This document shows, piece after piece, positions 1 through 64,000 of a stretch of DNA of 64,000 nucleotides. The notes under the pieces were generated by a model. The model saw nothing but the letters and a program-made list of their open reading frames with translations, was not told the DNA's origin and did no database searches. The position numbers and the translations under genes were made by a program. Position 1 is the first letter of the stretch. Every line of letters begins with the position of its first letter. The stretch covers positions 62,001-126,000 of the forward strand of contig NZ_JAQWGS010000026.1 in the NCBI RefSeq assembly GCF_029238095.1. Direction: 5' to 3'. This DNA comes from Lacinutrix sp. (lineage in GTDB: Bacteria > Bacteroidota > Bacteroidia > Flavobacteriales > Flavobacteriaceae).

Positions 1-323
1 CAGATTATATTAAACATAATCTTTACAAACAACCAAATCCTAATGCATACCTAGCAAATTTTGCTGAATTCATGATTTTGAATAAAGATTCTGAATATAT
101 TCGAGAATTAATAAAAAATGGAATTCGCCTATTTTCTAAGAATATGATTCTTCAATTTAAAGAAGAAATAAAAACAGTTCCTGTACATTTTGCTGGCTCT
201 ATTGCTTATTTCTGTAAAGATGAAATTAAGCAAGTAGCTAAAGAATTGGGATATAAAACTGGTAATTTTGAACGCAGACCTATAGAAGGTTTAGTGTCAT
301 TTCATACTAAACAACATAATTAA
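1..323 (+). CDS. C-terminal end of a BadF/BadG-type sugar kinase (GlcNAc-kinase-like), truncated by the window edge
   Basis: The reading frame is open from base 3 through an internal Met at 72 to the stop at 321-323, so the gene begins before the window and only about 107 codons are seen. The visible part ends in a G-S-I-A-Y-F motif (about 185-220), which resembles the C-terminal G-S-V-A motif of the ASKHA-fold BadF/BadG/BcrA/BcrD ATPases that includes bacterial and eukaryotic N-acetylglucosamine kinases. A role in amino-sugar or murein salvage would fit the other cell-wall genes in the window. Its stop codon overlaps the mgsA start (TAATG), so the two are probably translated together. The family call is an inference from a fragment. 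Confidence 0.7.
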   Translation, partial: DYIKHNLYKQPNPNAYLANFAEFMILNKDSEYIRELIKNGIRLFSKNMILQFKEEIKTVPVHFAGSIAYFCKDEIKQVAKELGYKTGNFERRPIEGLVSFHTKQHN

Positions 324-685
324 TGGAAATAGCAATTATTGCTCATGACGGAAAGAAAGCAGAAATGGTTCAGTTCTTAAATGAGCATAAATCTATTTTA
401 CATCAAAAAAATATAACTTTAATATCTACAGGAACAACTGGCGAAAAAGTTAAAAAAGCAGGATTTCAAGTCCTTAAAATGCTATCAGGACCATTAGGAG
501 GTGATGCGCAAATTGCTGCTAGAGTAGCCGAAGGCAAATGTAATATGGTTATATTTTTTAGAGACCCATTAGAAAAGCATCCTCATGAACCAGATGTTTT
601 AATGCTTATGAGACTATGCGATTTACATGAAGTACCATTAGCAACAAATGCATCTAGCGCTGCACTTTTTATGAAAGCTATTTAA
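323..685 (+). CDS. mgsA: Methylglyoxal synthase
   Basis: This 120-aa protein should convert dihydroxyacetone phosphate to methylglyoxal and phosphate in the cytosol, a bypass of lower glycolysis. It has the family's N-terminal AHD-G-KK-EMV segment (residues 8-16), the phosphate-binding S-T-G-T-T-G stretch (about 36-41), the GPLGGD motif with the catalytic Asp (about 57-62) and the F-F-R-D-P-L-E-x-H-P-H-E-P-D-V block (about 79-93). Its length matches the single-domain family. The start overlaps the upstream kinase stop by one base. The 3' end overlaps the convergent ridA gene by 8 bp, so antisense pairing of the two transcripts' ends is possible. Confidence 0.93.
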   Translation: MEIAIIAHDGKKAEMVQFLNEHKSILHQKNITLISTGTTGEKVKKAGFQVLKMLSGPLGGDAQIAARVAEGKCNMVIFFRDPLEKHPHEPDVLMLMRLCDLHEVPLATNASSAALFMKAI

Positions 686-1058
686 TAGCAATCATACTAA
701 TCTCTACATTTACAAACTTTGGTAAATTTGCAACCTCCACGGTTTCTCGCGCAGGAGCTGTAGCTTCATTAAAATAACTTGCATAAACTTTATTAATAGC
801 GTTAAAGTTATGCATATTACTAATAAAGATAGAGCTTTTAACTACGTTTTCAAAAGTCATATCTGCAGCCTCCAAAACAGCTTTCATATTTTCCATAACT
901 TGTTTTGTTTCCCTAGTTATATCATCAAGAACTAATGCTCCAGTTTCTGGATGTAAGGCAATTTGTCCAGAAGTATATAAAGTGTTCCCACTTAAAACTG
1001 CTTGATTGTATGGTCCTATTGGAGCAGGAGCATGTATTGTTTTAATTATTTTTTTCAT
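678..1058 (-). CDS. ridA: RidA family reactive imine/enamine deaminase
   Basis: This 126-aa cytosolic protein belongs to the RidA/YjgF/UK114 family, trimeric enzymes that hydrolyse reactive enamine and imine intermediates released by PLP enzymes. Visible family features are the N-terminal A-P-x-P-I-G-P-Y-N-Q-A block (residues 10-20), S-G-Q-I-A (30-34), and the C-terminal substrate-binding R-E-T-V-E-V block (about 103-108) with the conserved Arg. It lies 16 bp downstream of lptD on the same strand and is probably cotranscribed with it. The 3' end overlaps mgsA. Confidence 0.92.
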   Translation of the reverse strand: MKKIIKTIHAPAPIGPYNQAVLSGNTLYTSGQIALHPETGALVLDDITRETKQVMENMKAVLEAADMTFENVVKSSIFISNMHNFNAINKVYASYFNEATAPARETVEVANLPKFVNVEISMIAIK

Positions 1059-1074
1059 GAAAAAAGAGTCTAAA

Positions 1075-3846
1075 TTAAAGTCTTTGGTCTGGTTGTAAAC
1101 GTTGCTCGTATTTTAAATCTTTTAATACATTGGCTTTAATACCAATAAAGAAATTCCAAGAACTTCTAGGACTAAATGGAATCCAACTAAAATTCATGCG
1201 CCAGCTTAGTAAATCTCGTGCAAAACGTAATTGAGTATATGAGAAACCTTTGTTTTTAAAATCGTATCCAGAAGATGCGCCAACACTCCAACGTGGAGAA
1301 ACTTCAATATCTCCAGAAAACATTAAAGAATGTGAAGATATTTCATTTTGTCGTTGTGCATTAGAATAATTAACAGCATATGCCAAGCGCAAATTCCATG
1401 GAATTGAATAATTGTATAAATCTCCTACTTCTTCTTCTTCATCGTCGTCTTCTGTAAAACGTTGGTCTGCAAAATCTTGAGATCTACCAAATAAATCATC
1501 ATCACGTCCTCCACTATCTAGAGTTTCAGTTCTACTTCTATCACTAGTTTTAGAATTTCTATCATTACCTTTACTATTTAAGCTATAACCTATTGTTAGG
1601 TTTGCACTTGTCATTCTAAATAAGCTTCCTCCATTTTTAATATTAAACTCATCTATTTTTCTATTATTATTATCTAAGGCATAAGGATCTAGAGTTGCAC
1701 CAAAATTCACATTCATTTTATTATCGAATAATTGTGTGCCACCACTCATTCTAACAGGACTTATACGTAGGGAATCACCTGCAAGATTGTATGAAGTAGA
1801 GAAATTTAAATTATTTAATAATATAATTTTTTTTGGTTCTATTTTTGTACTGTCTTTGTCTCTTACTTTAGCTTCAATATTATTACTGAGTCCTATACCT
1901 ATAGAGCTAGAATAATTTTGGTTTGGAGACCCAAATAGGCTGCCTTCAAAACGAGAAAACTCATTTTCACTAATGCTATTTCCGTTTATATCTGTTACTT
2001 CATAAGTGTCATAATACCTATCAAAAGCAGGATTAACATTGTAACTTATGCTAGGTCGCATGACATGCCTAATGGCTTTAATTTTTTTATCTTCACCTTC
2101 ATCTTCAAAATTAAAATTACCATAGACTGTTGTACCAATACTTGATGAAAAGTTATATGTTCTGTAAGAATCGAAGCCTTTTATGTCTTCTGTTACTGTA
2201 GTATTATTAGCACTGTCATAAAAACGATCGATAGTATTTAACGTCCAAGTTTCATCAAAATTTGCATTAGCACTTACACTAAAATAATTAAAGATTTTAA
2301 AGTTGGTGGTTATAGGAATAGAGTGTTTCATTCCTATTTTAGCATCATCAAACATTTCACTTTTAAAGAATAAAGAATCTGTAGTTTGGATTCTGTTTTC
2401 TGCTCTAACATTATATTGTAAGTTTATATTCTGAATAATTCCTTTTTTAGAACCTACTTTAGGAGCAAAAGGAAAAACACGACCAACACTAGCTTGAAAG
2501 GTTGGTAGAGTTAGGTTTATTTGCTCGGTTTGGGTGTTTTGAGAATGTGTAGCTGTTAAACTCATATTCACTTGAGGCTCACCTTGAAACGTTTTAGAAT
2601 AAGAGACAGAAGATGCTAAAGTATTATTTAAAAAACTAGCCGTGTTTACTTGGTTTAGCGATTGCTGGTAATAGTTACTACTTCCTAAGTTTACAGAAGC
2701 AGAAAATCTTGAACTTGGATTTGATTTTGTATCCTGATTGTGAGACCAACGCAAATTGTAGATTGTAGTTTTAGAATAGTCTGGAAAACCACGTTCGCTA
2801 TTTATTAAATTCTCGTATCTAAATCCTAATCGACCATTAAATTTATAGCGTTTTTTGTAGTTATTTTCTAAACGCAGTCCATAACTTCCATTAGTATAAT
2901 AGTCTCCTAACACAGCTAAATCTACATAATCATTTATAGCAAAATAATAACCTCCATTTTGCAAAAAATAGCCTCTGTCATTTTGCTCACCAAAACTTGG
3001 AAAAATCACTCCTGAAGTTTGTTTTTTATTTAGAGGAAAATAAGCGAAAGGGACAACAAGTGGAGTAGGCACATCGTAAATAAACATTTGAGCGCTACTG
3101 GCAATTATTTTTTTGTTGGGTACCAATTTTGCTTTATTAACATCAAACCAATACTCAGGATCCTCTTCGTTTTTAGACGTCGTTATTCGCATATTACCTA
3201 AATAATAAACAGAATCGTTTTCTTTTTTTGAGTATTTAGATAAAACTTTCATTTCACCTTGTTCGGTTCTAGAATTAAAAATTAAAGCTTTTTTATTCTT
3301 AAAATTAAAAATAATGGAATCTGGCTCAACAATATTTTCGCCTTGCTTAAATACAGGTCTTTGAGAATATACACCAGCTGTATCTTTTAATCTTCCTGCA
3401 TATACTAGATTTTTACTGTAATCTATAACAATAGTACCTGCAGTGATTTCCATATCTAGGTAGTTTACTTGGGCTTCATTGTATAGGTATGCCTTTTTCT
3501 CTCGTCTATCAAAAGCATTATAATCTTTTGCTCTAGATGTTACTGTGCCTTGTAAAAGTGCTGGTTTAGGTTTTATAGAATCTGTAGCTGTAGAGTCAGA
3601 TTCTTTAAGAGTCATAGCTTTTTCAATTGGCAAAACAATAGTATCATTAACTATTGGTTTAGCAACAGTTTCTTTTTCTAAACTTGGAGTTATTTCTATA
3701 CTTTCGCTTTTAGGGTCTACTTGGGCAAAGCTAAAAGTGTTGATAAACACTGTAAAACTTAAAACAAAAAGTATATGGATTCTATTTGTATGCAACGCTT
3801 TTGTATGTATTTTTGCTAAAGTATGGCTCGGTTTTTGAATTCCCAA
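1075..3846 (-). CDS. lptD: LptD/OstA-like outer-membrane LPS assembly protein
   Basis: This is a 923-aa protein with a hydrophobic export signal (about residues 22-42, ending S-F-A-Q), then an OstA/LptA-like region (about 95-270) and a long aromatic, Ser/Asn-rich beta-barrel region ending near the C-terminus. It fits the Bacteroidota LptD family, which inserts lipopolysaccharide into the outer leaflet. An acidic run (D-D-D-E-E-E-E, about 805-811) lies in a probable surface loop. The longest frame starts with TTG at 3846, but that codon sits inside a TAATTTTG promoter-like box (3851-3844). A start at an internal TTG (3795), directly before the signal peptide, is therefore possible. Neither choice has an ATG. 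Confidence 0.88.
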   Translation of the reverse strand: MGIQKPSHTLAKIHTKALHTNRIHILFVLSFTVFINTFSFAQVDPKSESIEITPSLEKETVAKPIVNDTIVLPIEKAMTLKESDSTATDSIKPKPALLQGTVTSRAKDYNAFDRREKKAYLYNEAQVNYLDMEITAGTIVIDYSKNLVYAGRLKDTAGVYSQRPVFKQGENIVEPDSIIFNFKNKKALIFNSRTEQGEMKVLSKYSKKENDSVYYLGNMRITTSKNEEDPEYWFDVNKAKLVPNKKIIASSAQMFIYDVPTPLVVPFAYFPLNKKQTSGVIFPSFGEQNDRGYFLQNGGYYFAINDYVDLAVLGDYYTNGSYGLRLENNYKKRYKFNGRLGFRYENLINSERGFPDYSKTTIYNLRWSHNQDTKSNPSSRFSASVNLGSSNYYQQSLNQVNTASFLNNTLASSVSYSKTFQGEPQVNMSLTATHSQNTQTEQINLTLPTFQASVGRVFPFAPKVGSKKGIIQNINLQYNVRAENRIQTTDSLFFKSEMFDDAKIGMKHSIPITTNFKIFNYFSVSANANFDETWTLNTIDRFYDSANNTTVTEDIKGFDSYRTYNFSSSIGTTVYGNFNFEDEGEDKKIKAIRHVMRPSISYNVNPAFDRYYDTYEVTDINGNSISENEFSRFEGSLFGSPNQNYSSSIGIGLSNNIEAKVRDKDSTKIEPKKIILLNNLNFSTSYNLAGDSLRISPVRMSGGTQLFDNKMNVNFGATLDPYALDNNNRKIDEFNIKNGGSLFRMTSANLTIGYSLNSKGNDRNSKTSDRSRTETLDSGGRDDDLFGRSQDFADQRFTEDDDEEEEVGDLYNYSIPWNLRLAYAVNYSNAQRQNEISSHSLMFSGDIEVSPRWSVGASSGYDFKNKGFSYTQLRFARDLLSWRMNFSWIPFSPRSSWNFFIGIKANVLKDLKYEQRLQPDQRL

Positions 3847-3933
3847 AATTACATATATTTTTTATGATTAATTTATCAATTTAACATAATTTATAAATCC
3901 ATACTAAACACCATTAAAATCGCTTATATCACT

Positions 3934-5043
3934 ATGCAAACGAGATTAAAAACACTTTTCGTATCAATTATAATAACATTAACAGTAGCGCTTTCTGCAA
4001 ATGCTCAAAAAAAAGCAGAACAATTTATTGTTGTTCTTGATGCTGGACATGGAGGAAAAGATCCTGGCAACCTAGGAAATGGGTATGAAGAAAAAACAAT
4101 CGCATTAAATATAATATTAAAAATTGGTGCTGCTTTAGAGAAAATGCCAGATTTTAAAGTTATATATACTAGAAAAACAGATGTATTTATAGAGTTAATT
4201 GAAAGAGCAGCAATAGCAAATAGAGCAGATGCAGATTTGTTTGTTTCTGTACATTGCGATTCTTACACCAACCAAGCGCATGGAGCAGGAACCTTTGTTA
4301 TGAGTTTGAGCAAAAGCTCACAAAACTTAAATACCGCAAAAAAAGAGAATGAAGTCATTTATCTAGAAGATAATTATGAAGAAAAATACTCTGGATTTAA
4401 TCCAAACAAGCCAGAATCTTTAATTGGAATAAGTGCAATAGCTGAAGAAAACTTAGACAATAGTATTTTACTTGCAAATATTATTCAAGAAAACATGGTG
4501 AATTTAAATCGTAAAAACAGAAAAGTAAAACAAGATGTTTTTTGGGTATTACACAACACCTATATGCCAAGTGTTTTAGTAGAGACAGGATTTTTAACCT
4601 ACAAAAAAGAAGGAGCGTATTTAAACTCTAAAAAAGGGCAAACAGAAATGGCTAAAGCCATTAAAGATGGTATTGTAAGCTATAAAAATCAAATATTTGG
4701 TAACATTGTAGACAGCAATTTTATTATTCCTAACAAAGAAGAAGTTAACCAAACAGTTAGTGAAGACAAAATAATACCTAATACTATCTTTAAAGTTCAA
4801 ATTGCAGCATCTTCAAAAAAACTAGAGCCAAAACCTTTTAATTTTAAAGGCCTGAAAGAGATTTCTAGAGAGAAAGAAGGTGATTTGTATAAATATTTTT
4901 ATGGATATTCATCAAATATTAACAAAATACAAACAATGCAAAACGAAGCTAGGCAAAAAGGCTTTAAAAGTGCATTTATAGTTGCTTACAAAGAAGGGAA
5001 GCGTATTAGTTTACAAAAAGCCCTAAATAGTGTAAGTAATTAG
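3934..5043 (+). CDS. N-acetylmuramoyl-L-alanine amidase (Amidase_3) with SPOR-like tail
   Basis: This is a 369-aa exported murein hydrolase that should cut the bond between MurNAc and L-alanine in the periplasm. A signal peptide covers residues 1-24 (ending S-A-N-A-Q). The Amidase_3 zinc site is visible as DAGHGG (36-41), the Glu of YEEKT (about 51), S-V-H-C-D (about 106-110) and the catalytic Glu in L-V-E-T-G-F (about 215). Residues about 285-365 (F-K-V-Q-I-A-A-S start) resemble a SPOR peptidoglycan-binding domain, suggesting action at septal, denuded glycan. It is divergent from lptD with an 87-bp gap and is followed by the MlaD-like gene. Confidence 0.9.
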   Translation: MQTRLKTLFVSIIITLTVALSANAQKKAEQFIVVLDAGHGGKDPGNLGNGYEEKTIALNIILKIGAALEKMPDFKVIYTRKTDVFIELIERAAIANRADADLFVSVHCDSYTNQAHGAGTFVMSLSKSSQNLNTAKKENEVIYLEDNYEEKYSGFNPNKPESLIGISAIAEENLDNSILLANIIQENMVNLNRKNRKVKQDVFWVLHNTYMPSVLVETGFLTYKKEGAYLNSKKGQTEMAKAIKDGIVSYKNQIFGNIVDSNFIIPNKEEVNQTVSEDKIIPNTIFKVQIAASSKKLEPKPFNFKGLKEISREKEGDLYKYFYGYSSNINKIQTMQNEARQKGFKSAFIVAYKEGKRISLQKALNSVSN

Positions 5044-5066
5044 ACCTATTCTAAGTATATTTATTT

Positions 5067-5074
5067 TATTTTTG
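5067..5074 (+). promoter_or_regulatory. Bacteroidota -7 promoter box upstream of the mlaD-like gene
   Basis: TATTTTTG matches the TAnnTTTG -7 consensus of the Bacteroidota primary sigma factor and ends 23 bp before the TTG start at 5098. No clear TTG -33 element lies 19-21 bp upstream, so support is partial. Confidence 0.45.
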
Positions 5075-5097
5075 TTACCAAATCAAACACTTTTATT

Positions 5098-6060
5098 TTG
5101 AAAATATCCAGAGAAGTCAAAACTGCTATACTTGCCATTTTAGGAATTGTACTATTTATTTTTGGTTTTAGTTATTTAAAAGGCAATAATCTTTTAGAAG
5201 ACTCCATGATTGTATATTCTAAATATAACAATGTTGAAGGGTTAAAGCCATCTACACCAGTTACCATTAATGGTTATGCCATTGGTAAAGTTTTAGATAT
5301 TTATTTCGAAGATGAAAACTCTGGAGTACTAGTAGTTAAAATGAGTGTAGATACAGGTTTTAAATTCTCTAAAAATAGTAAAGCCGAGTTATTTCAAAAT
5401 GGATTTATAGGTGGAAAAGAAATACAAATTATTCCAGCTTTTGATAATGCTCCAAATGCTAAAAATGGAGATTATTTAGAAAGCGCAACAAAAGAAGGTA
5501 TTGTAGAGTTGGTAAACGAGAGATTAACACCATTACAAGAAAAAATAGAGAAAGTAATGAGTGAAACCGATACACTTTTAGTTAGTTTTAACACCATTTT
5601 TGATGCAAAGGCGCAATCCGATTTAAAAAACAGTATAGCTAGTCTTAATACTACAGTACAAAGTTTTAATGCTACAGCAAAATCCATAAATAGCTTAATA
5701 GATGCTAACAAAGCAAAATTAGACAATACACTTGCTAATTTCGAAACAACATCTGGCAATTTAACTACAATGACTAATAATATGGCAGAAGTAGATATTG
5801 CAAAAACAGTTAAAGAATTACAAGAAACCATAAAAAAATTCGATAATGTAATGGCAAGTATAGAAAATGGAGAAGGTTCTATAGGTATGCTATTAAAAGA
5901 CGAAAAACTATACCAAAATCTTGCAGGTGCTTCAAAGCAAATGGAAGAATTACTTGAGGATATGAAACTTAATCCTAAACGTTATGTGCATTTTTCATTA
6001 TTTGGAAAAAAAGCAAAACGTTATGATGCTGAAGGTAATGAGATAAAAGAAAAGAATTAA
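5098..6060 (+). CDS. MlaD/MCE domain lipid-transport protein
   Basis: This 320-aa protein has an N-terminal inner-membrane anchor (about residues 10-28), one MCE domain (about 35-115, with N-V-E-G-L-K-P-S-T-P-V and G-x-x-I-G-K-V), and a long helical, probably coiled-coil C-terminal region (about 130-275). MCE proteins form hexameric rings that pass lipids between inner and outer membranes. The start is TTG (5098-5100), followed by K-I-S-R-E-V-K-T-A, the normal beginning for flavobacterial members, and no in-frame ATG fits before the anchor. The amidase is 54 bp upstream and the Fe-S gene 15 bp downstream. The matching permease and ATPase are not in this window. Confidence 0.88.
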   Translation: MKISREVKTAILAILGIVLFIFGFSYLKGNNLLEDSMIVYSKYNNVEGLKPSTPVTINGYAIGKVLDIYFEDENSGVLVVKMSVDTGFKFSKNSKAELFQNGFIGGKEIQIIPAFDNAPNAKNGDYLESATKEGIVELVNERLTPLQEKIEKVMSETDTLLVSFNTIFDAKAQSDLKNSIASLNTTVQSFNATAKSINSLIDANKAKLDNTLANFETTSGNLTTMTNNMAEVDIAKTVKELQETIKKFDNVMASIENGEGSIGMLLKDEKLYQNLAGASKQMEELLEDMKLNPKRYVHFSLFGKKAKRYDAEGNEIKEKN

Positions 6061-6075
6061 AACACAACTATTAAC

Positions 6076-7389
6076 ATGAACTATTTACCAAACATACTAT
6101 TTGCTATTATTCTAATTGCTGGCATTGGTTACTTTGCTAGAAATGTAAAAAAACTTTTTCGTAACATAAAGCTAGGAAAAGACAAAGACATAAACGATAA
6201 TAAATCACAACGCTGGAAAAATATGGCCATGATTGCTTTAGGACAAAGTAAAATGGTAAAACGTCCAGTATCAGGTTTTTTTCATATTATAGTATATGTA
6301 GGCTTTGTAATCATAAACATAGAGGTATTAGAAATTATAATCGATGGTCTTTTCGGAACACATAGAATAGGTTTGAGCATACTACCAGAATCGCTTTATG
6401 GATTTTTAATAGGAACCTTCGAAGTGTTAGCTGCTTTAGTGTTTATAGCAGTAATTATATTCTGGATTCGTAGAAACGTTATTAAACTAAAACGTTTTAT
6501 GAGTAGTGAAATGTCAGGCTGGCCAAAAAACGATGGGAATATTATTCTTTATTTTGAAATGGTATTAATGACCTTGTTTTTGGTTATGAATGCAACAGAC
6601 ACATCATTTCAAGCCTTAGACTCTGGTAATATAATCAGTCAATATATAGCACCATTATTCTCAGGACTTTCAGAAAACAGTTTACACCTTGTAGAAAGAA
6701 GCTCTTGGTGGTTGCATATTGTAGGTATTTTAATCTTTTTGAATTACCTATATTATTCTAAGCATTTACACATATTATTGGCATTCCCAAACACCTATTA
6801 TGGCAAACTAACACCTAAAGGACAATTTCCAAATAACGATGCCGTAACCAAAGAAGTTAAATTAATGATGGATCCAGATGCAGATCCTTATGCAGTACCA
6901 GCTGAAGATGAAGCAGATGTGCCACCAGCAAAATTTGGAGCCAGTGATGTGCAAGATTTAAGTTGGTTAAACTTACTTAATGCCTATTCTTGTACAGAAT
7001 GTGGACGTTGTACTAGCGAATGTCCAGCAAATTTAACAGGTAAAAAATTATCTCCTCGTAAAATCATGATGGACACCAGAGACCGTCTAGAAGAGGTAGG
7101 TAAAAATATAGATGCTAACAATGGCGTATTTGTAGACGATGGTAAGCAGTTATTAAACGACTATATCACTACCGAAGAACTTTGGGCTTGTACTAGTTGT
7201 AATGCCTGTGTAGAAGCTTGCCCAATAAGTATCGATCCATTAAATATTATCATGGAAATGCGAAACTATCTAGTAATGGAACAAAGTGCAGCACCAATGG
7301 AATTGAATAACATGATGACAAATATTGAAAATAATGGAGCACCATGGCCATATAACCAAATGGATAGACTAAACTGGAAAGACGAATAA
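6076..7389 (+). CDS. Membrane-bound Fe-S oxidoreductase subunit (HdrD/GlcF-like, two 4Fe-4S clusters)
   Basis: This 437-aa protein has about five membrane segments in its first 230 residues. A cytosolic ferredoxin-like module follows with two CxxCxxCxxxCP motifs, at about residues 306 and 372 (C-T-E-C-G-R-C and C-T-S-C-N-A-C). This layout matches the heterodisulfide-reductase-related membrane subunit common in Bacteroidota, which passes electrons between a soluble oxidoreductase and quinone. Its partner CCG-domain subunit starts at 7847. In related genomes the two subunits are usually adjacent (recalled, not checked); here a spacer and a 114-codon gene intervene. The electron donor is not known. 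Confidence 0.82.
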   Translation: MNYLPNILFAIILIAGIGYFARNVKKLFRNIKLGKDKDINDNKSQRWKNMAMIALGQSKMVKRPVSGFFHIIVYVGFVIINIEVLEIIIDGLFGTHRIGLSILPESLYGFLIGTFEVLAALVFIAVIIFWIRRNVIKLKRFMSSEMSGWPKNDGNIILYFEMVLMTLFLVMNATDTSFQALDSGNIISQYIAPLFSGLSENSLHLVERSSWWLHIVGILIFLNYLYYSKHLHILLAFPNTYYGKLTPKGQFPNNDAVTKEVKLMMDPDADPYAVPAEDEADVPPAKFGASDVQDLSWLNLLNAYSCTECGRCTSECPANLTGKKLSPRKIMMDTRDRLEEVGKNIDANNGVFVDDGKQLLNDYITTEELWACTSCNACVEACPISIDPLNIIMEMRNYLVMEQSAAPMELNNMMTNIENNGAPWPYNQMDRLNWKDE

Positions 7390-7398
7390 AAATATAAT

Positions 7399-7466
7399 TT
7401 GGGCATTACCTAAAGGTCGCGCTCTCTGCAAGGAGCTTCAACAAATGCCTCAATCGCTAATGCAAA
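7399..7466. repeat. Putative interspersed repeat remnant (flavobacterial extragenic element)
   Basis: This GC-richer spacer begins TTGGGCATTACCTAAAGG and ends CAATCGCTAATGC. It resembles a short element seen between genes in many Flavobacteriia, with GGGCGTT-type starts and AATCGCTAACGC-type ends (recognised from memory). Its composition differs clearly from the AT-rich flanks. Only one copy occurs in this window, so repetition cannot be shown here. Confidence 0.45.
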
Positions 7467-7482
7467 CCAGAAATAAATAAAA

Positions 7483-7827
7483 ATGAAAAGTAAAACAGCA
7501 ACATACGAGCTAACTATTATACTTATTATGCTATGCGCTTTTCAAAACATTTCGGCACAAGATTATAGAAAAGACTCCTTGCAAATAAAAGTCTATACAG
7601 AAATAGATTATAAAGCAGGAAAACCAATAGACATTACACTAAAAAAAGTGTTTTGTGATTACTGTTCTAAAAACCAATTAAAGTTGCTAGGTGAAGATGC
7701 TATTAGACGAACAGAGAACGAAAAAAACGACCCTAAAAACCAATTAATAGATGGCAAAAAGAAAATTGCTGTTTACATTAGAATAGCAAAAAAAGACTTT
7801 GCAGGAATAAAAGAAAAAGAGAAATAA
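7483..7827 (+). CDS. Small secreted protein of unknown function
   Basis: This 114-aa protein has an apparent signal peptide (residues 1 to about 26, ending N-I-S-A-Q), so the mature part (about 88 aa) is probably periplasmic or secreted. It contains a C-D-Y-C pair (about 59-62) that could bind metal or form a disulfide, and a Lys/Glu-rich C-terminus. I recognise no family. It sits between the two subunits of an Fe-S oxidoreductase, directly after the repeat-like spacer, which suggests insertion into an older operon. The next gene starts 19 bp downstream. Confidence 0.65.
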   Translation: MKSKTATYELTIILIMLCAFQNISAQDYRKDSLQIKVYTEIDYKAGKPIDITLKKVFCDYCSKNQLKLLGEDAIRRTENEKNDPKNQLIDGKKKIAVYIRIAKKDFAGIKEKEK

Positions 7828-7846
7828 CTCATATAAAATAAACAAC

Positions 7847-8638
7847 ATGAGCGAACAACTTATTGTGCCAACAATGGCAGAACTTATAGCAGAAGGCAAA
7901 ACACCAGATATTCTATTTTGGGTAGGTTCAGCTGGAAGTTACGACGATAGAGCAAAAAAAATAACAAAAGCATTTGTGAAAATTCTAAACAAAGCAAAAG
8001 TAAATTTTGCAGTTTTAGGAACCGAAGAAAGCGCAACTGGTGACCTTGCAAAAAGAGCAGGAAATGAATTCTTGTTTCAAATGCAAGCCGTTATGAATAT
8101 TGAAGTGTTAAACGCATACAATGTAAAACGTATTGTAACCTGCGATCCACATTCTTTTAACTGTATAAAAAACGAATATCCTGGTTTAGGTGGAACTTAC
8201 GAAGTTTTACATCATACCCAATTTATTAAAGAGTTAATTACAACTAATAAATTAAAAATAAACGAAAGTAGTTTTAAAGATAAACGCATTACATTTCACG
8301 ACCCATGCTATTTAGGTAGAGCAAATTCAGAATACAATGCACCTAGGGATGTATTAAAAACGTTAAATGCAACGTTGTTAGAAATGAAGCGTAATAAGGC
8401 TACAGCACTATGTTGTGGAGCTGGAGGAGCACAAATGTTTAAGGAGCCAGAAAAAGGAGATAAAGACATTAATGAGTTGCGAACAGAAGATGCATTAGAA
8501 ACCAAACCAGATATTATAGCCACAGGTTGTCCTTATTGTATGACCATGATGTCTGATGGAGTAAAAGTTAAAGAAAAAGAAAACGAAATTAAAGTTATGG
8601 ATGTTGCAGAGTTAATTGCAAGTTCGCAAAATTTATAA
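7847..8638 (+). CDS. CCG-domain Fe-S oxidoreductase subunit (HdrB/LutA-like)
   Basis: This 263-aa soluble protein carries the cysteine-rich CCG domains found in HdrB, GlcF and LutA. A first half has C-D-P-H-S (about residue 102), followed by H-D-P-C-Y-L-G (about 151-157), then the C-C-G-A-G-G motif (about 186-191) and G-C-P-Y-C-M-T-M (about 226-233). These cysteines would hold a non-cubane or 4Fe-4S cluster at the substrate site. It is the probable partner of the membrane Fe-S protein at 6076-7389. No signal peptide is present. Confidence 0.85.
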   Translation: MSEQLIVPTMAELIAEGKTPDILFWVGSAGSYDDRAKKITKAFVKILNKAKVNFAVLGTEESATGDLAKRAGNEFLFQMQAVMNIEVLNAYNVKRIVTCDPHSFNCIKNEYPGLGGTYEVLHHTQFIKELITTNKLKINESSFKDKRITFHDPCYLGRANSEYNAPRDVLKTLNATLLEMKRNKATALCCGAGGAQMFKEPEKGDKDINELRTEDALETKPDIIATGCPYCMTMMSDGVKVKEKENEIKVMDVAELIASSQNL

Positions 8639-8642
8639 AAAA

Positions 8643-9260
8643 ATGATAAAAAATATTTTCACTTGTATTTGCATTCTAAGTTTCAGTGGTTTATTTGCTC
8701 AAATAGATTCTAAAGAAGCTTTATTAGAAGTAATAGCAAAAGAAACTTGCGACTGTATCTCTAGTAAAATTGAAGATGTCATGGAAGCCGGTGCAGCAAA
8801 AGTAGAGCTAGAATTTGGATTGTGTATAATGGAAAGCTATTCTAAACACAAGAAAAATGCAGATAAATATCTTAATATATCATTTTCTAACGATGCTTCT
8901 TTAGAAAAATTTGGAGAAGAAATAGGAATTACAATGGTTGGTTATTGTCCAAATGTATTTATGGCATTTGCAGGAAACCTTGAAGATGAAGAAACTATCA
9001 TAGAAAGTTTTGACATCTATGGAGAGTTTTCAAAAATAAAAACTGAGCAATTTAATCTCGTGTACTTTAAAGATAACAATAATCGCGAACAAAAAATGTT
9101 ATGGTTTGGTTATTTTGAAGGTTCAAATTTGCTAAACGATACTTCAGCGCTTAAAGGTCAAAAATTACATGTTATCTATGAAGAGATAGAGTTGTACGAT
9201 CCTAATATAACAGATTATCGAAATTTTAAAGTTCTAAAAAAGATAGAAAAAGTAGAGTAG
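8643..9260 (+). CDS. Secreted protein of unknown function
   Basis: This 205-aa protein starts at ATG 8643, 4 bp after the upstream stop. A longer frame beginning with TTG at 8616 would overlap the CCG gene and is less likely. A signal peptide covers about residues 1-20 (ending S-G-L-F-A-Q). The mature part has C-D-C-I and later single cysteines, and a helical N-terminal half followed by a strand-rich half. I do not recognise the family. Tight packing with neighbours suggests operon membership. Confidence 0.72.
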   Translation: MIKNIFTCICILSFSGLFAQIDSKEALLEVIAKETCDCISSKIEDVMEAGAAKVELEFGLCIMESYSKHKKNADKYLNISFSNDASLEKFGEEIGITMVGYCPNVFMAFAGNLEDEETIIESFDIYGEFSKIKTEQFNLVYFKDNNNREQKMLWFGYFEGSNLLNDTSALKGQKLHVIYEEIELYDPNITDYRNFKVLKKIEKVE

Positions 9261-9262
9261 CA

Positions 9263-9481
9263 ATGTCTTTAAGTAAAAACACAAAAGCAAAAATACTATT
9301 TAGTCTACTTGCAGGTTTATTTTTTGCAGGTTGCATGTATCTATTGGATGTATATAATAATAAACCATTTAACTTAAATACTTTTATTTTTAACTTTTTG
9401 ATTTTTAGTACGCTTTTAGGTGCAAAAGAAATTTACCTTTTTTATAAAAGGAAGAAAAATAACAACAATAAGGAAAAATAA
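9263..9481 (+). CDS. Small two-helix membrane protein of unknown function
   Basis: This 72-aa product has two hydrophobic stretches (about residues 10-30 and 38-58) and a Lys/Asn-rich C-terminal tail (K-R-K-K-N-N-N-N-K-E-K). It starts two bases after the previous stop, and the next gene starts one base after its stop, so it belongs to the same compact operon. No function can be assigned from sequence. Confidence 0.6.
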   Translation: MSLSKNTKAKILFSLLAGLFFAGCMYLLDVYNNKPFNLNTFIFNFLIFSTLLGAKEIYLFYKRKKNNNNKEK

Positions 9482-9482
9482 A

Positions 9483-9968
9483 ATGTTAGTAGAATTCAAT
9501 ACACTTCCAGAACATTCTAAAGTTTGGATATATCAAGCCAACCGTTCGTTTTCAGAAAACGAATTAGAAGCGATAAAAGAAAAATTAAACATCTTTATTA
9601 CGAATTGGACAGCTCATGGTAGTGACTTAAATGCAGGTTTCGATATAAGATACAAGCGTTTTATTATTCTAGCAATAGATCAAGATTCTCAGGCTGCTAC
9701 AGGATGTAGTATTGACGCTTCAGTACATTTTATTCAACAACTAGAAAAGGAGTATAATGTGGATTTAATGGATAAAATGAATGTATCCTACAAACAAGGA
9801 GAATTTGTGGCTCATAAAACCTTAACAGACTTTAGAACCATGGCAAAACAAAAAGCAGTCTCTAAAAACACCATCGTTTTTAATAATTTAGTAACTAATA
9901 TTGTAGAGTTAAACGAAAATTGGGAGGTTCCTGCTAGCGAGAGTTGGCACAATAGATTTCTTAGTTAA
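9483..9968 (+). CDS. Conserved Bacteroidota cytosolic protein (often labelled 'ABC transporter ATPase')
   Basis: The ATG at 9483 gives a 161-aa protein beginning M-L-V-E-F-N-T-L-P. A longer frame from 9420 would run through the upstream gene and is rejected. I recognise the conserved block S-K-V-W-I-Y-Q-A-N-R-x-F (about residues 11-22) and the N-W-x-A-H-G (about 38-43) of a flavobacterial family often mislabelled as an ABC ATPase. There is no Walker A motif, so that label is not supported. No signal peptide is present. It precedes serB by 29 bp. Confidence 0.75.
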   Translation: MLVEFNTLPEHSKVWIYQANRSFSENELEAIKEKLNIFITNWTAHGSDLNAGFDIRYKRFIILAIDQDSQAATGCSIDASVHFIQQLEKEYNVDLMDKMNVSYKQGEFVAHKTLTDFRTMAKQKAVSKNTIVFNNLVTNIVELNENWEVPASESWHNRFLS

Positions 9969-9997
9969 TAGTTAGGTTTCAAAAATTTTCAATTTAA

Positions 9998-11224
9998 ATG
10001 ATGAAGAACGAAATCTTCTTATTAAACATTTCAGGACAAGATAAACCAGGTTTAACCTCAAGTATAACAAACGTTTTAGCATCATATGGTGCTAAAATTT
10101 TAGATATTGGACAAGCTAATATTCATGATACTTTGTCGTTAGGTATGTTATTCGAAATAGAATCAGGTGCTAGTGCTTCACCTGTTTTAAAAGATATCTT
10201 ATTTAAAGCCTATGAATTAGGAATACAAGCAAAATTTACACCAATTACATTAGAAAATTACGAAAAATGGGTAACGCTTCAAGGTAAAGACCGTTACATT
10301 ATTACTATTCTAGGAGAACGATTAACTGCAGAACAAATTTCTATGGTAACTCATGTTATTTCAGAAAAAAACCTAAATATAGATGCCATAAAACGTTTAA
10401 CAGGACGTACTTCTCTTGTTGAAAAAGAAGAATACCCAAGAGCATCAATAGAACTATCTATAAGAGGCAAAATAGATAATAAAGCAGAGTTTACAGAAAA
10501 ATTCATGCAAATTTCTAAAGACCTAAATGTAGATATTGCTTTTCAAGAAGATAATATCTATAGACGTAATCGACGTTTGGTTTGTTTCGATATGGATTCT
10601 ACATTAATTCAAACCGAAGTTATAGACGAACTTGCAGAATTAGCAGGAGTTGGAGTTGAAGTTAGAGCAATAACAGAATCTGCAATGCAAGGAGAAATTG
10701 ACTTTAATGAGAGTTTTAAAAAACGAATGAAACTTTTAAAAGGTTTAAAAGAAGAAGTGCTTCAAGATGTTGCTAAAAACTTACCAATAACAAAAGGTGC
10801 AAGACGCTTAATAGACACTTTAAAAAAATATGGTTTTAAAACAGCAATTTTATCTGGAGGTTTTACATACTTTGGTAACTATCTCCAGAAAGAATTAGGT
10901 ATAGATTATGTTTATGCTAATGAATTAGAAATTATTGATGGTGAATTAACAGGTCATTATCTTGGTGACATTGTAGATGGCAATAAAAAAGCAGAATACC
11001 TTAAAGAAATAGCAAATAAAGAAGGTTTAAACATTAGCCAAACCATTGCTATTGGTGATGGAGCAAACGATTTAGCAATGTTAAATCTTGCTGGTTTAGG
11101 TATAGCCTTTCATGCAAAACCAAAAGTAAAAGATAACGCTCAAAGTGCTATTTCCAGTATAGGATTGGATGGTGTATTGTATTTGCTAGGATATCATGAT
11201 AAACATATAGATTTATTAGAATAG
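9998..11224 (+). CDS. serB: Phosphoserine phosphatase with N-terminal ACT domains
   Basis: This 408-aa enzyme should perform the last step of serine synthesis, phosphoserine to serine. Two ACT-like regulatory domains fill about residues 1-180 (the first begins L-L-N-I-S-G-Q-D-K-P-G-L-T). They are followed by the HAD phosphatase core with the nucleophile motif F-D-M-D-S-T-L (about 196), the S-G-G-F motif (about 287-290) and G-D-G-A-N-D (about 351-356). The ACT domains suggest allosteric control by serine. It is the last gene of the plus-strand run. The 168 bp that follow hold no recognisable gene. Confidence 0.92.
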   Translation: MMKNEIFLLNISGQDKPGLTSSITNVLASYGAKILDIGQANIHDTLSLGMLFEIESGASASPVLKDILFKAYELGIQAKFTPITLENYEKWVTLQGKDRYIITILGERLTAEQISMVTHVISEKNLNIDAIKRLTGRTSLVEKEEYPRASIELSIRGKIDNKAEFTEKFMQISKDLNVDIAFQEDNIYRRNRRLVCFDMDSTLIQTEVIDELAELAGVGVEVRAITESAMQGEIDFNESFKKRMKLLKGLKEEVLQDVAKNLPITKGARRLIDTLKKYGFKTAILSGGFTYFGNYLQKELGIDYVYANELEIIDGELTGHYLGDIVDGNKKAEYLKEIANKEGLNISQTIAIGDGANDLAMLNLAGLGIAFHAKPKVKDNAQSAISSIGLDGVLYLLGYHDKHIDLLE

Positions 11225-11392
11225 AAATTGCATTCTATTATTAAATAAAAGTATAGTAAATAGTGAACATTAAAAGTGTACATTATTTCTTCATAAAACT
11301 ATATTAAAATCTTTAATAAGAGCACTAAAAATAATAACTTGGCATAGTTTTTAGTTGTAGTTTACTATAGCAACTTTTATCCTTATAATTAT

Positions 11393-14356
11393 ATGCGCAA
11401 ATTATTCTTATTACTTACTTTAAGTCTTATTTCATCTGCTTTTTATGCACAAGAGATTACTAATCCATTACTAACCAATAATGTTGAGGGACAAAAAAAA
11501 TGGGTAGATAGCGTTTATAATTCATTATCATTAAAGGAGAAAATTGCACAATTATATATGGTGCAAGTTTTTTCTAGCCAAAACGAAGATGAAAAGGCTA
11601 AAGTTCTAAATCAAATAAAAAATAATAAAATTGGTGGTATTATTTATTCTAAAGGTGGTCCATATCGTCAAGCAAAACTAAATAACGAATTGCAAGCTGC
11701 TTCTCAAACACCAATGCTAATTGGTATGGATGCTGAATGGGGATTAAACATGCGTTTAGATTCTACTTATGCTTTTCCTTGGAACATGACGCTTGGTGCT
11801 ATAAAAGATAATACTTTAATAGAAAGAACAGGAAAGCAGTTAGGAGAGCACTGTAAACGTTTAGGAGTTCATTTTAATTTTGCTCCAGTAGTGGACATTA
11901 ATACAAATCCAAATAATCCTATTATAGGTAATCGTTCTTTTGGCGAAGATAGAGATAACGTTACCAAAAAAGCCGCTGCTTTCATGAAAGGTATGCAAAG
12001 TGCAGGTGTTTTAGCAAACGCGAAACATTTTCCAGGACATGGTGATACTGAGACCGATTCTCATGAAACTTTGCCAACTGTAGCATTCAGTTCTAAACGT
12101 ATAGATTCTGTTGAGTTATATCCTTACAAAGCATTAATTAAAGAAGGATTATCTAGTGTTATGGTTGCACATTTAAACATCCCGAGTTTAGAACCAAAAC
12201 AAGATTATCCATCTTCTATTTCAAAAAATATAGTCACTACTATTTTAAAAGAAAGATTAGGTTTTAAGGGTCTTATTTTTACAGATGCTTTAACCATGAA
12301 AGGTGCAGCAGACTTTGTTTTCGAAGGAGTAGACGGTAACACCGAAGATTCTAAAAACACCATAGGTAATATAGACTTAGCAGCTTTTTTAGCTGGAAAT
12401 GATGTTATGCTAATGTCTGTAGATGTAGCCTCTGGAATTTCAAAACTAGAGTATGCATACAATAACGGAATTATCACAGAAGAACGTTTAGCGCATTCAG
12501 TTAAAAAAGTATTACAAGCAAAATATAAAGTTGGTTTAAATAATTATAAACCCATTTCACTTCTAAATCTAAGTGAAGATTTAAATCGATTAAATGACGA
12601 CATGTTATATGAAGAATTAATGGAGCAATCTATTACTATTGCTCGTGATACTTCAAATATACTACCATTACGTCATTTAGAAACAAAAAAAATAGCTTAT
12701 GTAAAATTAGGTGATGATGATGGCTCAACATTTTTAAATACTTTAAAAAAATATACACAAATACATGAAGTTAAAGCAGATGTGTTAAGCGATTTAATAG
12801 TAAAACTTCAAAACTACAATACTGTTATTGTTGGCTTTCATAAATCTAATGAGAGTCCATGGAAACCTTATCAGTTCTCAGACCAAGAACTAACATGGCT
12901 CTATGAAATAGCAAGAACAAATACCGTTATATTAGATGTATTTGCTAAGCCATATGCCTTATTAGACTTACAAACAGTTGCTAATATAGAAAGTGTTGTT
13001 GTTAGCTATCAAAATAGTGACATAGCTCAAGAGACTTCAGCCGAAATTATTTTTGGAGCGCTTCCTGCAAAAGGAACATTACCAGTATCTGCAGGACCAA
13101 ATTTTAGGCTTGGTAAAGGTGTGCAAACAAATTCACTAAAACGTTTAGGCTATAGTATTCCTGAGCGTGTAGGAATAAATTCAGACAAATTAAAAAAAAT
13201 AGATTCTATTGCTAATCATGCTGTTAATGCTGGAATGACACCAGGTATACAACTTATAGTGGCAAGAAAAGGCAGCATAATATATAATAAAAATTTTGGT
13301 CACCATACCTACGATAAAGATGCTGAGGTTGTTAAAGGAGATGATATTTATGATGTTGCATCTCTAACTAAAATTGTAGCCACATTACCATTATTAATGG
13401 AATTAGAGGAGCAAGGTATCGTGTCTTTAGATACTAAGTTATCTACTATTTTACCTTATTATAAAAAATCTAATAAAAAGAATATTACCCTTAAGAAAAT
13501 GTTGTCGCATTATGCTCAATTAAAACCATGGATTCCTTTTTATTACGAAACCTTAGATTCGGTTACAAAACAACCTTCTCCAAAATATTACAGTAAAACA
13601 CCAACAGGTAAATTCAATATTAAGATCGCTAACAACTTATACATGCGTGAAGACTACCAAGACTCTATTCCTAAAATTATTAAGGAAACAGATTTGTTGT
13701 CAACCTTGCGTTATCGTTATAGCGATTTACCATATTATATTCTAAAACAATACATTGAAGGTCATTATAACAAACCGTTGGACGAGTTAGCACAAGATCA
13801 TTTTTATAAATCATTAGGTGCAAATAATACGCATTACAATCCATATAAAACCATTAGTAATTCGCGGATTCCTCCAACAGAGGAAGACGATTATTATCGT
13901 TTTCAAAAAGTACAAGGCTATGTAAACGATATGGGAGCAGCAATGCAAAATGGTGTAGGAGGTCATGCTGGCGTATTTAGCAATGCAAATGATATTGCTA
14001 AAATTATGCAAATGTATCTACAAAAAGGCTATTATGGAGGTGTACGCTATTTAAAACCAGAGACATTAGATAAGTTTAATACATGTTACTATTGCGATAA
14101 AAAAGTAAGACGAGGGATTGGTTTTGATAAACCACAACTAGCAGATTCTGGACCAACTTGTGGTTGTGTGTCTATGACAAGTTTTGGGCATTCAGGATTT
14201 ACAGGAACCTACACTTGGGCAGATCCTGATGAGGAATTGGTATATGTGTTTATGGCAAATAGAACCTATCCAACTTCTAAAGGAAAAAATATGTTGCTTC
14301 GTGAAGATATTAGAACCAACATACAAGAAGCTATTTATGAGGCTATTATTAGATAA
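11393..14356 (+). CDS. GH3 beta-N-acetylglucosaminidase (NagZ-like) fused to a class-C-type serine hydrolase
   Basis: This 987-aa two-enzyme fusion has a signal peptide at 1-19 (ends F-Y-A-Q). The GH3 domain (about 30-390) has the NagZ K-H-F-P-G-H-G-D-T motif with its D-S-H loop (about 207-222) and the nucleophile Asp in F-T-D-A-L-T-M-K-G (about 297). A GH3 C-terminal domain follows, to about 580. Residues about 600-985 form a beta-lactamase/penicillin-binding fold with S-x-x-K in D-V-A-S-L-T-K (about 656), Y-S-D in place of Y-x-N (about 777) and H-S-G (about 931). It probably removes GlcNAc from muropeptides in the periplasm, with a linked DD-peptidase or esterase. Such fusions are known in Bacteroidota. 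Confidence 0.9.
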   Translation: MRKLFLLLTLSLISSAFYAQEITNPLLTNNVEGQKKWVDSVYNSLSLKEKIAQLYMVQVFSSQNEDEKAKVLNQIKNNKIGGIIYSKGGPYRQAKLNNELQAASQTPMLIGMDAEWGLNMRLDSTYAFPWNMTLGAIKDNTLIERTGKQLGEHCKRLGVHFNFAPVVDINTNPNNPIIGNRSFGEDRDNVTKKAAAFMKGMQSAGVLANAKHFPGHGDTETDSHETLPTVAFSSKRIDSVELYPYKALIKEGLSSVMVAHLNIPSLEPKQDYPSSISKNIVTTILKERLGFKGLIFTDALTMKGAADFVFEGVDGNTEDSKNTIGNIDLAAFLAGNDVMLMSVDVASGISKLEYAYNNGIITEERLAHSVKKVLQAKYKVGLNNYKPISLLNLSEDLNRLNDDMLYEELMEQSITIARDTSNILPLRHLETKKIAYVKLGDDDGSTFLNTLKKYTQIHEVKADVLSDLIVKLQNYNTVIVGFHKSNESPWKPYQFSDQELTWLYEIARTNTVILDVFAKPYALLDLQTVANIESVVVSYQNSDIAQETSAEIIFGALPAKGTLPVSAGPNFRLGKGVQTNSLKRLGYSIPERVGINSDKLKKIDSIANHAVNAGMTPGIQLIVARKGSIIYNKNFGHHTYDKDAEVVKGDDIYDVASLTKIVATLPLLMELEEQGIVSLDTKLSTILPYYKKSNKKNITLKKMLSHYAQLKPWIPFYYETLDSVTKQPSPKYYSKTPTGKFNIKIANNLYMREDYQDSIPKIIKETDLLSTLRYRYSDLPYYILKQYIEGHYNKPLDELAQDHFYKSLGANNTHYNPYKTISNSRIPPTEEDDYYRFQKVQGYVNDMGAAMQNGVGGHAGVFSNANDIAKIMQMYLQKGYYGGVRYLKPETLDKFNTCYYCDKKVRRGIGFDKPQLADSGPTCGCVSMTSFGHSGFTGTYTWADPDEELVYVFMANRTYPTSKGKNMLLREDIRTNIQEAIYEAIIR

Positions 14357-14493
14357 GTATTTAAAAGTTGAAATATATTGTAAGTATTCATACTTTTTAC
14401 AACTAACATAAAAGTAAAATAAAGTCTTACAGTTTTAGGTTTGAGTTATTGACTCTAAATACTTATTACTTTAGACACTTTAAAACTAAAAAA

Positions 14494-15639
14494 ATGAAAA
14501 TAGGCATTGTTTGTTATCCTACATTTGGAGGAAGTGGAGTAGTAGCTACAGAATTAGGTTTAGAGCTTTCTAAACGTGGTCATACTATTCATTTTATAAC
14601 CTATAATCAGCCTGTTCGCTTAGAACTTTTAGGAAATAATATTCATTATCATGAAGTTAATGTTCCTGAATATCCTTTATTTCATTATCAACCATACGAA
14701 TTAGCCTTATCTAGTAAATTGGTAGATATGGTGAAGCTTCACGAAATAGAAATATTTCATGTACATTATGCAATACCTCATGCATATGCAGCGTATATGG
14801 CTCAAAAAATATTATTAGAAGATAATATTTATTTGCCAATAGTAACCACGCTTCATGGCACAGATATTACCTTAGTTGGTAACCATCCATTTTACAAGCC
14901 AGCTGTTACGTTTAGTATTAACAAATCTGATGCTGTAACAGCAGTTTCCCAGAGTTTAAAAGACGATACATTACGTTTATTTAATATTAAAAAAGACATA
15001 AGTGTAGTTACTAATTTTATAGACTTAAGTAAGTTTAATCATGGATTTACAGACTGTCAGCGTGCAATGATGGCAAACGACCATGAGAAAATTATAACTC
15101 ATATTAGTAATTTTAGAGAGGTAAAACGTATTCCAGATGTTATCAATATTTTCTATAACGTTCAAAAAGAGCTTCCAGCAAAATTAATGATGGTTGGTGA
15201 AGGTCCTGAACGTGAACCTGCGGAGCAATTATGTAGAAAACTAGGTATAAGTGACAAAGTGGTTTTCTTTGGTAACAGTAATGAAATTGATAGAATTTTA
15301 TGCTTTAGCGACTTATTTTTGCTTCCAAGTGAAACAGAAAGTTTTGGTTTATCTGCTTTAGAAGCTATGGCATCTGGAGTTCCAGTAATATCCAGTAATA
15401 CAGGAGGAATTCCTGAAGTAAACGAAGATCATTTTTCTGGTTTTTTAAGTAATGTTGGAGATGTAGAAGCTATGAGTAAAAATGCTATTAAACTTTTAAA
15501 AGACGAATCACTTTTAGATAAATTCAAATTAAATGCTAGAGCGCAAGCTGAAAAATTTGATATTCATAATATAGTACCACAATATGAAGCTATTTATGAA
15601 GAAACACTCAAGAGCTGTATGCATACTCAAAAGGCCTAA
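14494..15639 (+). CDS. bshA: N-acetyl-alpha-D-glucosaminyl L-malate synthase (bacillithiol synthesis)
   Basis: This 381-aa GT4-family glycosyltransferase should join UDP-GlcNAc to L-malate, the first step of bacillithiol. The N-terminus K-I-G-I-V-C-Y-P-T-F-G-G-S-G-V and the V-T-T-L-H-G-T-D-I-T segment are typical of BshA. The C-terminal GT4 donor site shows E-T-E-S-F-G-L-S-A-L-E-A-M-A (about 280-293) and S-N-T-G-G-I-P-E. The start is ATG 14494; an upstream TTG at 14449 adds 15 unconserved residues and is not favoured. bshB and bshC are not in the window. Confidence 0.93.
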   Translation: MKIGIVCYPTFGGSGVVATELGLELSKRGHTIHFITYNQPVRLELLGNNIHYHEVNVPEYPLFHYQPYELALSSKLVDMVKLHEIEIFHVHYAIPHAYAAYMAQKILLEDNIYLPIVTTLHGTDITLVGNHPFYKPAVTFSINKSDAVTAVSQSLKDDTLRLFNIKKDISVVTNFIDLSKFNHGFTDCQRAMMANDHEKIITHISNFREVKRIPDVINIFYNVQKELPAKLMMVGEGPEREPAEQLCRKLGISDKVVFFGNSNEIDRILCFSDLFLLPSETESFGLSALEAMASGVPVISSNTGGIPEVNEDHFSGFLSNVGDVEAMSKNAIKLLKDESLLDKFKLNARAQAEKFDIHNIVPQYEAIYEETLKSCMHTQKA

Positions 15640-15719
15640 AGTCTTTAAATATAAAAATTTAATAATTTATCCATTTAAAATTTATTTTTTAACTTTCTGT
15701 TCTAATTAACCAAAATATT

Positions 15720-17123
15720 ATGAATAGAAAATCCTTTCTCAATCTTACTGCTAGAGCTGGCTTATTTTTAGGTGTAACACCTTCTTTAATTGCCTGTGCA
15801 AACGATGAAAAATCAGAAAAAGAAATCCTTGAAGAATTACTAAAAACTGAAAAAGTGCTTGGCAATGCAGTAAACTTAACAACAGAAGCCATAAGTAAAG
15901 TTCGTGTTGGTATTATTGGAATGGGAAATAGAGGTAGTGTGCTTATTCAAATGTTTGAGTATTTAATTAAAAATAATCATGCTGAAATTGTTGCATTATC
16001 AGATTTAAGAGAAGAAAAACTTCAGAAAAATCAAGACTACTTAAAAACGATTCAAGATAAAGAAGCAACCTTATATTTTAAAGATAAAGACGATTGGAAA
16101 AACCTCGCCAAACGTGATGATATCGATTTAATTTTAATTGCTACACCTTGGGAATACCACACAGAGATGTCTGTTTTTGGGATGGAAAACGGAAAACATG
16201 TAGCTTGCGAGCAACCAATGGCGATGACTTTAAAAGATTGTTGGAAGCTCATTGAAGTTGCAGAACGTACAAAGAGGCATTGTATGTATATGGAAAACTG
16301 CTGTTTTAATGGTGAAGAACTATGGGTTTTAAATATGATAGATCAAGGTGTTTTTGGCGATATAAATCATGCAGAAGGCGCTTACATTCACGATTTACGA
16401 AAACACATGATGCATGAAACGTATTACGAAGACCAATGGCGCATAAAACACCATGAAACTACAAATGCAAACTTATACACAGGACATGGTTTAGGACCTG
16501 TAAGTATGTATATGGATATTGGTAGAGGTGATAATTACGACCACTTAGTGAGTATGAGTTCTCGAGAACAAAGCCTAAGTTATGGTGCTAAAAAGGAGAA
16601 TTTTAAAACACAAGAATTTGTTTGTGGAGATATGAATACCACATTAATAAGAACTAAAAAAGGAAAAACCATTATGCTACAGTTCGATACGCATACTGGA
16701 AGGCCATATTCGCGTTTAAATACTGTAACTGGAACAAAGGCTGTGCATCAAGGTTATCCATCACGTTTGTATGTTGGTCATGACGATTTACAATGGTCTC
16801 ATGGCTGGTTAAAAGACGACGATTATAAAACGTATCGTGAAAAATACGATCCTCCGCTTTGGAAAAAACTAAAAGCGCAAATAGATGCTAATGCAGTTGG
16901 TCATGGAGGAATGGATTTTGTAATGGTTTACAGACTCATTCGTTGTTTAAACAAAGGTTTGCCATTGGATATTAATTTGTACGATAGTGTTATGTGGAGC
17001 GCAATTACGCCATTGTCTGAATTATCTGTAGCAAACCAAAGTGCAAGCATTAAAATACCAGATTTTACTGGAGGAACATGGGATAAACAACGTAAAGCTG
17101 AAGTCTTAAGAGATATCCTCTAG
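15720..17123 (+). CDS. GH109-type NAD-dependent glycosidase (Gfo/Idh/MocA family), probable lipoprotein
   Basis: This 467-aa protein has a hydrophobic N-terminus ending in a lipobox-like L-I-A-C (about 22-25), then a Rossmann domain with G-I-I-G-M-G-N-R-G (about 65-73). The conserved block C-E-Q-P-M-A-M-T (about 163-170) and the downstream M-E-N-C-C-F and H-D-L-R-K-H segments match GH109. Characterised members (Elizabethkingia type) are alpha-N-acetylgalactosaminidases that use a tightly bound NAD. Its 3' end overlaps the convergent NahK-like kinase by 18 bp, and that kinase and its neighbour could process the released GalNAc. Exact substrate is unproven. Confidence 0.85.
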   Translation: MNRKSFLNLTARAGLFLGVTPSLIACANDEKSEKEILEELLKTEKVLGNAVNLTTEAISKVRVGIIGMGNRGSVLIQMFEYLIKNNHAEIVALSDLREEKLQKNQDYLKTIQDKEATLYFKDKDDWKNLAKRDDIDLILIATPWEYHTEMSVFGMENGKHVACEQPMAMTLKDCWKLIEVAERTKRHCMYMENCCFNGEELWVLNMIDQGVFGDINHAEGAYIHDLRKHMMHETYYEDQWRIKHHETTNANLYTGHGLGPVSMYMDIGRGDNYDHLVSMSSREQSLSYGAKKENFKTQEFVCGDMNTTLIRTKKGKTIMLQFDTHTGRPYSRLNTVTGTKAVHQGYPSRLYVGHDDLQWSHGWLKDDDYKTYREKYDPPLWKKLKAQIDANAVGHGGMDFVMVYRLIRCLNKGLPLDINLYDSVMWSAITPLSELSVANQSASIKIPDFTGGTWDKQRKAEVLRDIL

Positions 17124-18203
17124 ACCAAAAGCATTATTGGTTATTGCTGTAATTTCACTATAATTTTTAATAACACTATTTACTAATGCAAATTGGTTTT
17201 TTGCACGCACAAGGTTGTGAGTAGCATATTTGGTTTTATAGTATTTATCATTGTTTAGAAAATCGGTTAAAAAGCGTAAACCCATTATATATATAATCGT
17301 TTTTACTCCTAGAGGTAGATACTTGATTTCGGTTTTACTCAATAGCTTTTTAGTTGATTTTGCGTAACCTTTACAATACGCTTTATAATAGTCTAACTGA
17401 ATTTCTAAAGACTCAAAATCATCATTGTCTTCTTCTGCATTAGAACAGATAGAGCGTACAGAATCTCCAAAATCGAAATGAACAATTCCAGGCATAACAG
17501 TATCTAAGTCTATAACAGCAAGACCCTTATTGCATTTGTCGAACAAAATATTAGACAATTTTGTGTCGTTATGTGTAATTCTTATTGGAAATGTATTTGC
17601 ATTTTTTAAAGCGTCAATTTTACTCATCTCCAATTGATGCTCTAAAACAAAATCAATTTCTTTTTGCGCTTCTTCTTTTCGTGCTTGGGAGGCATTTTCT
17701 AGAGCCTCTTTAAACTGTTCAAGTCTAAATGGCACGCTATGAAAATCTTTCAGAGTTTCTTTGATTTCTAGAGCAGTCGCATTATTAGTTAATGCTATAA
17801 AACTACCATATAATTTGCCAGCTTCGAAAACAACTTCAGTATTTGGTACTTTATCAAAAGTAATTGCATTCGGAATATAATTTTGAAGGTTCCAGTATTC
17901 GTTATCATCACCTTTTACATAGAAATTACCGTTTTTAGCTTTGTAAAATTGAGTGCTTAATATATTTAAATGCTTAGATTCAATGTTTTTGCTAATGAGT
18001 TGAGCTACTTTTATTTTATTATCAATTAACCCAATAACATCTTTAAAGACATAGCTGTTTAGTTTTTGTAATACAAAACTATCACTAGTGTTTGTTGTTA
18101 CTAAATAAGTGTCATTTATATGTCCAGATTGCAACGTCCTTATGCTTTTAATAGTAGCGTTTATGCAAAACTGATTTGCGATTGCTTCAAGTTTTTCTAC
18201 CAT
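17106..18203 (-). CDS. NahK-like N-acetylhexosamine 1-kinase (APH fold)
   Basis: This 365-aa protein aligns by eye over most of its length with Bifidobacterium N-acetylhexosamine 1-kinase: G-H-I-N-D-T-Y-L-V-T (about 27-36), T-H-N-D-T-K-L-S-N-I-L (about 210, catalytic HxD), I-D-L-D-T-V-M-P-G (metal-binding Asp) and D-F-G-D-S-V-R. The C-terminal block K-Y-A-T-H-N-L-V-R is also conserved. NahK phosphorylates GlcNAc and GalNAc at C1 using ATP. The start overlaps the nucleotidyltransferase gene by 7 bp, implying coupled translation. It is convergent with the GH109 gene. Confidence 0.83.
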   Translation of the reverse strand: MVEKLEAIANQFCINATIKSIRTLQSGHINDTYLVTTNTSDSFVLQKLNSYVFKDVIGLIDNKIKVAQLISKNIESKHLNILSTQFYKAKNGNFYVKGDDNEYWNLQNYIPNAITFDKVPNTEVVFEAGKLYGSFIALTNNATALEIKETLKDFHSVPFRLEQFKEALENASQARKEEAQKEIDFVLEHQLEMSKIDALKNANTFPIRITHNDTKLSNILFDKCNKGLAVIDLDTVMPGIVHFDFGDSVRSICSNAEEDNDDFESLEIQLDYYKAYCKGYAKSTKKLLSKTEIKYLPLGVKTIIYIMGLRFLTDFLNNDKYYKTKYATHNLVRAKNQFALVNSVIKNYSEITAITNNAFGLEDIS

Positions 18204-19090
18204 AATTGCTCAGGATAAATAGTATTTTTGGTTAAAGTACGTATTGCATTTTTAACATCTAATGCATCTTCATTATATGTAATACCAAACCATTGAGAAT
18301 CTGTTAGTAATACTTTAAAATACTGAGAAGTATTATTTGTACAGGTGTTTACTATTGTGGTAATATAAAATTCTTTGGTGTTATCGTTTCCGTGATTTTC
18401 TAAAAAAGCAATAAACTCATTTTCTGCAATATCAAATATTTTAGGTGTGAAACCCCAAAAATTCATAGATACAATTGTGTCTTCACTTATTTTAATTTCA
18501 GTATTACTTTCAACTTTATAATACAATGCTTTGTCTTTTTGGTAAATATGTGTTCTCTCTATAATATCTCTCAAATTATTTTCAGTATCCAAAAAACATT
18601 CACCTCTGGACACATACCCATTTTTAGATAAAGTATTTTTTAGTTTATAGCCAATACAATAGTTTTTCTGTCCTGGTGCATTAAACAAATTAGTATACAT
18701 AAGTTTAAAAGTAGCGCGTCCATAAAAATCGTCTGCATTTATAAGCGCAAAATTTCCTTCAATGTGATTTTTTAATTTTAATAATGCATGTCCTGTACCA
18801 TATGGCTTCTGCCTTTTTGGATATTTTAGAATGAGTTCTGGAGAATGTTGTACTACGAATTCTAAGCTAATATTTTGAGGTAATTTACCTAAATAACGCT
18901 CTTGAAAGACACTAAGTGTTTGAGAACTCACTATAATAACAATGCTATTAAAACCTGCTGAAATAGCATCAAAAATAGAATAATCCATTATTGAGTTATT
19001 GTTATTATTTATAGCATACAATTGTTTTAAACTTCCAAAACGAGAGCCTAAACCTGCAGCCATTATTGCAAGAGTTCTTTTTTTTGTCAT
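18197..19090 (-). CDS. Sugar-1-phosphate nucleotidyltransferase
   Basis: This 297-aa NTP_transferase-fold protein has the nucleotide-binding A-A-G-L-G-S-R-F-G (about 11-19) and the metal-site N-A-D-D-F-Y-G (about 117-123). With the kinase it probably makes UDP-HexNAc from HexNAc-1-phosphate. An Asn run (about 28-32, N-N-N-N-N-S) occupies the loop that follows K-Q-L, where homologs usually have Gly/Pro-type residues. This low-complexity insert lies near the active site and may be neutral. A palindromic terminator lies between this gene and the upstream skp-like gene, so the kinase/transferase pair appears to be its own unit. Confidence 0.8.
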   Translation of the reverse strand: MTKKRTLAIMAAGLGSRFGSLKQLYAINNNNNSIMDYSIFDAISAGFNSIVIIVSSQTLSVFQERYLGKLPQNISLEFVVQHSPELILKYPKRQKPYGTGHALLKLKNHIEGNFALINADDFYGRATFKLMYTNLFNAPGQKNYCIGYKLKNTLSKNGYVSRGECFLDTENNLRDIIERTHIYQKDKALYYKVESNTEIKISEDTIVSMNFWGFTPKIFDIAENEFIAFLENHGNDNTKEFYITTIVNTCTNNTSQYFKVLLTDSQWFGITYNEDALDVKNAIRTLTKNTIYPEQLW

Positions 19091-19121
19091 TGAAAATAGA
19101 TATTACAAAAACTAAATAAAC

Positions 19122-19143
19122 AAAAAAACACCTCAATTGAGGT
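19122..19143 (-). terminator. Rho-independent terminator after the skp-like gene
   Basis: A perfect 14-bp palindrome ACCTCAATTGAGGT (19130-19143) is followed, on the minus strand, by GTTTTTTTG. It ends the transcript of the skp-like gene before the nucleotidyltransferase start at 19090. Confidence 0.7.
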
Positions 19144-19169
19144 ATTTTTAATAAAAATTATAAAAACGC

Positions 19170-19688
19170 TTACTTTTTAGCTTCAGCAATAACAAGGTCA
19201 CTAATATCTGTTTTTTCTTCAGCATAGAGTATTACACTATTACCATCAATTTGAGAATTAATAACATGTGTATAACTATTTTGCTTTGCAACAACTTTAA
19301 TTAAAACTCCAATTCTTTCATATATAGGTTTTAAAAGTTCATCTTTTTTAATGTTAATGGCAGTTTGAATATCAGCTTCAAAGCCCTGAATACCTCTTTC
19401 TATTTGTAATAACTTAACTTCTGTTTCTTTTTTCTTTTCTGGAGCCAAACTTGCTACATTTTTTTCATAGGCTTTTAATTGTGCATTATAATCTACAACC
19501 AAAGAATCTCTTGTTTTAACTAATTTATCTTTTACAATATCTAGATCTGCTTGCGCTTTAACGGTTTCAGGCATATTTCCTAAAATATATTCAATATCAG
19601 CATAACCAACTTTAAGGTTTGTTTGTCCAAAAGCTGTAAAAGCCATCATATTAAATAAAAAAATCGAAAGTATTAATTTTTGTTTCAT
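19170..19688 (-). CDS. OmpH/Skp family periplasmic chaperone
   Basis: This 172-aa protein has a signal peptide (1-21, ends F-G-Q). Then comes a short beta segment typical of Skp (L-K-V-G-Y-A-D-I-E-Y-I-L, about 24-35), long charged helical coiled-coil arms (about 40-125), and a C-terminal strand pair. Skp trimers hold outer-membrane proteins unfolded during transit of the periplasm. It is monocistronic by context, with a terminator just downstream. It is not beside bamA here, so it may be an extra paralogue. Confidence 0.85.
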   Translation of the reverse strand: MKQKLILSIFLFNMMAFTAFGQTNLKVGYADIEYILGNMPETVKAQADLDIVKDKLVKTRDSLVVDYNAQLKAYEKNVASLAPEKKKETEVKLLQIERGIQGFEADIQTAINIKKDELLKPIYERIGVLIKVVAKQNSYTHVINSQIDGNSVILYAEEKTDISDLVIAEAKK

Positions 19689-19789
19689 TGTGTTTTAATT
19701 TATTTTTAAATGTAAAAGCAACAATCTTGCCGCAATAAAAAAAAATTCCAAGATTAGTTTGAAATGGTTTGTAAAAATAGTGTTTTTTT

Positions 19790-20275
19790 TTAAAATCTAT
19801 ATCTCAATCCTAATGCTAAGTCAAAATCTAAATCGTTTCTAAAATCTCCAAAACCAATCTCTGGTCTAACATCTAAAGAGAGCTGAATAGGAATATCAAA
19901 ATTATACTCTATACCTACGTTTCCAGCTGCAAATAAGAATGTTTCACTTTCGTCTTTTAAAGGAGTAGGAAGCTCGTAGCTATAATTTCCTATTCCTCCA
20001 CCAGCTCCAGCATAACAGTTAAAATCACCTTCTAATTGCCAAACCCACTGGTATAAACCAGTTAGTTTAAATCCATCATAATTGTTGCCAGATCTAATAC
20101 CTAAATCTAATTCTAGTCGGTTATTTTTACCAAGAGCTCTTTGGAAAGAGATCTCTCCTCCAAAACCATCGTTATCTCCAATTCTTAATCCTATTGCATT
20201 TTTAGAAATTTCTTGAGCAGCAACATTTAATCCAAATCCAAGAGTAACTACTAATAATAAAAATTTATTTTTCAT
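19790..20275 (-). CDS. Small outer-membrane beta-barrel protein of unknown function
   Basis: This 161-aa protein has a signal peptide (1-20, ends V-A-A-Q). Its mature part has alternating hydrophobic strands, Gly and aromatic turns and a C-terminal aromatic residue (L-R-Y-R-F), the mark of proteins inserted by the BAM machine. It probably folds as an eight-stranded barrel. No partner is evident: the Skp-like gene is about 100 bp downstream on the same strand, and the upstream gene is divergent. Confidence 0.75.
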   Translation of the reverse strand: MKNKFLLLVVTLGFGLNVAAQEISKNAIGLRIGDNDGFGGEISFQRALGKNNRLELDLGIRSGNNYDGFKLTGLYQWVWQLEGDFNCYAGAGGGIGNYSYELPTPLKDESETFLFAAGNVGIEYNFDIPIQLSLDVRPEIGFGDFRNDLDFDLALGLRYRF

Positions 20276-20386
20276 CTTTTTATGTTTTTATATCTTTTCG
20301 ATTTACAATTATTGTAATTTTCTACTAAAATAATTGTACTAATGTATGGTTAAAAGTTATTAATAAATTATAAATTTAGCTTAATA

Positions 20387-23293
20387 ATGAATGATAAAAA
20401 AGAAGCATTAAAAAATTTAGAAAAAAACATTGAAGGCGAATTGCATTATAGCGATTTAATGAAACGTCTTTATGCTACAGATGCTTCTGTATATAGACTT
20501 TTACCATTAGCCGTCGCTTTCCCTAAGTCTAAAAATGACATTAAGAGGCTTTTAGATTTTGCATTCAAAAACAGTACTTCTTTAATTCCTAGAACTGCAG
20601 GAACCTCTTTAGCAGGACAATGTGTAGGAAGTGGTATTGTTGTAGATGTTTCTAAATATTTTACAAAAATTTTAAATATAAACGAAAGCAATCAAACCGT
20701 TACAGTGCAACCAGGAGTGGTTAGAGACGAACTTAATAATTACCTTAAACCTTTTGGCTTGTTTTTTGGCCCAAATACGTCAACTTCTAATCGTTGCATG
20801 ATTGGTGGTATGGTTGGTAATAATTCCTCAGGAACTACTTCTATTAAGTATGGAGTAACAAGAGATAAGGTTATTGAACTTAAAACTATTTTAAGCGATG
20901 GAAGTGAAGCTGTTTTTGGTGAATTGTCTGCAGTGGAACTTCAAAATAAAACCAAATTAAATACTTTAGAAGGTACTATTTATAAAACTATTTTAAGTGA
21001 ATTGTCCTCTAATGAAGTAAAAAACGAAATCATCAACAACTTTCCAAAACCAGAAATACATAGAAGAAATACTGGTTATGCTATAGATGAGCTTATTAAC
21101 ACAACCGAAGCTTTTAACCTCTGTAAACTTTTAGCAGGCAGTGAAGGCACTTTGGCATTTACTACAGAAATAACGCTTAAATTAGATAAGTTGCCACCTC
21201 CTCAAAGTATTATGGTTGCTGCACATTTTAAGTCTATTAACGATTGTTTAATGGCAGTTACACCAGTAATGAAGCATAATTTGTTTACTTGTGAGATGAT
21301 GGATAAAACCATTCTAGACTGTACAAAAAATAATAAAACCCAAACCGAAAATAGGCAATTTATTTCTGGCGATCCTAAAGCTATTTTAATGTGCGAAGTT
21401 AAAAGTCACACCATAGAAGATGTGAAAATACAAGCCAATAGCCTTATAAAAACACTTGAGAATAAAAGCTTGAGCTATGCAAATATTAGTCTAGAAAACG
21501 AAGCCATAGAAAAAGCCAACACATTAAGAAAAGCAGGATTAGGCTTATTGGGAAACATTATTGGAGATAAAAAAGCAGTGGCATGTATAGAAGATACAGC
21601 AGTCGCACTACCAGATTTAGCAAGTTATATCTCAGAATTCTCAGTTTTAATGGAAGGCTACAAACAAGACGCAGTGTATTATGCACATGCAGGAGCTGGA
21701 GAAATTCATTTAAGACCTATTTTAAATCTTAAAAAGAAAGAGGACGTTATTTTGTTTAGAAAAATCACAACAGATGTTGCTGCTTTAGTTAAAAAGTATA
21801 AAGGCTCTTTTAGTGGTGAACATGGTGATGGTATTGTTAGAGCAGAGTTTATAAAATATATGATTGGTGATTTTAATTACCAACTATTAAAACGCATTAA
21901 AACAGTATTTGACCCTCATAACATTTTTAATCCAGGAAAGATTGTAGATGCATTACCAATGGATGAAAATTTACGCTATCAAGTTGATAGAATAGAGCCA
22001 GAAATAGAAACATTTTTAGATTTTTCAGCTTCTGAAGGTATTTTAAGAGAGGCTGAAAAATGTAATGGCTCTGGAGATTGTAGAAAATTGCCAGAATTTG
22101 GTGGTACAATGTGCCCAAGTTATAGAGCCACTAGAGACGAAAAAGATACAACAAGAGCTCGTGCAAATGCTTTACGAGAATATTTAACACATTCTGATAA
22201 AGCGAATGCTTTTAATCATGAAGAATTAAAACAAGTTTTCGATTTATGCTTAAGTTGTAAAGCTTGCGCAAGCGAATGTCCAAGCAGTGTGGATGTTGCA
22301 AGTTTAAAAGCAGAATTTCAATACCAATACCAAAAAGAAAATGGTGTTAGTTTAAGAACAAAATTATTTGCTTACAACAACAAACTAAATACTGTTGGAA
22401 GTCATTTTCCACGACTATCAAACTTATTATTTTCTAATGTCTTTACAGCTTCAATACTTAAAAAAACACTTAAAGTTGCCAAAGAAAGAAACTTACCTTT
22501 AATTTCAAGTAAAAGTTTAAAAAAAGAGTTTCAAATAATTAAAAATGATATAGTTGAAAGAAATTTTATTAAAACAGTTTATTTATTTAATGATGAGTTT
22601 ACAAATCATTTAGACACTGTAATTGGAATAGATACAATTACACTTTTACAAGCGTTAAACTATAATGTTAAGATGCTAAACAATAGCGAATCTGGTCGTG
22701 CTTTTTTATCTAAAGGACTATTAGAACAAGCCAAAAAAGTTGCTAATAAAAATGTAGAAATTTATAAAGATATCATTTCAATTAAAACTCCACTTATTGG
22801 CATCGAACCTTCAGCGATTTTGACTTTTAAAGATGAATATTTGAAATTAGCAGACGACAAAACATCAGCTAAAAACATTTCTAATAACACTTATTTAATT
22901 GAGGAATTCTTAAGTAATGAGATAGCTATTGGAAATATTAACGCTTCTCAATTTACATCTAAAGCAAAAACAATTAAATTTCATGGCCATTGCCACCAAA
23001 AAGCACAAAGCAATCAAATCTATAGTTTTAATGTATTAAACTTACCCAAAAACTATAAAGTAACTATAATACCTAGTGGTTGCTGTGGTATGGCAGGAAG
23101 TTTTGGTTACGAAATAGAGCACTATAAAATAAGTATGCAAATAGGAGAACAAACCTTATTTCCGGCAATTAGAAAGGCAGATAAAAGCACGATAATTTCC
23201 GCAAATGGTACCAGTTGTAGGCATCAAATAAAAGATGGCACAAATAGAGTAGCTTTACATCCTGTTAGCATATTAAAGGAAGCTTTAATATAA
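20387..23293 (+). CDS. FAD-linked D-2-hydroxyacid dehydrogenase fused to a GlcF-like Fe-S module
   Basis: This 968-aa fusion has an FAD_binding_4 (GlcD-like) domain at about residues 35-270, with P-R-T-A-G-T-S-L-A-G-Q and N-N-S-S-G, and an FAD oxidase C-terminal domain to about 520. The ferredoxin part has C-N-G-S-G-D-C (about 560) and C-L-S-C-K-A-C (about 622). The cysteine-rich C-terminal part has H-G-H-C-H (about 866) and S-G-C-C-G-M-A-G-S (about 900). It should oxidise a D-2-hydroxyacid such as D-lactate or glycolate and pass electrons to the quinone pool. No signal peptide or membrane helix is seen, so it is cytosolic or peripheral. The substrate cannot be told from sequence. Confidence 0.87.
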   Translation: MNDKKEALKNLEKNIEGELHYSDLMKRLYATDASVYRLLPLAVAFPKSKNDIKRLLDFAFKNSTSLIPRTAGTSLAGQCVGSGIVVDVSKYFTKILNINESNQTVTVQPGVVRDELNNYLKPFGLFFGPNTSTSNRCMIGGMVGNNSSGTTSIKYGVTRDKVIELKTILSDGSEAVFGELSAVELQNKTKLNTLEGTIYKTILSELSSNEVKNEIINNFPKPEIHRRNTGYAIDELINTTEAFNLCKLLAGSEGTLAFTTEITLKLDKLPPPQSIMVAAHFKSINDCLMAVTPVMKHNLFTCEMMDKTILDCTKNNKTQTENRQFISGDPKAILMCEVKSHTIEDVKIQANSLIKTLENKSLSYANISLENEAIEKANTLRKAGLGLLGNIIGDKKAVACIEDTAVALPDLASYISEFSVLMEGYKQDAVYYAHAGAGEIHLRPILNLKKKEDVILFRKITTDVAALVKKYKGSFSGEHGDGIVRAEFIKYMIGDFNYQLLKRIKTVFDPHNIFNPGKIVDALPMDENLRYQVDRIEPEIETFLDFSASEGILREAEKCNGSGDCRKLPEFGGTMCPSYRATRDEKDTTRARANALREYLTHSDKANAFNHEELKQVFDLCLSCKACASECPSSVDVASLKAEFQYQYQKENGVSLRTKLFAYNNKLNTVGSHFPRLSNLLFSNVFTASILKKTLKVAKERNLPLISSKSLKKEFQIIKNDIVERNFIKTVYLFNDEFTNHLDTVIGIDTITLLQALNYNVKMLNNSESGRAFLSKGLLEQAKKVANKNVEIYKDIISIKTPLIGIEPSAILTFKDEYLKLADDKTSAKNISNNTYLIEEFLSNEIAIGNINASQFTSKAKTIKFHGHCHQKAQSNQIYSFNVLNLPKNYKVTIIPSGCCGMAGSFGYEIEHYKISMQIGEQTLFPAIRKADKSTIISANGTSCRHQIKDGTNRVALHPVSILKEALI

Positions 23294-23313
23294 TTACTCT
23301 TAAAAGTTATGAT

Positions 23314-24177
23314 TTATTCAGCAAGAGAATAGTCTGCTAATGCTTGCAAAACAGAAGTAGAACCACTTGCGGGAATTGGTAAATTAACTCCTGCTGCTTC
23401 TAGTGCTGTAATAGCTGTAGCACTAATTTGGTAATTGGTATTCGAGTCTGCCTGAACCAAACCAATATCTTCTACATAATAATTTGTAGAAACTAAAATA
23501 TCCTGTGCATTTAAAATAGATAAAGGAAAAGAAATACCTGCCACAGTTATAGTTGTTGAAACACTAAGATTTAAAGTCATTTTAGAAGAAACCACATTAG
23601 AAAAAGATGTTCCATTAAGGTTTAAGTTTTCAGAATGACCTAAGGCAGTAGACTTTAGTTGATAGGCTATGGTTAAAGGAAAACCATTAAAATCCTGTGT
23701 AATAGAATTAGAATTTGAAGCTAATTGGGTATTATTGTTTGCTTCTATGTTGTATAGTATAAAATTATTTAATGCAATATCAAAATCGATTAAATCTGTG
23801 ATTTCTGCAGGTAATTCTAATGCACCATCTACAGCTAAAGTAGTATCAGATTTTGTTAAAGTTCCGCTAGCAAGCAATCCAATTATTGGTCCATTTGCAG
23901 CCAAACCATCATTTACATCTAGCATTGCAGTTGTTACAGTTTCTGCCACAACATACAAACTATCCAGACTAACAATATTTTGGTTGGTTGTATTATCTGT
24001 ACTTGTTACATCGTACTTCCAATAATTATTTACTGTAGAAGGAAAATAATTACCTTCAATTATATTACCTCCATTGTTGTTGTTATTGTTTGTATTACTA
24101 TCATTATTATCCTCAGAACATGAAACAATAAAAAGCATTGCAATTAATGGCAGAATGATGTGTTTTAAGTTTTTCAT
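23314..24177 (-). CDS. Lipoprotein of unknown function with Asn-rich linker
   Basis: This 287-aa protein has a lipoprotein signal (M-K-N-L-K-H-I-I-L-P, then F-I-V-S-C-S-E-D-N, Cys at about 20) and a low-complexity Asn linker (about 23-38). The body is strand-rich with N-Y-W-K-Y-D-V near the start, a pattern often seen in surface or outer-membrane lipoproteins of Flavobacteria. The function is unknown. It is convergent with the dehydrogenase gene, with a 20-bp gap. Confidence 0.75.
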   Translation of the reverse strand: MKNLKHIILPLIAMLFIVSCSEDNNDSNTNNNNNNGGNIIEGNYFPSTVNNYWKYDVTSTDNTTNQNIVSLDSLYVVAETVTTAMLDVNDGLAANGPIIGLLASGTLTKSDTTLAVDGALELPAEITDLIDFDIALNNFILYNIEANNNTQLASNSNSITQDFNGFPLTIAYQLKSTALGHSENLNLNGTSFSNVVSSKMTLNLSVSTTITVAGISFPLSILNAQDILVSTNYYVEDIGLVQADSNTNYQISATAITALEAAGVNLPIPASGSTSVLQALADYSLAE

Positions 24178-24296
24178 TGGGTTGGGTTTATTTTATCATT
24201 TGTAAAAGTAAAATTTTAAAGAAGAATACCTAATAAAGTATTATACAATTTTTGTTTCTGTGATATAACTTTTACATTAGCATAAATTAAATTTAT

Positions 24297-25355
24297 ATGG
24301 CAGGAAATACCTTTGGTAAACTTTTTAATATTACAACATTTGGCGAGTCTCATGGAGTTGCCATTGGTGGTGTAATAGATGGTTGTCCACCAAATATAGT
24401 TTTAGATTTTGAGGCTATTCAAAAGGAGATGAATCGACGTAAGCCAGGTCAATCTGCAATAGTAACACAGCGTAAAGAACCAGACGAAGTTAAATTTTTA
24501 TCTGGAATTTTTGAAGGCAAAACAACCGGAACTCCAATAGGTTTTGTAATAGAAAATGCAAACCAGAAATCCAAAGATTATTCTCACATAAAAGAGTCTT
24601 ATAGACCAAGTCATGCCGATTATGTGTACGATAAAAAGTATGGTCATCGCGATTATCGTGGAGGAGGAAGAAGTTCTGCCAGAGAAACAGCAAGTAGAGT
24701 AGTTGCAGGAGCAATAGCCAAGCAATTATTAAAAAATATTAAAATTAATGCATTTACCTCTTCAGTTGGAGAGATTTTTATTAATAAGCCCTATCAAGAT
24801 TTAGATTTCTCTAAAATTGAATCTAACGACATTAGATGTCCAGATCAAGACGCAGCAGATAAAATGATTGCTCGTATTAAAGAAATACGTAAAGAAGGAG
24901 ACACCATAGGTGGAACTATTACTTGCGTTATTCAAAATGTACCTGTCGGCTTGGGAGAACCTGTTTTTGATAAATTACATGCAGATTTAGGCAAAGCCAT
25001 GTTATCTATTAATGCCGTAAAAGGCTTTGAATATGGAAGTGGTTTTTGTGGTGCCAAAATGAAAGGGAGCGAACATAACGATTTGTATAATAAAGATGGT
25101 ACTACTAAAACTAATTTATCTGGTGGTATTCAAGGCGGAATAAGCAATGGTATGGATATCTATTTTAGAGTAGCCTTTAAGCCGGTTGCTACAATAATGC
25201 AAAAGCAAGAGACTATAGATAAAGATGGTAATAGTGTTGAAATGCAAGGTAAAGGACGTCATGATCCTTGTGTTGTTCCAAGAGCAGTCCCAATTGTAGA
25301 AGCAATGGCAGCATTGGTCTTAGCAGATTTCTGGTTGTTGAATAAAATGTATTAG
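24297..25355 (+). CDS. aroC: Chorismate synthase
   Basis: This 352-aa enzyme should convert EPSP to chorismate using reduced FMN, the last step of the shikimate pathway. All family signatures are present: G-E-S-H-G near the start (16-20), the R[12 protein letters not shown] block (about 120-135) and the C-terminal [13 protein letters not shown]. Length is normal. It is preceded by a 119-bp intergenic region and followed, after 30 bp, by a small membrane-protein gene. Confidence 0.96.
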
Positions 25356-25385
25356 ATATTCTTGCGATAGCAGAAATTTCATAGA

Positions 25386-25649
25386 TTGACAGAAGCAGAA
25401 AGAAATTTAGAAAATCGTAAAATTAAACCTTTATCAAAAAGTGAGTGGTTGACTTATTTCTTTTTTCCTTTAAAAAGTGAAAGTTATATTGGCTCTAAAA
25501 CAAAATCGTTTAATGAGATTGAATATGAACGATTTAAAAAATTTAGTTTTGATAAAAAGCAGAAAGAGTCAGCTAATGCACAAGGTTGTGGATGTCTTTT
25601 TTACTTGTTTATTTTTCTAACACTTATCATTATTAAAATAATATACTAA
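25386..25649 (+). CDS. Small membrane-anchored protein of unknown function
   Basis: This 87-aa frame starts at TTG (25386), with no ATG available. It has a charged N-terminal half (L-E-N-R-K-I-K-P-L), the segment S-E-W-L-T-Y-F-F-F-P-L, then a cysteine pair (G-C-G-C, about 68-71) leading into one C-terminal membrane helix (about 72-86). I recognise it only as a type of small tail-anchored protein found in Flavobacteria. It may be cotranscribed with aroC. Confidence 0.5.
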   Translation: MTEAERNLENRKIKPLSKSEWLTYFFFPLKSESYIGSKTKSFNEIEYERFKKFSFDKKQKESANAQGCGCLFYLFIFLTLIIIKIIY

Positions 25650-25654
25650 CATTT

Positions 25655-25676
25655 AATTCCTCCGAAAGTAGGAATT
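25655..25676. repeat. Short intergenic palindrome (REP-like)
   Basis: AATTCCT (25655-25661) and AGGAATT (25670-25676) form a 7-bp hairpin with an 8-nt loop in the 78-bp gap before the symporter gene. It resembles the AATTCCTGC-type extragenic palindromes scattered in Flavobacteriaceae (from memory). It has no T tract, so it is not a typical terminator. Confidence 0.35.
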
Positions 25677-25727
25677 CACTATAAAAACTAACTAACAACA
25701 AGCTTCTCGCTTTCTTGAGAAAAACGT

Positions 25728-27056
25728 ATGAAAAAACTAGCATTACACTGGAAAATAATTATTGGAATGGTATTAGGTATCCTCTTTGGCTTTGCTATGA
25801 ATAGCATTGGTGCAGATGGAAGATTATTTGTTTCCAATTGGATTGCACCTTTTGGGACCATATTTATCAACCTTTTAAAGTTAATAGCTGTACCATTAAT
25901 TTTAGCATCTTTAATTAAAGGAATTTCAGACTTAAAAGATATTTCTAAGATAAAAAGCATGGGTTTACGCACCATATTAATCTATGTTGGCACTACCTTA
26001 ATTGCTATTATTATTGGTTTATCTATAGTTAATATAATAAAACCAGGTGCAGGAATGTCTCAAGACACTATTGAGAATATTAAGCTAAAATACGAAAATG
26101 ATGCTGGTGTTACAGATAAATTAGCAAAAGCATCTGCACAAAATGATGCAGGTCCATTACAAGCTTTAGTTGATATATTTCCAAGCAATATTTTTACTGC
26201 TTTAGGCGAAGCAAAAATGCTTCAGGTAATTTTCTTTGCACTATTTGTTGGTATTTGTTTGCTATTAATTCCTGAGAAAAAAGCTAAGCCATTGATTAAG
26301 TTTTTCGATTCGCTTAACGAAGTTGTTATGAAGATGGTAGATTTAATAATGCTTTTTGCACCTTATGCAGTGTTTGCTTTGATGGCAAATGTAATTATTG
26401 CTTTCGATGATACAGAGATATTAATAAAGCTATTGGCATATGCTGGTTGTGTTGTTTTAGGTTTAGCTTTAATGATTGGTTTCTATTTAATTTTAATAAA
26501 AGTGTACACTAAAAAATCACCATTATGGTTTTTAAAAGAAATTAGTCCTGCTCAATTACTAGCGTTCTCAACAAGTTCAAGTGCTGCTACTTTACCAGTA
26601 ACTATGGAACGTGTAGAAGAACATTTAGGTGTAGATAAAGAAGTTTCTGGATTTGTATTACCTGTTGGAGCTACAGTAAATATGGATGGAACCAGTTTGT
26701 ATCAAGGTATTGCAGCTGTATTTATTATGCAAGTTATTTGGCCAGAAGGCTTAACATTTACAAATCAATTAGTAATTATTGCAACTGCTTTATTAGCCTC
26801 TATAGGAAGTGCAGCTGTACCAAGTGCTGGAATGGTTATGTTAGTTATAGTTTTAGAGTCTATTGGTTTTCCTGCAGAATTATTACCTATTGGTTTGGCA
26901 TTAATATTCGCGGTAGATAGACCTTTAGATATGTGTAGAACAGTTGTAAATGTAACTGGAGATGCTACTGTTTCTATGATGGTTGCAAAATCTTTAGATA
27001 AATTACACGAACCAAAACCTAAAGAATGGGATGATAATTATGAAGCTGTTAAATAA
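25728..27056 (+). CDS. Dicarboxylate/amino acid:cation symporter (DAACS family)
   Basis: This 442-aa inner-membrane transporter has the family's serine-rich S-T-S-S-S-A-A-T-L-P (HP1, about residues 281-290), N-M-D-G-T-S-L-Y (about 321-328) and a late A-V-D-R-P-L-D-M-C-R-T motif in which Asp and Arg set substrate choice (about 395-405). It takes up aspartate, glutamate or C4-dicarboxylates with Na+ or H+. It lies 60 bp upstream of the ATP-grasp gene, so it may supply an amino acid to that cluster, though shared transcription is unproven. Confidence 0.9.
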   Translation: MKKLALHWKIIIGMVLGILFGFAMNSIGADGRLFVSNWIAPFGTIFINLLKLIAVPLILASLIKGISDLKDISKIKSMGLRTILIYVGTTLIAIIIGLSIVNIIKPGAGMSQDTIENIKLKYENDAGVTDKLAKASAQNDAGPLQALVDIFPSNIFTALGEAKMLQVIFFALFVGICLLLIPEKKAKPLIKFFDSLNEVVMKMVDLIMLFAPYAVFALMANVIIAFDDTEILIKLLAYAGCVVLGLALMIGFYLILIKVYTKKSPLWFLKEISPAQLLAFSTSSSAATLPVTMERVEEHLGVDKEVSGFVLPVGATVNMDGTSLYQGIAAVFIMQVIWPEGLTFTNQLVIIATALLASIGSAAVPSAGMVMLVIVLESIGFPAELLPIGLALIFAVDRPLDMCRTVVNVTGDATVSMMVAKSLDKLHEPKPKEWDDNYEAVK

Positions 27057-27116
27057 ATTTTATCTAACCAATTATTATCAATAAATTTATAAAAACCAAT
27101 AATCAAAAATAAAATT

Positions 27117-28154
27117 ATGAATATTTGCTTTATAATGTATCCTTGGAAAGAGATAGATCCAGAAAACGATACCAGTCTCGCACTTATTAAAGAATGTGTT
27201 AAAAGAGGTCATGGTGTTGCTATGTGTACTCCTGCAAACTTAACTATTAGAGATAGTGTTACCAATGCTTTTTGCAGAGTAATTAATAGAATGGAAAAAG
27301 TACCATCAACCCTAAAAAGCTTTTACGCAAAAGCAACTTTAAGAGAAGAAATGTTACCTCTTGCAGGTTTTGATGCCATTTTTTTTAGAGCAAATCCACC
27401 TTTAGATCCTATTATGCTTAATTTTTTAGACTCGGTAAAAGACGATGTTTTTATTATTAACTCGCTTCAAGGTATGCGAGAAGCAAATAACAAATTATAT
27501 ACAGCAGCTTTTGGTGATGCGCATAGTAACATTATACCAAATACGCATGTATCTAAAAATAAAGACTATTTAGTAAGACAGATAAAGGAATCTAAAGCAG
27601 ATAAAATGATTATTAAGCCACTAAATGGTTTTGGTGGTTCTGGAGTTATTTTAATAGAAAAATCCGCTATGAATAACATCAATTCTTTATTAGATTTTTA
27701 CATAAACAGTAGTGATGGTAGTTCAAATTACGTTATTCTACAAGATTATATAGAAGGTGCAGATCAAGGTGATGTAAGAATTTTAATGCTTAATGGAGAA
27801 GCTATTGGTGCCATGAAACGCGTACCAGGATCTGATGATCATCGCTCGAATGTTTCAGCTGGTGGTAGTATTGCAAAACACACGCTAACTAAAACGGAAA
27901 AAGCATTGTGCAAGCAAATTGGTCCTAAATTAGTTAAAGATGGCCTGTATTTTGTAGGTATAGATGTTATAGGTGGAAAATTGGTAGAAGTAAATGTTAT
28001 GTCTCCAGGTGGTATAACTTACATGAATAAAGTATACAAAAACAAAGTAAAAATACAAGAGAAGGTTATTGATTTTCTAGAAAGTAAAGTTGTTGATAAT
28101 TTACAGGCATTCGATAGACGTTCTAGATTACGTAAAAGAGTAGAAGATGCTTAA
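27117..28154 (+). CDS. GshB-like ATP-grasp ligase
   Basis: This 345-aa protein is built like prokaryotic glutathione synthetase: an N-terminal substrate domain (M-N-I-C-F-I-M-Y-P-W, about 1-120), then an ATP-grasp domain with K-P-L-N-G-F-G-G-S-G-V (about 162-172), R-I-L-M-L-N-G-E (about 220), and the metal-binding E-V-N-V-M-S-P-G-G (about 290-298). Such enzymes join a carboxylate to an amine through an acyl phosphate. Because the organism has bshA and no gshA is visible, true glutathione synthesis is doubtful. The downstream amidohydrolase and QEGLA genes suggest a peptide-type product. Substrates are unknown. Confidence 0.82.
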   Translation: MNICFIMYPWKEIDPENDTSLALIKECVKRGHGVAMCTPANLTIRDSVTNAFCRVINRMEKVPSTLKSFYAKATLREEMLPLAGFDAIFFRANPPLDPIMLNFLDSVKDDVFIINSLQGMREANNKLYTAAFGDAHSNIIPNTHVSKNKDYLVRQIKESKADKMIIKPLNGFGGSGVILIEKSAMNNINSLLDFYINSSDGSSNYVILQDYIEGADQGDVRILMLNGEAIGAMKRVPGSDDHRSNVSAGGSIAKHTLTKTEKALCKQIGPKLVKDGLYFVGIDVIGGKLVEVNVMSPGGITYMNKVYKNKVKIQEKVIDFLESKVVDNLQAFDRRSRLRKRVEDA

Positions 28155-28257
28155 TTATTGTTATATTTAATATCAATTATATATTAAATCTTGCACCTTG
28201 TTTTACAAGAAAACATGTCCTGATTTTTTTAAACATAAATTAAGAACCATATTAAAA

Positions 28258-29088
28258 ATGTCTGAAATCACAGAAATAGACAATATAGTTTCTGTAGAAT
28301 GGTTATACAATCATATACAAGATACAAACCTCTTAGTGTTTGACGCTACAATCTCTAAGGTTATAGGGGGCGTTTCGGCTTTAGAAACAATGAAATTGCC
28401 TGGTGCTCAGTTTTTCGACATTAAAAATAAGTTTAGCAATAGGAATGCAACTTTTCCAAACACAATCCCTAGTACTCAACAATTTGAAACTGCTGCTCAA
28501 GAATTAGGTATTAATAATAATTCTACTATTGTTATTTACGATAGTCATGGTATTTATTCTAGTGCTAGAGCTTGGTGGTTATTAAAAACCTTTGGTTTAA
28601 AAAATGCAGCAATTTTAGATGGAGGTTTACCAGAATGGAAAACTAAAGGCTATCCTTTAGAAGAAAAAACAACTAATAACAGTGTTAAAAAAGGCGATTT
28701 TAAAGCGCACTATAATTCTGATCAAGTTGTATATATTGATTCTCTTGACGCTATTACAAAAGATAAAAAATTTAAAATTATTGATGCAAGATCAAGCGAT
28801 AGATTTAATTGTATAGTAGCAGAACCAAGAACAGGTTTAAGAAGTGGAACCATACCTTCGTCTGTAAACTTACCATTTAATCACGTTTTAAATGGTAATA
28901 AACTAAAGTCTAAAGAAGAGTTACATGCTGTTTTTAGTGCATTGGCACAACATAATCAACATTTAGTATTTACTTGTGGCTCTGGAATTACTGCTTAAGT
29001 TTTAGCTTTGGCTGCAACCGTTGCAGGATTTCGTAATAGCGTTTACGATGGCTCATGGACAGAATACGGAACTTTAAAAATCTCATAA
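28258..29088 (+). pseudogene. Sulfurtransferase (two-rhodanese type) interrupted by an in-frame TAA
   Basis: The frame from ATG 28258 encodes a tandem-rhodanese protein (V-S-V-E-W-L near the start, V-I-Y-D-S-H-G-I-Y-S-S-A-R in the first half, D-A-R-S in the second) and reaches the active-site loop T-C-G-S-G-I-T-A. A TAA (28996-28998) follows directly. The same frame then continues with V-L-A-L-A-A and D-G-S-W-T-E-Y-G, the usual family ending, to a second stop at 29086-29088. So a complete 276-codon gene is cut by one nonsense codon, leaving 246 residues without the last helix and strand. It is either a recent pseudogene or a sequence error. A TTG start at 28198 is disfavoured. Confidence 0.85.
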
Positions 29089-29090
29089 CT

Positions 29091-29426
29091 ATGAATACTC
29101 CCAATCAATGGACTAAAAAAGAATTGGTCGCTTATATTTTATTGTTTATTTCAAATTCAGATTTACAGCAGTCTGTTGAGGAAACAAATTATATTCGCTC
29201 TAGAGTAGATAAAAAGACTTACACGAATGTTTACAAGCAGTTTAATAAAGATAATGATTACCAATGCATACAAAATATAATTAAAGCTGTTAAAACACAT
29301 AATTATTACGAAAATGATTATGCCGAGTTATTTGCTGATATTAAATTAATGATTTATGCAGATGGCGAATCTAATGAAATGGAAGAAGCAACATTATCGT
29401 TTATCCGAAAAATTTTAAAAGAATAA
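29091..29426 (+). CDS. Small helical protein, possibly TerB-like
   Basis: ATG 29091 gives 111 aa, starting two bases after the broken sulfurtransferase's final stop. The product looks all-helical. Its C-terminal part (L-F-A-D-I-K-L-M-I-Y-A-D-G-E, then E-E-A-T-L-S-F-I) resembles the acidic A-D-G-E helix of TerB/DjlA-type metal-binding domains, but similarity is limited. A longer frame from 29055 overlaps the upstream gene and is rejected. It is packed 8 bp before the amidohydrolase gene, suggesting a shared transcript. Confidence 0.6.
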   Translation: MNTPNQWTKKELVAYILLFISNSDLQQSVEETNYIRSRVDKKTYTNVYKQFNKDNDYQCIQNIIKAVKTHNYYENDYAELFADIKLMIYADGESNEMEEATLSFIRKILKE

Positions 29427-29434
29427 TCAAATAG

Positions 29435-30265
29435 ATGGAAAGGCTAACAATCCAACAGATACTAGATAAAATAAATGCTGAAGAAACCTTTCATGCTGTT
29501 TCAAGCGATTATTCTTTTACTTTAAAAATAGATAGTTATGTACACTACGTTTGTGGTGCAGTACATGATGGACATCAATTTAGAAAAGATCTATGGGACA
29601 ATTGTTTACATACCGAATATGAACGTTGGTATGAGGAAGATCCAGAAACTAAAAACATGGTTATTTCTCATCCTATTCTTATTGCTGGAATGGACTCACG
29701 TTTTGAATACGACTTAAATCGTGCTCCCGAAACTGCAATTTACGTTGATGCTTGGGGAAAACAATTATGGAAAAAACCACTACCAGACCAGGAGAGGCAA
29801 AAATCTTTAAATAAACATCATGCTTTTTATAAGGTTGTTAACGCTTTGATTTCTAAAATTGAAGAGAAATTTGGAATATGTGTGGTATACGATATGCATA
29901 GCTATAACTGGAAACGTTGGGATAGAGCAGTGCCAACATGGAATTTAGGAACAAGTAATGTAGACCAAACTCGATTTAATGAAGATATAAATTCTTGGAG
30001 TGAGAGCTTAGGTAAATTACAATTACCTGGTGGAATACAATCGACTTCTAAAATTAATGACACCTTTCAAGGTAATGGTTATTTCTTGAAATTCATTTCT
30101 CAGAACTTTCAAAACACTTTGGTTTTAGCAACCGAAATCGCAAAAGTATATTGCGATGAGTACGATTATATTATGTATCCTGAAGTTGTAGCATCGGTAG
30201 AAAAACAATTGAGAACGCGTTTAGTAGATCATGCAAATTCATTTTATAACAGACATAAAAAATAA
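29435..30265 (+). CDS. N-formylglutamate amidohydrolase-like zinc hydrolase
   Basis: This 276-aa protein matches the FGase family: an early zinc-site block V-H-D-G-H-Q-F (about 43-49), R-F-E-Y-D-L-N-R-A (about 89-97), the V-Y-D-M-H-S-Y-N segment (about 150-157) and a C-terminal region typical of the group. Family members hydrolyse N-acyl-glutamate or related amides and share a fold with M14-like carboxypeptidases. No histidine-utilisation genes surround it, so a role in histidine breakdown is unlikely. It overlaps the QEGLA gene by one base (TAATG), which points to tight coupling. Confidence 0.83.
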   Translation: MERLTIQQILDKINAEETFHAVSSDYSFTLKIDSYVHYVCGAVHDGHQFRKDLWDNCLHTEYERWYEEDPETKNMVISHPILIAGMDSRFEYDLNRAPETAIYVDAWGKQLWKKPLPDQERQKSLNKHHAFYKVVNALISKIEEKFGICVVYDMHSYNWKRWDRAVPTWNLGTSNVDQTRFNEDINSWSESLGKLQLPGGIQSTSKINDTFQGNGYFLKFISQNFQNTLVLATEIAKVYCDEYDYIMYPEVVASVEKQLRTRLVDHANSFYNRHKK

Positions 30266-31425
30266 TGGTGACAGAAAAGCTAATAAAATCTTACCAAAAC
30301 CTATTTGATATCGATTCTAATTTAGATCGTTTGGTAAAAAAAATTGAATTACTAAACTATATCAATCCATTAAATATCGAAAGTGAAAAAAAACATTTTT
30401 TCTCTTCAAAGTTTAATTATGAGCCCAATTTTAAGTACCCAAAAATTAGGTTTAATGGTTATAAGTTGCACAGACTCTTTTTTTCTCAACGTTTAGAACG
30501 CATAAAAGATGAAGACATTCGTAATTTATATAAAGATATAATTTATGAATACTCTGGTTTAATAGAGTGCATAGAAACCATAGGTCAAGGCAAAAAATTC
30601 TACTATAATAGTCTTAAAAGTTTTGGAACACCAACAGAGCGTGATATTGAAAACGCAAAATTTATACTGCGTTTCGATAATAGTGATTTTGAAGAAGACT
30701 TACTACCATTATACAATGTTGATGATGCTATTGACTATTTTGAAGCGTTTAGAACACGTTACGATTTTGACTTTACCATTAAAAAATCGACCAATATTGC
30801 AGCAGCAGCAATGGTTCAAAACAATACAAAAACCTTGCTTTTAAGAAAAAACCATAAGTTTAGTAAAAACCAACTTAAAGTTTTAGCAAACCATGAAATT
30901 GGTGTGCATTTAGTCACTACTTTTAATAGTATAAATCAACCATTAAAGATTTTTTCTAATGGTTTTCCTAACAATGTTGAAACACAAGAAGGCTTAGCTG
31001 TATATTCAGAATATAAATCTGGTTGCTTAACTATTACTAGACTTAAAGAATTGGCTTATCGTGTTATTGCTACAGATTCTTTGGCTAAAGGTTATAATTT
31101 CTCTGATACTTTTCATTTATTACATAATCAATACAAAGTTAACAGAGATAAAGCATTCTCGATTACTATAAGAGTGCATAGAGGAGGAGGCTTTACAAAA
31201 GACCATTTGTATTTAACAGGCTTAAAAAAGGTGTATAGATACGCTAAAGATGAAAACGATCTTGATGTGTTACTTACTGGAAAAGTAACCTTAGAATATA
31301 AAGAAGTGATTACAAAGTTGCAATCTTTAGGTCTTGCTAATACTTCTAAATATTACACAGATGCTTATTTAAATACAGATGCTTCAGAAAAAAATTTCGA
31401 TTTTATATTAAACAGTTTAAAGTAG
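30265..31425 (+). CDS. QEGLA-motif (DUF1704/TIGR02421) metallopeptidase-like protein
   Basis: This 386-aa protein has H-E-I-G-V-H (about 210-215), the eponymous Q-E-G-L-A (about 242-246) and a later R-V-H-R-G-G-G-F-T-K-D segment (about 301-311). The HExxxH plus downstream Glu layout is a zinc-peptidase-type site. Eukaryotic DUF1704 relatives (MATCAP/KIAA0895L) are tubulin tyrosine carboxypeptidases, so a carboxypeptidase activity on a short peptide or protein tail is a reasonable inference. The bacterial family has also been named for modulating flavohemoglobin expression, without a known mechanism. It ends the cluster. Confidence 0.82.
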   Translation: MVTEKLIKSYQNLFDIDSNLDRLVKKIELLNYINPLNIESEKKHFFSSKFNYEPNFKYPKIRFNGYKLHRLFFSQRLERIKDEDIRNLYKDIIYEYSGLIECIETIGQGKKFYYNSLKSFGTPTERDIENAKFILRFDNSDFEEDLLPLYNVDDAIDYFEAFRTRYDFDFTIKKSTNIAAAAMVQNNTKTLLLRKNHKFSKNQLKVLANHEIGVHLVTTFNSINQPLKIFSNGFPNNVETQEGLAVYSEYKSGCLTITRLKELAYRVIATDSLAKGYNFSDTFHLLHNQYKVNRDKAFSITIRVHRGGGFTKDHLYLTGLKKVYRYAKDENDLDVLLTGKVTLEYKEVITKLQSLGLANTSKYYTDAYLNTDASEKNFDFILNSLK

Positions 31426-31465
31426 CTTTATATATTCAATTTTAGAAAAATTAAAAGTTTATGTT

Positions 31466-31643
31466 CTAAAGTCACTTACCTAAACACAGTTTAAAAAATA
31501 AAGTCTCAAAGTAAACACATATTCTGTTCAGTAACCATTAACTGAAGCTTCTAAAGCCTAGACTAAAAACTGTAAAAGAGCCTACTCGTTCTTAATTCAC
31601 AGGAATTAAGGTAAACTAACTGTGTTATACTTTAAGACTTTAG
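31466..31643. ncRNA. Candidate structured RNA in the intergenic region 31426-31803
   Basis: The 378-bp gap between the QEGLA gene and the DCC gene has no ORF longer than about 20 codons. It holds nested complementary arms: CTAAAGTC (31466-31473) with GACTTTAG (31636-31643), then AACACAGTT (31483-31491) with AACTGTGTT (31618-31626), separated by a symmetric 9x9 internal loop. Inside are two further hairpins: TTCAGT/ACTGAA (31527-31546) and an 8-bp stem CTTAATTC/GAATTAAG with a 4-nt loop (31591-31610). The rod-with-bubble shape recalls 6S-like RNAs, but family and strand are not resolved. No clear promoter or T-tract was found. Confidence 0.4.
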
Positions 31644-31803
31644 TAATCTCTGCTTACATAAAAGTAAAAGCAATTTGGCTTGATATAAAACTACAATGAG
31701 TAAACAGCACTTTTTAATGCGTGAATGCAGTAATTATAATAGTTAACGCAATTTGTAACAGTATATTTTAATGTATATAAAGCTATAAAAAGAATGTGCT
31801 TGG

Positions 31804-32235
31804 CTAATTTAATTTGCCAATAAACTTAGCTTTTAATTCAGGTGTTGGTATCCAACACGACTCCTTCTTTCCATACCATTTATAACGGTTTTTTGCTATA
31901 AAATCGTAAACCCAATTACGAATAAAAGTAGGAATAATTAAAAATATAGAGAGGAGTTGTAATGGAAAATCTAAACTTTTTGCAGCATGTAATGCAGCAG
32001 TAGATTTTATTTTTAACGTCTCGTTTTGTGGTGAATAAAGTAAAATAGAATCTGTTTTTGAAGGATCTACATTAAAATGCTTTATTACTTGTTTACCAAC
32101 GTCACTTTGTAAAGCAGCAAACATAAAAACATTGTTTTTATCATGATTAATAACATATTGGACAGATGAGCTGCATAGGTTGCAAACACCATCAAAAAGT
32201 ATTAATTTTTTATGTTTTGGTATATCATTTATCAC
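31804..32235 (-). CDS. DCC-family (DUF393) thiol-disulfide oxidoreductase-like protein
   Basis: This 143-aa protein has the family signature L-F-D-G-V-C-N-L-C (residues 13-21), a CxxC within a thioredoxin-like fold. The body and the closing R-Y-K-W-Y-G-K-K segment are typical of flavobacterial members. The redox partner is unknown. The only fitting start is GTG at 32235-32233. A TATTTTTG -7 box (32247-32240) ends just 4 bp upstream, so the mRNA may be leaderless or nearly so. It is separated from mutS2 by 172 bp with no gene. Confidence 0.85.
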   Translation of the reverse strand: MINDIPKHKKLILFDGVCNLCSSSVQYVINHDKNNVFMFAALQSDVGKQVIKHFNVDPSKTDSILLYSPQNETLKIKSTAALHAAKSLDFPLQLLSIFLIIPTFIRNWVYDFIAKNRYKWYGKKESCWIPTPELKAKFIGKLN

Positions 32236-32239
32236 AATA

Positions 32240-32247
32240 CAAAAATA
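32240..32247 (-). promoter_or_regulatory. -7 promoter box of the DCC gene
   Basis: On the minus strand this reads TATTTTTG, an exact TAnnTTTG match, ending 4 bp before the GTG start. With the usual 5-7 nt from box to start site, transcription would begin at or inside the start codon. Confidence 0.5.
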
Positions 32248-32407
32248 CGGATTTTGTTAGAATTTTAAGCATATAAGTGTGAGTTCGAAAGAAATTCTTC
32301 TTTAAATTTTGTTATTGAGATCTTTATAAAAAGTTTAAAGTAATTTACTTAGGTTTCGGAATCAATATAAGACGCGAGCTTACTAACACATAAGGAATTA
32401 ATAAAAA

Positions 32408-34573
32408 CTACTTAACTGCTTCAACCAACTCTAATAAATCAATATTAACATTGGTAGTAAACATACCATAATTAACAATTGCTTTACCTTTTTCTAATGC
32501 ATCTATAGTTCCAATAGCTCTACCATCGTGCATTCTTACACGATCGCCTATTTTAAGAATAGGTTTTGGTTTCTCTATTGGAATAGCTTTTTTCTTAGCT
32601 TCTTTTTTCTTTTTTCTAATAACTTCAACCTTTTGTTCTGCTTCTTTTTTAATTTGAACTTCTTTAACTTTTTCGGCTTTAGCTTGTTTAGCAGATACTT
32701 TTTTACGTTTAGAATTCTCTATTTGTACAATACGAAACAACTCTGCCATAAGTTCACGTTTCTTATTATCTTTAAAAAATTTTTCAGAAATATCATTTAC
32801 CTTTTGCCCTAAGTATATTAAGCGCTGATTACTATCATACAATTCTTGATAGCTCTCCAGTTTTTTTTGAATCTTTGTATTTATTTCTTCTAATTTATAG
32901 GCTTCAGATTGTTTTTTTTGTTCGTTCTTCTTTAAAGATTCACCAGTTTTTTCAAGTCTTGCACGTTCTTTTTGAAGTTTAGCAATGGTCGCATCAAAAC
33001 GCACTTTTGAACGTTCTATCTTCTTTTTAGAACGGTTAATTAAACTGTAAGGGATTCCGTTTTTTTGTGCCACTTCAAATGTAAACGAAGAACCTGCTTG
33101 ACCTAAAGCCAGTTTGTATAATGGTTCTAGTGTACGCTCGTCAAACATCATATTAGCGTTAATCATTTCTGGTTTCTCGTTGGCCAACATTTTTAAATTT
33201 GCATAATGTGTGGTTATAATCCCAAAAGCATTTCTGGCATAAAATTCTTCTAAAAACGTTTCAGCTAATGCACCACCAAGTTCAGGATCAGATCCTGTAC
33301 CAAATTCATCAATTAAAAACAGCGTGTTTTTGTTTACTTTCTTTAAAAAGTAATTCATCTGTTTTAATCTATAACTGTAAGTACTTAATTGGTTTTCAAT
33401 AGATTGATTGTCTCCAATATCTGTTAAAATGCGATCAAATAAAGTTACTTTACTACGTTCATGAACAGGAATTAGCATGCCACTTTGCAACATTAATTGC
33501 AATAAACCAACCGTTTTTAAGGTGATACTTTTTCCTCCTGCATTAGGTCCAGAAATAACAATAATACGTTTGTCATTATTAAGAGTGATGGTTTGTGGAA
33601 ATGTTTTTTCTTTCTTTTCTTTATTGCTTAAATAGAGAAGTGGATGGTAGGCATCGCGTAAAAACAGCTCTCTATTCTCACTTATTTCTGGCAAAATACC
33701 ATCCATAGATCTAGCATATTTTGCTTTGGCAGATATAACATCAATATCTATTAAGAATTTTTGGTATTGCGTTATTAAAGGTAAAAACTCACGTAAAAAA
33801 TTAGTGACTTCTTTTAATATTCTAACCACTTCTTCACCTTCTTCGTACTGCAAGTTATTGAGCTCTCTGCTATATTGTAAGGTAGTTTCAGGTTCAATAT
33901 AAACAATACTTCCGGTTTTACTTCCACCCATTATGGCTCCTTTAACCTTACGTCTATACATAGCTTTAACAGCTAGTACTCGTTTATTTTCGACAACCGA
34001 CTCTCTAATATCGTCAAGGTAGTCTAGATTATGGTATTGGTTTAATGCTGAACTAAAACTAGAATTAATTTTACCTTTAAGTTTATTTATAGTTTGTCGA
34101 ATCTCCTGAAGCAATGTAGATGCATTGTCTTTTACATCTCCAAATCTATCTACAACACTGTCAATTTTTTCTATAAGCACTGTAGTTACCTCTACACGTT
34201 TTGAAAACCTATTTAAGTTTGGGTAATATTCTTCAAACTTGATTAAAAATTTAACAATTTCGTTTGCTGTTAGCGAAATCGAGATAATTTTTTTTAAACT
34301 ATGAGTTTCTAAATAGGTGTTTTCTATGCGCAGTAATTGTAATTCTTTGGTAATGGCATCGAAACCATGGTTTGGTATACGATTATCGTTATAAAACGAA
34401 GACACATACTCATTAGTTAATAATAAAGCATTAAGTAAGGTCTCTTTATCCTGAAAAGGCTCTATTTCAGATGCTTTTTGGTTGCCTAAACTTGTAACGC
34501 AGTACTTGCTTAATTGCTCTAAAACGGTAGCGAATTCTAGATCTTGTAATGTTTTTTTATGGATGTTAATCAT
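32408..34573 (-). CDS. mutS2: MutS2 family DNA-binding ATPase without Smr domain
   Basis: ATG 34573 gives 721 aa; a TTG four codons earlier is less likely. The N-terminal core/lever region (about 1-290) leads to a MutS-type ABC ATPase with G-P-N-A-G-G-K-S (about 330-337) and D-E-F-G-T-G-S-D-P (about 410-418). A long Lys/Glu-rich coiled coil follows (about 510-660), and the protein ends in a small beta domain (I-G-D-R-V-R-M). The C-terminal Smr nuclease domain of Bacillus-type MutS2 is absent, as I recall for many Bacteroidota. A role in suppressing recombination or in rescue of collided ribosomes is possible. A 7-bp hairpin (34579-34596) sits just before the start. Confidence 0.88.
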   Translation of the reverse strand: MINIHKKTLQDLEFATVLEQLSKYCVTSLGNQKASEIEPFQDKETLLNALLLTNEYVSSFYNDNRIPNHGFDAITKELQLLRIENTYLETHSLKKIISISLTANEIVKFLIKFEEYYPNLNRFSKRVEVTTVLIEKIDSVVDRFGDVKDNASTLLQEIRQTINKLKGKINSSFSSALNQYHNLDYLDDIRESVVENKRVLAVKAMYRRKVKGAIMGGSKTGSIVYIEPETTLQYSRELNNLQYEEGEEVVRILKEVTNFLREFLPLITQYQKFLIDIDVISAKAKYARSMDGILPEISENRELFLRDAYHPLLYLSNKEKKEKTFPQTITLNNDKRIIVISGPNAGGKSITLKTVGLLQLMLQSGMLIPVHERSKVTLFDRILTDIGDNQSIENQLSTYSYRLKQMNYFLKKVNKNTLFLIDEFGTGSDPELGGALAETFLEEFYARNAFGIITTHYANLKMLANEKPEMINANMMFDERTLEPLYKLALGQAGSSFTFEVAQKNGIPYSLINRSKKKIERSKVRFDATIAKLQKERARLEKTGESLKKNEQKKQSEAYKLEEINTKIQKKLESYQELYDSNQRLIYLGQKVNDISEKFFKDNKKRELMAELFRIVQIENSKRKKVSAKQAKAEKVKEVQIKKEAEQKVEVIRKKKKEAKKKAIPIEKPKPILKIGDRVRMHDGRAIGTIDALEKGKAIVNYGMFTTNVNIDLLELVEAVK

Positions 34574-34760
34574 GGTGTTTCCCAAAATATTGGGAATAAT
34601 ATAAAATGGTTCTTTTTCTTAGCAGAACAAAGTTAAGGAATAGAAGTGAGATTAGGAATTTTTTGCATTAATCGTCTAACCTAATTTAACCATTTAAAAA
34701 CGAACCTAATATTTTAGAAATAAAGATTTTAACAATAAATATTAATTCCTAAAAGATTTT

Positions 34761-35891
34761 TTATTCATTTAAATCATAAACAGAATACATGTTTTTGTCA
34801 ATTAGTCTTTTAGGAATTGCTCTAAAAACAGCATTTCTAATGTTCGCTCCTGTTTTTAAATTAGCAATTTTTCCGGTTAACCACGATTGTCTGACTATGC
34901 TATTTACACGCTTAAAGCGTTTTTTTTCAAATTTATTGAAAATATTTTCGTTTGGATATTTTGTAATTAACTTACCTAAATAATAAGCATCTTCAATAGC
35001 TTGCGCACCACCTTGTCCCATATTTGGAGTTGTAGAATGTGCAGCATCTCCAATTAAACAGATATTGCCTTTTTGCCAATGTTTCATTGGTTTTAAATCT
35101 GTAATATCATTTCTAATAATATCTTGAATTTCTGTAGTGTTTATGAGCTCTTGAACTAATGGATGAAAGTTTTTAAACATTTTCAAGAGTTCTTGTTTTA
35201 AAATAGTTTTATCGTCTTTTTGAAACGCTTTACTATTTTTTACAGCAAACCAAGACGTTTCATGTGCTGATAGTTGTGATAAACCAAACCGAACGCCCTT
35301 TCCCCACATTTCGATGCCTCGATCTTTAAACTCTTTAGGCAAAGCCTTTTTCATGACTCCTCTCCAACAGGTTTGACCAGAATAACGTATTTGAGATTTT
35401 GGAAATAGTTGAGAGCGCACTTTAGAGTTTATACCATCTGCACCAATAAGGTATTGACTTTGCATTTGTGTACCATCTGTAAAAGTAATTGTAACAGAAT
35501 CTTTTGATTGTTTGAAAGATTTTATTGCTTTGTTCCAATGAATTTTCTCCTTTGGTATGGCTTCAATTAACGTTAATTGCAATTTAGCGCGATGTATTGC
35601 TAATGTGGAAAAACCATATTTTTCTTTTGCTGGTAATTGGCTACTATCTGCTAATGGTGCTAACTTCTCGTTGGATAACGTAATACGATTGATAACATTC
35701 CCAACTTTAAAAACAGGATTTAAAACACTTGTAAATTCTAAAACTTGCAAAGCATTTGGTGCTAACCAAATTCCTGCTCCCAAAGCACTTGGTGCTTTTG
35801 TTTTTTCGAATAGTTGATACTCAATATTTAATTTCTCGAAGACTATAGCAGTGGTTAGACCACCAATTCCTGCGCCAATAATGGTGTACAT
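34761..35891 (-). CDS. FAD-dependent monooxygenase (UbiH/salicylate hydroxylase type)
   Basis: This 376-aa flavoprotein has the dinucleotide motif G-A-G-I-G-G-L (5-11), the substrate/FAD middle motif I-G-A-D-G-I-N-S (about 149-156) and G-D-A-A-H-S-T-T-P-N-M-G-Q-G (about 277-290). These are hallmarks of class A aromatic hydroxylases. The substrate is unknown and no aromatic pathway genes adjoin it. It is transcribed on the minus strand like mutS2, 187 bp away. Confidence 0.87.
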   Translation of the reverse strand: MYTIIGAGIGGLTTAIVFEKLNIEYQLFEKTKAPSALGAGIWLAPNALQVLEFTSVLNPVFKVGNVINRITLSNEKLAPLADSSQLPAKEKYGFSTLAIHRAKLQLTLIEAIPKEKIHWNKAIKSFKQSKDSVTITFTDGTQMQSQYLIGADGINSKVRSQLFPKSQIRYSGQTCWRGVMKKALPKEFKDRGIEMWGKGVRFGLSQLSAHETSWFAVKNSKAFQKDDKTILKQELLKMFKNFHPLVQELINTTEIQDIIRNDITDLKPMKHWQKGNICLIGDAAHSTTPNMGQGGAQAIEDAYYLGKLITKYPNENIFNKFEKKRFKRVNSIVRQSWLTGKIANLKTGANIRNAVFRAIPKRLIDKNMYSVYDLNE

Positions 35892-35910
35892 TTATAGTGA
35901 AAATTATGTG

Positions 35911-37404
35911 CTATAAATATACTGAAAGCGTCATAACTAATAGTGTAAATACTACCAAAATAAGAAACAAAGGCATAATAAATTTTAGCCATTTATTAAA
36001 GCCAACCTTTACAATTGCTAAAGATGCTAAAATTAATCCTGTTGGGTTTATTAAGTAAAATAATCCCATTCCATATTGGTATGCATTAACCACAATTTCT
36101 CTACCTACACCAACACCATCTGCTAAAGGAGACATAATTGGCATAGTTAGTACAGCCATTCCTGATGAACTTGGAATAAAAAATGAAAGGACTGCGTAAA
36201 TTCCAGTCATTGCACTAGCAAATAAACCTTTATTCATTCCGTTTGTTACACCACTTGCATAATGTAACATGGTATCACTAATTAAACCATCTGCCATAAT
36301 AACTGTAATTCCTCTGGCGATACCAATAATTAATGCAACGCCTAACAAGTCTCCAGCACCTTTTACAAAAGTGTCTACAAAGTTAGATTCTTTAATGCCA
36401 GTAATAAAGCCAATTAAAATGGCTCCTACTAAAAAAGTTGCTGTCATTTCTACAAACCACCATTCTAGAAATACCACACCATAAATCATAATTGCAAAAC
36501 ACATAGCAAAAACAAATAATGCCAACCTTAAACGCGTTGTGAATTTTACAATTTCTGTCGAGTTACCAGAAAAAAGTGCTGCTATTTGCTGCTGTTGATC
36601 GTAGATAATAGATTGTGTTGGATCTTTTTTAACGCGGTTTGCATAGCGTAAAATGTAAATAATACAAATCGTTAAACATGCCATTAACATTCCAAATCTT
36701 CCCCAAACACCTGTAGTCCAACTCATTCCTGCGGCATCACTTGCAATAATACTACTAAACGGATTTATAGTCGAACACATAGTACCGATAGACGACCCTA
36801 TAAAAATACAAGCGACACCAACCAAAGCATCATATTTTGCAGCTAAAAACACTGGAATTAAAATAGGAAAGAAGGCTATAGTTTCTTCAGCAAAACCAAA
36901 AGTAGTTCCACCAGCTGCAACTAATAATGTTACTAAAATTATTAAAATAAACTCATAACCTTTTAATGCACTTGCCAACCAACCTATACCAGCGTCAAAA
37001 GCTCCTGTGCTATTTATTATTCCTATAAGACCTCCAATTATTAAAACCAAGAAAATAATATCAGCAGCTTCAATTATACCTTTTATTGGCGATTTTATAA
37101 ATTCCAGAATGCCTTGAGGTTTAGCTTCTAACTTTTTGTAGGTGTTGGGAATATTAATGGCTTTATAAATATCACCATTGGTAAATTTATTTAATGGGAG
37201 TTTTATTGATAAAGCATTTAAAGTTTCTTGAGTCGCTGGAAGGCTCTTAACATCATCGTTTGTTGTTTGAGTAAATACTTTAGTGTCTTTATTATATGCT
37301 AATGTAGCATACTTTCCTGCAGGAACAATCCATGTTAGAAGCGTAACTAAAGCCGCAATAATTAATAAAATGGTTTGAGCTGAAGGGAATTTTAGGTTTT
37401 TCAA
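35911..37404 (-). CDS. YfcC/DcuC-family anaerobic C4-dicarboxylate or basic amino-acid carrier
   Basis: This 497-aa integral membrane protein has about 12 hydrophobic helices and the early W-I-V-P-A-G-K-Y/F segment typical of YfcC (about 25-32). The S-S-G-M-A-V-L-T-M-P-I-M block (about 413-424) is also typical. Substrates in the family are poorly defined (arginine/ornithine or dicarboxylates). A soluble loop of about 70 residues lies after the first helix. The start is TTG (37404-37402), 15 bp from a weak TATCTTTA -7 box. It is divergent from ung. Confidence 0.85.
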   Translation of the reverse strand: MKNLKFPSAQTILLIIAALVTLLTWIVPAGKYATLAYNKDTKVFTQTTNDDVKSLPATQETLNALSIKLPLNKFTNGDIYKAINIPNTYKKLEAKPQGILEFIKSPIKGIIEAADIIFLVLIIGGLIGIINSTGAFDAGIGWLASALKGYEFILIILVTLLVAAGGTTFGFAEETIAFFPILIPVFLAAKYDALVGVACIFIGSSIGTMCSTINPFSSIIASDAAGMSWTTGVWGRFGMLMACLTICIIYILRYANRVKKDPTQSIIYDQQQQIAALFSGNSTEIVKFTTRLRLALFVFAMCFAIMIYGVVFLEWWFVEMTATFLVGAILIGFITGIKESNFVDTFVKGAGDLLGVALIIGIARGITVIMADGLISDTMLHYASGVTNGMNKGLFASAMTGIYAVLSFFIPSSSGMAVLTMPIMSPLADGVGVGREIVVNAYQYGMGLFYLINPTGLILASLAIVKVGFNKWLKFIMPLFLILVVFTLLVMTLSVYL

Positions 37405-37466
37405 ACTGAATAATTTTTATAGCATTAAAGATAGTATTATTTTTATTCTGAAATACAAAAACAACA

Positions 37467-38132
37467 ATGGCCTTAAATATTCACAAAAGTTGGGAACCAC
37501 ATTTGCAAGAGCAATTTAAAAAACCATATTATAAGTCGTTAATGCTATTTGTTGATTCTGAATTCAAAAGCACGCAATGCTTTCCACCAAAATCAGAAAT
37601 TTTTAATGCTTTTGAAACTTGCACCTTTGAAGCTTTAAAAGTGGTTATTATTGGTCAGGATCCTTACCATAACTATAATCAAGCCAATGGTTTGTGTTTT
37701 AGTGTTAGTAATGGAACTGTACACCCTCCTTCATTAATTAATATTCTTAAAGAGATTGAAACCGATTTAGGTATTGCATACCCAAAAAGCGGGAATTTAG
37801 AACGATGGGCAAAACAAGGTGTGTTTTTGTTAAATGCTACATTAACTGTTCGTGCACATGTAGCAGGAAGTCATCAAAAAAAAGGATGGGAAACGTTTAC
37901 AGACGCTGTTATAAAAAGTATAAGTGATAATAAAGAAGGTGTTATATTCCTACTTTGGGGAAGTTTTGCGAAAAAGAAAGCCAAACTTATAGATGAAGAA
38001 AAACACTGTATTTTAACTTCAGGACATCCTTCTCCTTTAAGTGCAAATAGAGGTTACTGGTTTGGTAATAAGCATTTTAGTAAAACAAATGCTATTTTAA
38101 AATCTAAAAATTTAAAAGTTATTGAATGGTAA
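37467..38132 (+). CDS. ung: Uracil-DNA glycosylase
   Basis: This 221-aa family-1 UDG removes uracil from DNA in base-excision repair. The catalytic G-Q-D-P-Y-H (about 64-69) with the general-base Asp, the L-L-N-A-T-L-T-V segment (about 121-128) and the C-terminal H-P-S-P-L-S leucine-loop motif (about 187-192) are all intact. The start at ATG 37467 matches family length. Its stop is immediately adjacent to the convergent lipoprotein stop. Confidence 0.95.
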   Translation: MALNIHKSWEPHLQEQFKKPYYKSLMLFVDSEFKSTQCFPPKSEIFNAFETCTFEALKVVIIGQDPYHNYNQANGLCFSVSNGTVHPPSLINILKEIETDLGIAYPKSGNLERWAKQGVFLLNATLTVRAHVAGSHQKKGWETFTDAVIKSISDNKEGVIFLLWGSFAKKKAKLIDEEKHCILTSGHPSPLSANRGYWFGNKHFSKTNAILKSKNLKVIEW

Positions 38133-38729
38133 TTAATTAACAAAAAACTCAAAACCGCCTTCACTATTTGCGTTTACAATTGTTGAATTAATATTTACAA
38201 AAGCAAATTCTGAGACACCACCATCTATATCTAACTGTCCATCGTTATTTTGAAGGAAACGTAATCCTGCTAAATAAAACGTTCCTGTTTCTGCTAAGGT
38301 TATACTTACTGTATTTGTGTAACTTTCTCCATTAAAAAAGGCTTCAACAAAAAGCGATCCATTAACTATCGTAGTATTTCCTTCTAATGGTGTAATGTTA
38401 GATTCCATTAAAGGTATCATAGAAATACTTCCAAATTCGTTTAACTTGTATAAAGTAATATAATAACGGTAAGCAGATTTTGGTTCTGAATAATCGTAAT
38501 CTGAGAGAGATATAGTCTCACCGCTGGAAGTTGTTTGATTTAATGAAATATTAGTTTCAATAATTATTTCATCTCCAACACTATAAGTATTTTGATTGTC
38601 TTGAATTTGAACACTTGTATTATTTTGAATTGTTATTTGATTTGGAAAATCGTCATCTTCATCACATTGTGTATTTAAAAAGCATAATGATATAACAACA
38701 AAAAAACTTAAAGGTTTTAAAAATTTCAT
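38133..38729 (-). CDS. Lipoprotein of unknown function
   Basis: This 198-aa protein has a hydrophobic signal and a lipobox-like N-T-Q-C (Cys at about residue 23) followed by acidic D-E-D-D-D, consistent with surface sorting of Bacteroidota lipoproteins. The mature part is strand-rich and resembles an Ig-like fold with Asn/Thr/Ser-rich loops. No family is recognised. Its 3' end abuts ung and its upstream neighbour is the binding-protein-like gene, 54 bp away. Confidence 0.75.
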   Translation of the reverse strand: MKFLKPLSFFVVISLCFLNTQCDEDDDFPNQITIQNNTSVQIQDNQNTYSVGDEIIIETNISLNQTTSSGETISLSDYDYSEPKSAYRYYITLYKLNEFGSISMIPLMESNITPLEGNTTIVNGSLFVEAFFNGESYTNTVSITLAETGTFYLAGLRFLQNNDGQLDIDGGVSEFAFVNINSTIVNANSEGGFEFFVN

Positions 38730-38783
38730 AAAAGCTATTTTTTCTGTAGATGAAGAAATGTTTAAAAGGTTGCGTTATAATTA

Positions 38784-39638
38784 TTACAATTTTTCAACTA
38801 ACTCATTATAATCCCATTTTTCAGGAATTATATCTAAAGCAAATAATTCGTCTTGAACTTTTGCAACAGTATCCTTAGAAATATTTTCTTGAGACCATTC
38901 TGTTAAGCTTAACCATTCTTGTACGTCTTCAATTTCTTGTTCATAACGATTCGCAATCATTCTGTCTATGCTAGGTATATCTTTAAATTCAGAAGTTGTT
39001 GCATTAACTATATTTAAAATCGTTTTTACATCTTCTTTGTTGGTCTTTAAAAAATCTTCACGAACTGCAATAACAAAACATGGCCAAGGAGAAGGACAAT
39101 TACCAATTCTTCTAAATGTACTATTATCTACTAAGGGTTTAGTTGTAAATTTTTCCCACATAAAGTAATCTGCTTTGCCTTCTGTTAAGCCTTTTACAGC
39201 GCCATCAAGGTTTTTAATAACTTCAAAATCAAGATCTTCTTTTAAATCCCAACCATTATTTTGAGCATTTATATAGGCCATTAAATGTGATCCAGAGCCA
39301 TAACGACTAATAGCTGCTTTTGTTCCTTTTATATCTTTTATGGTTTTATAATTTGAATCGTGAGATACATGAATTCCCCAAATAAGAGGAGACTCGACAA
39401 AAACCTGAACAATTTTAGATTTATTACCAGCAATAATATCTTTAATAATACCTTCTGTTAAAATAACTGCCATATCTATATCTCCATCACGAAGTCCTTT
39501 ACACATAGCTCCTGTACCTCCAAAATAATCTTTCCAACGTAAATTAATACCTGAGTTTTTATATTCTGCGTTTTTAAGGCCTAAATACCATGCCAAATTA
39601 AAATGTTCTGGAACTCCTCCAATATTTATTGTCTTCAT
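38784..39638 (-). CDS. Cytosolic periplasmic-binding-protein-fold protein (SsuA/THI5/NMT1-like)
   Basis: This 284-aa protein starts directly with M-K-T-I-N-I-G-G-V-P-E-H, the first strand of an SsuA/NMT1-type solute-binding fold. It has the usual G-x-x-D-M-A-V segment (about 53-59) and the S-R-Y-G-S-G-S-H ligand-loop block (about 111-118). Unlike transport binding proteins it has no signal peptide or lipobox, and no permease or ATPase gene lies nearby. It may therefore be a soluble sensor or an enzyme of the THI5/MqnA-like class. Function is unknown. Confidence 0.72.
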   Translation of the reverse strand: MKTINIGGVPEHFNLAWYLGLKNAEYKNSGINLRWKDYFGGTGAMCKGLRDGDIDMAVILTEGIIKDIIAGNKSKIVQVFVESPLIWGIHVSHDSNYKTIKDIKGTKAAISRYGSGSHLMAYINAQNNGWDLKEDLDFEVIKNLDGAVKGLTEGKADYFMWEKFTTKPLVDNSTFRRIGNCPSPWPCFVIAVREDFLKTNKEDVKTILNIVNATTSEFKDIPSIDRMIANRYEQEIEDVQEWLSLTEWSQENISKDTVAKVQDELFALDIIPEKWDYNELVEKL

Positions 39639-39720
39639 ACTACTTGCCGCAAAAGCGTTAATCTTACTATTATTATTTGCTAAGAATAATCAAAATTTAA
39701 TCTTCTAATTTCGAAACGTT

Positions 39721-40590
39721 TTATTCTACTAATTTGTCTAAGGTATATTGTATTAAATTTTCAACTACTTTTTTTGGATACTTACTAAACGTTCCATTCG
39801 CTCTATTAGCAATTATTGCGTTTAATGATAATGCATTGTGACCTAATAATTTTGAAAGACCATAGATTGCAGAGGTTTCCATTTCAAAATTAACTATTCT
39901 AAAGTCTTTATAGCAAAATGAATCCATTTTTTTATTTAATGAATCATCAAATAAAGGCAAACGTAAAACACGACCTTGAGGTCCATAAAAACCACCAGCT
40001 GTTGCAGTCATTCCTTTATGCACAATTGATTCATCGAAACGCTTCTCTAAAGCCTTGCTGTTATTTATAACAATAGGCCTTGCTTTATTGGTATCCCAAT
40101 TAGTGAATTCTATAAATGCTTTTTCAACAGCTTCATTATTAATACCATCAGTTTTATAGAAGTGAAGCATACCGTTTAAATCTAAACCATGCGTGCTTAA
40201 TACAAACGAGTTTACAGGAATATCTTTTTGTAAAGACCCAGAAGTACCCACTCTAACAATATTTAAAGATGTTAATGTTTTCTTGGGTTTTCTGGTTTTT
40301 AAATCGATATTAACAAGTGCGTCTAATTCGTTTAAGACAATGTCAATATTGTCTGGACCAATTCCTGTTGATAAAACAGTTAGTCTTTTTCCTTTATAAA
40401 TACCAGTTTGAGTTTTAAATTCGCGTTTTTGTGTTGTAAATTCAATACTATCAAAATGCTTGGTAATTTTCTCTACACGATCTTGATCACCAACAAAAAT
40501 AATGGTGTCTGAAATGTTTTCTGGTTTTAAATTAAGATGATATACACTTCCATCTGGATTTAAAATTAATTCTGATTCTTTAATTGGCAT
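39721..40590 (-). CDS. Nucleoside phosphorylase (uridine phosphorylase-like)
   Basis: This 289-aa protein is of the PNP/UDP phosphorylase family, splitting a nucleoside with phosphate into base and (deoxy)ribose-1-phosphate. Visible features are the phosphate-site V-G-D-Q-D-R-V (about 33-39), S-T-G-I-G-P-D-N (about 74-81), V-R-V-G-T-S-G-S-L (about 112-120) and the ribose-binding F-E-M-E-T-S-A (about 234-240). The start overlaps the upstream DUF1835 gene by 11 bp. Specificity between uridine and purine nucleosides is not certain. Confidence 0.87.
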   Translation of the reverse strand: MPIKESELILNPDGSVYHLNLKPENISDTIIFVGDQDRVEKITKHFDSIEFTTQKREFKTQTGIYKGKRLTVLSTGIGPDNIDIVLNELDALVNIDLKTRKPKKTLTSLNIVRVGTSGSLQKDIPVNSFVLSTHGLDLNGMLHFYKTDGINNEAVEKAFIEFTNWDTNKARPIVINNSKALEKRFDESIVHKGMTATAGGFYGPQGRVLRLPLFDDSLNKKMDSFCYKDFRIVNFEMETSAIYGLSKLLGHNALSLNAIIANRANGTFSKYPKKVVENLIQYTLDKLVE

Positions 40591-41521
40591 TCACTGTATT
40601 TTTAATCAATTTATTTGCTTTTTTATTAAACTGAAACTCTTGTTTATTTGCACCTCCAAAAACAAAATTACAATTTAGCTCTTTTCTAAAGTTTTTTTGA
40701 TGCTCTAAGGCTAAATGTCCATCTCGATTTAAGGTTAAAGTATCCTCTGTTTCAGTATATAATATTTCAAGTTTGTCTATTAGTCTCACTATTTGCATAT
40801 CTCCAAAGCCATAATAACCTTGATAGTGTAATACATAACCAACTAAATGACGACGTGACTTTATTGTATACTCTTTAATTAATTTCAAGATATTATACTC
40901 TAAAGTACTTAAACCACTTCGCATATCTGGAAAACGTTTTAAATGTGCTTTTAGACAAATGCTTAAATATTTAAAGTTTGAAGGCCTTGTAATTAAAGGT
41001 TTTAGTAGATTATGATCGTTTTCACAATAAATACGCCAAGCTTTTTGAGCTGTAGCAACATCATCTATTGTTAATTCTATTCGATTTTGATAATGTTCTT
41101 TAAGTTGTTTAGGAGTTAATTCTGCTAATCCTTTGAGTCCTTTTTCATTTTCAATACGTCCACTACAAACTAAAAACATTGGAACTCTTATTCCTTTTTG
41201 TTTTAACAAGCTAATTGCTGCAATAAGATTGATATGGCAAAACAAATCGTACTCAAACCAAAGGATCACTTCTTTATAATCGTTTACACTATTAAGTTTA
41301 TTTATTTCTGACTTTATCTTAAATTCATCATATTCAACATTATAAACAGATTCTAAAAAGGCTTTGCGTTTTTCAAAAAAAGTAGGAGTATCTATTTCTT
41401 TTTCAGTTGGGCCTTCACACAACATTTCATGCCAAGTTAACATTTCACCCTCATAATTCTCTTTTTTAAGATAATTAGTAAGGCTTGTACCATTAGTAAT
41501 ATGGAGTGTTTGCTTAGACAT
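40580..41521 (-). CDS. DUF1835 domain protein
   Basis: This 313-aa soluble protein begins H-I-T-N-G-T-S-L-T (about 6-14) and has W-H-E-M-L-C-E-G-P (about 30-38) and W-F-E-Y-D-L-F-C (about 88-95), blocks typical of DUF1835 proteins. No activity is established for the family. A C-terminal winged-helix-like region (about 200-290) may bind nucleic acid. It is followed by the overlapping nucleoside phosphorylase and preceded, 5 bp upstream, by the SUI1-like gene, forming a compact three-gene unit. Confidence 0.78.
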   Translation of the reverse strand: MSKQTLHITNGTSLTNYLKKENYEGEMLTWHEMLCEGPTEKEIDTPTFFEKRKAFLESVYNVEYDEFKIKSEINKLNSVNDYKEVILWFEYDLFCHINLIAAISLLKQKGIRVPMFLVCSGRIENEKGLKGLAELTPKQLKEHYQNRIELTIDDVATAQKAWRIYCENDHNLLKPLITRPSNFKYLSICLKAHLKRFPDMRSGLSTLEYNILKLIKEYTIKSRRHLVGYVLHYQGYYGFGDMQIVRLIDKLEILYTETEDTLTLNRDGHLALEHQKNFRKELNCNFVFGGANKQEFQFNKKANKLIKNTVNAN

Positions 41522-41526
41522 AAAAA

Positions 41527-41853
41527 TTAACCGCCAACACGTTTTACATTAAAGCCTTTTTCTTTGAGCATAATCATTATTTTATCGCGATAATCGCCTT
41601 GAATAATAATTTTATCGTCTTTAAAACTACCTCCAACACTTAGTTTTTGCTTTAATTCTTTAGCTAAAGCTTTGAAATCTTCAGTAGCACCTGTATAACC
41701 TTCTAAAACAGTAATAGGTTTTCCTTTTCGTTTTTCGTATTTACAAATAATTGGGTCGTCTTGTAACCAAAGTGTGTTAGCTTCTCCATTGGTTTCAACG
41801 TCTTTTTCTTCGTGTTCAGGAAAGAGATTTTTTAATTGATCTTTTAAATCCAT
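41527..41853 (-). CDS. SUI1/eIF1-like translation initiation factor (YciH family)
   Basis: This 108-aa protein has an Asp/Glu-rich N-terminal tail and a C-terminal SUI1 domain (about 40-105), with K-R-K-G-K-P-I-T-V-L-E-G-Y and the G-G-S-F-K-D-D-K-I-I-I-Q-G-D segment. Bacterial YciH relatives affect start-site fidelity in vitro and under stress. Its role in a phylum with little Shine-Dalgarno use is unknown. It heads the operon with DUF1835 and the nucleoside phosphorylase. Confidence 0.88.
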   Translation of the reverse strand: MDLKDQLKNLFPEHEEKDVETNGEANTLWLQDDPIICKYEKRKGKPITVLEGYTGATEDFKALAKELKQKLSVGGSFKDDKIIIQGDYRDKIMIMLKEKGFNVKRVGG

Positions 41854-41906
41854 CTTTTTAAGTATTCAATATTTAGATTGCGTTACGGTTGTAAACTGAA
41901 TATTGC

Positions 41907-42854
41907 TTACTTTTTTAAACCAAGCTCAATTAAACGTTGGTCTAAAAATTCGCCTGCTGTAATATCATCAAATTGTTTTGGATTGTTTTCATCTATACAA
42001 CTCTCTAAAACATCTAATTTCATTTCACTTATTGGGTGCATAAAAAACGGAATAGAGTAGCGGCTGGTTCCCCAAAGCTCTTTTGGAGGATTAATAACAC
42101 GATGTATTGTAGATTTTAATTTGTTGTTTGTGTGCCTGGACAGCATATCTCCAACATTAATCATTAACTCATCTGGTTCAGCAATAGCATCAAGCCATTC
42201 TCCTTCATGGTTTTGAACTTGTAAACCACGACCTTGAGCTCCCATTAGCAAAGTAATTAAATTAATATCACCATGCGCTGCAGCACGTTCTGCTGCTTTA
42301 GGTTCTTCTTTTATTGGTGGATAATGAATTGGTCTTAAAATAGAATTACCATTGTGTATATAATTATTGAAGTATGTTTCTTCTAAATTTAAATGTAAAG
42401 CTAAAGCTCTTAAAACATACTTAGCTGTTTTCTCTAACATTTGGTAGGTTTCTTTGCCAACAGCATTAAAAGCTGGCAATTCTTTTACTTCAACATTTTC
42501 TGGATATTCTTTAGCGCGTTCGGGATCATCTTCTACATACTGTCCAAAATGCCAAAACTCTTTTAAATCACCTTCTTTTTTACCTTTTGCACTTTCTTTC
42601 CCAAAAGACACGTAACCACGTTGTCCACCTATTCCTGGAATTTCATATTTACGTTTTTCATCAACTGACATCGCGAAAAAATTCTTGATTTCAGAATATA
42701 ATCTCTCCACTAGTTTTTCATCTAAAAAATGGCCTTTTAAAGCCACAAAACCTATGTCTTGGTAGGCTTTACCAATTTCGTCTATAAATTTTTGTTTTCT
42801 CTTTGGATCTTCAGAAAGAAAATCTTCTAAATTAACACTTGGAATGCTTGTCAT
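41907..42854 (-). CDS. Isopenicillin-N-synthase-like 2-oxoglutarate/Fe(II) oxygenase
   Basis: This 315-aa protein has the DIOX_N region (P-S-V-N-L-E-D-F) and the 2OG-FeII core with the His-x-Asp pair in A-H-G-D-I-N (about 193-198), the distal His in H-R-V-I-N-P-P (about 251-257) and the R-Y-S co-substrate motif (about 264-266). It should hydroxylate or oxidise a small molecule. No biosynthetic cluster surrounds it. It is divergent from the E1 dehydrogenase gene, with a 130-bp gap. Confidence 0.87.
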   Translation of the reverse strand: MTSIPSVNLEDFLSEDPKRKQKFIDEIGKAYQDIGFVALKGHFLDEKLVERLYSEIKNFFAMSVDEKRKYEIPGIGGQRGYVSFGKESAKGKKEGDLKEFWHFGQYVEDDPERAKEYPENVEVKELPAFNAVGKETYQMLEKTAKYVLRALALHLNLEETYFNNYIHNGNSILRPIHYPPIKEEPKAAERAAAHGDINLITLLMGAQGRGLQVQNHEGEWLDAIAEPDELMINVGDMLSRHTNNKLKSTIHRVINPPKELWGTSRYSIPFFMHPISEMKLDVLESCIDENNPKQFDDITAGEFLDQRLIELGLKK

Positions 42855-42960
42855 TTATACTATTATTAAATATTCATCTATATACAAATGTAAAGAAAAG
42901 ATTGGAGAATTAATAATCAATAATTTTTAGTAACCATAATCTATTTTTATCCAATATTGT

Positions 42961-42968
42961 TATATTTG
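42961..42968 (+). promoter_or_regulatory. -7 promoter box of the E1 dehydrogenase gene
   Basis: TATATTTG matches TAnnTTTG and ends 16 bp before ATG 42985, implying a short leader. No TTG is seen 19-21 bp upstream. Confidence 0.5.
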
Positions 42969-42984
42969 GCAAACCTTATTAGTG

Positions 42985-44988
42985 ATGTCAAAGACGCTTA
43001 TGAAACCAAACATAAAGTATAAAACAACCAACTTATCATCAGAAACAAAAATTGAGCTTTATAAAGCAATGTTAAAGCCTCGCTTAATAGAAGAAAAAAT
43101 GCTTATTCTATTGCGTCAGGGCAAGATTAGTAAATGGTTTTCTGGTATTGGGCAAGAAGCTATATCTATTGGTGTTACATTGGCTATGCAAAAGGAAGAA
43201 TATATTTTACCAATGCACAGAAATCTTGGTGTTTTTACAAGCCGTGACATTCCTTTATACAGGCTTTTTAGTCAGTGGCAAGGCAAGGCCAATGGTTTTA
43301 CAAAAGGTAGAGATCGTTCGTTTCACTTTGGTACTCAAGAGTTTAATATTGTTGGTATGATTTCTCATTTAGGTCCTCAATTTGGCGTAGCAGATGGTAT
43401 AGCGTTAGCTAGTAAATTAAAAAACAAAAACCTAGTTACAGCTGTATTTACTGGAGATGGAGGCACTAGTGAAGGTGATATTCATGAAGCGTTAAACGTT
43501 GCTTCGGTTTGGCAATTACCTGTTTTATTTTGTATTGAAAATAATGGTTACGGATTATCTACACCTACAACAGAACAATACAATTGTAAAGATCTAGCAG
43601 ATAGAGCTATTGGTTATGGCATGGAATCGCACATTATAGATGGAAATAATATTTTAGAAGTCTACACTAAAATTTCTCAAATTACTAAAGACATGAGAAG
43701 CAATCCTAAACCCGTTTTAATTGAATTTAAAACGTTTAGAATGCGCGGACATGAAGAGGCAAGTGGTACAAAATATGTACCTCAAGACTTAATGGATGCT
43801 TGGGAGAAAAAAGACCCAGTAGATAATTTTAGAGCGTACTTAATTGCTGAAAATATATTAACAGAAAAGCAAGACGACATTTTTAAAGCTGAAATTAAAG
43901 CTGAAATAGATACGCATTTAGACAAAACTAATGACGAAGAAAAATTAACTTCCTCTGTTAGTAACGAATTAAATGATGTGTACCAAGAATTTAATTATCA
44001 ACAAGTTGAAGAAAATATAAATACTAAAGAACTTCGTTTAATTGATGCCATTTCTGAAGGTTTAAAACAAGCAATGGAAAAGCACGACGATTTAGTAATA
44101 ATGGGACAAGATGTTGCCGAATATGGTGGTGTTTTTAAAATTACAGATGGTTTTGTAGAGCAGTTTGGAAAAGACAGAGTTCGTAACACGCCTATTTGCG
44201 AGTCTGCAATTATTGAAACAGCAATGGGATTGAGCATTTCTGGAATTAAAAGTGTTGTAGAATTACAGTTCAGCGACTTTATAACTTCTGGTTTTAATCC
44301 TGTGGTTAACTATTTAGCAAAATCACATTATCGCTGGAACCAGAATGCAGACGTTGTATTACGTATGCCATGTGGAGCAGGAGTTGCTGCAGGACCATTT
44401 CATAGTCAAACCAACGAGGCTTGGTTTACAAAAACTCCAGGTTTAAAAGTAGTTTATCCTGCATTTCCAAAAGACGCTAAAGGTTTATTAGCAACTGCAA
44501 TTAACGATCCTAATCCTGTGTTGTTTTTTGAGCACAAAGCCTTATATAGAAGTATTCGCCAGGAAGTACCAACAGATTATTTCACTATTCCTTTTGGAAA
44601 AGCAGCGATGTTAAGAACTGGAGAACAAATAACCGTTATTGCTTACGGTCAAGCTGTTCATTGGGCATTAAACACTTTAGACAAACATCCAAGTATTGAT
44701 GCAGATTTAATTGATTTACGTTCTCTACAACCTTTAGATATTGATGCCATTTATACATCAGCAAAAAAGACAGGAAAAGTAATTATTCTACAAGAAGATT
44801 CTCTGTTTGGTGGTATTGCTAGTGATATTTCGGCATTAATTATGGAAAACTGTTTCGAGTTTTTAGATGCACCAGTAAAACGTGTAGCCAGTTTAGACAC
44901 TCCAATTCCTTTTATAAATCAATTAGAAGACCAATATTTATCGCGTGATAAGTTTGAAGGTGAGTTATTAGAGCTGGTTGCTTATTAA
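42985..44988 (+). CDS. Fused E1 alpha-beta subunit of a 2-oxoacid dehydrogenase complex
   Basis: This is a 667-aa thiamine-diphosphate enzyme. Residues about 20-320 are the alpha part, with the ThDP motif G-D-G-G-T-S-E-G-D (about 163-171) ending in N-N-G-Y-G. Residues about 345-667 are the beta part (G-Q-D-V-A-E-Y-G-G-V-F, about 376-386). Fused E1 proteins of this type usually act on branched-chain 2-oxoacids or pyruvate. E2 and E3 genes are elsewhere. ATG 42985 is preceded by an in-frame GTG at 42982; the ATG is preferred. Confidence 0.87.
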   Translation: MSKTLMKPNIKYKTTNLSSETKIELYKAMLKPRLIEEKMLILLRQGKISKWFSGIGQEAISIGVTLAMQKEEYILPMHRNLGVFTSRDIPLYRLFSQWQGKANGFTKGRDRSFHFGTQEFNIVGMISHLGPQFGVADGIALASKLKNKNLVTAVFTGDGGTSEGDIHEALNVASVWQLPVLFCIENNGYGLSTPTTEQYNCKDLADRAIGYGMESHIIDGNNILEVYTKISQITKDMRSNPKPVLIEFKTFRMRGHEEASGTKYVPQDLMDAWEKKDPVDNFRAYLIAENILTEKQDDIFKAEIKAEIDTHLDKTNDEEKLTSSVSNELNDVYQEFNYQQVEENINTKELRLIDAISEGLKQAMEKHDDLVIMGQDVAEYGGVFKITDGFVEQFGKDRVRNTPICESAIIETAMGLSISGIKSVVELQFSDFITSGFNPVVNYLAKSHYRWNQNADVVLRMPCGAGVAAGPFHSQTNEAWFTKTPGLKVVYPAFPKDAKGLLATAINDPNPVLFFEHKALYRSIRQEVPTDYFTIPFGKAAMLRTGEQITVIAYGQAVHWALNTLDKHPSIDADLIDLRSLQPLDIDAIYTSAKKTGKVIILQEDSLFGGIASDISALIMENCFEFLDAPVKRVASLDTPIPFINQLEDQYLSRDKFEGELLELVAY

Positions 44989-45081
44989 GCTATTAAATAA
45001 TTTATATCAAAGTGAACTTATAGAGTATTCAAAAATCAAATCTTAAATTGAAAAGATAAAAAACATGATTAAACAGTTGAA

Positions 45082-46410
45082 TTAATTTTCTTTCTTAATC
45101 TTCTTAGCCACAGCTTCGACTTCGTCTAAAACTCTTAACAAGTTTCCACTCCATAGTTGTTCTATATCGCTTTCTGTATAGCCTCTTTTAACAAGTTCTA
45201 ACGTTACATTAAAGGTCTCGCTAGCATCTTTCCAGCCTTCAATACCACCACCTCCATCAAAATCGCTACTAATACCAACATGGTCAATTCCCATTTTTTC
45301 TACTAAATAATCGATGTGGTCTACTAAATCTTTAACACTTACTTTTTTAGGAAAGTCAGGATTTGCTTTAGATTTCTTTTCGAATATATCTAGAAGAATA
45401 TTTAATGTTTTATTATTATTAATATCCTGTTTTTCTTGGTCTGTAAGCTTAACCCAATTGTCTTCTTTATACCATTGTTTAACAAAAAATGCATCTCCAG
45501 CTTCATGTAAAGAATCACCAATTTTTTCTAGTAATTCTTTTCTAGCTTTGTGATACATATCGTTTTTTTCGGTATTTAAATAACTCGTAAATGCTACAGT
45601 TTGCACAACTCCACCATTTTCTTTTAACCATCCTAATTGCTCATCGTCTAAATTTCGACTATGATTACACAATGCTCTAGCAGAAGAATGTGAAGCTATA
45701 ATTGGTGCTTTACTCAACTCAATCATTTGTTTCATAGACTCTTTAGAAGGATGCGATACATCTATCATCATGCCAAGTCTATTCATTTCTATTATTACTG
45801 CTTTGCCTAAATCGCTTAAACCTTCATGAAGCCATTCGTCTTTCTCTTCACCTGTATTACTATCGCATAATTGGCTGTGACCATTATGAGATAAGGACAT
45901 ATAGCGAGCACCAAGATTATAAAATTTTTCTACATTTTTAATATCTAATCCTATTGGGTAACCGTTTTCTATACCAATCATAGCTACTTTTTTGCCAGAT
46001 TTAATTATGCGTTCTACATCTCTAGAACTCACGGCTAATTCAATGTCGTTTGGAGCAATATCTTTAGTGAGTTTATGTATGGCATCAAACTTAGATATAG
46101 CATTATCATATGCTTTTTTATAGCCTTCCGTTGTTAAGCTATCTTGTCCTGTATAGACAATTAACCAAGCCACATCAAGTCCTCCAGAGTTCATTTTAGG
46201 CAAGGTGATTTGTGTTTCTAGATCTTGAGTATAGTTTAAAGAATCTGTAAAGTTTTTTACATTAATATCGCAATGCGTATCTAAAGTAATCACACGTTCA
46301 TGTATAGCTTTTGCACGCTCCAAAAGCTCTGCTTCGGTTTCTGGTTTTATTTCTCTTTTACAAGAGAATAGGAGTGTAGCAATACAAAAACTTAATAGTA
46401 GTGATTTCAT
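45082..46410 (-). CDS. Membrane dipeptidase (peptidase M19), lipoprotein
   Basis: ATG 46410 gives 442 aa with a lipoprotein signal (L-L-F-S-C, Cys at about 17); the longer frame to 46470 adds residues that overlap a terminator. The M19 metal site appears as D-T-H-C-D-I-N (about 45-51), the bridging Glu in G-I-E-N-G (about 149-153), and later H-x-x-x-S and S-D-F-D-G-G-G blocks (last about 397-403). These zinc enzymes cleave dipeptides, including D-amino-acid forms. It is separated by an intrinsic terminator from the upstream short-peptide array. Confidence 0.9.
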   Translation of the reverse strand: MKSLLLSFCIATLLFSCKREIKPETEAELLERAKAIHERVITLDTHCDINVKNFTDSLNYTQDLETQITLPKMNSGGLDVAWLIVYTGQDSLTTEGYKKAYDNAISKFDAIHKLTKDIAPNDIELAVSSRDVERIIKSGKKVAMIGIENGYPIGLDIKNVEKFYNLGARYMSLSHNGHSQLCDSNTGEEKDEWLHEGLSDLGKAVIIEMNRLGMMIDVSHPSKESMKQMIELSKAPIIASHSSARALCNHSRNLDDEQLGWLKENGGVVQTVAFTSYLNTEKNDMYHKARKELLEKIGDSLHEAGDAFFVKQWYKEDNWVKLTDQEKQDINNNKTLNILLDIFEKKSKANPDFPKKVSVKDLVDHIDYLVEKMGIDHVGISSDFDGGGGIEGWKDASETFNVTLELVKRGYTESDIEQLWSGNLLRVLDEVEAVAKKIKKEN

Positions 46411-46459
46411 GTTTAGTAGTTTTGTTAACCTTGTGAAGTTACAAAAACTAGAATATAAA

Positions 46460-46487
46460 AAAGCCAGCAATGTAATATGCTGGCTTT
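46460..46487 (-). terminator. Rho-independent terminator ending the short-peptide transcript
   Basis: AAAGCCAGCA (46460-46469) and TGCTGGCTTT (46478-46487) form a 10-bp stem with an 8-nt loop. On the minus strand the stem is followed by TTTTTTAT, so it works best for transcripts coming from the peptide ORFs at 46513-46999. It separates them from the dipeptidase gene. Confidence 0.75.
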
Positions 46488-46512
46488 CTTGTAAAAATTA
46501 TTAAAGTAAAAA

Positions 46513-46647
46513 TTAATGCGCATAACGTTTAACGCCATTCCATAATCCATCTTTTGAGTTACTGAATTTAAAGATTTCTCTACTAACATGTAAACGTTCT
46601 TCAGTAATACAATTTGTTTTTCTTAAGGTATTAATAATTGCTTTCAT
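46513..46647 (-). CDS. 44-aa peptide ORF of unknown function
   Basis: ATG 46647 to TAA 46513 encodes 44 residues beginning M-K-A-I-I-N-T-L-R-K and ending D-G-L-W-N-G-V-K-R-Y-A-H. The C-terminal W-N-G-x-K-R-Y matches the W-N-S-R-R-R-Y/F end of the two 28-aa ORFs upstream, and all three begin M-[KR]-x-[LI]-x-N. It holds one Cys and has no signal peptide. The ORF ends 26 bp before the terminator, consistent with a short polycistronic RNA. It could be a precursor peptide, a signal, a toxin-like peptide or a leader. No family is recognised. Confidence 0.5.
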   Translation of the reverse strand: MKAIINTLRKTNCITEERLHVSREIFKFSNSKDGLWNGVKRYAH

Positions 46648-46692
46648 GTGTTTATTTTTATTTTATTTATATGACACATGCTGTTTGCTATT

Positions 46693-46712
46693 AATCATTT
46701 GCATAAATGATT
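46693..46712. repeat. Inverted repeat between the peptide ORFs
   Basis: AATCATTT (46693-46700) and AAATGATT (46705-46712) flank a GCAT loop, giving a perfect 8-bp hairpin in the 144-bp spacer between the 44-aa ORF and the first 28-aa ORF. A second, shorter hairpin (TTACTG/CAGTAA, 46753-46772) lies nearer the 28-aa ORF. These may act in RNA processing or stability. Confidence 0.5.
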
Positions 46713-46791
46713 GATATTTTTTGCATGCTCGATTCATAATCTTTGTTTTCTGTTACTGTAAGTCTTCAGTAATAATTGATTATTTTTAAAA

Positions 46792-46878
46792 CTATCTATA
46801 ACGCCTTCTTGAATTCCAAGTGTTACTTTTAGTACCTTCTAATGTTCCTGTTAATTGATTGTTGTTTAAAGTTCTCAT
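46792..46878 (-). CDS. 28-aa peptide ORF, tandem copy 1
   Basis: ATG 46878 to TAG 46792. The peptide begins M-R-T-L-N-N-N-Q-L-T-G and ends T-W-N-S-R-R-R-Y-R. It is identical to copy 2 apart from Tyr/Phe at position 27, with synonymous change in the codon for one Arg and a different stop codon (TAG against TAA). Change near the 3' end limited to synonymous or conservative sites hints that the frame is translated. The same leader AAAACCAATAGTC precedes both start codons. Too short for routine gene callers. Confidence 0.55.
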   Translation of the reverse strand: MRTLNNNQLTGTLEGTKSNTWNSRRRYR

Positions 46879-47012
46879 GACTATTGGTTTTGATTTGATT
46901 GATGATTCTAAATTATCTAAAACGTCTTCTTGAATTCCAAGTGTTACTTTTAGTACCTTCTAATGTTCCTGTTAATTGATTGTTGTTTAAAGTTCTCATG
47001 ACTATTGGTTTT
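46805..47012. repeat. Tandem duplication with 121-bp period
   Basis: An 87-bp block is identical at 46805-46891 and 46926-47012, covering most of each 28-aa ORF and its leader. The intervening 34 bp differ from the flanks. A further copy of the leader decamer TATTGGTTTT lies at 47118-47127 (115 bp on), possibly a decayed third unit. Confidence 0.9.
46913..46999 (-). CDS. 28-aa peptide ORF, tandem copy 2
   Basis: ATG 46999 to TAA 46913, the promoter-proximal copy on the minus strand. It has the same 28-residue product as copy 1, with Phe in place of Tyr at position 27. It is Asn/Thr-rich in the first 20 residues and strongly basic at the end (R-R-R). There is one Trp and no Cys. The upstream region (47013-47255) has paired AGTACT sites (47073-47078 and 47090-47095) that could be a regulator site. 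Function unknown. Confidence 0.55.
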   Translation of the reverse strand: MRTLNNNQLTGTLEGTKSNTWNSRRRFR

Positions 47013-47255
47013 AAATGTTGATTAAAATTATTCTGTTATACTTAAAAGACGACAAGAATTCAATTTTGTTACAGTACTATGTAAAACAAAGTACTATTTT
47101 AACACATTTTAACTAATTATTGGTTTTGAAAACATATAAGTTCTATAATAAAACAGTTTTATACTTTTGAAAATTATATATTTTTAAAGGATTATGAGAA
47201 TTTTAATATTTAGGTATAGTTTTTGTTTTATTTTTGAAAATAGATTTATATATAC

Positions 47256-47951
47256 ATGAAACTTAACTTGTTTTTTCTTTTTACACTCTTTTTAGTGCTT
47301 ACTTCAAACGCTCAAATTGATAGTGATAACAAATCTATAGCTATTCCTGCGGTAGAAGCAGAAGACCCTAAAGAAGACAATGAACTTATAATACAGCCTA
47401 TAGAAAAAAATAATATAGAGCCAGAAGAAGCGGAAGAAAACAAAATTGTTTTACCAAAAAAAGAAGTACTTCCCGTAGCTAAACGTAAAGATTTTTCTAT
47501 GATTAAAGAGAATAAGTTTAGAAATCCTGCAGAATTATACCAGAAGCAATTAAAAAACGCTTTGAAATTGAGACCTGATAATGAAATAAGTAATAACGGT
47601 AGATCTACAACACAGTTTTTTGGCGAATACAAAACCAATTCAAAAAGCTTAAACATTATATACAGAGATCATGGTGCTCAAGATGGAGATTTAATTAGAT
47701 GTTATTTAAATGGTTATGTAGAAAAAGAAAGAGTTCTATTAGAAAGACAGTTTAAAAGTTATTTTACTACATTAAAACCTGGTGACAACGTAATTGAATT
47801 TGAAGCTTTGAATCAAGGCAGTAGTGGACCAAACACTGCTGAATTTAAAGTATATGATAAAGATGGTGTTTTAATTTTAGAGAGTCAATGGAACCTTTTA
47901 ACAGGAGTAAGAGGAACCTTTACTGTTATATATACACCAGAAGAGGAATAG
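47256..47951 (+). CDS. Secreted protein of unknown function with acidic linker
   Basis: This 231-aa protein has a signal peptide (1-19, ends T-S-N-A-Q) and an acidic, Pro/Glu/Lys-rich linker (about 20-75). A strand-rich C-terminal domain (about 100-228) carries D-G-D-L-I-R-C-Y-L-N-G and G-D-N-V-I-E-F-E-A, which looks like a beta-sandwich. I do not recognise the family. A TATTTTTG -7 box (47229-47236) ends 19 bp before the start. It precedes the cold-shock gene by 96 bp. Confidence 0.75.
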   Translation: MKLNLFFLFTLFLVLTSNAQIDSDNKSIAIPAVEAEDPKEDNELIIQPIEKNNIEPEEAEENKIVLPKKEVLPVAKRKDFSMIKENKFRNPAELYQKQLKNALKLRPDNEISNNGRSTTQFFGEYKTNSKSLNIIYRDHGAQDGDLIRCYLNGYVEKERVLLERQFKSYFTTLKPGDNVIEFEALNQGSSGPNTAEFKVYDKDGVLILESQWNLLTGVRGTFTVIYTPEEE

Positions 47952-48047
47952 CAAACTTTATTATTTTCTTTAAATTACCAATAGAAAAACGTATTTTTAC
48001 AAAAATTTAGCAATCCAGCTAACAATTAACATTACACAAAAAAAAGA

Positions 48048-48500
48048 ATGGCAAAGTCGCAACAGACATTTAACAAATTAGAAAAAGAGAAAAAGCGTCT
48101 TAAAAAGCGTGAAGACAAAAGAAAGAAAATGGAGGCCAGAAAGGCTGAAAGGGAAGAAAATGGAACAGATGGTATCCAGTTTGCTTACGTAGATTTTAAT
48201 GGAAATCTTGTAGATACTCCACCAGATCCTGAAGATAAAATTAAAGTAAAAGCAGATAATATTGTATTAGGAGTACCTAAAAAAGAAGATTTACCTGAGG
48301 TAGATCCTATTAGAAAAGGAAAAGTCTCTTTTTACGATTCTTCTAAAGGTTTTGGTTTTATTATTGATTCCGAAGATCAAGAGAAGTACTTCTGTCACGT
48401 TAGTGGTTTATTAGACGAAATTACAGAAAACGACAAAGTACAGTTTGAACTAGAAAAAGGCATGAAAGGCTTAAACGCTGTACGTGTAAAGAAAATATAA
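48048..48500 (+). CDS. Cold-shock-domain RNA-binding protein with basic N-terminal tail
   Basis: This 150-aa protein has a highly charged Lys/Glu/Arg N-terminal region (1-42), a linker with D-F-N-G-N-L-V, and a C-terminal cold-shock domain (about 87-150). That domain shows G-K-V-S-F-Y-D and the RNP1 motif K-G-F-G-F-I, while the usual second motif is Y-F-C-H. It probably binds single-stranded RNA. Extended CSD proteins of this form are common in Flavobacteria. It is followed by a strong palindromic terminator. Confidence 0.88.
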   Translation: MAKSQQTFNKLEKEKKRLKKREDKRKKMEARKAEREENGTDGIQFAYVDFNGNLVDTPPDPEDKIKVKADNIVLGVPKKEDLPEVDPIRKGKVSFYDSSKGFGFIIDSEDQEKYFCHVSGLLDEITENDKVQFELEKGMKGLNAVRVKKI

Positions 48501-48526
48501 CATGACTTTTAACGTGTAATCTCTAT

Positions 48527-48558
48527 AAAAGCCTTGATTTAAATCAAGGCTTTTTTTA
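48527..48558. terminator. Terminator between the cold-shock and tolC genes
   Basis: A perfect 28-bp palindrome (AAAAGCCTTGATTT with its complement, 48527-48554) is followed on the plus strand by a T run. It ends the cold-shock gene and may also serve the convergent efflux operon from the minus strand. Confidence 0.85.
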
Positions 48559-48563
48559 TAGTG

Positions 48564-49955
48564 CTAATTCAATACTGTACCTAAGCTATTAAATAATTTG
48601 GCCTTAGTGTGGTAGAACTTGTTTCTTAATTTAAGCTGTTTTAATTGCGCGTCTATTAAGCTCGATTCTCTGTAATTTATTAAGAAAACAGAACTTTCGC
48701 CAAAGCTAAATTTTCGCTCTTCGGCTTCTAAAAGTGTTTCGTAATCTTTAACTACTTCTGCAATAATTTCATTTTGAGTAATGTAAGACTCAAGCTCTCT
48801 TTTTAAAGCTTCAACCTTGTTCTTTAAACTTAAAGAGGTATTTGTACGTTCAAACTTTGTTGCTTCAATTTTAATTTTTGCTAATTTTAAATCACCACGC
48901 TCTTTTCTTAAAAACAACGGAAAGGCAACGTTTAAACCCGCTTTATAATTTGATGTGTTAAAGCTATTGCCAATATCTGGATCTTGTGTAATAAAATTAT
49001 ATTGCACATCTACTTTTGGTAGTAACTTGTTAGCTTTTAGTCTTTTATCAACTGTTAAACCACTAATCTTACTATCTAAAGCTATTAATTTAGGATGCGC
49101 TTCGGCATTAAACTCTACTAATTCTTCCAATTGCAAAACACTGTCAACCTCAGATTTTTCAAGTGGTTTTGGATTTACATTTGGATTTATTTCCAGTGGC
49201 ACATCGTTGTCTAACCAAAGAAAGTTAGAAACCATTAATGTGTTTTTCATTAACTTAACTTTAGATTGTTCTAAAGCTAAAGCTCTATTATTAATATTTA
49301 TATTGGCTTCTAAACTGTCTATTCCTGCTTTGTCTCCAGCTAATACGCTCTCTCGAACGCCTTCAAAACGAATTTTTGCATTAGATAGAAAACGTTTATA
49401 CATTTCTGTTTCGTTAAATGCTTGTACCCAATCAAAATAAGCCAAAGCTGCCTCATAAACAATGTTATTAGCCATTAAATCGCGTTCTGCTTTGGTTTGA
49501 TTGTTAAAAAACCGAGCTTTCTTTAATGTAGCCATGCGCTCATTAATAAATAAGCCTTGACCTAAAGAAGCAGAAACTCCTGCAGTAAATAACCCATTAT
49601 TGGGTACACTATTTTGTGGATTTAAAAAGTCTCCACTATTTTCTTCAAAATTAGCCTTAAAGTCAATACCATACCAAGTTGGCACTTTAAAAGTAGCATT
49701 AAATAAATTGTAATAATCTTTACTTTTAAAGTCTTTTCTATTATAATCTACTTCTAGTTTGGGATCAAAACCTCCACGCGCTTTCATTAAATTAGCTTGG
49801 CCTTCTTCAATTTTTAGATTAGCTTGTTTTGCTATAGGATGAAATAGTTTAACAAATCCCAAATATTCCTCGAACGAAAGTTCTTCTGGATTATCTAACT
49901 GTCCATATGTTGAATAGGAGAGTATGAAACAAAATAGTAATAGATATTTTTTCAT
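48564..49955 (-). CDS. TolC-family outer-membrane efflux protein
   Basis: This 463-aa protein has a signal peptide (1-18, ends T-Y-G-Q). The mature part is mostly long amphipathic helices with two OEP-like repeats (about 25-230 and 260-460), including the late L-K-L-A-K-I-K-I-E-A and Y-R-E-S-S-L-I-D-A-Q segments. It would form the outer-membrane tunnel of the efflux system encoded with the HlyD-like and ABC proteins just upstream, 3 bp away. It is the last gene of the tetR operon. Confidence 0.87.
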   Translation of the reverse strand: MKKYLLLFCFILSYSTYGQLDNPEELSFEEYLGFVKLFHPIAKQANLKIEEGQANLMKARGGFDPKLEVDYNRKDFKSKDYYNLFNATFKVPTWYGIDFKANFEENSGDFLNPQNSVPNNGLFTAGVSASLGQGLFINERMATLKKARFFNNQTKAERDLMANNIVYEAALAYFDWVQAFNETEMYKRFLSNAKIRFEGVRESVLAGDKAGIDSLEANININNRALALEQSKVKLMKNTLMVSNFLWLDNDVPLEINPNVNPKPLEKSEVDSVLQLEELVEFNAEAHPKLIALDSKISGLTVDKRLKANKLLPKVDVQYNFITQDPDIGNSFNTSNYKAGLNVAFPLFLRKERGDLKLAKIKIEATKFERTNTSLSLKNKVEALKRELESYITQNEIIAEVVKDYETLLEAEERKFSFGESSVFLINYRESSLIDAQLKQLKLRNKFYHTKAKLFNSLGTVLN

Positions 49956-49958
49956 GTA

Positions 49959-51311
49959 TTAATACTTTTTTGCAGATTCTTTAGATGATATTGGCTGATA
50001 ATAATTAGGAGGGAAGCCATTTAATTGTCTCCACAATTCGAACCAAATAGGCACATCTTCTAATAAACCAATAGCTTTAACACCAGAACCTATACGAATT
50101 GCACTTGGCCAATCATAATCCTCTTTATCTGGTGCTAATAAAATTCTGAATTTTCCGTTTTCACTAATAAAACTTTCCATTGCAACTACTTTAGCTCCAT
50201 AGGTACCATAAGACACGTTTGGCCATCCACTAAATACAATTGCTGGCCAACCATCAAACTGAATTCTGAACGATTCACCAATATGAACCAAAGGCAAATC
50301 TATTGGATCTATATACGTTTCCACAGCCATATCGTAATTAGCAGGCATAATACCTACCAAACGTTCTCCTTCTTTAAAACTTTCTCCAATACCAGTTTTT
50401 ATTGCTTTGTTTATAAAGCCATCTAAAGGTGCTTTTATATAGTACATGTTATTTCTAATTTCATAATTAGAACGATTATTTTCTAATTTTGAAACCTGTG
50501 CAACAGCATCAAATTGGTTTGATTCTGCAGTAAACTTATCGCTTTGAGCTTTAGAAATTTTTTCAATATATTCTGCTTTAACACGAGTTATTTCAACTTG
50601 AGCATTTAACACTTCGTTTTGTGCTGCTAAATATTTGTTTTCTTGAGATATAAGTTTGGCTTGTGTTTCTTGTAACTTCAAGCGTTTTTCTTCTACATCT
50701 GTTAACGACTTTAAACCTTCTTTTTCTAAGGATTCTGCACGTAAAAATTGTTTTTCTGCTATATTAAGGTTGGTTTTAGCAGCCTCAAAATCTATACTAT
50801 CACTTTTTACTTTAAGCTTACTTTGTAATAATTTGTTTTCTGCTTGTTTAAGTTTTAAACTACGTTCATTACTTAAGGCTCCAATTTGATTATTTAAGGC
50901 ATTAACTTTATAATCGTAACTTTTTACAGATGCATTTTTAGCATCTATTTGTTGTCCTGTTCTTTGAACTAAATCAGGATCAAAATAATCGCTTTTTACT
51001 TCAGATATAAAAAGAATGGTATCTCCTTTCTTAACAAAATCTCCTTCTCTAACATACCATTTCTCTATTCTTCCTGGAATTGGAGATTGAATACTTTGTG
51101 GTCTTTGAGCAGGAGTAAGAGTAGTAACCGCTCCTGTAGCTGTTATATTCTGTGTCCAAGGGAAGAATAATATAATAAAACATATTATTGCAGATATAAT
51201 TAGCAATCTGTTAAACTGCTTGTAATGTCGTTTTTCAAAAGCTTTTTTAGAAGACTTAAATCCAGAAATATCAACCGTTGTATTTAATTTATTATGCGAA
51301 ATATTTAACAT
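49959..51311 (-). CDS. HlyD-family periplasmic adaptor protein
   Basis: This 450-aa protein has one inner-membrane helix (about 32-50). A biotinyl/lipoyl-like segment follows (I-P-G-R-I-E-K-W-Y-V-R-E-G-D-F-V-K-K-G, about 77-95), then a very long alpha-helical hairpin (about 110-290), a second lipoyl half and a beta-barrel region. It links the inner-membrane ABC protein to TolC. Gaps of 1 and 3 bp to its neighbours show one operon. The cargo is unknown. Confidence 0.88.
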   Translation of the reverse strand: MLNISHNKLNTTVDISGFKSSKKAFEKRHYKQFNRLLIISAIICFIILFFPWTQNITATGAVTTLTPAQRPQSIQSPIPGRIEKWYVREGDFVKKGDTILFISEVKSDYFDPDLVQRTGQQIDAKNASVKSYDYKVNALNNQIGALSNERSLKLKQAENKLLQSKLKVKSDSIDFEAAKTNLNIAEKQFLRAESLEKEGLKSLTDVEEKRLKLQETQAKLISQENKYLAAQNEVLNAQVEITRVKAEYIEKISKAQSDKFTAESNQFDAVAQVSKLENNRSNYEIRNNMYYIKAPLDGFINKAIKTGIGESFKEGERLVGIMPANYDMAVETYIDPIDLPLVHIGESFRIQFDGWPAIVFSGWPNVSYGTYGAKVVAMESFISENGKFRILLAPDKEDYDWPSAIRIGSGVKAIGLLEDVPIWFELWRQLNGFPPNYYQPISSKESAKKY

Positions 51312-51312
51312 A

Positions 51313-52980
51313 CTATTTTGTGTTAATTATTTTACCATTACTAAGTGTAATCGTTTTGTTTGCTTTTGCTTTCCATAAATCACTCTGACTTACCACAACT
51401 AGAGTCCAATTATGTCTTGGGTCTGTTAAAAAGTCTATAATAATTTTTGCTTCTTCTGCCTCAAATTGATCTAAAGGTTCTTTTAAAAGTAACATTTTAG
51501 GTTGTTTAACTATGCTTCTAGCTAGCATTATCTTTTTAGAAATTGTAAACGAAATGCCTTTTCCTTCTGGATACATAATAGTTTTTAAACCCAACGGTAA
51601 AGATTTTACAAAATCTTTTAAGCCAACAACTTTAATAGCTGCATTAACTTGATCTGTTGTAACTGAAAGATCACCAAAAGTAATATTCTCTAAAAGTGTA
51701 CCTTCAAAAGGTGTTTCTTCTGTTTGAGTTTGACCAAGATACGCTCTATAAGAATTTAAATTAATACCAATTAACGATTTATTATTAGCATAAATTTTTC
51801 CTTTTGTAGGAGAAATTAAGCCTGCAATTAACTTTAACAAACTCGATTTACCAGAACCACTTTCTCCATTAATTAATAAGGTTTGCTTAGGTTCTAATTT
51901 TAGCGAAATATCTTCTAATATAGGATTATCTCTATCTGAAACTTTAAAAGTTACGTCTTCTAGCTCTACAATAAACGCTTCATCATTAATATCTAATAAT
52001 TCTCCACCTTGAGATTCTAAAGGTTTGTCTACAATTTTTGCAAGTTTTTCTATAGCTGTTAAAACATCATACATTGTTTCTAATCCTAGAATCAGTTTTT
52101 CAACAGAGGCAATAACTAATAAAATAATAATTTCTGCTGCAACAAATTGTCCAATATTCATTTGCTGATTTAATACAAGCAAACCACCAATAATCAATAA
52201 TCCAGCAGTAACTAGTACTTTAAAACCTATTAATTGTATGAACTGTACTACTAATACTCTAAAGTGATTTTCTCTAGCTTCTAAATAATCTGAAACTAGC
52301 CTGTCATTTTTGTCCATTGCTAGAGTTGTTTTTCCAGATAGTTTAAAACTTAAAATTGAACGTGCTATTTCTTGTAACCAGTGTACTACTTTATATTTAT
52401 TATCCGATTCATCTAAACTTGTTTCTAAACCTTTTTGTGCAGTAAACTTAAATACTATGTACACTAATATTAATAGAAAAAAACCATAGATAATAAAGAA
52501 TGGGTGGTAAAAAGAAAGTAATAATAAACCAAAAATAATTTGCATCAGTGCAGCTGGAAAATCTATTAAAAGTTTAGATAATCCCTTTTGAACGGTTAAG
52601 GTATCAAAAAACCGATTCACTAATTCTGGTGGATAATAGCCTCTTAAACCATCCATTTTCATTTTTGGAAAACGGTAAGCAAATTCAAAAGAAGATCTTG
52701 TAAATATTTTTTGCTGTACGTTCTCAATAATACGTATTTGCATTAATTGAAGCACACCAACAAATATAACACCTAAAGTAACTAAACCTACTAATACCAT
52801 CCATGAGGTGCTTATTTGTGCACTTTGTAAAAGGTTAATAATAGCTTGAATACCCAAAGGAAGCGATAGACTTACCAATCCTGCAAAAATAGCATAGAAA
52901 ATAATTTGCTTGATGTCTTTTTTATCTAATTTTAAAAGTCCAACAAAACGCTGCCATGCGTTAATAACATTCTTAGCCAT
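51313..52980 (-). CDS. ABC transporter (fused membrane and ATPase domains) with degenerate ATPase motifs
   Basis: This 555-aa half-transporter has a six-helix membrane domain (about 15-300) and a nucleotide-binding domain (about 330-553). Walker A is intact (G-E-S-G-S-G-K-S-S, about 373) and a Q-loop Gln follows. But the signature LSGGQ is replaced by I-S-F-T-I, the Walker B Asp is Lys (L-L-L-K-E-P) and the H-loop His is Gln (V-V-S-Q-S). Such changes normally abolish or strongly slow ATP hydrolysis in a homodimer. It may hydrolyse slowly, pair with another ABC subunit or act as a non-hydrolysing channel. It lacks the C39 peptidase domain. Confidence 0.87.
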   Translation of the reverse strand: MAKNVINAWQRFVGLLKLDKKDIKQIIFYAIFAGLVSLSLPLGIQAIINLLQSAQISTSWMVLVGLVTLGVIFVGVLQLMQIRIIENVQQKIFTRSSFEFAYRFPKMKMDGLRGYYPPELVNRFFDTLTVQKGLSKLLIDFPAALMQIIFGLLLLSFYHPFFIIYGFFLLILVYIVFKFTAQKGLETSLDESDNKYKVVHWLQEIARSILSFKLSGKTTLAMDKNDRLVSDYLEARENHFRVLVVQFIQLIGFKVLVTAGLLIIGGLLVLNQQMNIGQFVAAEIIILLVIASVEKLILGLETMYDVLTAIEKLAKIVDKPLESQGGELLDINDEAFIVELEDVTFKVSDRDNPILEDISLKLEPKQTLLINGESGSGKSSLLKLIAGLISPTKGKIYANNKSLIGINLNSYRAYLGQTQTEETPFEGTLLENITFGDLSVTTDQVNAAIKVVGLKDFVKSLPLGLKTIMYPEGKGISFTISKKIMLARSIVKQPKMLLLKEPLDQFEAEEAKIIIDFLTDPRHNWTLVVVSQSDLWKAKANKTITLSNGKIINTK

Positions 52981-53658
52981 CTATTTATGAGTTAAAATAT
53001 TAAACACTAAATCTTTAAAGAAATCAGTAGGCTGTAAACCTTGACTACATTCTGTAATAGATTGGAAGTGATTTTTTAAAAAGTGTTGATGCATTGCACC
53101 TTCAATTACTGTACTTGCCAAAGTTAAAGGGTATTTATAGGAAACATCTACATCTACAATCATATCTTTTAATCTATTTACCAATCGCTTGTAAACAGCA
53201 AAGTAGCCTTCCTTATTTTCATTATCTACCTCTTTGGTTAAATAAGATTTAGAATACTCGTTAATTACAATTTGTTTTAAAATAACCTCGTCTATATGAC
53301 TAAAAGCAGAGTCTATTGTAGTAGTTTGCGTAAGCACTGCAATGGCTTTCTCTAATTTTAGTTTATTATCTTCAATGTTATTTGTAGATAAAACAAGTTG
53401 GTATTCTAACCAAGTCCAATACCAAGAAGTTAAATAAACAAGTAACATATGCTTACTTTCAAAATAACGATAAATAGAACTCTCATTAGAACCAATTTTT
53501 TCTCCCAATTTTTTGAAAGTAAATCCATCAAAACCAATAGTATCTATTAAATAAATACTGTTTTCAATAATTCGCTTTCCCAAATCTGAAGATTCTGGAT
53601 CTTTTAAATAAATTTTTTCGTTTATATTAATTTTAATATTTGAAAGTAAATATTTCAT
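52981..53658 (-). CDS. TetR/AcrR-family regulator of the efflux operon
   Basis: ATG 53658 gives 225 aa; a TTG seven codons earlier is rejected. The N-terminal helix-turn-helix (about 40-65) has F-D-G-F-T-F-K-K-L-G-E-K-I-G and S-S-I-Y-R-Y-F-E-S-K, the typical TetR recognition helix. The C-terminal ligand domain is unrelated to known groups by eye. It directly precedes the ABC gene with no gap, so it probably controls its own operon through the palindrome at 53682-53709. Confidence 0.88.
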   Translation of the reverse strand: MKYLLSNIKININEKIYLKDPESSDLGKRIIENSIYLIDTIGFDGFTFKKLGEKIGSNESSIYRYFESKHMLLVYLTSWYWTWLEYQLVLSTNNIEDNKLKLEKAIAVLTQTTTIDSAFSHIDEVILKQIVINEYSKSYLTKEVDNENKEGYFAVYKRLVNRLKDMIVDVDVSYKYPLTLASTVIEGAMHQHFLKNHFQSITECSQGLQPTDFFKDLVFNILTHK

Positions 53659-53681
53659 AGTAAAATAATTTAATTGCAAAT

Positions 53682-53709
53682 ATTATAGTATTACTATTAA
53701 TACTATAAT
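53682..53709. promoter_or_regulatory. Probable TetR operator palindrome
   Basis: ATTATAGTATT (53682-53692) and AATACTATAAT (53699-53709) form a perfect 11-bp inverted repeat with a 6-bp spacer, 24 bp upstream of the tetR start. The size and location suit a TetR-family operator; a nearby TAATATTTG box would overlap or adjoin it. Confidence 0.65.
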
Positions 53710-53767
53710 TATATTAACTAATAATTAACTATTAAGCTATTTTAATAAGTATTAATTAAATTAATCA

Positions 53768-55012
53768 CTACTTAAAAGCACTAGAATTTGGAAGTTCGAA
53801 GATTTCTAAATCAAAATAAGGCACTGAAGCTAAGAAGTGATCGAAAAGATCTGACATAACATATTCGTAATTTTCCCAACGTTTGTCTTTACTAAACGCA
53901 TAGATTTCTAGAGGAATACCTTGAGTGGTTGGCTGTAATTGTCTTGCCATTAGCAACATGTCTTTATTAATAGCTGAGTGATTTTCTAAATAGGTTTGTA
54001 TGTATTTTCTAAAAACACCAATATTAGTAAGATTTCTTCCGTTTAGCAGTTGGGTTTTATCTGCATTATTTTGCATATTATATTTACTAATCTTACTATT
54101 CATTTGTTCTAAATAATCGCTTATTAGCTGAACAGATTTGAGACGCTCGATATCTTCATTAGTTAAGAATTTAATAGAGCTCTGCTTAATCATTAAATGT
54201 CTTTTAATTCTTCTACCATCAGAATTTGTCATGCCTCTCCAGTTCTTAAAAGAATCAGAAATCATTGCATAAGTAGGAATTGTAGTAATTGTATTATCGA
54301 AATTCTGAACTTTAACTGTTGCTAAGTTTATTTCAATAACATCTCCATCTGCACCATATTTTTCGAATGTAATCCAGTCACCAATGCGAACCATATCGTT
54401 TATAGAGACTTGAATACTAGCTACAAAGCCTAAAATAGTATCTTTAAAAATAAGTAGAATAATTGCTGAGGCAGCACCAAAACCTGTAATAAATTTCCAA
54501 ATAGAAACGGAACTAAAAACTGCAATTGCGGCAATTATACCTGTTATCCAAGCAAAAATCATGAATACTTGAATGTAGCTATCTATTGGTTTATCTTTTA
54601 ATCTTGGTAAGGTTTTAAAATAATCTTCTAGTGTATGCAAAACACTTCTAACAATCCATAGTGTTAATACTATAAATAGAACTTGTAATATTTTACGCAC
54701 TGGAATCTCTATAAAACCAAAATCAATAAAAATTATTGGCAATAAGTTTAAACCAATAATTAATGGCAGAATATGTGCAACATTTCTAGGAACTTTATTG
54801 GCTAACAATAAATCATCGAAAGGTGACTTGGTTTGTTTGGCTATTCGAGCAGATAATGCACGCAAAATGGCTCTAATAATTTTATCTATAATATAAATAA
54901 GAATGATTGATAACAATAATAGTGTTAGCATGTTTAGATATTTTGCAGTTATAGGTTCTACACCTAAACCTTGAAAAATATCGTAAAAAAAACAACCTAT
55001 TTGCTTTTGCAT
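53768..55012 (-). CDS. Small mechanosensitive channel (MscS family)
   Basis: This 414-aa membrane protein has four or five hydrophobic helices in its first 200 residues. It then has the MscS pore/beta region with F-I-T-G-F-G-A-A-S-A (about 168-177), D-T-I-L-G-F-V-A-S-I-Q (about 190-200) and V-R-I-G-D-W-I-T-F (about 207-215). A soluble mixed domain follows. It releases osmotic pressure on hypo-osmotic shock. It is transcribed alone; the adjacent tetR operon is on the same strand but has its own promoter region. Confidence 0.87.
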   Translation of the reverse strand: MQKQIGCFFYDIFQGLGVEPITAKYLNMLTLLLLSIILIYIIDKIIRAILRALSARIAKQTKSPFDDLLLANKVPRNVAHILPLIIGLNLLPIIFIDFGFIEIPVRKILQVLFIVLTLWIVRSVLHTLEDYFKTLPRLKDKPIDSYIQVFMIFAWITGIIAAIAVFSSVSIWKFITGFGAASAIILLIFKDTILGFVASIQVSINDMVRIGDWITFEKYGADGDVIEINLATVKVQNFDNTITTIPTYAMISDSFKNWRGMTNSDGRRIKRHLMIKQSSIKFLTNEDIERLKSVQLISDYLEQMNSKISKYNMQNNADKTQLLNGRNLTNIGVFRKYIQTYLENHSAINKDMLLMARQLQPTTQGIPLEIYAFSKDKRWENYEYVMSDLFDHFLASVPYFDLEIFELPNSSAFK

Positions 55013-55084
55013 ATTGTATTTAAATTTTAAACAAAACTAATGAGATTTATTGATTCTTAGTCTTATAAAAGTAATAAATTATAG

Positions 55085-55672
55085 TTAAAGCTCAGCAAGA
55101 ATATTTATGGCGTTAACATCGCCAACTTTCATATTATCAAGCCTAATTTTACCAATCCTAAAGCGAACAAGCCTTAAAGTTGGGCAACCAATAGCACTTG
55201 TCATTTTTCTAACCTGTCTAAACTTGCCTTCTGTTAACGTTATAGAAATCCAAGACGTTGGACCATGTCTTGCATCACGAATTTTTTTTGAGCGGTTGGG
55301 CAGAAGAGGAGGTGTTTCTAGTTTTAAGACCTTACATGGTTTGGTTTGGTATTTTTTACCATCAAAACCTATTTCTACTCCTTTTTGAAGTTGAGTAATT
55401 TGACTTTCAGAAATCGCTCCATCTACTAATGCATAGTATTCTTTTTCTACACCATTACTATTAATATAATTACTTATTTTTCCATCTGTAGTTAATAATA
55501 ATAAGCCTTCACTTTTTTCGTCGAGTCTACCAATAGGCATTATGCTTTCTGGAAAATTTCCCAACTCTCCTAAAAAATGTTTTCTTTTTTGTTGGGTTGA
55601 ATTACTCGCGAATTGTGAGAGCATACCATAGGGCTTGTGTATTTTAAAGTGTTTATGCTGTTTAGCGTCCAA
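55085..55672 (-). CDS. RluE-like 23S rRNA pseudouridine synthase
   Basis: This 195-aa protein of the RsuA/RluB/E/F family has K-P-Y-G-M-L-S-Q-F (about 13-21), the catalytic G-R-L-D-E-K-S-E-G-L-L-L-L-T (about 48-61) with its Asp, and the C-terminal E-G-K-F-R-Q-V-R-K-M (about 146-155). Like E. coli RluE it lacks an S4 domain, and its small size fits. The start is TTG (55672-55670), since no ATG lies before the K-P-Y-G motif. Confidence 0.85.
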   Translation of the reverse strand: MDAKQHKHFKIHKPYGMLSQFASNSTQQKRKHFLGELGNFPESIMPIGRLDEKSEGLLLLTTDGKISNYINSNGVEKEYYALVDGAISESQITQLQKGVEIGFDGKKYQTKPCKVLKLETPPLLPNRSKKIRDARHGPTSWISITLTEGKFRQVRKMTSAIGCPTLRLVRFRIGKIRLDNMKVGDVNAINILAEL

Positions 55673-55725
55673 TTAATATTGTGTTTTAAAGATGATGTAG
55701 CAACAAGTACCTCATGCTAAATTTT

Positions 55726-58023
55726 TTAATTCTCTTTCAAAATTTTATAAACCAAGTCTTTAGTTAATTGCTGTCCATTTGCATTTTTACGAATTAAATC
55801 ATAATTATATCTAAAGTCGCAACCACTTTTATATTCGCTGCAACCATAAGCTGTTTTTCCTTTTATAATTGTGCCTTTATTGCATTTTGGACATTTGTTT
55901 TCTTCGGAAGTGTTCTTCGAAATAACCTTACTTCTTTTTGCTTCAAATTTAAGTTTGAAATTATCATCAAAACGAAGGAGTCCTTCTGTAAAAATCTTAT
56001 TAACTTTAAATCCTTTTAAATTAACTGTAGATCCTTTTTTAAGTAACCTAATGTATTGTTTTTCGGAAATCGTTTTGCCTTCAAACTTAAATGGTATCAC
56101 AAAATCACAAGTTTTTTTAAATTCTGAACAACCATAAGCCGATTTTCCTTTCAAAATTCTACCATTCTTACATTTTGGACATTTTTCTGATGTTATTTCA
56201 GTGGATTTCTTAACTGTTTTTTTATTTGTTACCGTTGGTTTATTATTTACAGAAGAGATATTTGCTTTTATGGTTTCACTTCTAACATCAAAAACCAAAC
56301 GATCTACCATACGCTTCATTTGTTTAATAAAACTTCCTGCACTAAAGGTTCCTTTTTCAATATCCTTTAATTGTTTTTCCCATTTACCAGTAAGTTCTGC
56401 AGATTTTAATAATTCATTTTGAATAGTATCTATTAATTGGATTCCAGTAATTGTTGGTATGACTTGTTTTTTGTTACGTTTTATATATTTTCTTCTAAAA
56501 AGCGTTTCTATAATATTTGCACGCGTAGAAGGACGACCAATACCATTTTCTTTCATGATCTCTCGCAACTCCTCATCATCTACTTGTTTTCCTGCAGTTT
56601 CCATAGCACGTAGGAGAGAGGCTTCTGTAAATTGATTTGGTGGTTTAGTTTGTTTTTCTAAAAATGAAGGCTCATGTGGTCCTTTTTCGCCTTTTACAAA
56701 TGTTGGTAACATTTCAGAATTACTACTTGTGGCGTTTGTTGTCTCAAAAACAACTCGCCAGCCTTTTTCTAAAATTTCTTTTCCTGTGGTTTTAAACTTT
56801 ACTTTCTCGGCTTTACCTATAACTGTGGTATTAGACACTTTACAATCCGGATAAAAAACAGCAATAAATCTACGTACAATAATATCGTAAACCTGTTGCT
56901 GGTTGTACTGTAAATTCATTTGTTGCCCAGTTGGAATAATCGCATGATGGTCTGTTACCTTACTGTCATCAAAAACTTTTTTAGTTTTTTTAAGTTTTTT
57001 GCCTTGAAGTGGTTGTGTTAGTGCAGCATAATTAGTTAACTTTTTTAGTATTCCTTGTGCTTTTGGATACACATCGTTTGGTAAAAAGGTGGTATCTACT
57101 CTTGGATAAGTTACTACTTTTTGCTCGTATAGTTTTTGAACAATTTTCAAGGTTTCGTCTGCACTAAAACCAAATTTTGTATTGCAATAGACTTGCAAAC
57201 CAGTTAAATCGAATAATTTTGGAGCATATTCATTGCCTGCTTTTTTGGCTGTAGATACTATCTCAAAATCATGTTCTTTTACAATTACGGCTAGTTTTTT
57301 TCCATCTTCCATTTTAAGAAAGCGTCCTTCTTCATAACTAAACAAGGTGTTACGATACATGGTTTGAAGTTCCCAATAGGGTTGTGGTATAAAATTTTCA
57401 ATCTCTTTAAAACGGTTAACCAACATGGCTAGAGTTGGTGTTTGTACACGACCAACAGATAGTACTTGCTTATAACCTCCATGTTTTACGGTGTATAAAC
57501 GTGTGGCATTCATACCTAACAGCCAATCTCCAATAGCACGAGAAAAACCTGCATAATATAAATTATCGTAATCACTCGACGGTTTAAGGTTGTTAAAACC
57601 TTCTTTTATTGCTTCTGTTGTTAAAGACGAAATCCAGAGTCTCTCTACTTTACCTTTATAATTGGCTTGGTTTAAAACCCAACGCTGTATGAGTTCTCCT
57701 TCTTGTCCAGCATCACCACAGTTTATAACAACATCTGCTTTATCAAATAAACTTTTTACAATGCTAAATTGTTTTTTAATTCCAGAATCTTTGGAAACCT
57801 TGGTTTCAAAGCGTTCTGGCAACATTGGTAAATTATTTAAATCCCAGCTTTTCCAATACGGTTTATAATCGTTTGGTTCTTTAAGCGTGCATAGGTGTCC
57901 AAAAGTATAGGTTACAGCATAGCCATTGCCCTCGTAGTAACCATCACGTTTTGTGTTAGCTCCAAGAACAGCAGCAATTTCTCTTGCTACAGATGGTTTT
58001 TCGGCAATGCAGACTTTCAACAT
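55726..58023 (-). CDS. topB: DNA topoisomerase III (type IA) with C-terminal zinc ribbons
   Basis: This 765-aa type IA topoisomerase has the Toprim start A-E-K-P-S-V-A-R-E-I-A (7-17) with G-D-A-G-Q-E-G-E-L-I (about 105-114) and the catalytic Tyr in V-T-Y-P-R-V-D-T (about 309-316). The C-terminus carries two CPKC-type zinc ribbons ending in G-C-S-E (about 651-670 and 712-732). It relaxes and decatenates DNA. No mobile-element genes are nearby, so it looks chromosomal. Confidence 0.93.
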   Translation of the reverse strand: MLKVCIAEKPSVAREIAAVLGANTKRDGYYEGNGYAVTYTFGHLCTLKEPNDYKPYWKSWDLNNLPMLPERFETKVSKDSGIKKQFSIVKSLFDKADVVINCGDAGQEGELIQRWVLNQANYKGKVERLWISSLTTEAIKEGFNNLKPSSDYDNLYYAGFSRAIGDWLLGMNATRLYTVKHGGYKQVLSVGRVQTPTLAMLVNRFKEIENFIPQPYWELQTMYRNTLFSYEEGRFLKMEDGKKLAVIVKEHDFEIVSTAKKAGNEYAPKLFDLTGLQVYCNTKFGFSADETLKIVQKLYEQKVVTYPRVDTTFLPNDVYPKAQGILKKLTNYAALTQPLQGKKLKKTKKVFDDSKVTDHHAIIPTGQQMNLQYNQQQVYDIIVRRFIAVFYPDCKVSNTTVIGKAEKVKFKTTGKEILEKGWRVVFETTNATSSNSEMLPTFVKGEKGPHEPSFLEKQTKPPNQFTEASLLRAMETAGKQVDDEELREIMKENGIGRPSTRANIIETLFRRKYIKRNKKQVIPTITGIQLIDTIQNELLKSAELTGKWEKQLKDIEKGTFSAGSFIKQMKRMVDRLVFDVRSETIKANISSVNNKPTVTNKKTVKKSTEITSEKCPKCKNGRILKGKSAYGCSEFKKTCDFVIPFKFEGKTISEKQYIRLLKKGSTVNLKGFKVNKIFTEGLLRFDDNFKLKFEAKRSKVISKNTSEENKCPKCNKGTIIKGKTAYGCSEYKSGCDFRYNYDLIRKNANGQQLTKDLVYKILKEN

Positions 58024-58285
58024 TAAAAATAATTTAGAAACTGCAAAATAGTAATTTCAATTAGAGGTTTTTTGTGAAGTTATTGAGAGTTATTAACTAA
58101 TAAATATTTTATAATTTATTTAAACTTTAGCATCACATATAACTATAAATTCTATAACTGCTCTTAATTATTAAAAGAACAGACATTTAAAGCTAGGGAA
58201 AAAACACATTTAGTTGTTGTAGGTTTAACATTAAAACGCTTACAATCAATATTTTTATTTATATTCGTTTTTTAATTAATATAAT

Positions 58286-59383
58286 ATGATCAATAAACTA
58301 CCCAAAATTACCATTATACTGTTACTTCTTCTAACAAATTTTTCTTGTTCTGAAGATAATAATCCTGCAACTGATGATGGTTACGAACCAACTCCAATAT
58401 CTCCAGTGGTTTTAAATATGGACGCTTATCCTTTTAATACGCTTTCTGAATATCGTTTTTTTGAAGGTGATATGAAAGCTCAAGATCCAGCAATAGGAGT
58501 TATAGCTTACGAACCGATTTCTACATTATTTACAGACTACGCAAAAAAGAAGCGTTTTGTATGGATGCCTAGCGATGTTAAAGCGACTTATAGTGCTGAT
58601 AATGAAATTATAAACTTTCCAGTTGGAACAATTTTAATTAAAACATTTTATTATACAAATGTCCAACCTGGTAATACCACACGTATTATTGAAACCCGTT
58701 TAATGTTAAGAAAAGAGGACGATTGGCACTTTGCAGATTATATTTGGAATGATGACCAAACGGAAGCAACTTTTAGTCTAGAAGGCTCTTTTACTAATGT
58801 CGACTTTATAGAAAATGGAGTTGTAAAAAATACTAATTATCGCATACCATCTGAAGTGGAGTGTTTTACATGCCATAAACTTCAAACCAGCTCAGTTCCA
58901 ATTGGTGTAAAACCACAAAACTTAAATAGTAATTATAATTATCCTGAAGGTTCTATAAATCAATTACAAAAATTAATCAATGAAGGCTATTTAGAAAACA
59001 ATATACCAGCAACAATTAATACTGTAGTAAAATGGAGCGACGAAACCCAGCCTATTAACTTAAGAGTACGATCATATATTGATATTAACTGTGCTCATTG
59101 CCATTCAGAATTATCACATTGTGATTATAGACCTGTACGTTTTGCATTTGATGAAACAGAAAATGAAACAAATTTAGGTGTTTGTGTTGATCCAGACACA
59201 AATATTCCTGGTATGATTGATATAGTAACACCTTCGTTAAAAGAACGTTCAGTAATGTATTACAGAATAAATACAACTGCTGAAGAATTTAGAATGCCTC
59301 TTCTAGGTAGAAGTATTATTCACGAAGAAGCAGTTAGCCTTATTGGCCAATGGATTGATAGTTTAACAACAGAATGCGAATAA
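58286..59383 (+). CDS. Diheme c-type cytochrome lipoprotein (SO2930-like)
   Basis: This 365-aa lipoprotein has the signal L-L-T-N-F-S-C-S-E (Cys at about 20) and two heme-binding CxxCH motifs, C-F-T-C-H (about 193-197) and C-A-H-C-H (about 270-274). The family is found in outer-membrane or periplasmic oxidoreductase settings with unknown partners. It precedes the large T9SS protein by 68 bp and may share its transcript. The upstream 262 bp (58024-58285) hold no other gene that I could see. Confidence 0.82.
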   Translation: MINKLPKITIILLLLLTNFSCSEDNNPATDDGYEPTPISPVVLNMDAYPFNTLSEYRFFEGDMKAQDPAIGVIAYEPISTLFTDYAKKKRFVWMPSDVKATYSADNEIINFPVGTILIKTFYYTNVQPGNTTRIIETRLMLRKEDDWHFADYIWNDDQTEATFSLEGSFTNVDFIENGVVKNTNYRIPSEVECFTCHKLQTSSVPIGVKPQNLNSNYNYPEGSINQLQKLINEGYLENNIPATINTVVKWSDETQPINLRVRSYIDINCAHCHSELSHCDYRPVRFAFDETENETNLGVCVDPDTNIPGMIDIVTPSLKERSVMYYRINTTAEEFRMPLLGRSIIHEEAVSLIGQWIDSLTTECE

Positions 59384-59451
59384 ATAACTATTTAACAAAC
59401 TAAAAAGCATTCTTAAAAAAAATATTTACATTTTAAATAAAAAACCAGCTT

Positions 59452-62400
59452 ATGAAAAAGATTACTTTAATAATCTGTTTATTGGTTTCTTGCCTTTTTG
59501 CAGAAGCTCAAATAACAGTAGATTGTTCTGCAGGAGCAGTAAACACAACTTATTGTTACACTAACAACGACACAACAAGTTTCGTGTTTGTGAGTACTGA
59601 TGGTTCAGACTTACAAGTTACATTTAACTCTGGTCAAACAGAAGACACTTGGGACGAATTGATTGTTTTAGACACAAATGGTTCTGAAATATATAATGGT
59701 TACGGAAATAATGGAGATTTAACCGGTCTCACATTTCAATCTAATGGAGATACAATTACAGTCTCTATAAATTCTGATATCACCATTAATTGTTCTGATA
59801 ATAACTATACACCTTGGGATTTTGATGTTACTTGTTCTACCTGTACAAATCCTACTGCTGCTTACACAGTTGTAAACGACTGTGATACTAGTGGAGGTTT
59901 TTTAGTGAATGTTGATGTATCAGACATTGGTTCTGCAACTTCATTAACTGTTTCAGATAATCAATCTAGTCCAACGCAGTCTTTAAGTACTGCTGGAATG
60001 GTTCAATTTGGACCATACGTAAATGCTACAGATGTTACTTTTAACATACAAAATGATCAAGATGTAAATTGCTCAATAAACAGTGGCTCTATTACTCAAA
60101 GCAATTGTCCACCACCTGCTCCTGTTGGTGTAACTTGTGCTTCGGGTAATTCAACATTTATTGTAACAGAAGAATTCGATGTTGTTTCTGGATGGACAGG
60201 AGATTTAAATAATGGCAATGGAAGTTGGGAAATCCCTAACGATTCAGGATCTGCAGGTACAGGACCAAATAATGCGTTTAGTGGCTCTGCTTTTATGAAC
60301 TATGAAGCTTCTGGAAATACTTCTGCCACAGCATCTGCAATTAGTCCTGCTATAGACTTAACAACTGCTACAGATGGAGCAGAATTGTCTTTTTATATGC
60401 ATGCTTATGGAGCAGATATTGGAACATTAAATGTTAACGTAGGAACTGCTGCAAGTGGTCCTTTTACAACCTTATTTACACATACTGGAGAGCTACAATT
60501 AAGTGGAACAGAAGCTTGGGCTCCAATAGGAGTAAACTTAGATACTTATGTTGGTCAAGTTATTTATTTGGAGTTTAGTCATACAGGAACAGGAACAGGA
60601 TTTGAGGGCGACATGTCTATCGATTTTGTTCGTATTGAGACTTGTGGAACTTTTTGTATTGCTCCTTCAAGCTTAAATACTAGTGCTATCACTCAAGATT
60701 CAGCAACCTTAACATGGGTAGCCAATAGCGGAGAAACTGCATGGGAATATGTTTTACAACCTGCTGGAACAGGTATTCCTTCAGGAACTGGCATTGGAGT
60801 AAGTGCAAGTACAGTTAATTTAACAAGTTTAAACGCTGGATCCAACTATGAAGTCTATGTACGTGCAATTTGCGGATCTGATGTTAGTATTTGGGGAGGA
60901 CCTTTAATGTTTACAACATTAGCACCTCCATCTCCTTCAACATTTACTGTTTCTAATGTTTCTGTAACAGGATCACAAAGAGCAGCAGTAGACATGAATG
61001 GTGACTTTTTAGATGATGTTGTTTCTATTGGCAATACAAATGTAAATATCTTTTACCAACAAGCTACAGGTGGACTGAGTTCTACAGCTACAAACATAAC
61101 TACAACCAGCGCAGACAATTCACCTTCTTGGAGTTTAGCCGCTGCAGATTTCGACAGAAATGGTTTTACAGATTTATTATATGGTGGAGGAAATGGTGTT
61201 ACATTTATGAAAGCCAATAATACAGGAGATGGTTTTACTGAAATTTCTGGATCAGAATATGTATTCTCTCAACGTTCAAACTTTGTAGATTTAAATCAAG
61301 ACGGTCATTTAGACGCTTTTGTTTGTCATGATGTAGATCCAAATGTTTACTATTTAAATGACGGTAATGGTAACTTAGTATTTAACCAAGGTGGCCTTGG
61401 AGATATAGCTGGTGGAGGAAATTACGGCTCTATATGGATTGATTATGATAACGATAGAGATATGGATATGTTTATTGCAAAATGTCGTGGTGGTTCTTCT
61501 ACAATTAATATTAATGAAATGCACGAAAATGACGGTACAGGTAGCTTTACAGAAGTAGGTACTGCTGTTGGTTTAGCAGATCCTTTACAAACTTGGTCTT
61601 CTGCTTGGGGAGATTTTGATAATGATGGTGATATGGATGTTTTTATAGGCGCAAGTTCAACTGCAGATGGAACGCATAAATTAATGCGAAATAATGGTAA
61701 TAGCACCTTTACAAATGTAACAGCTGCATCGGGAATTTTACCTGCATTATCCAACTTAGGAATAGAAAATGCAACCTATGATTTTGACAACGATGGAAAC
61801 TTAGATATTGCCTCAAATGGTAGTGTACTATTTGGAAATGGAGATATGACGTTTACAGTACATGATAATGTTTTATCTGGCAATAATGGTTCTTTTGGTG
61901 ACCTTAATAATGATGGCTTTGTAGATGCTATTTCAGGCTCAAGTTTATACCTAAACGATACAAATACCAACAACTGGGTAACTATTACAACAACAGGTGT
62001 TGCTAGTAATATAAATGGTATTGGAGCTAGAATAGAAGTGCATACTGCTGGTGGTATTCAAATACGCGATGTTCGTAGTGGTGAAGGCTTCCGTTTTATG
62101 AGTACTTTAAATGCTCATTTTGGAATAGGAACAGAAACAGCGATCACTAATATAATTATTTATTGGCCTTCTGGAATTATAGATAATATAGAAAATCCAA
62201 CCATAAACACTCATCATGTTATTACAGAAGGACAGACTTTAAGTGTAGAGGATGAGACGTTAGTAAATACTGTTATTTATCCAAATCCAGTTGGAAAAAT
62301 AATGAATATTAATAGTCCTGTTAGTTTAGTTGGGAAAATTGCAACTGTTTTTAATATTGAAGGAAAACGTGTCATGAACCTGAAATTAACTAAACACACA

Positions 62401-62490
62401 ATAGATGTTTCTAATCTAAGTCAAGGAAGTTATATCCTTCGTTTAGAATCTAATGGTAAAATGTTTACAAAGAAGTTTATAAAAAAATAG
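59452..62490 (+). CDS. T9SS cargo protein with CUB-like, MAM-like, FN3, VCBS/FG-GAP and ASPIC/UnbV domains
   Basis: This 1012-aa exported protein has a signal peptide at 1-20 (ends A-E-A-Q) and a CUB-like domain (about 25-130). A MAM-like segment (about 235-400) is followed by fibronectin III (about 405-495). FG-GAP/VCBS repeats (about 505-830) carry several D-x-D-x-D/N-G-x-x-D calcium sites (for example D-F-D-N-D-G-D-M-D). Then come an ASPIC/UnbV domain (about 840-920) and a Por-secretion sorting tail ending K-M-F-T-K-K-F-I-K-K. The tail marks it for the type IX system and surface attachment or release. The role is probably adhesion or glycan binding. A terminator follows. Confidence 0.88.
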   Translation: MKKITLIICLLVSCLFAEAQITVDCSAGAVNTTYCYTNNDTTSFVFVSTDGSDLQVTFNSGQTEDTWDELIVLDTNGSEIYNGYGNNGDLTGLTFQSNGDTITVSINSDITINCSDNNYTPWDFDVTCSTCTNPTAAYTVVNDCDTSGGFLVNVDVSDIGSATSLTVSDNQSSPTQSLSTAGMVQFGPYVNATDVTFNIQNDQDVNCSINSGSITQSNCPPPAPVGVTCASGNSTFIVTEEFDVVSGWTGDLNNGNGSWEIPNDSGSAGTGPNNAFSGSAFMNYEASGNTSATASAISPAIDLTTATDGAELSFYMHAYGADIGTLNVNVGTAASGPFTTLFTHTGELQLSGTEAWAPIGVNLDTYVGQVIYLEFSHTGTGTGFEGDMSIDFVRIETCGTFCIAPSSLNTSAITQDSATLTWVANSGETAWEYVLQPAGTGIPSGTGIGVSASTVNLTSLNAGSNYEVYVRAICGSDVSIWGGPLMFTTLAPPSPSTFTVSNVSVTGSQRAAVDMNGDFLDDVVSIGNTNVNIFYQQATGGLSSTATNITTTSADNSPSWSLAAADFDRNGFTDLLYGGGNGVTFMKANNTGDGFTEISGSEYVFSQRSNFVDLNQDGHLDAFVCHDVDPNVYYLNDGNGNLVFNQGGLGDIAGGGNYGSIWIDYDNDRDMDMFIAKCRGGSSTININEMHENDGTGSFTEVGTAVGLADPLQTWSSAWGDFDNDGDMDVFIGASSTADGTHKLMRNNGNSTFTNVTAASGILPALSNLGIENATYDFDNDGNLDIASNGSVLFGNGDMTFTVHDNVLSGNNGSFGDLNNDGFVDAISGSSLYLNDTNTNNWVTITTTGVASNINGIGARIEVHTAGGIQIRDVRSGEGFRFMSTLNAHFGIGTETAITNIIIYWPSGIIDNIENPTINTHHVITEGQTLSVEDETLVNTVIYPNPVGKIMNINSPVSLVGKIATVFNIEGKRVMNLKLTKHTIDVSNLSQGSYILRLESNGKMFTKKFIKK

Positions 62491-62510
62491 TTTATAAACT
62501 ATTAAATTTA

Positions 62511-62542
62511 AAAAGCCATTACTTTTAAGTAATGGCTTTTTT
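62511..62542 (+). terminator. Rho-independent terminator after the T9SS cargo gene
   Basis: AAAAGCCATTACTT (62511-62524) and AAGTAATGGCTTTT (62527-62540) form a 14-bp stem around a two-base TT centre, followed by a T run. It ends the plus-strand unit 20 bp after the stop codon. Confidence 0.85.
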
Positions 62543-62610
62543 ATTGAAGTACTTATAGAACTATATAATTAATTTTTAAATTGCCTTTTTAACTTTTAAT
62601 TATCTACAAA

Positions 62611-63420
62611 TCAAGAAACTACAAAACATTTAGCTATAACACCTGAAGGCTTTTTAAGCCATAACATGGGCGAGTAACCTTCAGTTTGAAATACTTTTAA
62701 TTCTGGTAAAATGGCATCATAGGATCTCCAATCTACATTTAGAGTAACATCAAGTAACCAATCTGTTTTTTTAGGTTTATAGAATTTGCAATCGTTAAAT
62801 TCATATAATTTATCATATTTAAAATAGAAACCATAAATACAATCTTGATTGAGCGTTTTTAATTCTATTTGTTTTCCAAAAGGCACAAAAATTTGCGCTT
62901 TAAAGTAAATTTTCTGACTAAAATCTTCAGCTTTTAAATTTAATCGATCAAGGAGTGGCTTTGTTTCCTTTGCAAATAGTAGTGGCAACTGCTTTTCTTT
63001 TAGCTTTTGCAATTTTTCGTTTAAAGTGTCACGTCGCATAGGACCTATACAATGATCAATTTCTGTGCTACCTAAAGTAACATCATACAAATAAAACTTA
63101 AACTGAATTTCTAAATGCACAGGCTGTTCACCTTCTAAAAACAAACAATCTAATTCGCCAATAGTCTGTCTATTTTCTGTTTGAATTTGCGGATTTTCAG
63201 ATAAAATTTTAATAGTGTTATTTTGAATCAATTCTGTAGTAACAAAACGTTCCACACGTTGTCCAAGTCTTATTTTTTCTAGATTACTACCAGAAAAAAC
63301 AGGAGTATTTTGCTTTAAAGGTACAAATGGCTCCATCTTACGAACACGATCAAGAAATAAATGAGGCGTATTGTAGAATCCACTAAACTGTGCTTGTAAA
63401 TTATCTGAAATGTCTTTCAT
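62611..63420 (-). CDS. DUF1853 family protein, possibly nuclease-fold
   Basis: This 269-aa soluble protein has R-L-G-Q-R-V-E-R-F (about 51-59), G-E-L-D-C-L-F (about 87-93) and H-L-E-I-Q-F-K-F-Y-L (about 102-111), then D-x-C-I-G-P (about 122). The E-L-D and Q-F-K spacing is like a PD-(D/E)xK nuclease core with a QxK variant, but this is a fold-level inference. DUF1853 proteins have no known function. It is divergent from the DEAH helicase, which may be a partner. Confidence 0.75.
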   Translation of the reverse strand: MKDISDNLQAQFSGFYNTPHLFLDRVRKMEPFVPLKQNTPVFSGSNLEKIRLGQRVERFVTTELIQNNTIKILSENPQIQTENRQTIGELDCLFLEGEQPVHLEIQFKFYLYDVTLGSTEIDHCIGPMRRDTLNEKLQKLKEKQLPLLFAKETKPLLDRLNLKAEDFSQKIYFKAQIFVPFGKQIELKTLNQDCIYGFYFKYDKLYEFNDCKFYKPKKTDWLLDVTLNVDWRSYDAILPELKVFQTEGYSPMLWLKKPSGVIAKCFVVS

Positions 63421-63467
63421 ATGAGATCGCTAAAATAAACATTTAAAAAAAAATTCCCATATTGTTC

Positions 63468-63497
63468 TTGTAAAGCCTTTAATTCGTTGTATTTTTG
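63468..63497 (+). promoter_or_regulatory. Promoter of the DEAH helicase gene
   Basis: TTG (63468-63470), a 19-bp spacer and TATTTTTG (63490-63497) fit the Bacteroidota -33/-7 consensus. The start codon at 63523 lies 25 bp after the box. This is the clearest promoter in the window. Confidence 0.7.
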
Positions 63498-63522
63498 CAC
63501 ATCGCAAATTTGAAACAGATTA

Positions 63523-64000
63523 ATGAAAGTTACAGCTTTAGAATTAGAAGAAAGACAAGAAGGAAAGAGTTTATATAGCTACCAAAAAGGTGCAATTGAT
63601 AAGATTTTTAAGTGTTTTGAAGATGCTCCAGAAGATTATCATTTACTATACCAATTACCAACAGGTGGAGGTAAAACGGTTATTTTCTCAGAAATTGTTC
63701 GTCAGTATTTAAAGCATCACAAAAAACAAGTTTTAGTGATGACGCACAGAATTGAACTTAGCAAGCAAACCTCTAATATGCTGTCTGAATTTGGTGTAAC
63801 CAATAAAATTGTTGATTCTAAAGCAGATTTAAGCGACCAAGGCGATTACAATTGTTTTGTTGCCATGGTAGAAACTTTAAATAACCGTTTAAATGACGAT
63901 AAACTAGACATTAGCGATATTGGTTTAGTTATTATAGATGAAGCGCATTACAATTCGTTTACAAAACTTTTTAAATTTTTTGAGAAATCTTTCATATTAG
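63523..64000 (+). CDS. DEAH-box superfamily 2 helicase, truncated by the window end
   Basis: An open frame from ATG 63523 runs off the window after about 159 codons. Motif I is P-T-G-G-G-K-T (about 48-54), motif Ia is V-M-T-H-R (about 77-81) and motif II is D-E-A-H (about 145-148), identifying a superfamily-2 ATPase. The Q-K-G-A-I-D segment near the start is like the Q-motif region of restriction/DEAD type helicases. The full function depends on the missing C-terminal domain. It has its own promoter and is divergent from DUF1853. Confidence 0.85.
   Translation, partial: MKVTALELEERQEGKSLYSYQKGAIDKIFKCFEDAPEDYHLLYQLPTGGGKTVIFSEIVRQYLKHHKKQVLVMTHRIELSKQTSNMLSEFGVTNKIVDSKADLSDQGDYNCFVAMVETLNNRLNDDKLDISDIGLVIIDEAHYNSFTKLFKFFEKSFIL

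Follow-up and report, generated by a model that had tools for sequence, protein, structure and literature searches.

A conserved ligase, amidohydrolase-fold hydrolase and QEGLA metallopeptidase trio in Lacinutrix and other bacteria, a putative writer–eraser set for an amide bond

The ATP-grasp catalytic residues of Escherichia coli GshB are K125, K160, R210, D273, E281 and N283. Free N-acyl amino acids are the substrates of the N-formylglutamate amidohydrolase (FGase) and AstE/aspartoacylase (AstE/AspA) families, and the NAGGN and N-acetylaspartylglutamate systems combine an ATP-grasp ligase with a peptidase or deacylase acting on a small acidic peptide. Gene neighbourhoods of the ATP-grasp plus peptidase class are reportedly treated in the amidoligase survey of Iyer et al. 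(2009), and the locus described here is the same in class. Its peptidase shares Pfam family PF08014 with the MATCAP/TMCP tubulin carboxypeptidases KIAA0895L and KIAA0895, and the studied relatives described in two reports all act on protein tails (PMC10499314, PMC12393276).

We analysed a window of 64,000 nucleotides from Lacinutrix sp., the whole stretch of DNA considered here. The core of the locus is a trio formed by a GshB-like ligase, an FGase-fold hydrolase and a QEGLA metallopeptidase, which lies together with two accessory genes downstream of a symporter gene:

25728–27056, + strand: sodium:dicarboxylate symporter family gene, 5' of the ligase (PF00375, 5.7e-125)
27117–28154, + strand: GshB-like ATP-grasp ligase (ligase A), subfamily PRK12458 (PF02955, 1.5e-53; PF02951, 3.1e-24; NF009110/PRK12458, 460.3 bits, over the cut-off of 408)
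28258–28998 (mechanical ORF from 28198), + strand: rhodanese/3-mercaptopyruvate-sulfurtransferase-like gene, truncated by an in-frame TAA; accessory (PF00581, 4.9e-21)
29091–29426 (mechanical ORF from 29055), + strand: small helical protein, TerB-like by predicted fold only; accessory (PF05099, 13.1 bits, below cut-off)
29435–30265, + strand: N-formylglutamate-amidohydrolase-fold metal hydrolase, FGase (PF05013, 47.7 bits versus a cut-off of 28.9; model pLDDT 94.8; 2q7s, Z 24.9)
30265–31425, + strand: MATCAP/QEGLA metallopeptidase with motifs HEIGVH and QEGLA (PF08014, 324 bits)

The earlier note on this DNA had listed four genes in one direction, and ORF calls and Pfam searches place all four on the + strand inside 27117–31425; the rhodanese gene between them had been overlooked. 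The note's identification of an ATP-grasp ligase (GSH-S_ATP and GSH-S_N domains), an amidohydrolase-like enzyme (PF05013, 2.8e-12) and a DUF1704/QEGLA protein (PF08014, 1.2e-96) was confirmed, as was the one-base overlap of the last two, seen as TAATG at 30263–30267. The description of the small protein as TerB-like finds no support in Pfam, as PF05099 falls short of its cut-off of 24.4 bits. Its predicted fold (pLDDT 83.1) has one outstanding match, to 2h5n (PG1108), which we take to be TerB-like; the score (Z 9.1 over 99 residues) is well above the other rows but within the range of helical bundles, and Foldseek returned an E value of only 0.099 for the same pair.

Among the best 80 relatives chosen by QEGLA similarity, 75 loci carried ligase, FGase and QEGLA in identical order and on the same strand, which excludes a chance arrangement of these three genes. 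The same set is found again in Flavobacteriaceae, other Bacteroidota, Photobacterium and rhizobia; a missing neighbourhood, which the earlier note had named as its refutation, is not what the survey found. A sample drawn across the phylum gave 15 loci, 14 of which have a PRK12458-type ligase adjoining QEGLA. Of 60 genomes, the 18 with strong ligase matches, which are related to one another, are also the 18 with QEGLA matches. FGase and QEGLA genes overlap in 50 of 76 loci and are fused, with the ligase adjacent, in L031, L032, L146, L153 and L155. Other Bacteroidota and rhizobia also have the genes in a rearranged form, and there an AstE/aspartoacylase-type enzyme can take the place of the FGase: among 20 long-QEGLA loci, 12 encoded the FGase, 7 the AstE/AspA-type enzyme, none both and one neither. 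Locus L148 and 4 of the best 80 have QEGLA alone, one genome (G022) has an FGase but no QEGLA with it, and a relative of ligase B in Ensifer (L165) has no QEGLA among its annotated neighbours.

The rhodanese gene ends at a TAA at 28996–28998, beyond which the frame stays open for 29 codons encoding the C-terminus usual in relatives, and its score against PRK11493 (195.6 bits) is under the cut-off of 250. It sits between ligase and FGase in 20 of the best 80 loci, whereas 49 of the 80 contain the trio with neither rhodanese nor small gene, and relative L161 retained both of these genes without the trio. Neither is therefore core, and both were ruled out as a core part or acceptor. A defence-system reading was rejected as well, with no match for six proteins against 5,027 PADLOC models at E 0.01.

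By sequence, the nearest solved structure to the ligase is E. coli GshB (1gsa, E 1e-37), and all six catalytic residues are retained. It is nevertheless split from three canonical GshB proteins in the tree (0.994) and differs at five invariant positions, and while it narrowly passes PRK05246 (279.2 versus 272), it misses TIGR01380 (232.5 versus 299.05). This ligase also has hardly any gamma-glutamylcysteine ligase partner in the genome among the two families searched, PF04262 and GCS2: PF04262 was found in 0 of 60 genomes, and GCS2 in 5 of 18 trio genomes and in only 1 of 13 ligase-A genomes, located there in another cluster. Because PF04262 is missing from all 60 and GCS2 appears in a single ligase-A genome, the ligase is unlikely, judging by gene content, to be an ordinary glutathione synthetase, the outcome that the earlier note had named as its other refutation.

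Both hydrolases keep their active-site motifs. The FGase model matches 2q7s at 2.4 Å over 235 residues, and its fold and motifs are common to N-formylglutamate amidohydrolases (2q7s, 2odf) and AstE/aspartoacylase; the metal motifs are invariant in alignment A4. A HutG deformylase is a poor comparison, as the protein is far under the TIGR02017 cut-off (16.7 versus 278.75), and no hut genes were found among the ORFs listed around it. The QEGLA protein scores 324.3 bits against PF08014 (cut-off 27) but stays under the cut-off of NCBIfam TIGR02421, a QEGLA hypothetical equivalog (307 versus 338.65). Its residues H210, E211, H215 and E242, within HEIGVH and QEGLA, are invariant in 10 aligned sequences, and HExxxH and QEGLA motifs are both present in 79 of the best 80 loci. 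The HExxxH and (E/Q)EG metal motifs align with those of MATCAP/TMCP, although the bacterial enzyme sits beside a ligase and an amidohydrolase, without tubulin. A QEGLA-like stretch is also present in the record UNVERIFIED Pseudomonas phage Y1.

The comparison shows that the trio and its gene order are conserved, that the hydrolases can be fused and one of them exchanged, that the active-site motifs are intact and that a gamma-glutamylcysteine ligase is a rare companion. The trio is therefore best read as a putative writer–eraser set acting on an amide bond of an acidic substrate. On balance, the three enzymes probably form and break an amide (or peptide) bond in a single, most likely small acidic, substrate other than glutathione. 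The GshB-type ligase would activate a carboxylate and join it to an amino acid, as its family and intact catalytic residues suggest; the QEGLA enzyme, by analogy with the human MATCAP family, would take off a C-terminal residue; and the FGase would hydrolyse an amide at an acidic amino acid, releasing an N-acyl group or an acidic residue. The substrate would most likely be a small acidic peptide, perhaps N-acylated and handled somewhat as in the N-acetylaspartylglutamate and NAGGN systems, with a C-terminal tail on a protein as the close alternative. The earlier suggestion of making and trimming a short peptide or tail fits the enzyme families; we infer, rather than observe, each reaction, the product and the substrate class. 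The likeness to NAGGN and N-acetylaspartylglutamate would be functional only, lying in an ATP-grasp ligase that shares a small acidic peptide with a peptidase or deacylase; those systems use other peptidase families, and the trio has no acyltransferase.

Salinity data would also separate the trio from NAGGN. In the table of a Photobacterium damselae study, adjacent tags for 'GshB' and QEGLA were 38.4-fold and 27.5-fold up in 1% versus 3% NaCl, and RimK was listed as 52-fold induced; the study discusses the strong low-salt induction of 'GshB' as that of a glutathione synthetase (PMC10308900). We infer that these 'GshB' and QEGLA genes are the trio described here, which, going by these data, is probably switched on in Photobacterium as salinity drops. 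As 'GshB' rises there at low rather than high salt, high-salt osmolyte synthesis of the NAGGN kind is weakened as an explanation.

The nearest competitor to a small acidic substrate is a protein tail, in which the ligase would extend a bacterial protein at its C-terminus by at least one residue, QEGLA would remove what was added and the FGase would act as second eraser, by analogy with TTL-type ligases and MATCAP on tubulin, RimK on ribosomal protein S6 and the M14-fold CCP enzymes. The protein-tail activity of the studied QEGLA relatives, the fold that the FGase shares with M14-type carboxypeptidases (Z about 11–13) and, in the P. damselae table, the induction of RimK all fit. We nonetheless regard it as unlikely: the ligase is nearest to GshB, an enzyme of small peptides, members of the FGase and AstE/AspA families use N-acyl amino acids in free form, and no acceptor protein gene was found as a constant neighbour in the mapped loci, including the best 80. 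A bolder extension, which seems a long shot, would make the trio the bacterial counterpart of the tubulin-tail code of eukaryotes and perhaps its origin: a writer of ATP-grasp type and two erasers, one from the MATCAP family and the other with the M14 fold, would work on the C-terminus of a bacterial protein or peptide in a salinity-responsive cycle. If true, the MATCAP eraser was retained in eukaryotes and came to be paired with a different ATP-grasp-type writer (TTL).

Alternatively, the hydrolases might break down imported acidic N-acyl peptides, the ligase only recycling or storing a fragment. Hydrolases make up two of the three enzymes and form a single fused protein in some lineages, QEGLA-only loci exist, and in 44 of 75 loci the symporter gene lies no more than 700 bases 5' of the ligase, making it a possible partner of the trio, although synteny alone could explain this. 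Such scavenging is distinctly improbable, however, as the five loci with only a short QEGLA have lost the FGase along with the adjoining ligase, instead of keeping it with QEGLA, and no symporter was detected close to the trio in several Aquimarina loci, two Photobacterium loci and Shinella. Least probable is metabolism of glutathione or another thiol, with the rhodanese and hydrolases in thiol turnover: the narrow pass against PRK05246, the rhodanese in 20 of 80 loci and GCS2 in 5 of 18 trio genomes speak for it, but they are opposed by the missed TIGR01380 cut-off, the absence of PF04262 from the 60 genomes, the presence of GCS2 in just 1 of 13 ligase-A genomes and the 49 trio loci lacking both accessory genes.

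A literature search returned no description of the trio in the titles and abstract beginnings of the matches listed. Judged by its context, a gene publicly annotated as glutathione synthetase belongs to a different, uncharacterised pathway. The trio also allows a peptidase family that the reports cited here describe only on tubulin to be tested in bacteria. In the tractable strain Sinorhizobium meliloti 1021, where the ligase gene is on pSymB, it forms a defined three-gene set for seeking new peptide metabolites or modifications of proteins.

Most mapped Flavobacteriaceae loci occupy a single site, ordered aroC, symporter, trio, DCC1 and MutS2. In genomes without the full trio the site was inspected in two, L160 and L161, and a ligase remnant in L161 suggests that the trio was lost there. 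The Photobacterium copies lie at a different site, beside maoP, which suggests at least one transfer.

The cluster in the window comprises five genes, as read from the sequence:

27117-28154, + strand, GshB-like ATP-grasp ligase
28258-28998, + strand, rhodanese
29091-29426, + strand, small helical protein
29435-30265, + strand, hydrolase of the N-formylglutamate-amidohydrolase fold (PF05013; FGase)
30265-31425, + strand, MATCAP/QEGLA protein (PF08014, DUF1704; QEGLA)

All four genes named in the earlier note were located, in the common direction it had described, and the one-base overlap it had claimed for the last two was borne out at position 30265, where FGase ends and QEGLA starts. The rhodanese is an additional gene that had been overlooked. 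It carries an in-frame TAA ~30 residues short of the usual end (window 28996-29088), past which 29 codons still encode the conserved C terminus found in relatives; this stop may have arisen recently by nonsense mutation or be an artefact of assembly. The genome comprises 2,315,783 bases in 27 contigs, with 89.09% completeness.

Ligase, FGase and QEGLA (the trio) occurred in the same order and strand in 75 of 80 loci, these being the 80 top-ranked among 567 confirmed candidates, picked by similarity to the window's QEGLA and, where titles were recognised, presumably from Flavobacteriaceae or Bacteroidia. QEGLA stood by itself in four, and in the remaining one (L068) the contig ended inside FGase and ligase presence could not be judged. 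Within this set, the trio came without rhodanese or small gene in 49 loci, with rhodanese in 10 (two of them, L074 and L076, rhodanese–small gene fusions), with both in 10 and with the small gene in 6. The FGase–QEGLA gap was at most 84 bases in 76 of 76 loci, with overlap in 50 (mechanical starts); FGase appeared as two pieces at L114, and at five loci (L031, L032, L146, L153 and L155) the two were fused into a single protein adjoining the ligase.

Across 60 genomes, whose relatedness makes co-occurrence counts non-independent, QEGLA was present in 18 (own included), which were exactly those matched by the ligase query at E <1e-30. Any ligase match at 0.001 extended to 38 genomes, with the 20 lacking QEGLA at 2.7e-19 or weaker; judged by length and score, the match in G017 would be a remnant and the others RimK-like proteins. 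FGase (E <1e-100) was found in 15 genomes, of which 14 carried QEGLA; the other, G022, runs against the co-occurrence rule, with an FGase close to a contig end (L160:7971-8801). Where QEGLA occurred in the absence of FGase (G003, G019, G026 and G034), an AstE/aspartoacylase (AspA)-type gene lay downstream of the ligase in all four genomes. It is very likely that the three genes are functionally linked and that this linkage is conserved.

The trio ligase is likely not an ordinary glutathione synthetase and not for glutathione. Its top curated match was subfamily PRK12458 (460 bits versus a cut-off of 408), which is also named glutathione synthetase by NCBI and was likewise classed as GshB in a lactic acid bacteria study (PMC3462692); of the GshB equivalog models, one cut-off was narrowly passed and the other failed. 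Among families of gamma-glutamylcysteine ligase, the usual glutathione synthetase partner, PF04262 matched none of the 60 genomes (E. coli and Bacteroides ihuae were among controls that matched), and GCS2 matched 13. Five of these belong to the 18 that carry the trio (the window's own G000, plus G003, G019, G025 and G026), and among the 13 genomes with the window-type ligase (ligase A) it was found in 1. In the window's genome, GCS2 lies in a separate single-strand cluster (L162:4562-7913; G000:C12, about 30561-33912) with a 227-aa FGase and an ATP-grasp protein with an RLAN domain. We built a tree of 87 A ligases, 19 B ligases (relatives from rearranged loci with a long QEGLA) and three canonical GshB (one from E. 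coli, the other two encoded next to gamma-glutamylcysteine-ligase genes in plasmid records), rooted by us at the split between A+B and canonical sequences, which had a support of 0.994. Catalytic residues were retained, and five positions near-invariant in A and B, including Ser244 and Gly298, differed in all three canonical GshB.

Published datasets hold further traces; here we take COG3930 to be the DUF1704 group. In a Photobacterium damselae study comparing 1% with 3% NaCl, a 'Glutathione synthase GshB' (A0J47_RS17020), treated as glutathione synthetase in the authors' discussion, was up 38.42-fold and a 'QEGLA motif protein' (A0J47_RS17025) 27.51-fold, with RimK, another ATP-grasp glutamate ligase, induced 52.24-fold at low salinity in the same table (PMC10308900). 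The adjacent tags agree with gene order in two other Photobacterium, from which we infer that these genes belong to this trio. In Vibrio vulnificus, VV2_1203 (COG3930), VV2_1204 (glutathione synthetase) and the lone COG3930 gene VV1_0515 are listed as clade 2-specific (PMC3091676).

In a phylum-wide sample of 296 genomes, 16 had PF08014, counting the window's own, with a related ligase adjoining QEGLA in 14 of the 15 other loci (exception, L148). A second arrangement (type II) runs from FGase through a long QEGLA of about 610-690 aa to ligase B, as in Shinella, where the genes are annotated N-formylglutamate amidohydrolase, QEGLA protein and glutathione synthetase, and on S. meliloti 1021 pSymB (L132); both ligases are present in hybrids L037, L038, L140 and L141. 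Of 20 long-QEGLA loci, 12 contained FGase, 7 an AstE/AspA-type gene (on the opposite strand at L149), none both and one neither (L041). PF24827 was confirmed in all four scanned members of the seven-member AstE/AspA-type family (65-67 bits versus 25). The extra N-terminal domain of long QEGLA could be aligned to FGase (hhalign probability 91.7, P 7.7e-7) and is missing the FGase metal motifs. The predicted FGase model (pLDDT 94.8) matched structures 2q7s (Z 24.9) and 2odf (Z 21.9) best, followed by M14-type carboxypeptidases and succinylglutamate desuccinylase 1yw4 (Z about 11-13). The exchange of FGase for AstE/AspA-type genes suggests that the function held constant is to hydrolyse an amide carried by an acidic amino acid.

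Our best guess from the enzyme families is that the trio would perform writer–eraser chemistry on a small acidic peptide; the main rival is a protein tail as the target. The window's QEGLA protein carries HEIGVH and QEGLA motifs, with H210, E211, H215 and E242 invariant in 10 sequences, and both motifs were found in 79 of the 80 top-ranked loci (the second was missing in one, as searched). For the public name of NCBIfam TIGR02421, 'flavohemoglobin expression-modulating', the literature search yielded a table label in one paper and no evidence for the named function. Both motifs of human MATCAP aligned with these by profile, and MATCAP trims the C-terminal tyrosine and then glutamate of tubulin (PMC10499314, PMC12393276).

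Five short-QEGLA-only cases (L103, L118, L123, L126 and L028 of G019) had no FGase match in a search without an internal control, using a model that matched 16 of the 60 genomes. A close ligase was absent from the genomes of the first four (best E 5e-17), and the G019 genome carries a type II pair at another locus. In Vibrio sp. HDW18, a fused FGase–QEGLA protein adjoins maoP with no ligase within the surrounding 15-kb stretch, and its FGase part has substitutions in the motifs (His47 to Ser, His155 to Tyr, Ser156 to Ala). Two Photobacterium do have the ligase at the maoP site, and FGase motifs read as intact in the single aligned sequence (L153). These cases suggest that ligase and FGase tend to be kept or lost together and that QEGLA can persist alone.

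Several isolated relatives were also observed. L161:7010-8387 contains a 67-residue ligase remnant, rhodanese and small gene, without FGase and QEGLA. Solitary QEGLA proteins at L135:6968-8248, L136, L137 and L148 (from Pseudoalteromonas, Aeromonas, Legionella adelaidensis and a Bacteroidota genome) are divergent and shorter, at about 424-445 aa, with ligase and FGase not found in the examined stretches around them. On an Ensifer plasmid (L165:4001-5047), a ligase relative annotated 'glutathione synthetase', with no QEGLA annotated nearby, adjoins a GNAT gene and lies two genes from an L,D-transpeptidase. The sole match in 50,697 phage records was a QEGLA-like stretch (L154:3001-3618) in an UNVERIFIED Pseudomonas phage record (OQ572403.1).
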